Of a stretch of 17,828 nucleotides of DNA, positions 1-17,828 are shown piece after piece. This stretch comes from Chloroflexota bacterium. GTDB lineage: Bacteria > Chloroflexota > Limnocylindria > Limnocylindrales > CSP1-4. The notes beneath the pieces were generated by a model. It ran no database searches. It was not told the origin of the DNA and saw only the letters and a list, made by a program, of their open reading frames with translations. Each line of letters starts with the position of its first letter. Position 1 is the stretch's first letter. The stretch is from positions 1 to 17,828 of the forward strand of contig JACCQX010000183.1 in assembly GCA_013813905.1 (NCBI GenBank). The letters run 5' to 3'. The position numbers and the translations under genes are program-made.

Positions 1-539
1 ACCAAGCATTGCCAGAGCGCTGAATGCTCCGAGTCGATGGGACGCAGCCAGGCCAGCGGCGAGGCGAAGGGGTCGGCCGCGTCGCGCCTTGCCACCCGCT
101 CCGCCAGCTCCCGCGCCAGTGGCATGACCAGGTGGCCGCCAGCCACGAGCGTCTCCTTGTTGGCCGTAGCCACCACCTTGCCCGCGCGGAGCGCCGCCAG
201 CACCGGCCGAAGCGAGACGATGCCGCCGGTGGCCACGATGACAAGATCGACGTCGTCGCGTGTCGCAAGGCGCTCCAGGGCGTCGGCGCCGCGTTCCAGT
301 CGAACGCCGGGGGGCAGCACCAGCCGTCCCGCCGCGGCCTCGTCAGCCAGAGCCACCGCGTGGGGGCGGAAGGCGGCCACCTGCGCGGACAGGGCGCCAT
401 GGTCGGCACCAGCCGCCAGCGCCACGACCTCGAACCGCGCAGGTGCCGCGCCCAGGACATCGAGCGTCTGGCGGCCGATGGAGCCGGTGGAGCCAAGGAG
501 GGCGACGCGCTGCCGGCTCCCAGCCCGCCACTCCCTCAT
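1..539 (-). CDS. dxr: 1-deoxy-D-xylulose 5-phosphate reductoisomerase, 5' part
   Basis: This is the N-terminal 179 residues of Dxr (IspC), cut by the left window edge. The enzyme rearranges and reduces DXP to MEP with NADPH, the committed step of the non-mevalonate isoprenoid pathway. The NADPH-binding loop GSTGSIG lies at residues 16-22, ANKE at 126-129, and PIDSEHSALWQ at 167-177, whose Asp169 and Glu171 are the family's metal ligands. A segment of about 15 residues before PIDSEH looks longer than in E. coli Dxr. The ATG at 539 overlaps the cdsA TGA as ATGA, so translational coupling is likely. The product would supply IPP for the UppS encoded just upstream. The identification is very secure; only the C-terminal part is unseen. 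Confidence 0.97.
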   Translation of the reverse strand, partial: MREWRAGSRQRVALLGSTGSIGRQTLDVLGAAPARFEVVALAAGADHGALSAQVAAFRPHAVALADEAAAGRLVLPPGVRLERGADALERLATRDDVDLVIVATGGIVSLRPVLAALRAGKVVATANKETLVAGGHLVMPLARELAERVARRDAADPFASPLAWLRPIDSEHSALWQCL

Positions 540-1390
540 GTCTGCCCGCCCATGGCCGTCAGCTCGAGGAGGATCAGCCCGGCGTACATGGCTGGAGCCG
601 CGAACAGGAAGGAATCGACCCGATCCAGGATCCCGCCGTGGCCGGGGATCAGGGTGCCCGAATCCTTGGCGCCCGCCGCGCGCTTAAGCAGGGATTCGGC
701 CACGTCGCCGGCCTGTGCGGTGACGGCGATGAGCAGGCCCAGCACCATCCCGCCCAGCACGTGCTGTCCGGTGCCCACCACGAGCAGCGCACAGACGATG
801 ACGGCCGCCACGGTTCCTCCGATCACACCGCTCCAGGTCTTGCTGGGCGAGATGTGGTCGAGGAAGCGGCCCCGCTTGAGGGTTCGGCCGGCGAAGTAGG
901 CGAAGGTATCGAAGGTCCACACCGTCAGCACCAGCACCAGCAGCCAGATGCGGCCGTGGTCCAGGAGTTCGCCCAACGGGGCGCGCGGCCCGATCGCTGG
1001 AGCGACGGCGACGATCCCCGGGACGAAGGCCAGCAACGAGACGTACAGCGCGCCGACCACGGTGCCGGCCCAGGCCAGGAAGCCCTCCCTGGGCACGTGG
1101 CGGCGGAAGGCGGCGATGGCGGACGTGACGAGGACCGCCGCCACGAACGTGGCGATGACCCCTTCACGGTGCCCCAGGGCGGCCATGCCCAGGACGGCCA
1201 GCGGGGCTGCCACCAGGCCGATGACCCGCTCCCCTGGCAGGCCGGCCAGAGCCAGCAGGCGGAACGTCTCGTGTGCCGCGACCATGGCCAGGATCGCCAC
1301 GCCGAACGTGATCCAGGGTTCGCCCGTCAGGAAGATGAGGACGACGATCGGCGCCAGGACCGCCGCGCTCAGAAGGCGCTGGCGCAGCAC
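536..1390 (-). CDS. cdsA: Phosphatidate cytidylyltransferase (CDP-diacylglycerol synthase)
   Basis: This integral membrane enzyme makes CDP-diacylglycerol from phosphatidic acid and CTP, the branch point for phospholipid synthesis. The 284-residue length is normal for the family. Most of the chain is hydrophobic, in several membrane segments. The family signature is complete near the C-terminus: SLLKR at 233-237, KDSG at 242-245, then PGHGGILDRVDS at 249-260, with the catalytic-site aspartates. A conserved SPSKTW lies at 181-186. The GTG start at 1390 is 6 bases after the uppS stop and has no clear Shine-Dalgarno sequence, so coupling to uppS is the likely mode of initiation. The TGA overlaps the dxr ATG. 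The order uppS-cdsA-dxr is widely conserved. Confidence 0.96.
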   Translation of the reverse strand: MLRQRLLSAAVLAPIVVLIFLTGEPWITFGVAILAMVAAHETFRLLALAGLPGERVIGLVAAPLAVLGMAALGHREGVIATFVAAVLVTSAIAAFRRHVPREGFLAWAGTVVGALYVSLLAFVPGIVAVAPAIGPRAPLGELLDHGRIWLLVLVLTVWTFDTFAYFAGRTLKRGRFLDHISPSKTWSGVIGGTVAAVIVCALLVVGTGQHVLGGMVLGLLIAVTAQAGDVAESLLKRAAGAKDSGTLIPGHGGILDRVDSFLFAAPAMYAGLILLELTAMGGQT

Positions 1391-1396
1391 GAGCGG

Positions 1397-2134
1397 CTAG
1401 CGGCCGAACCGTCGCGAGCGGCGCGCGTAGTCCGCCAGCGCCGCGTCGAATGCAGCTGGGTCGAAATCCGGCCAATAGCGGTCACTGAAGTAGAACTCGG
1501 CGTAGGCCGACTGCCAGAGAAGGAAGTTGCTCACGCGCTGGTCGCCGCCGGTCCGGATCAGCAGGTCCAGTTCTGACGGCTCGGGCGTGTACAGCCGGGA
1601 GGCGAGGGCCTCCTCGTCGATCTGCTCCGGGCTCAGGCCATCAGCCAGGCAGCGCCGCGCCGCATCCACGATCTCGCAGCGGCCCGAGTAGTTGAAGGCC
1701 ACGTTGAGGATCATGGAACCCCCCGCTGCCGTGGCCCGGGCGGCCTCGCCGATCGAGGCACGAGTCGAGGGGTGAAGCTCATCGAGTCGGCCGAGCACCC
1801 GCACGCGCACCCCTTGGCGGACCAGATCCGGGGTGTAGTCGGCGATAGCCGCGTCCAGCAGCGAAAAGAGCGTTTCCACCTCACCGCGTGCCCGCTGCCA
1901 GTTCTCGCGGCTGAAGGCGAAGACCGACAGGATCTTCACTCCGCGCTGCTGGGCCCGCTCGACGATGGGACGGATGGCATCCACGCCCGCCGCGTGACCC
2001 TGCGCCTCGGGCAAGCCGTGCTCTCGTGCCCAGCGACGGTTGCCATCCATGATGATGGCCACGTGTCGCGGCACGAACTCCTCGCCAGCCGCCGCCGGGC
2101 CCTCGCTCTCGGTGGCCACGTCCAAGGCGGTCAC
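1397..2134 (-). CDS. uppS: Isoprenyl (undecaprenyl) diphosphate synthase
   Basis: This cis-prenyltransferase extends farnesyl diphosphate with IPP to the C55 lipid carrier used for cell wall and glycan synthesis. The protein has 245 residues, the usual size. Residues 27-34 (IIMDGNRR) contain the catalytic Asp30. FSRENW is at 74-79, and RTGGDQRVSNFLLWQ begins at 194, followed by AYAEF with Glu213, the Mg-binding glutamate of the family. The Glu of the usual GEXR motif is Asp here, a mild change. The GTG at 2134 shares one base with the frr stop (TAGTG), and GGAGG at 2139-2143 sits 4 bases upstream inside frr, which supports this start. Exact chain length of the product cannot be told from sequence. 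Confidence 0.96.
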   Translation of the reverse strand: MTALDVATESEGPAAAGEEFVPRHVAIIMDGNRRWAREHGLPEAQGHAAGVDAIRPIVERAQQRGVKILSVFAFSRENWQRARGEVETLFSLLDAAIADYTPDLVRQGVRVRVLGRLDELHPSTRASIGEAARATAAGGSMILNVAFNYSGRCEIVDAARRCLADGLSPEQIDEEALASRLYTPEPSELDLLIRTGGDQRVSNFLLWQSAYAEFYFSDRYWPDFDPAAFDAALADYARRSRRFGR

Positions 2135-2691
2135 TAGACCTCCATGATCTCCTGCTCCTTGGCCTTGCCCACTCGGTCGACCTCGTCGGTCCAGCGATCG
2201 GTGAGCTGCTGGACGCGATCCTGCTCTCGACGTGCCTCATCCGCGCCGAGCTCTCCGTCGCGCTCGCGACGGCGGATCTCGTCGGTGGCTTCGCGGCGGC
2301 GATTGCGTATCTCGACCTTGGCCTCCTCCATTCGCTTGTGGACGAGCTTGACCAAGTCCTTGCGACGGTCCTCCGTGAGAGGCGGGATGTTGAGCCGCAC
2401 GACGGTCCCATCCACGTTCGGAGTCAGCCCGATATCGCTGCGCTGGATGGCCTTCTCGATGGCGCCCAGGACGCCGCGGTCCCAGGGTTGGATGACGATG
2501 GTGTGCGACTCCGGCACGCTCAGCGAGGCGAGCTGGTTCAGGGCCGTGGGCGTGCCGTAGTAGTCGACCTGGATGCGCTCCACCAGGCTGGTCGAGGCCC
2601 GACCGGTGCGGATGCTGCCGAAGTCACGCTCCATGGCCTCGATGGCGCGGGACATGCGACCCTCGGTCGCCTGAAGGCCCTCATCGCTCAT
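2134..2691 (-). CDS. frr: Ribosome recycling factor
   Basis: RRF splits post-termination ribosomes together with EF-G in the cytoplasm. The 185-residue length is typical. Recognisable family blocks are IRTGRAS near residues 27-33, the [12 protein letters not shown] stretch at about 44-55, IQPWD at about 68-72, and a highly charged C-terminal helical region of the three-helix bundle. The ATG at 2691 lies inside the 3' end of pyrH (11-base overlap) and is preceded by GGAGGG at 2699-2704, a good Shine-Dalgarno at 7 bases. The gene sits in the standard rpsB-tsf-pyrH-frr order and is the link to the lipid genes uppS and cdsA. Nothing is unusual about it. Confidence 0.97.
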
Positions 2692-3457
2692 CGGTGGTCC
2701 CTCCGTGGATCAGCGTGCCGATCGGCTCGCCCAGGGCCGCACGCCGGATATTGTCCGGTCGGTTCATATCGAAGACGACGATGGGCAGGTCATTGTCCAT
2801 GCACAGCGAGACGGCCGTCGAGTCGAGGACAGCCAGCCGGTCGGCCAGGACCTGCCCATAGGTCAGGTGCTCATGCCTTGTCGCGTCCGGGTCGAGAGCT
2901 GGATCCGCGGTGTAGACGCCGTCCACCTTGGTGGCCTTCAGAAGCACCTCCGCGCCGACCTCGACGGCACGCAGGGCGGCCGCCGTGTCGGTGGTGAAAT
3001 ACGGATTGCCGGTGCCCGCCGCCAGGATGACCACGCGGCCCTTCTCGAGATGCCGCATGGCACGCCGCCGGATGTAGGGCTCGGCCACTTCGTTCATGGC
3101 GATGGCGGACATGACGCGAGTCGGTACGTCGGCCTTCTCCAGCGCGTCCTGCAGCGCCAGAGCATTCATGACCGTGGCCAGCATGCCCATGAAGTCGGCC
3201 GTGGCGCGCTCCATGCCCTTGGCCGAGGCAGCCAGGCCGCGGAAGATGTTGCCACCGCCGACCACGACCGCCACCTCCACACCCATCGAGCGGACCTGCC
3301 CGAGCTGACGGGCGATGAAGACACAGACATCGGGATCCACGCCGTACGAGCGCGTCCCCAGCAGCGCCTCACCCGAGATCTTGAGCAGGATGCGGCCGTA
3401 GCGCGCCGATCCGGGGGAGGCCTCCTCGACCGTGGCGGCCGCGAGGGCCTCCGTCAC
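2681..3457 (-). CDS. pyrH: Uridylate (UMP) kinase
   Basis: UMP kinase phosphorylates UMP to UDP for pyrimidine nucleotide and, indirectly, cell wall precursor synthesis. The 258-residue protein shows the amino-acid-kinase fold motifs: [12 protein letters not shown] at about 23-34, [11 protein letters not shown] near 61-71, [13 protein letters not shown] near 144-156 and [13 protein letters not shown] shortly after. The reading frame stays open further upstream into tsf, but I place the start at GTG 3457 because it overlaps the tsf stop as GTGA and because GGGGAGGAG at 3460-3468 is a near-ideal Shine-Dalgarno. This leaves about 18 residues before the kinase fold, slightly longer than in E. coli. 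It overlaps frr by 11 bases. Confidence 0.96.
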
Positions 3458-4062
3458 AGCTCCTCCCCGAGGGCGTAGCGCACGAAGCGGCGCACGCGGA
3501 TGTTCTCGCCGATGCGTGCCACGGCGTCGGTGATCAACTGTCCGACGGTCTGGTCCGTGTCGCGGAAGGGCTGCTCGTAGAGCACGATCTGCTGTTGCCA
3601 CTTGCGCAGCTGTCCGTCGACGATCTTCTGTTGGATCTCAGCCGGCTTGGCCGCGAGGGCTTCGTCGGCGAGGAGCTCGGCGCGCTTGGCCTCCAGCACC
3701 GGGACAGGGATAGCCTCCACCGTGGGGTACTCGGCAGCGAGGCCGGCGACCTGCATGGCCAGATCCCGCACCAGCTTCTGGAAGTCGTCGGTGCGCGCCA
3801 CGAAGTCAGTCTCGCAGTTGACCTCGATGAGGACGCCCAGTCGGCCGCCGGCATGGATGTAAGAGGACACCACGCCTTCTCGCGCGTCTCGACCGGCCTT
3901 CTTGGCGGCCGCTGCCTGTCCGCGCTCGCGCAGCAGGTTCACGGCAGCATCGAGGTCACCGCCGGTCTCTTCCAGTGCGCGCTTGCAGTCCATGAAACCG
4001 GCACCGGTCCGCTCGCGCAGCTCCTTGACCTGCGCGGGCTTGATGAGGATCTGATCGACCAT
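3454..4062 (-). CDS. tsf: Elongation factor Ts (short form)
   Basis: EF-Ts is the guanine nucleotide exchange factor of EF-Tu. The N-terminal UBA-like domain carries the family signature around [13 protein letters not shown] (18-30). The second signature, [11 protein letters not shown], is at 80-90, in the core domain that contacts EF-Tu. At 202 residues it is the compact type known from Thermus, cyanobacteria and Chloroflexota, and lacks the larger two-subdomain dimerisation module of E. coli EF-Ts (283 residues). The ATG at 4062 has only a weak, distant AGAGGT upstream. The stop overlaps the pyrH GTG. The gene follows rpsB after 66 bases, the usual pairing for S2 and EF-Ts. Confidence 0.97.
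3460..3468 (-). promoter_or_regulatory. Ribosome binding site of pyrH
   Basis: GGGGAGGAG is read on the minus strand inside the last codons of tsf. It ends 2 bases before the GTG at 3457; the GGAGG core is 4 bases away. It decides the pyrH start against longer in-frame possibilities. Confidence 0.75.
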
Positions 4063-4095
4063 GGGAGATGGGACCTCTTGACTCTGACTGTGGAC

Positions 4096-4110
4096 GCCCG
4101 GCCACCGGGC
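4096..4110 (-). other. Small GC hairpin in the rpsB-tsf gap
   Basis: GCCCGG and CCGGGC form a perfect 6-bp stem with a 3-base loop in the 66-base gap between the rpsB stop and the tsf start. No T-run follows, so it is not a standard terminator. It might tune S2 versus EF-Ts output, or be chance in GC-rich DNA. Nothing else recognisable is in the gap. Confidence 0.3.
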
Positions 4111-4128
4111 CGCGACGCTGCGAATGGA

Positions 4129-5052
4129 TCAGCCGGCGGACGTCGGGATCTGTTCCTCTGTCGCCTCTGTCGCGTCGGGGGTGCTGGTCAGCCCCGCCTC
4201 GGCCTCGCCATCGAGGGCGGCCCCGGGCAGCAGTGCCTCGTCTTCGTCGGGCTCCGGCGCGAAGCTGAAGGTGCCGCCGGCCGCGAGAGCGGCGACCATC
4301 TCGTCGGAGGCCTCCTCGTCCTCAGCCATGGGACCCTGCTCCACCATCGGTTCAGCGGCTCGCGAGGCACGCTGGCCGAGGCCCTCGATCGAGGCGTCGG
4401 CCACCAGCCGGCAGAGCAGTCGGATGGCGCGGATGGCATCATCGTTGGCCGGGATGATGTAGTCCAGGTCGTCCGGATCCACGTTCGTGTCGCCGGTGCC
4501 GATGACCGGGATCTCCAGCTTCTTGGCCTCCGTGATGGCGATCTGCTCACGATGCGGGTCGACCACGAAGAGCGCCCCGGGCAGTCGCTTCATCTTGCGC
4601 ATGCCGCCAAGCATCCGCTGGAGTCGCGTCATCTCGTCCATCAGACGGGACGCTTCTTTCTTGGACATGCGGTCGAAGTCGCCGTTCTGCTGGCGCGCTT
4701 CCAGCTGCTCCAGGAGCCCGAGGCGCTTCTTGATGGTTACGAAGTTGGTGAGCATGCCGCCCAGCCAGCGCTGGTTGACGTAGGGCATCTCGGCGCGGGT
4801 GGCCTCTTCGGCGATGGGCTCCTGGGCCTGCTTCTTGGTGCCCACGAAGAGGATCGCGTCGCCGCGAGCGACGGTGTCCGTGGCGAAGTCAAGAGCGGCG
4901 TCGAGCCGCTTGACGGTCTGCGCCAGGTCGATGATGTGGATCCCGTTGCGCTCGGCGAAGATGAAGGGGCGCATCTTGGGATTCCAGCGACGCGTCAAGT
5001 GGCCGAAGTGGACCCCGGCTTCCAGTAGCTGGCGCATCGAGACAGAGGACAT
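4129..5052 (-). CDS. rpsB: 30S ribosomal protein S2 (uS2) with acidic C-terminal tail
   Basis: S2 is the late-assembling 30S protein at the head-body junction. The canonical part covers residues 1-230, with [19 protein letters not shown] near the start, FVGTKKQAQ at 69-77, [10 protein letters not shown] at 94-103 and [19 protein letters not shown] at 188-206. About 77 more residues follow, rich in Asp, Glu, Ala and Pro, low in complexity and strongly acidic, giving 307 residues against about 230-260 in most bacteria. The frame is open upstream, but I choose ATG 5052 because AGGAG at 5061-5065 lies 8 bases before it and the protein begins like other S2 proteins. A 245-base leader lies upstream; tsf is 66 bases downstream. 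Confidence 0.96.
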
Positions 5053-5297
5053 GGGGGCGGCTCCTGTTCGGTTGGGGACCTCCGCGAGCCTCGTGATCCA
5101 CGGACCGGCAGCTGGCGCTTCGGCGCCGGCCGGCACCCCCGCGGGGAGCGGCGCGCGTGCGGGATACGCGACGGAGTCGCGCTCATGCCGGCCTGGTGGA
5201 CAGCGGGCGGAGTCTAGCACAGAGGTTCGCGGCCAGGACCCGGTGTCATGGCCGGCCGGCGCCTTGGCACCTCGCGGGAGGCGCAAAGCATGGGCGC
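5053..5297 (-). promoter_or_regulatory. rpsB leader region
   Basis: This 245-base gap between yraN and rpsB is the longest gap in the window and contains no plausible gene. It holds a promoter-like box (5211-5219) and several hairpins that would be in the rpsB leader RNA: CGCGAC/GTCGCG at 5167-5181 (6-bp stem, 3-base loop), the palindrome CCCCGCGGGG at 5137-5146, and GGCGC/GCGCC at 5114-5127 (5-bp stem, loop CGAA on the transcribed strand). The Shine-Dalgarno AGGAG is at 5061-5065. S2 represses its own leader in E. coli; a similar role here is only an inference. Confidence 0.45.
5211..5219 (-). promoter_or_regulatory. Candidate rpsB promoter (extended -10)
   Basis: The minus strand reads TGCTAGACT, that is a TGn extension followed by TAGACT as the -10 hexamer. 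I see no good -35 at 16-18 bases. Predicted RNA start is near 5204, giving a leader of about 150 bases. The box is very similar to that upstream of rplS (TGCTATACT). Confidence 0.4.
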
Positions 5298-5759
5298 TCA
5301 GCCCGGTGTCACGCCCCGGAGGTGCCGCATAGGCACATCGTCCGCGACGTGCCGGGCGCCCTGGCCCGCGGGCGGCCGTGCATCGACCGCCACCAGGTCG
5401 ACCCGCCAGGGAAGCGCCGGCAGCGAAGCGCCGTCCGGCAACTGGCGCCCCCGCAGGAGTGCGAACGCGGCGCGGTAGGTCCGTGCGATCTTGGCCCCAT
5501 CGAGCGTCTCCTCAGGTGCTCCGAAGCGGGCGCTGGAACGGCTGCGCACCTCCACGAAGACTAGCGTCGGTGGCACGCCCGGCTCCAGGCAGACCAGGTC
5601 GAGCTCATCGCGACCCACACGGACGCCCGCCGCGAGGATCGTCCAGCCCAGCGCCGTCAGCCGCCTGGCCACGCAGCGCTCGGCCTCGTCGCCCAGCCGG
5701 CGTCTCAGCGTGCCGGCCGGACGGGCGATGGAGGTGGGGGGTCGCGACGCGAGCGGCAT
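5298..5759 (-). CDS. YraN/UPF0102 family predicted nuclease
   Basis: This is a UPF0102 protein with the endonuclease-like PD-(D/E)XK core: [13 protein letters not shown] at the start of the domain, [11 protein letters not shown] as the acidic strand, then LVFVEVRSR with the E-x-R/K element, followed by [24 protein letters not shown]. Its substrate in bacteria is not firmly established; some members have been linked to DNA processing. The protein is 153 residues if it starts at ATG 5759. A GTG at 5792 gives 164 residues and has AAGG 4 bases upstream, so it is a real alternative. Neither start has a strong Shine-Dalgarno. It lies downstream of rnhB, the most common neighbour of this family, with which it is often in an operon. 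Confidence 0.88.
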
Positions 5760-5816
5760 GGTCGGGCGACGATATCGTGCGCGTCTTAGCACGACCTTAT
5801 CGGGCCGTGGCCGGTC

Positions 5817-6545
5817 CTAAGTGGCCGCCATCGTCGATGCCGCCGGATGGCCGCCATCGTCCACCGCAGCTAGGTCGATCGGAGCTTCGAGCCCCATGGC
5901 CAGCTGGTCGCCTTCCAGGAGGGTCCTGATGCGGGCGTAGGTGCGGCGATGGAAGACGGACGGACCGTGTTCCGCCAGTGCTGCCACATGTTCCCGGGTG
6001 GTGTAACCGGCATTGTGCTCCCAGCCGTAGACGGGATAGCGCAGGGCGAGGCGGCACATCAGCCGGTCCCGCGTCACTTTGGCGATGATCGAGGCGCAGG
6101 CGATGGCGTACGAGGACTGGTCGCCGTCGACGATGGCGGTGTACGGCCCCACGTGGTCCTCGAAGCCCACGATCTTCCGCCCATCGACGAGCACATGGTC
6201 GTAACCGTCGATGCGACGCAGGGCACGGCGCATCGCCAGGTGCGTGGCGTGATAGATGTTGAGCCGCTCGATCTCGGCCACGGACGCCGCACCGACCCCC
6301 CAGGCCTGCACGCGATCCTTGATCCGATCCACCACGGCCTCTCGCTGGCGCACGGACATGGTCTTGGAGTCACGCACCCCGAGGATCTTGTGACAGTCGG
6401 GTCGGACGAGGACCGCGGCGGCCACGACCGGCGCGCAGAGCGCTCCCAGGCCCACTTCGTCGACGCCCACCACGCGGCGCCGGCCCTCCCGCCAGAGGCG
6501 GCGCTCAGCGCGGAGATGCGGCACGGGCAGCGTCACGCGGCCCAT
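5817..6545 (-). CDS. rnhB: Ribonuclease HII
   Basis: RNase HII cleaves RNA in RNA-DNA hybrids and removes single ribonucleotides from DNA. The fold is clear: GVDE at 27-30 with the catalytic Asp29-Glu30, RDSK at 58-61, LVDG at 119-122 (Asp121), GD at 141-142, then ASIIAKVTRDRLM at 151-163 and GYTTREH at 180-186. In the motif right after the catalytic pair, the usual GRG (or GKG) reads GLG at 32-34, codons GGC-CTG-GGA. Length is 242 residues from ATG 6545. GTG 6536, three codons in, is an alternative that would fit a leaderless transcript. The C-terminal tail contains a short duplicated sequence. A terminator-like hairpin separates it from rplS. Confidence 0.95.
   Translation of the reverse strand: MGRVTLPVPHLRAERRLWREGRRRVVGVDEVGLGALCAPVVAAAVLVRPDCHKILGVRDSKTMSVRQREAVVDRIKDRVQAWGVGAASVAEIERLNIYHATHLAMRRALRRIDGYDHVLVDGRKIVGFEDHVGPYTAIVDGDQSSYAIACASIIAKVTRDRLMCRLALRYPVYGWEHNAGYTTREHVAALAEHGPSVFHRRTYARIRTLLEGDQLAMGLEAPIDLAAVDDGGHPAASTMAAT
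5822..5861 (+). repeat. 14-bp direct repeat in the rnhB 3' end
   Basis: TGGCCGCCATCGTC occurs at 5822-5835 and again at 5848-5861, 26 bp apart. It lies within the last codons of rnhB, and the two copies are read in different frames (DDGGH and STMAAT), so a small duplication probably reshaped the C-terminal tail of the protein. Confidence 0.7.
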
Positions 6546-6549
6546 TCTA
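6544..6549 (-). promoter_or_regulatory. Candidate -10 box at the rnhB start
   Basis: TAGAAT, 5 of 6 matches to TATAAT, overlaps the annotated ATG. Seven bases separate it from the in-frame GTG at 6536, the spacing expected if transcription starts at that GTG. No Shine-Dalgarno is visible upstream of either codon. Confidence 0.35.
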
Positions 6550-6585
6550 GACGCGCCGCCACTCGCCGACGGGCCGGTCTCCGCG

Positions 6586-6606
6586 GTCCGCCCCGCCGTG
6601 GCGGAC
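6586..6606 (-). terminator. Terminator-like hairpin after rplS
   Basis: Two bases after the rplS TGA, GTCCGCC (6600-6606) can pair with GGCGGAC (6586-6592) as a perfect 7-bp stem with a 7-base loop. There is no T-run after it, so strong intrinsic termination is not assured; it could also protect the mRNA 3' end. Confidence 0.4.
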
Positions 6607-6608
6607 GG

Positions 6609-6953
6609 TCAGGCGCGCCGCTCTCGCAAGGTGGCCGACTTGCCCACGCGCTTGCGCAGGAAGTAGAGCTGCGCGCGGCGCGCCACGCCGTGGCGCACGA
6701 CGGCGATCTTGTCGATGCGCGGCGAGTTGATCTTGAAGGTCCGCTCCACGCCCACACCGCTGCGCAGCGCACGCACGGTGATGGAGCGGTCGATACCCCC
6801 ACCACGCAAGCGCATGACGGTGCCCTCGAAGACCTGGATGCGCTCCCGGGAACCCTCGACGACCTTGACCGAGACACGCACGGTGTCACCGGAGGCCAGT
6901 TCGGGAAGATCGGTTCGGATCTGATCGGCGACGATCTCGTCGAGGACGGTCAC
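6609..6953 (-). CDS. rplS: 50S ribosomal protein L19 (bL19)
   Basis: L19 sits at the 30S-50S interface. The 114-residue protein has the standard pattern: DQIRTDLPELASGDTVRV, KVVEGSRERIQVFEG, GVGVERTF, SPRIDKIAVVR and RRAQLYFLRKRVGK in order. The open frame extends far upstream through trmD, but homology begins at the GTG at 6953 (VTVLDEIVADQ), which I take as the start. An out-of-frame ATG at 6961 gives a three-codon ORF (ATG-ACA-CCG-TGA) whose stop overlaps this GTG; the Shine-Dalgarno is weak. Rather than following trmD tightly, it has a 121-base leader with its own promoter-like element, consistent with the higher demand for a ribosomal protein than for TrmD and RimM. Confidence 0.96.
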   Translation of the reverse strand: MTVLDEIVADQIRTDLPELASGDTVRVSVKVVEGSRERIQVFEGTVMRLRGGGIDRSITVRALRSGVGVERTFKINSPRIDKIAVVRHGVARRAQLYFLRKRVGKSATLRERRA

Positions 6954-7060
6954 GGTGTCATCTCGCTCGTGCTTGGAATGATCGGGCAGTGGGGTCGGCC
7001 AGGACGCGCGCGGACTGGGCCAGGGATGCCGGCGGACGGCGCGGGGGCTGGACGGCCGGC

Positions 7061-7069
7061 AGTATAGCA
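7061..7069 (-). promoter_or_regulatory. Candidate rplS promoter (extended -10)
   Basis: The minus strand reads TGCTATACT: a TGn extension and a -10 hexamer TATACT with 5 of 6 consensus bases, only 5 bases after the trmD stop. The position 17 bases upstream has no -35 match. The predicted RNA start is about 7054, 100 bases before rplS. The rest of the trmD-rplS gap shows only a 7-bp inverted repeat (7027-7033 with 7055-7061). Confidence 0.5.
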
Positions 7070-7074
7070 GGGCC

Positions 7075-7770
7075 TCAGGTGGGCTCCCCGTCGTCCCCCG
7101 TGGGGAGCATATCCGGACGCTCTCTTCTCGTCCGTTCGAGGCCCTGCTCGCGGCGCCAGCGGGCCACCTCGCCGTGATGCCCGCTGAGGAGGACCGGTGG
7201 CACGGCGTCGCCCTCGAAGTCAGCCGGGCGCGTGTACTGGGGATACTCGAGCAGGCCTTCGCTGAACGACTCCTCGATCGATGAGGCGGCGTCGATGACT
7301 CCGGGGACAAGACGCACCACGGCATCGATGATGACCAGCGCCGGCAGTTCGCCGCCCGACAGCACGTAGTCTCCGATGGAGACCTCCCGGTCGACCATCG
7401 AGCGGACCCGGTGATCGACCCCCTCGTAGCGAGGACAGATCAGGATCAAGTGATCCGACCGGGCCAGGTCGCGCGCTGTAGCTTGATCGAAGGTGCGCCC
7501 GCCCGGGTCGAGCAGCACCGAGGTGCTGCCTTCCTTCCTCGAGAGTGCCCGGAGCGCACCGGCGATGGGTTCCGGGCGCAAGATCATGCCGGCGCCGCCG
7601 CCGAAGGGATAGTCATCCACGCTCCGGTGGCGCCCCAGGCCCCACTCGCGCAGGTCGTGTGCCCGCAACTCGACCAGGCCGCGCTCCATGGCCCGGCCAG
7701 GGATGCTCTCCGCCAAGGGTCCCGGGAAGATGCCCGGAAAGAGCGAGATGACGTCGATGCGCAGAGTCAC
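7075..7770 (-). CDS. trmD: tRNA (guanine-N1-)-methyltransferase
   Basis: TrmD makes m1G37 in tRNAs reading CNN codons and for proline, which prevents +1 frameshifting; it is a SPOUT-family dimer using SAM. The 231-residue protein has VISLFPGIF near the N-terminus, the VDDYPFGGGAGMIL block, CPRYEGVDHRV, the trefoil-knot SAM site with SIGDYVLSGGELPA, LLEYPQYTRP and VLLSGHHGEVARWRREQ. The essential catalytic aspartate region of the C-terminal domain (PADFEG and following) is intact. The GTG start at 7770 overlaps the rimM stop as GTGA, the usual tight coupling between these two genes. No irregularity is seen. Confidence 0.97.
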   Translation of the reverse strand: MTLRIDVISLFPGIFPGPLAESIPGRAMERGLVELRAHDLREWGLGRHRSVDDYPFGGGAGMILRPEPIAGALRALSRKEGSTSVLLDPGGRTFDQATARDLARSDHLILICPRYEGVDHRVRSMVDREVSIGDYVLSGGELPALVIIDAVVRLVPGVIDAASSIEESFSEGLLEYPQYTRPADFEGDAVPPVLLSGHHGEVARWRREQGLERTRRERPDMLPTGDDGEPT

Positions 7771-8447
7771 GACGTGGCGCGCTCGTCCTCCATGGCCGGT
7801 GTCGCATCGCTCGCCACGGCGGATCCTGACCCGGCCCCCGGCAGGGCGTCGGCGCGCTTGAGCGCACGCGTCGTGCGGCGCCCCCGCGGGCGAGGTACCG
7901 CCGGCTCCGTCTCCAGGCCGAGTGCCTCACGATCGACCACGATCCGCCCGCTACGCGGTGATAGCTCGCGCACGACCGCCTTGACCGTGGGCACCAGGAT
8001 CTCGCCCCGACGGCCGCCGCGCACCACCAGGATCTCTCCTCCCCCGGCGCGAAAGATGTCCACCACCGTGCCCAGGGTCTCGCCCTCCTCGGTGAGCACC
8101 GGCACCTCCATGAGCTCGTGCCAGTAGTACTCCCCGTCGGGCAGGGTCTGGCCGGGATGCGGCACCTCGAGGTATCGCTCGCGCAGCGCATCGGCCATCT
8201 CGCGTGAGGCGATCCCCTCGAAGCGGACCAGCAAGCCGGGGCCGTCGTCCTGGACCCAGGCCACGGTGAGCGTCTGCTCGGCATCCTCGAGATGCACCTG
8301 GCTGCCCGGCTCGAAGCGTGTGGGATCGTCCGTGAGGACCTCGACACGCACCACACCGCGCAGGCCATGGACGCCCCGCACCTGACCAACGGCCAAACGG
8401 CCTGGCGCCGGCACTTCAGCGCGTGTCAGCTCCTCGCGGGTGGCCAC
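7767..8447 (-). CDS. rimM: 16S rRNA processing protein RimM with C-terminal tail
   Basis: RimM binds S19 and assists maturation of the 30S head. Its N-terminal barrel begins at VGQVRGVHGLRGVVRVEVLTD, and the PRC-barrel domain contains YYWHELMEVPVLTEEGETLGTV and the GEILVPTVKAVV stretch near residues 148-159. Canonical homology ends near VVDREALGLE at about residue 180. A tail of about 45 residues follows, rich in Arg, Pro, Ala, Gly and Ser and probably disordered, giving 226 residues against about 170-180 in many bacteria. The GTG start at 8447 is 4 bases after the khpA stop; the only GGAG is too far upstream to be convincing, so coupling is likely. Confidence 0.94.
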   Translation of the reverse strand: MATREELTRAEVPAPGRLAVGQVRGVHGLRGVVRVEVLTDDPTRFEPGSQVHLEDAEQTLTVAWVQDDGPGLLVRFEGIASREMADALRERYLEVPHPGQTLPDGEYYWHELMEVPVLTEEGETLGTVVDIFRAGGGEILVVRGGRRGEILVPTVKAVVRELSPRSGRIVVDREALGLETEPAVPRPRGRRTTRALKRADALPGAGSGSAVASDATPAMEDERATS

Positions 8448-8451
8448 GTCG

Positions 8452-8685
8452 CTAGACGATCTCCAGCGAGATGTCCTCTCCCTGGCGAGTGGCGACCACT
8501 TTCAGAAGAGTACGGAGGGCCTTGGCCACGCTGCCGTTGCGGCCGATGACCTTGCCCATGTCGCCCTCGGCGACATGCAGCTCGATGACGGTGACGCCGC
8601 CCTCATCGTGGACCTCTACGGAGACGCCGTCAGGGTCGTCGACCAGCGAACGTGCCACGAACTCCACCAACTCGGGTGCGGACAT
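8452..8685 (-). CDS. khpA: KH domain RNA-binding protein KhpA
   Basis: This is a 77-residue single KH-domain protein of the KhpA (YlqC) family, an RNA-binding protein that pairs with KhpB/Jag in several Gram-positives and is linked to cell size and RNA stability control. The nucleic-acid-binding loop GKVIGRNG is at 44-51, followed by SVAKALRTLLKVVA, the helix next to the loop. The start is ATG 8685, 7 bases after the rpsP stop. The frame is open further upstream through rpsP, but the family length and N-terminus fit this ATG. The rpsP-khpA-rimM-trmD order is the standard one. Confidence 0.94.
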   Translation of the reverse strand: MSAPELVEFVARSLVDDPDGVSVEVHDEGGVTVIELHVAEGDMGKVIGRNGSVAKALRTLLKVVATRQGEDISLEIV

Positions 8686-8692
8686 CAGCGGC

Positions 8693-8947
8693 TCAGCGGA
8701 CGTCGGGGAGGATGCCCACGCGCCGAAAGAGGCGCGCGACCGTCTCGGACGGCTGGGCACCGTTGCCCAGCCACTTGGTCGCCTTCTCTGCGTCCACTTC
8801 GATCTCGACCGGATCCTGGCGCGGGTCGTAATGGCCGAGGATGTCGAGCGAGCGACCGTCTCGAGCGCTTCGACTGTCGGAGACGACGAAGCGGTAGGTG
8901 GGCTTCTTGGTCGCACCGACGCGGGTGAGACGGATGCGGACTGCCAC
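8693..8947 (-). CDS. rpsP: 30S ribosomal protein S16 (bS16)
   Basis: bS16 is an early-binding 30S assembly protein. The 84-residue product begins with AVRIRLTRVGATKKPTYRFVVSD-type sequence (RIRLTRVGATKKP at residues 4-16), has the SRSARDGRSLDILGHYDP block, and ends in the AEKATKWLGNGAQPSETVARLFRR pattern. The frame is open upstream, but homology starts at the GTG at 8947, and AGGAGG at 8959-8964 supports it, although 11 bases is a longish spacing. The gene heads the rpsP-khpA-rimM-trmD block. Upstream lie a hairpin and a repeat array rather than ffh itself. Confidence 0.96.
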   Translation of the reverse strand: MAVRIRLTRVGATKKPTYRFVVSDSRSARDGRSLDILGHYDPRQDPVEIEVDAEKATKWLGNGAQPSETVARLFRRVGILPDVR

Positions 8948-8958
8948 GGGCGAAGGGA

Positions 8959-8964
8959 CCTCCT
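8959..8964 (-). promoter_or_regulatory. Ribosome binding site of rpsP
   Basis: A perfect AGGAGG, 11 bases before the GTG at 8947. It is the strongest Shine-Dalgarno in the window and selects this start over the longer open frame. Confidence 0.75.
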
Positions 8965-8972
8965 GTCGATGG

Positions 8973-8996
8973 AAAGGGCGCGAGCGGCCGGCGCCC
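8973..8996 (-). terminator. Hairpin with short T-run upstream of rpsP
   Basis: GGGCGC (8991-8996) pairs with GCGCCC (8976-8981) around a 9-base loop and is followed by TTTCC (T at 8973-8975). It looks like a weak intrinsic terminator or attenuator, just after the 20-bp repeat array and 8 bases before the rpsP Shine-Dalgarno. Confidence 0.4.
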
Positions 8997-9000
8997 AGGC

Positions 9001-9100
9001 GCAAGGTTACTCGACGACGGGAAAGGTTACTCGACGAGGGGAAACATCACTTGACGAGGCGCCGAGCTACTCGACCAGGGATAGCATCACTCGACGTAGA
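9001..9100 (-). repeat. Five tandem 20-bp repeats, each with a stop codon
   Basis: Five adjoining units, 9001-9020, 9021-9040, 9041-9060, 9061-9080 and 9081-9100, have exactly 20-bp spacing. On the transcribed strand they share the core GTCRAGT (positions 6-12 of the unit, R being A only in the third plus-strand unit) and mostly begin with CCNTCGTCGAGT. Each core runs into a stop: TGA at 9087-9089 (the true stop of the DUF3352-like gene), TAG at 9067-9069, TGA at 9047-9049, TAA at 9027-9029 and TAA at 9007-9009. The first unit in the transcript covers the last codons of the gene; the other four are intergenic. Flanking 20-mers on both sides do not match. Confidence 0.9.
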
Positions 9101-10940
9101 GCAGGGCGCGCAGCGACATGTCCCCTTCTGTGACGGTGCCGCTCATGATGAAGCGGTCGAACGCCTCGAGATATGGCTTGACATCCCGGTCGTACTCGGC
9201 TCGTCCTTCGTCCGGGATCAGCGCCTCCATGAACCCTCGGAGCGCCGCCAGGTCGACGTACGCGACGCCACTGTTGGTCGCCCCACCGGCAGCTTCGAGA
9301 GCCGTCGCGTAGTCCGCGTTGCCGGCCAGCGAGTCGGACTCGCTCCGCTGCATCGCACCCGACACGAAGTCGCCCAGGCCCAGGTAGAAGATGTCGTCAT
9401 GGATGCCGTAGCTCAGGGACGGCTCGAAGGGCAGGTCGTCGGGGAGAGGGCTGGATGGGTCGCTCTTGGCCGCGATGGTTGTCACCAATGATCCGGCGAT
9501 GTCCTCCTCCTCGATCGAGAAGGGCACTTCGCCGAACGCGGACGCGGCACGGATGGCCGTGGTCAGGCGCTCGACGCGTTGCGCCGCGACGGTGGCATCG
9601 GTGACCGTGGCGGCGAGGCCGACGGTGAGCTGATCGCCATCGACCGCCACGCTGACCGCGGCGTCCTCCATCCAGAGCAGGAAGTCCTCCACGGGAACGC
9701 CCAGGAAGGCCTCGACCTGCTCAAGCTGTGCCGGCGGAGCACCGAGCGAGGTCACCAACCCCTCCACGACCTTCGAGATGCCCTCGCCCACGTCCCGTGT
9801 CTCCGAATAGACGGCCGACGTGCTGGACATGCGCGCAGCCAGCGACGTGCTGCGGGAGGGTGACAGGGGAGTGTCCACTCCGGCACTCACCAGCATGTCG
9901 AGGACCATGCGGTCATCTTCGACGCGCAGCGACCCGGCCACCGCCTCGGGCAGCTGCTCGAGGGCCTCGCTCAAGATCTCCGAGGTGGTGCCATCGAGCT
10001 CGCTGGATCCTGCCTCCACAAGGGTGCGGTACACGCTCAGGGTCAGGTAGACCGCGCCCAGTCGCTCGGGGGGCAGGCTTGCGATGCGCTCCTGGAAGAT
10101 GGCCGAGCCGGCGAGGGACGGCTGCGCGCCACTGCGCACCTCCAGGGCGGCCACGAGATGCTCCGGCGTCAGGGCGAACAGCAGCGACTCGTCGGTGACG
10201 GCATACGAGAAGGCCTGCTCGGGGCCCGACTCCGGCTGGTAGGTGACGATGGTGGCTGAGCCGTGGCTGCTCTCGGTGAAGGTCGCGCCTGGCGCGTCAG
10301 CGCGCAGGCGTGCCAGGAAAGCGTCCAGGGCGGCTCTATCGGCCACGCTGAGTGCGCCCACGAAGGGCGGGATGCTCTCCCGACTCGCGCCGAGCCCGTC
10401 CGGGCCGCTCGACATCTCGGGCACTTCCGTCACGCCCAGCGCGAACTCGCCCTCGAACCATGGCTTGATGTCGCCCGTGTAGGTGTACCGGTCCTGGCTC
10501 GCCTCGCGAGTGAGCCTGTCCAGCGTGTCATTGACCTTGAGGTCGAAGGCGGCGGGATCGGCGAAACCGGGGAACCTGCCCATGAACGAGACCAGGTTCT
10601 CGCGCTGGTCACCGGGCAGATCGAGCCGGCTCTCCAGGTAGGCCACGGTGTCGGGCGGCAGGAAGGTAGGTCCCAGCGCGGCAGGGGTACGGCTGCCGGT
10701 GGCCAGCATGGCCAGTCCGACACCGGTGACCACGACCAGGACCGTGGCCAGCAGCGCGACGATCCAGCGCACGGGCTTCGGTCGCGAGACGGGGGTCACC
10801 GGTGGAAGCGGCGCTGCCGCCTCCTGGGGAAGCGGCGCGCCGGCCGTTACGGGCGGGACCGACCCCGGTGCGGCGGGCGGCTCCTGTGGTGGCTGCCAGG
10901 GAGACGTGGACGGTTCTCGATCGGAAGGCGGATAGCTCAT
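9087..10940 (-). CDS. DUF3352-like single-pass membrane protein
   Basis: This is a 617-residue protein of unknown function. Residues 1-57 are Pro-, Ala- and Ser-rich and probably cytoplasmic; one membrane segment is at about 59-80 (WIVALLATVLVVVTGVGLAM). The rest is a large, probably extracytoplasmic domain beginning with PPDTVAYLESRLDLPGDQ at about 94-111, then RFPGFADP and DIKPWFEGEFALGV. This pattern resembles DUF3352 proteins, frequent in Chloroflexota and cyanobacteria; I recognise it from memory, not by search. No catalytic motif is visible. ATG 10940 has no Shine-Dalgarno; TAACAT (10985-10990) upstream could be a -10 box. The gene lies between ffh and rpsP, where most genomes have nothing or unrelated small genes. 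The stop codon falls in a repeat array. Confidence 0.85.
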   Translation of the reverse strand: MSYPPSDREPSTSPWQPPQEPPAAPGSVPPVTAGAPLPQEAAAPLPPVTPVSRPKPVRWIVALLATVLVVVTGVGLAMLATGSRTPAALGPTFLPPDTVAYLESRLDLPGDQRENLVSFMGRFPGFADPAAFDLKVNDTLDRLTREASQDRYTYTGDIKPWFEGEFALGVTEVPEMSSGPDGLGASRESIPPFVGALSVADRAALDAFLARLRADAPGATFTESSHGSATIVTYQPESGPEQAFSYAVTDESLLFALTPEHLVAALEVRSGAQPSLAGSAIFQERIASLPPERLGAVYLTLSVYRTLVEAGSSELDGTTSEILSEALEQLPEAVAGSLRVEDDRMVLDMLVSAGVDTPLSPSRSTSLAARMSSTSAVYSETRDVGEGISKVVEGLVTSLGAPPAQLEQVEAFLGVPVEDFLLWMEDAAVSVAVDGDQLTVGLAATVTDATVAAQRVERLTTAIRAASAFGEVPFSIEEEDIAGSLVTTIAAKSDPSSPLPDDLPFEPSLSYGIHDDIFYLGLGDFVSGAMQRSESDSLAGNADYATALEAAGGATNSGVAYVDLAALRGFMEALIPDEGRAEYDRDVKPYLEAFDRFIMSGTVTEGDMSLRALLYVE

Positions 10941-10993
10941 GACAGGCCCGATGGTCTCACGGATACCGGCTCAGCCGCCAGGTCATGTTAGCC

Positions 10994-12322
10994 TCAGCGC
11001 CGCCGGAGTCCCGGGATGGCGGGCATGCGCCCGCCACCGGAGAGCTGGCGCATCATCCGTTGCATCTCGCCGAACTGCTTGATCAGCCGGTTGACCTCCG
11101 GTAGTGACGTGCCCGAGCCGCGCGCGATGCGCCGGCGCCGTGAGGCGTTGAGGACAGCCGGCTCCTGACGCTCGTGGCGCGTCATCGAGCGGATGATCGC
11201 CTCCACGCGCGTGAGATCGCCCCGGTCGACTGCCTGCTGCGCCTGCTTGGCGGCGCCGCCCATGCCCGGGATCATCTCCATGATCGATCCCAGCGGTCCC
11301 ATCTTCTTGAGCTGCTGCATCTGCTCCAGGAAGTCGTCCAGAGTGAACGCGTTCTTGCGCAGCTTCTGGGCCAGCTGCTCGGACTGCTTCTCGTCGAACG
11401 TCTCCTGCGCCCGTTCCACCAGGGTCAGCACGTCACCCATGCCCAGGATGCGTCCCGCCAGTCGGTCGGCATGGAACGGCTCCAGGGCATCCGTCCGCTC
11501 ACCGGTGCCCAGGAACTTCACGGGCACGCCCGAGACCGCGCTGATCGACAGCGCGGCGCCGCCGCGCGCATCACCATCGACCTTGGTCAGGATCAGCCCG
11601 GTGATGGACACCGCTTCCCGGAACGCCTCCGCTACGGTGACCGACTCCTGTCCCACCATGGCATCCACGACCAGCAGTGTCTCCGACGGCTGGAGCGCGC
11701 CGCCCAGGACGCGGATCTCCTCCATGAGCGTCTCGTCCACGGTCAGCCGGCCGGCAGTGTCCAGGATGAGCACGTCGCGACCGATCCGTTTGGCCTCGGC
11801 GATGCCGGCTCGTGCGATGTCCAGCACGGCGGTGCCCGGGGGCGAGCTCCAGACCGGGATCTCCAGTCCCTTGCCCAGCGTGCGCAACTGGTCGACCGCG
11901 GCCGGTCGGTAGGGATCCGCGGCGACCAGCATGGGTTGACGCCCCAGGCGGACGATGTGGCGCGCCAGCTTGGCCGCCGAGGTGGTCTTGCCCGACCCCT
12001 GGAGCCCGACCAGCATCACGACGGCCGGCGAGCCAGTGAGCCGGAACGTCCTGTCGCCGGCACCGAGCACCGCGGTCAGCTCGTCGCCGACGATCTTGAT
12101 GACCATCTGCCCGGCGTTCACGTTGGCCAGGATCTCCGCGCCGATGGCCCGCTCGCGGACGCGTGCCACGAAGTCCTTGACTACGCGGTAGTTGACGTCG
12201 GCCTCGAGGAGGGCCAGACGCACTTCCCGCATGGCCACCTCGACATCGGCCTCGGTGATCCGACCCCGCCCGGTCAGCTTTCCGAGGGCGTCGCGCAGGC
12301 GGTCAGAAAGGGCATCGAACAT
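10994..12322 (-). CDS. ffh: Signal recognition particle protein Ffh
   Basis: Ffh is the SRP54-type GTPase that binds 4.5S RNA and signal sequences for co-translational membrane targeting. The 442-residue protein has the N domain (1-95), G domain with GLQGSGKTT at 106-114, AADPYRPAA at 134-142, DTAGRL at 188-193, TKVDGDARGG at 246-255 and GTGE at 272-275. The Met-rich M domain begins near 320 (FLEQMQQLKKMG, MEMIPGMGG) and ends in an Arg-rich tail. The ATG at 12322 is 11 bases after the ftsY stop, has no Shine-Dalgarno, and is preceded at 8 bases by TAGACT. The 53-base gap to the next gene has only a 4-bp hairpin. Confidence 0.97.
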   Translation of the reverse strand: MFDALSDRLRDALGKLTGRGRITEADVEVAMREVRLALLEADVNYRVVKDFVARVRERAIGAEILANVNAGQMVIKIVGDELTAVLGAGDRTFRLTGSPAVVMLVGLQGSGKTTSAAKLARHIVRLGRQPMLVAADPYRPAAVDQLRTLGKGLEIPVWSSPPGTAVLDIARAGIAEAKRIGRDVLILDTAGRLTVDETLMEEIRVLGGALQPSETLLVVDAMVGQESVTVAEAFREAVSITGLILTKVDGDARGGAALSISAVSGVPVKFLGTGERTDALEPFHADRLAGRILGMGDVLTLVERAQETFDEKQSEQLAQKLRKNAFTLDDFLEQMQQLKKMGPLGSIMEMIPGMGGAAKQAQQAVDRGDLTRVEAIIRSMTRHERQEPAVLNASRRRRIARGSGTSLPEVNRLIKQFGEMQRMMRQLSGGGRMPAIPGLRRR

Positions 12323-12330
12323 GGGCCGCG

Positions 12331-12336
12331 AGTCTA
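12331..12336 (-). promoter_or_regulatory. Candidate -10 box just before ffh
   Basis: TAGACT, whose TAG is also the ftsY stop codon, lies 8 bases before the ffh ATG. Spacing would put the RNA start at or next to the ATG. It shares CTAGACTC with the candidate rpsB promoter. No -35 match is visible. Confidence 0.3.
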
Positions 12337-13245
12337 GCCGAAGAGGGCCGCCACGAAGTCATCGGGCCGAAAGTCGAGCAGGTCTTCCATGCGCTCGCCT
12401 ACGCCCACGAACAGCACTGGGATGCCCAGGGCCTGCTCGATGGAGAAGGCCACGCCGCCGCGGGCGGTCGAATCGAGCTTCGTCAGTGCGATGCCGGTGA
12501 GCCCGGCCGACTCGTGGAACGCCCGAGCCTGGGTTAGCCCGTTCTGACCGGTCGTGGCGTCCAGCACGAAGAGCACCTCCGGCTGCGCCTCCGGGATGCG
12601 CTTGGCGATGGTCCGGCGGATCTTGGAAAGCTCCTCCATCAGGTTGCTCTTGGTGTGCAGCCGGCCAGCGGTATCGACGATGACCACGTCCGTGCCTCGG
12701 GCCACCGCGGCATCCATCGCGTCATACACGACCGCCGATGGATCGGCGTTGGCGGCGTGAGCCACCAGCGGCACGTCCACGCGCTGAGCCCAGATGCGCA
12801 ACTGGTCGATGGCCGCAGCGCGAAATGTGTCACCAGCCGCGAGCAGGACCCGCGCGCCACGGCTCGCGAAGCGATGGGCGAGCTTGCCGATGGTGGTCGT
12901 CTTGCCGGTCCCGTTGACGCCCACCACGAGCACTACGGCGGGGACGCCAGGAGCCGGCTTGCGCGGCCAGGGCACTGCATCCCGATGCGCGAATAGCTCC
13001 AGCAGCTCGTAGCGCACGGCCATCTCGGGAATGACATCGCGCCGGGCGCGAGCACGAGCGACCACGCCGACCGCGAGCTCGGCGCCCATGTCTGCCGAGA
13101 TGAGCGTCTCCTCGACCTCCTCCCAGGCATCGGCATCCGGACTGCCCCCCAGCAGGCCCCGCAGGCGGGTCGCGAAGCCCGCCCGGCTGCGAGCCACGCC
13201 CGCCTCGATGCTCGCCTGCGCGTCCCTCTGATCGGTCTGTGTCAT
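12334..13245 (-). CDS. ftsY: Signal recognition particle receptor FtsY
   Basis: FtsY is the membrane-associated SRP receptor GTPase that forms the targeting heterodimer with Ffh, its downstream neighbour. The 303-residue protein has a short N-terminal region and NG core: GVNGTGKTTTIGKLA at 109-123, AGDTFRAAA at 137-145, DTAGRLHTK at 191-199, TKLDSTARGG near 255-264 and GVGERMEDLLDF near the end. The long acidic A domain of E. coli is absent, as in many Gram-positives. The ATG at 13245 has no Shine-Dalgarno; TAGGCT stands 7 bases before it. The gap to smc is 18 bases. The GVNG-T-GKT loop differs from the common GVNGVGKT by one conservative change. Confidence 0.97.
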   Translation of the reverse strand: MTQTDQRDAQASIEAGVARSRAGFATRLRGLLGGSPDADAWEEVEETLISADMGAELAVGVVARARARRDVIPEMAVRYELLELFAHRDAVPWPRKPAPGVPAVVLVVGVNGTGKTTTIGKLAHRFASRGARVLLAAGDTFRAAAIDQLRIWAQRVDVPLVAHAANADPSAVVYDAMDAAVARGTDVVIVDTAGRLHTKSNLMEELSKIRRTIAKRIPEAQPEVLFVLDATTGQNGLTQARAFHESAGLTGIALTKLDSTARGGVAFSIEQALGIPVLFVGVGERMEDLLDFRPDDFVAALFG

Positions 13246-13252
13246 CGGCGGC

Positions 13253-13258
13253 AGCCTA
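13253..13258 (-). promoter_or_regulatory. Candidate -10 box just before ftsY
   Basis: TAGGCT in the 18-base smc-ftsY gap, exactly 7 bases before the ATG, would place the RNA start on the A of the ATG. The start lacks a Shine-Dalgarno. Confidence 0.3.
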
Positions 13259-13263
13259 GCGCG

Positions 13264-16200
13264 TCAGCCCTCGGAAGCCACCAGGAAAGGCGTCCCGGGA
13301 TCGAGTTCGCCCAGCTGCAGCGAGACGACCCGGCTGACCGCATCGTCGTCCACGGTGACGCCATACAGCGCATCGGCGGCCTCGATGGTGCCGCGGTTGT
13401 GGGTGATGACGATGAACTGGATCCGTTCGGCCAGCGTCCGCAGGGCGGCTGAGAAGCGCCCGATGTTGGCCTCGTCGAGAGCGGCGTCGACTTCATCGAG
13501 CACGCAGAACGGGACCGGGCGCACCTCCAGCATGGCCATCAGCAAGGCCACCGCCGTCAGCGCCCGCTCGCCGCCCGAGAGCATCGCCAGCGGCTGTCGC
13601 TTCTTGCCGGGCGGCCGTGCCGTGATCTCCACGCCGGTCCGGGACAGGTCCTCCGGGTCGGTCAGCGAGAGCTGCGCCTCGCCCCCGTCGAAGAGCTGCT
13701 GGAAGCGCCTCCCGAAGGCGCCTTCCAGGGCGGCGAATGTGGCCCGGAATTGGCTGCTGATGAGCCCGCTGAGCTCGGCGATGAGCTCGCGCGTAGCGCG
13801 GATGGCCACCTCCATATCAGTTCGCTGGTTGTCCAGCGACTCCAGGCGCTGACGGACCTCCGCGTACTCTTCGGCCGCGTACGGGTTGCTCGCGCCAAGC
13901 TCGTGGTAGCGACGGCGCAACGCGGCCAGGCGGCCAGCGGATGCGCCGGGCGATGTCGGTGGCGATCCAGCGGGACCCGCTCGCCAGGCCGAGGTGAGAG
14001 CCTCCAGCGCCGCCTCCAGCGCGGCGGGCAGCGTCTCGGCTTCGGTCTCAGCCGTGACGCCGGTCTCGCCGGTGAGCGCGGCCAGGCCTTCCCCACCCAG
14101 ACCGGCCAACTCCGTGAGCAGCTGTTCTCGCACGGCCTCGGCACCTAGCCGCGCCTCCATCTCCGCGACCTCGGCGGAACGGCTGCGGCCCTCCGCCGCG
14201 CGCAGCCGCTCACGCTGGTCGGCGGCCGAGCGTTCCGCCGCCAGCAGCCTTTCACGCTCGTCGCCACTCCCCTCCAGAAGGGCGCGCAACTTCGCGGCCA
14301 GGCGCTGCTCCTCCTCATGGGCACCAGCCAGCTGGTTGCGGGCTTCGCTCAGGCGCTGAGACGCGTCGCTGGCAGCCGCGACAAGGCGGCTCATCTCCTG
14401 CTCGATCTGCTCCAGTCGGGTCTCGTCCATGGCCAGCGAGATCTCCGCACGACGCCGGCGCTCTCTCAGCGACTCGCGCTCCCGGGCCCGTGCAGAGACC
14501 GTAGCGTCGAGAAGCTCACGCCGTTTACGCAGCACTTCCAGCCGCTCCTGGGCGGCCGTCAGCTCGGCCGCCGGCGCTGGCCCAGACGAACCCGCATCCC
14601 CGGCGGGCGTCTCCGGCGCCTTCGGTCCCGCAGCTCCCGACACTTGGGCCACGGCGGTCACGGCTTCGGCGGCCAGGGCCGACTCGCTGGCCGCCCGATC
14701 CCGCTGAGCCGTCTGCCAGGCCGCTTCCCGAGCGGCCGTCTCGGCCGTGCGCACCACGGCTCGCTCTTGTTCCTCCGTCACACGACGTTCGCGTCGCGCT
14801 ACGTGCAGCGCCCCTCGCGCGCTCTCCACGGCCCCCGATGCAGCCGATCGACGGAGAGCCGCCTCGGATCGAGCCTCGGCCGCGGCGGCGGCTTCCTCCT
14901 CGAGGGGCGTCACGGCTCGCAGAAGTGCGGCACGCTCCGCCTGGCGCGCCAGCACGGACTCGCCACCACCGAGGCGCACCACGCCCTCGTCGTTGACCAG
15001 CGCGCCATCCTTCGTCGCCACTCGCCAGCCGGGGGGCAACGCGGCGCGCAGGGCAAGGGCGTCAGAGAGCGCGGGCACCCACACTGCGCGTGCCAGCAGT
15101 CGCCCGACGGCGCCATCGGGGTCGCGCCACAAGGCCGCGGCGACCCGGCCGCCGCCGGCAGCGATCGCCGCCGCTTCGATCGGTGTGCCCTCGCCAGCCC
15201 GACCGCGCGGACCCTCGTCGCGGAGCACGATCGTCCCCCTGGCAGACCCGCCGAGGGCGGGCACCATGGACCCTTCCAGCATGACGCCGGTCAAGGCGTC
15301 GCCCAACACGGCCTCCACGACGGCACGCAGCTCGGCCTCGACCTCAAGGCCCTCGGCCAGGCGACGGCCCCCGCGTGCGCGTGCGAACCGCAGCAGCCCG
15401 CCATCGCTCGTGGCGGCCAGCCAGGCATCCAGAGCACCAACGGCGGCGCGGGCAGCGTGCAGACGGCCCTGCACTTCGGCCAGGCGTCTCTCGGCCTCCC
15501 GGGCCGCGTCCTCTGCACCGTCCAGGTCCCCGCGAGCCGCTTCGTGAGCGGCCTCGGCGGCCGTCTCCTCATCCGCGGCCAGGCGCCCGGCCGCGACGTG
15601 CGACTCCCGTCGAGCGCTCGCGGCCTCCGCCCGTGCGAGGCACTGCTCAGCACGCTGGGTCTCCTCGACCAGGCGCGCTGCCGCCTGTCGCGCGCGACGA
15701 TCGAGCCGTTCCTGCTCGGCGGCCCGGGCCTCGCGCTCCCGCCGCGCGGCGGCGGTGCGCTCGCCCACGGCGCTGCTCGCATCGAGCAGCGCAGCGACCC
15801 GTCGCACGGCCAGGTCCATGGCGACGTCCAGGTCGCGCAGCGTCTCGTCTTCCGTCGCGTCCACGGGAGGCAGCGGCGTTGCGACGTCATCTCGTGCGGC
15901 GTCTGCCCTTCGCGCGAGGTCGTCGCGTTCAGCGCTCAGGCGAGTGCGATCGCGCTCGATCGTGGCCAGCTCCCCGCTCAGCTGCGACTCCACCAGGCGC
16001 CACTCCACCGTCCGAGCGCGCGCCGTCTCGAGGACCGTGCGCGCTTCTGACTCGGCCGCCGCTCGCTCGGCCGATGCCCGGGCCAGCCGCGCGATGGTCT
16101 CCTCGGCCTCGCGCAGTCCGCTCAGCGCCGCATCGGCCGCCCGGTGAGCGGCCCGGAGCGCGACCCGCTGCGTCTCGGCATCCCGCAGGGCGGCCGTCAG

Positions 16201-16905
16201 CCGGCCGCGGGCGACATCCACCAGTGCCGCTGCCAGGTCCATGCCAGCCGTTCGCCGCGCCATCTGCTGCTCGGCCTGAGCGGCCAGCCGACGCGCCTGC
16301 GGACGCAGTTCGGCCAGCACGTCGCGCAACCGCTCCAGATTCGACTCCGCCTCTTCCAGCTGCGCCTCTGCCTGCCGCCGCCGGCGTTCGTGGCGGCGGA
16401 TGCCGGCGGCCTCCTCGAAGAGCGGCCGGCGCTCCTCCGGCCGCAGCGCCAGTGCCTGGTCGACCATGCCCTGGCCGATGAACAAAAAGGCGTTGTCAGC
16501 CAGGTTCGCGCTGTCCAGCAGCTCCGTCAGGTCCCGGAGGCGGACCCGCTGGCGGTTCAGGAGGTACTCGTTCTCGCCCGAGCGGAAGAGGCGGCGACCC
16601 AGCTCCACCTCGGCGTAGTCGACCGGCAGGAGCCGGTCATCGTTGTCGATGATGAGCGCCACGTCAGCCATGCCGATGGCGCGACGCGACGAGGAGCCGG
16701 CGAAGATGAGATCCTCCGCACGCCGCGTGCGGAGCGACCGCCCCTGCTCACCCAGGGTCCAGCGGAGGGCGTCCACCAGGTTGCTCTTGCCCGACCCGTT
16801 GGGGCCGACGATGGCGCTTATGCCGCTCCCGAACGCCACGTCGGTGCGCTCCGCGAATGACTTGAAGCCGATCATGCGCATGGCGCGTAGACGGGCCGCG
16901 CTCAT
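13264..16905 (-). CDS. smc: Chromosome segregation protein SMC
   Basis: SMC is the ring-forming ATPase of bacterial condensin, acting on DNA with ScpA and ScpB (not in this window). The 1213-residue protein has GFKSFAERT at 13-21, Walker A GPNGSGKSN at 34-42, an N-terminal coiled coil of about 170-500, a hinge at about 500-655, and a C-terminal coiled coil. Next come the joint region NPYAAEEYAEV near 1003, the signature LSGGERAL from 1109, and Walker B VLDEVDAALDE from about 1135. The coils are extremely rich in Ala, Arg and Glu. Helix-breaking Pro/Gly stretches interrupt them at about 342-350, 756-780 and 972-992. The ATG at 16905 has no Shine-Dalgarno but fits the family N-terminus; rnc ends 34 bases upstream. 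Confidence 0.97.
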   Translation of the reverse strand: MSAARLRAMRMIGFKSFAERTDVAFGSGISAIVGPNGSGKSNLVDALRWTLGEQGRSLRTRRAEDLIFAGSSSRRAIGMADVALIIDNDDRLLPVDYAEVELGRRLFRSGENEYLLNRQRVRLRDLTELLDSANLADNAFLFIGQGMVDQALALRPEERRPLFEEAAGIRRHERRRRQAEAQLEEAESNLERLRDVLAELRPQARRLAAQAEQQMARRTAGMDLAAALVDVARGRLTAALRDAETQRVALRAAHRAADAALSGLREAEETIARLARASAERAAAESEARTVLETARARTVEWRLVESQLSGELATIERDRTRLSAERDDLARRADAARDDVATPLPPVDATEDETLRDLDVAMDLAVRRVAALLDASSAVGERTAAARREREARAAEQERLDRRARQAAARLVEETQRAEQCLARAEAASARRESHVAAGRLAADEETAAEAAHEAARGDLDGAEDAAREAERRLAEVQGRLHAARAAVGALDAWLAATSDGGLLRFARARGGRRLAEGLEVEAELRAVVEAVLGDALTGVMLEGSMVPALGGSARGTIVLRDEGPRGRAGEGTPIEAAAIAAGGGRVAAALWRDPDGAVGRLLARAVWVPALSDALALRAALPPGWRVATKDGALVNDEGVVRLGGGESVLARQAERAALLRAVTPLEEEAAAAAEARSEAALRRSAASGAVESARGALHVARRERRVTEEQERAVVRTAETAAREAAWQTAQRDRAASESALAAEAVTAVAQVSGAAGPKAPETPAGDAGSSGPAPAAELTAAQERLEVLRKRRELLDATVSARARERESLRERRRRAEISLAMDETRLEQIEQEMSRLVAAASDASQRLSEARNQLAGAHEEEQRLAAKLRALLEGSGDERERLLAAERSAADQRERLRAAEGRSRSAEVAEMEARLGAEAVREQLLTELAGLGGEGLAALTGETGVTAETEAETLPAALEAALEALTSAWRAGPAGSPPTSPGASAGRLAALRRRYHELGASNPYAAEEYAEVRQRLESLDNQRTDMEVAIRATRELIAELSGLISSQFRATFAALEGAFGRRFQQLFDGGEAQLSLTDPEDLSRTGVEITARPPGKKRQPLAMLSGGERALTAVALLMAMLEVRPVPFCVLDEVDAALDEANIGRFSAALRTLAERIQFIVITHNRGTIEAADALYGVTVDDDAVSRVVSLQLGELDPGTPFLVASEG

Positions 16906-16939
16906 CGGTGCACGAGCCGAGCGCTACCGACCGCTCGGG

Positions 16940-17641
16940 TCACGAGCCGGCTGCGGGCAGCCGCTTGAGCGCGGCACCGGCCGCCTCGGTCTCCGCTTCC
17001 CGGCGGCTGCGCCCCGCACCGCGACCCAGCCGCTGCCCGGCCACGCTCACCTCGACCACATAGTGCTTCTGGTGATCAGGGCCGTCGGCGCTCACCAATG
17101 AGTAGACCGGGGCGCTGCCGGTCGTGGCGAAGGAGAACTCCTGCAGCTGGCTCTTGGCCGGCTTGAGAGCGGGCGAGCCCTTCCGAACCGAGAGTTCCGG
17201 AGCCGCCCACTGGTACAGACAGTCCCGGGCTGTGCCCAGTCCCTGGTCGAGGTAGATGGCCGCCACCACGGCCTCCAGCGTCCCAGCGAGGACGGAGCCC
17301 CGCCGCCGCTCTCCCGACCGCTCCGCGCCCTGCCCCATCTGGAGCGCCGTACCGAGTTCGAGGCGAGCGGCGATGCGGGCCAGTCCGCGGGTCGAGACGA
17401 TGGCCGCCCGGCGGGTGGTCAGTCCGCCTTCCGGCTCCTCAGGATGATCGATCCAGAGTGCCTCGGAGAAGACGAGCGAGACCACCGCATCGCCCAGGAA
17501 CTCGAGTCGCTCGTTGGAAGGTAGCGACGATCCGGGATGCTCGTTCACGAAGCTGGAGTGGACGAGCGCCTGTTCGAGCAGCGCTGGATGGCGAAAGGAA
17601 AGACCCAGGCGCGTAGCCAGCGCCGCTGCGGGCGACGCCAT
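16940..17641 (-). CDS. rnc: Ribonuclease III with an altered active-site position
   Basis: RNase III cleaves double-stranded RNA, including rRNA precursors. The 233-residue protein has the nuclease domain with signature NERLEFLGDAVV at 43-54 and a dsRNA-binding domain at about 162-229 (LQEFSFATTGSAPVYSLV, GPDHQKHYVVEV, AETEAAGAAL). The second active-site block reads SVLAGTLEAVVAAIYLD from 116: Glu123 is kept, but the usual Asp three residues earlier (E. coli Asp114, a metal ligand) is Gly120, codon GGG. The ERLEFLGD acidic residues are present. The ATG at 17641 is 8 bases after the acpP stop, the common acpP-rnc-smc order. Confidence 0.95.
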   Translation of the reverse strand: MASPAAALATRLGLSFRHPALLEQALVHSSFVNEHPGSSLPSNERLEFLGDAVVSLVFSEALWIDHPEEPEGGLTTRRAAIVSTRGLARIAARLELGTALQMGQGAERSGERRRGSVLAGTLEAVVAAIYLDQGLGTARDCLYQWAAPELSVRKGSPALKPAKSQLQEFSFATTGSAPVYSLVSADGPDHQKHYVVEVSVAGQRLGRGAGRSRREAETEAAGAALKRLPAAGS

Positions 17642-17649
17642 GATCCGAT

Positions 17650-17828
17650 CTAGGCCGGGCTGCCGTGCTCTTCGATGTAGTCGACCGCGTCCTGCACGGT
17701 GCGGATCTTCTCGGCATCCTCGTCCGAGATCTCCGTCCCGAACTCCTCCTCCAGGCTCATGATGAGCTCCACGAGGTCGAGAGAGTCCGCGTTGAGGTCG
17801 TCGACGAAGGACGATTCAGGCTTGACCT
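17650..17828 (-). CDS. acpP: Acyl carrier protein, 3' part
   Basis: This is the C-terminal 58 residues of ACP, cut by the right window edge; the start lies outside. ACP carries the growing fatty acyl chain on a phosphopantetheine arm in type II fatty acid synthesis. The attachment site is clear: [14 protein letters not shown], with the DSL serine, followed by the acidic helix [18 protein letters not shown] and the end [12 protein letters not shown]. The TAG stop at 17650-17652 is 8 bases before the rnc ATG. The acpP-rnc-smc order suggests that fatty acid genes (fabD, fabG or plsX) lie just beyond the edge, but this is inference. Confidence 0.96.

Follow-up and report, generated by a model that had tools for sequence, protein, structure and literature searches.

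A tandem array of five 20-bp units is present across the stop codon of a DUF3352 gene, next to rpsP, in the window (the whole stretch of DNA analysed, 17,828 nucleotides). The array is probably an ordinary tandem expansion, specific to the lineage of this species, for which no evolved function of the array as such would be needed. When the end of a gene is tandemly duplicated, stop codons in all frames come for free, and the resulting pattern can be mistaken for design.

Structure of the array and its counterparts in related genomes

The genes on either side agree with those named in the sequence-only reading. Upstream lies a DUF3352 gene of 617 aa in the ORF list (9087..10940, minus strand; Pfam PF11832, E 9e-21), which ends ...LLYVE-TGA within the first unit, and downstream rpsP, encoding ribosomal protein S16 (8693..8947, minus strand, GTG start at 8947; PF00886, E 4.6e-22), with the Shine-Dalgarno-like sequence AGGAGGT at 8958..8964 on the same strand. 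A literature search found no paper naming DUF3352. In the same-genus relative G001 (locus L136, contig C11), the ffh frame apparently runs without a stop into DUF3352, with 646 further codons in an open frame of 1150 aa, for which a fusion or a sequence error is possible.

Cutting the array region into 20-nt units gave five head-to-tail units on the minus strand at 9095-8996, a slight correction to the originally proposed 9100-9001, and each of them has the GTC-RAG-stop context which had been attributed to every unit. Unit 1 (9076..9095) reads GTCGAG-TGA-TGCTATCCCTG, its stop beginning at 9089 and being the present stop of the DUF3352 gene; unit 2 (9056..9075) reads GTCGAG-TAG-CTCGGCGCCTC, with the stop from 9069, and unit 3 (9036..9055) GTCAAG-TGA-TGTTTCCCCTC, with the stop from 9049. 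Unit 4 (9016..9035; GTCGAG-TAA-CCTTTCCCGTC, stop from 9029) and unit 5 (8996..9015; GTCGAG-TAA-CCTTGCGCCTG, stop from 9009) both contain GTCGAG-TAACCTT. From unit 1 to unit 5 the stops are TGA, TAG, TGA, TAA and TAA, in frames 0, 2, 1, 0 and 2, and the cover of all three frames by stops at these five positions, as first described, is borne out. A stop is present in every copy because the copied unit spans it, while the three-frame phasing arises because 20 is not a multiple of 3. The near-palindrome CTCGTCGAG, also reported earlier, can be read directly from the sequence as an exact match at the junction of units 3 and 4, but nowhere else.

The head-to-tail arrangement exceeds chance: at a shift of 20 the sequence matches itself at 53 of 80 positions, and when the gap was shuffled 500 times with its composition preserved, no shuffle (0 of 500) did as well at any shift between 8 and 40. 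Tandem Repeats Finder also reported two stretches with period 20, namely 9003-9044 (score 77) and 9009-9059 (score 67). Minisatellite or VNTR type loci are a class of bacterial intergenic tandem repeats, and the array resembles them in its head-to-tail units of tens of bases, in the divergence of these units (pairwise identity 11-16 of 20) and in a copy number which differs between related genomes. It differs from them in that its unit spans the stop codon of a gene, each copy being stop-bearing. Nothing on stop-spanning arrays was found in the literature, as far as its partly available texts extend.

The genome under study (G000) is a member of the same Chloroflexi family as CSP1-4. Comparison was based on a genus set of five genomes, one per species and G000 included. 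All four same-genus relatives have a single unit, RAG-TAA-CCT, 52-63 bp before rpsP; the DUF3352 gene ends in GTCGAG-TAA-CCT in G001, G002 and G004 and in CTGAAG-TAA-CCT in G003, and GTCGAGTAACCT is common to unit 5 and G001, G002 and G004. The gap from the DUF3352 stop to rpsP is 139 bp in the genome under study, as against 60 bp in G001, 52 in G002, 53 in G004 and 63 in G003. The excess is 80 bp, that is, removal of four 20-bp units leaves 59 bp, a gap of the relatives' size. Unit 5 can be taken as the ancestral gene end, because this last unit has the TAACCT context of the relatives' single copy at the same distance from rpsP. Absence of the array from close relatives would, according to the sequence-only reading, tell against its interpretation; it is indeed absent from four of four same-genus genomes, although none of these is close, their DUF3352 identity to the gene studied being 53% (G002), 52% (G001), 48% (G004) and 38% (G003). 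A scan of named genome contigs for the DUF3352 locus gave 14 loci, the best at 51%, in a collection from which records very near the window may be missing. The junction is readable in 30 genomes, counting the one under study, and of these only the latter and G025, of another genus, have the stop context copied within 40 nt. The DUF3352 end of G025 (L143, minus strand, stop near 3968) contains a 13-bp duplication holding TAG.

The duplication suggested from the beginning as the origin is well supported by the single unit in the relatives and by their gaps, shorter by about four units. The ancestral end, V-E-stop with RAG-TAA-CCT, would have stood some 59 bp ahead of rpsP, and in the species' own lineage slipped-strand replication or unequal recombination would have added four further copies of it, each 20 bp on. 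The gene would now terminate in the first unit, the old end persisting in unit 5 as DNA 59 bp before rpsP, and the units, which do differ from each other, would have diverged after duplication. We infer slippage, this order of events and the lack of a function of the array.

Selection on the repeated core and other readings of the array

The conservation of the core against the flanks of the units had been taken as a hint of selection. The most parsimonious tree of the units has 16 changes, only 1 of them in the first seven columns, or 3 in the first nine against 13 in the other eleven. With the core fixed beforehand, the permutation P is 0.003 for seven columns and 0.012 for nine (0.010 and 0.028 under a multinomial null). 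Nevertheless, the core was chosen after looking at the sequence, and when all circular windows were scanned the values rose to 0.045 and 0.148 by permutation and to 0.115 and 0.264 under the multinomial null. Neutral array growth was simulated in four settings of 1,500 accepted runs each, with unit 1 constrained or free. Five stops combined with no more than one change in the seven-column core appeared in 0.0007-0.0033 of the runs, and five stops irrespective of the core in 0.18-0.21. This rarity counts against a purely neutral history, tempered by the post hoc choice of the core. The hint is weak, though not gone, after the best-window scan, yet unusual in the fixed-core neutral simulation, and core conservation beyond neutral expectation is suggestive only.

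That the array is an artefact of assembly would be conceivable, the genome being fragmented (62% complete, in 198 contigs, of which the window is C71), but its units mutually differ at 4-9 of 20 positions, differences which misassembly of one unit would not create, and the probability of an artefact is practically negligible. A translation fail-safe, where backup stops in all frames would shield rpsP from ribosomes reading through DUF3352, had also been put forward, and at this locus every frame does meet a stop no more than 60 nt past the first one. However, the next in-frame stop is the full 60 nt away, and an in-frame stop soon after the primary one is not kept across relatives: the gap contains an in-frame backup stop in 0 of 29, and stops in all three frames in 0 of 29, their gaps being shorter (11-117 bp). 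The three-frame phasing is a by-product of the 20-bp unit. Additional (tandem) stop codons are described as fail-safe signals in yeasts in PMC1088959, while the systematic study PMC6764699 reports no compelling evidence of selection for additional stops in eubacteria. The array shares with such tandem stops the presence of extra stops downstream of the real one, and differs in that its stops ride on a repeated unit, in different frames, with 29 relatives devoid of an in-frame one. Fail-safe stops were rejected by comparison with the relatives, and such a role is extremely improbable.

A role in the structure or stability of the mRNA is not supported, the fold of the array region being no more stable than that of shuffles (z -0.22). 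In a further reading of this kind, an RNA element would have AGUAACCU paired with the Shine-Dalgarno sequence of rpsP, coupling rpsP translation to DUF3352 termination. The consensus fold of the five genus sequences does predict ACCU paired with AGGU, and in G002 the mean probability of Shine-Dalgarno pairing reaches 0.87, but the four ACCU/AGGU pairs are invariant and give no covariation, the pairing probability is 0.00-0.02 in the other four sequences, and shuffling of the 8-mer gave no clear rise of Shine-Dalgarno accessibility in any sequence (in G002, 22 of 200 shuffles were as low). The features of a structured RNA leader are lacking in the fold, in Rfam (no match at gathering scores) and in the pairing, found in one of five sequences. 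Sequestration by AACCU, to which the consensus fold had pointed, thus failed in four of five sequences, and an element of this kind is very unlikely. Of the interpretation first given, duplication is supported and fail-safe stops and mRNA structure are not, whereas the hint of selection, although weak, is not dismissed.

An 8-mer shared by the genus as a candidate cis element

The 8-mer AGTAACCT lies at 9004..9011 on the minus strand, in unit 5, with a second copy in unit 4 at 9024-9031, and is found at the DUF3352-rpsP junction in five of five genus genomes. In their alignment it is identical, whereas the remainder of the gap as far as AGGAGGT mostly varies. The present stop is now TGA while units 4 and 5 keep AGTAACCT, which indicates a constraint other than termination, and the shared 8-mer means that unit 5, at least, may be functional. 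It is possible, if rather doubtful, that the rpsP operon has a cis element in AGTAACCT, for example a binding site or a hexamer of the -10 type (TANNNT), which would overlap the DUF3352 stop in the relatives and partly account for the maintenance of the array. Duplication would then have amplified AGTAACCT and parted the element from the stop, the array being partly retained through units 4 and 5. As regards origin this overlaps with the lineage-specific expansion, and the confidence placed in each is not exclusive of the other.

The distribution of the 8-mer speaks in its favour. AGTAACCT followed by AGGAGGT after 24-54 nt occurs once in each of the five genus genomes, at this junction, and in 0 of 102 other genomes of the family, the reversed control giving 3 matches in all 107. 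AGTAACCT is scarce, occurring twice in G000 (both in the array), once in G002, twice in G001, three times in G003 and four times in G004. This scarcity is nevertheless unspecific, with 12 matches in the five genomes against 47 for the reversed 8-mer (G000 1, G002 5, G001 0, G003 22, G004 19), and the six other sites, in G001, G003 and G004, have no obvious common setting. A AGTAACCT regulon was discarded on reading these six loci, their settings being mixed.

The stop context itself is also uncommon: by approximate gene calls, TAA ends 14 of 472 genes in the genome under study and TAACCT is found at 0 of 472. Moreover, by eye, no other gene among the 18 compared in the window retains its stop and the three bases after it in all of G000-G003, save where coding sequence of the next gene follows, the compared ends being extensions of tblastn matches, some of which, with a large extension, are not the true stop. 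TAACCT at the junction extends to G012, of another genus, but G013 and G014 lack it, although they are nearer in Ffh identity (75 and 76%) than is G012 (73%). TAACCT also occurs at other genes, namely at 5 of 109 approximately called genes in stretches from eight relatives, where TAA ends 13 of 109, and at the rplS-like match of G012. Furthermore, TAACCT is not kept in units 1-3, and the sample is small, five or six sequences related by descent.

With respect to a promoter, the scan for a sigma-70 type promoter of rpsP (-35/-10, 16-18 nt spacing) gave 0 at 8800-9300; there is no -35-like hexamer, and TANNNT alone is found in units 4 and 5. No terminator was found either, and both a sigma-70 promoter and a terminator were set aside. 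Short conserved promoter-like hexamers do occur in the region, in fact, as TGCTATACT is present at rplS in G000, G001, G002 and G003. In the window this extended -10-like sequence lies at 7061-7069, minus strand, in the trmD-rplS gap. Nine tRNA upstream regions, inspected by eye without statistics, were set aside as a line of evidence.

The fuller proposal, which is unlikely, is that AGTAACCT, conserved in the genus, is an element acting on the rpsP operon and overlapping the stop of DUF3352, the 20-bp expansion having copied both and let them part, and that the array is a multi-site version of the element. The gene would end with TGA in unit 1, and the element would remain in units 4 and 5, as far from rpsP as it was ancestrally. 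The candidate AGTAACCT element is the part of the locus worth follow-up; if real, it would be a natural case of a joint stop and control sequence split by duplication, beside a ribosomal operon and in an uncultured lineage.

Repeats at other gene ends in the genome and the family

A genome-wide search for the unit, which the sequence-only reading had proposed, found the paired unit confined to the array (4 matches, all inside it). When the whole array region was compared with its own genome, only the self-match appeared at E 0.001, and four more weak matches appeared at E 0.05-1; a dispersed repeat was rejected. The pattern, which covers GTCRAGTRR pairs only, so that arrays with other units would escape it, was present in 4 of 107 family genomes (the array, and one match each in G088, G014 and G124), with 3 matches for the reversed control as well. 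In G088, two GTCRAG-stop copies have a spacing of 19 bp, and a 421-aa ORF ends at the first of them; in G124, a two-copy 19-bp repeat lies just past an ORF end; in G014 (L090, around 1501-1550, contig C319), GTCAAG, a core which the unit in the window shares, is repeated five times in 10-bp steps between ORFs, with no stops in that phase. In-phase stops never exceed two in these three matches, which show that such repeats close to the ends of genes also exist outside the genome under study.

Tandem repeats are common in this genome: 61 stretches with 395,787 bases in all gave 119 entries scoring at least 40, and 16 of these entries outscore the array, 14 of these 16 with a period divisible by 3. 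There is, in addition, no excess of repeats at stop codons over shifted positions, either here or in the relatives' stretches. Of 472 genes, 11 have a repeat anchored at the stop codon, where nine shifted positions give 10-19; for the relatives the figures are 3 of 109 genes and 2-7. Copies of the stop context numbered 8 per 348 genes vs 4-8 at seven shifted positions, and in the relatives 2 per 109 vs 1-5. The gene totals (348, 472 and 109) are approximate, coming from a simple caller using GC by codon position which made a wrong-strand call at window positions 2705-3478, and the 472-gene sample represents 546,066 of the 1,320,688 bases of the genome.

A second stop-spanning array was found in the same genome (L126:3445-3503, contig C51), with four units of 14 bp, each with TGA. 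This genome thus has at least two stop-spanning expansions, a point in favour of an origin by mutation. The L126 array bridges an aspartokinase-like gene (amino acid kinase and ACT domains) and a semialdehyde dehydrogenase-like gene (lysC-asd), its last unit containing the ATG of the latter. It is absent from G003, the only one of the four genus relatives in which the first gene is well matched, where at the lysC-asd junction the stop apparently overlaps the next start (GTGA).
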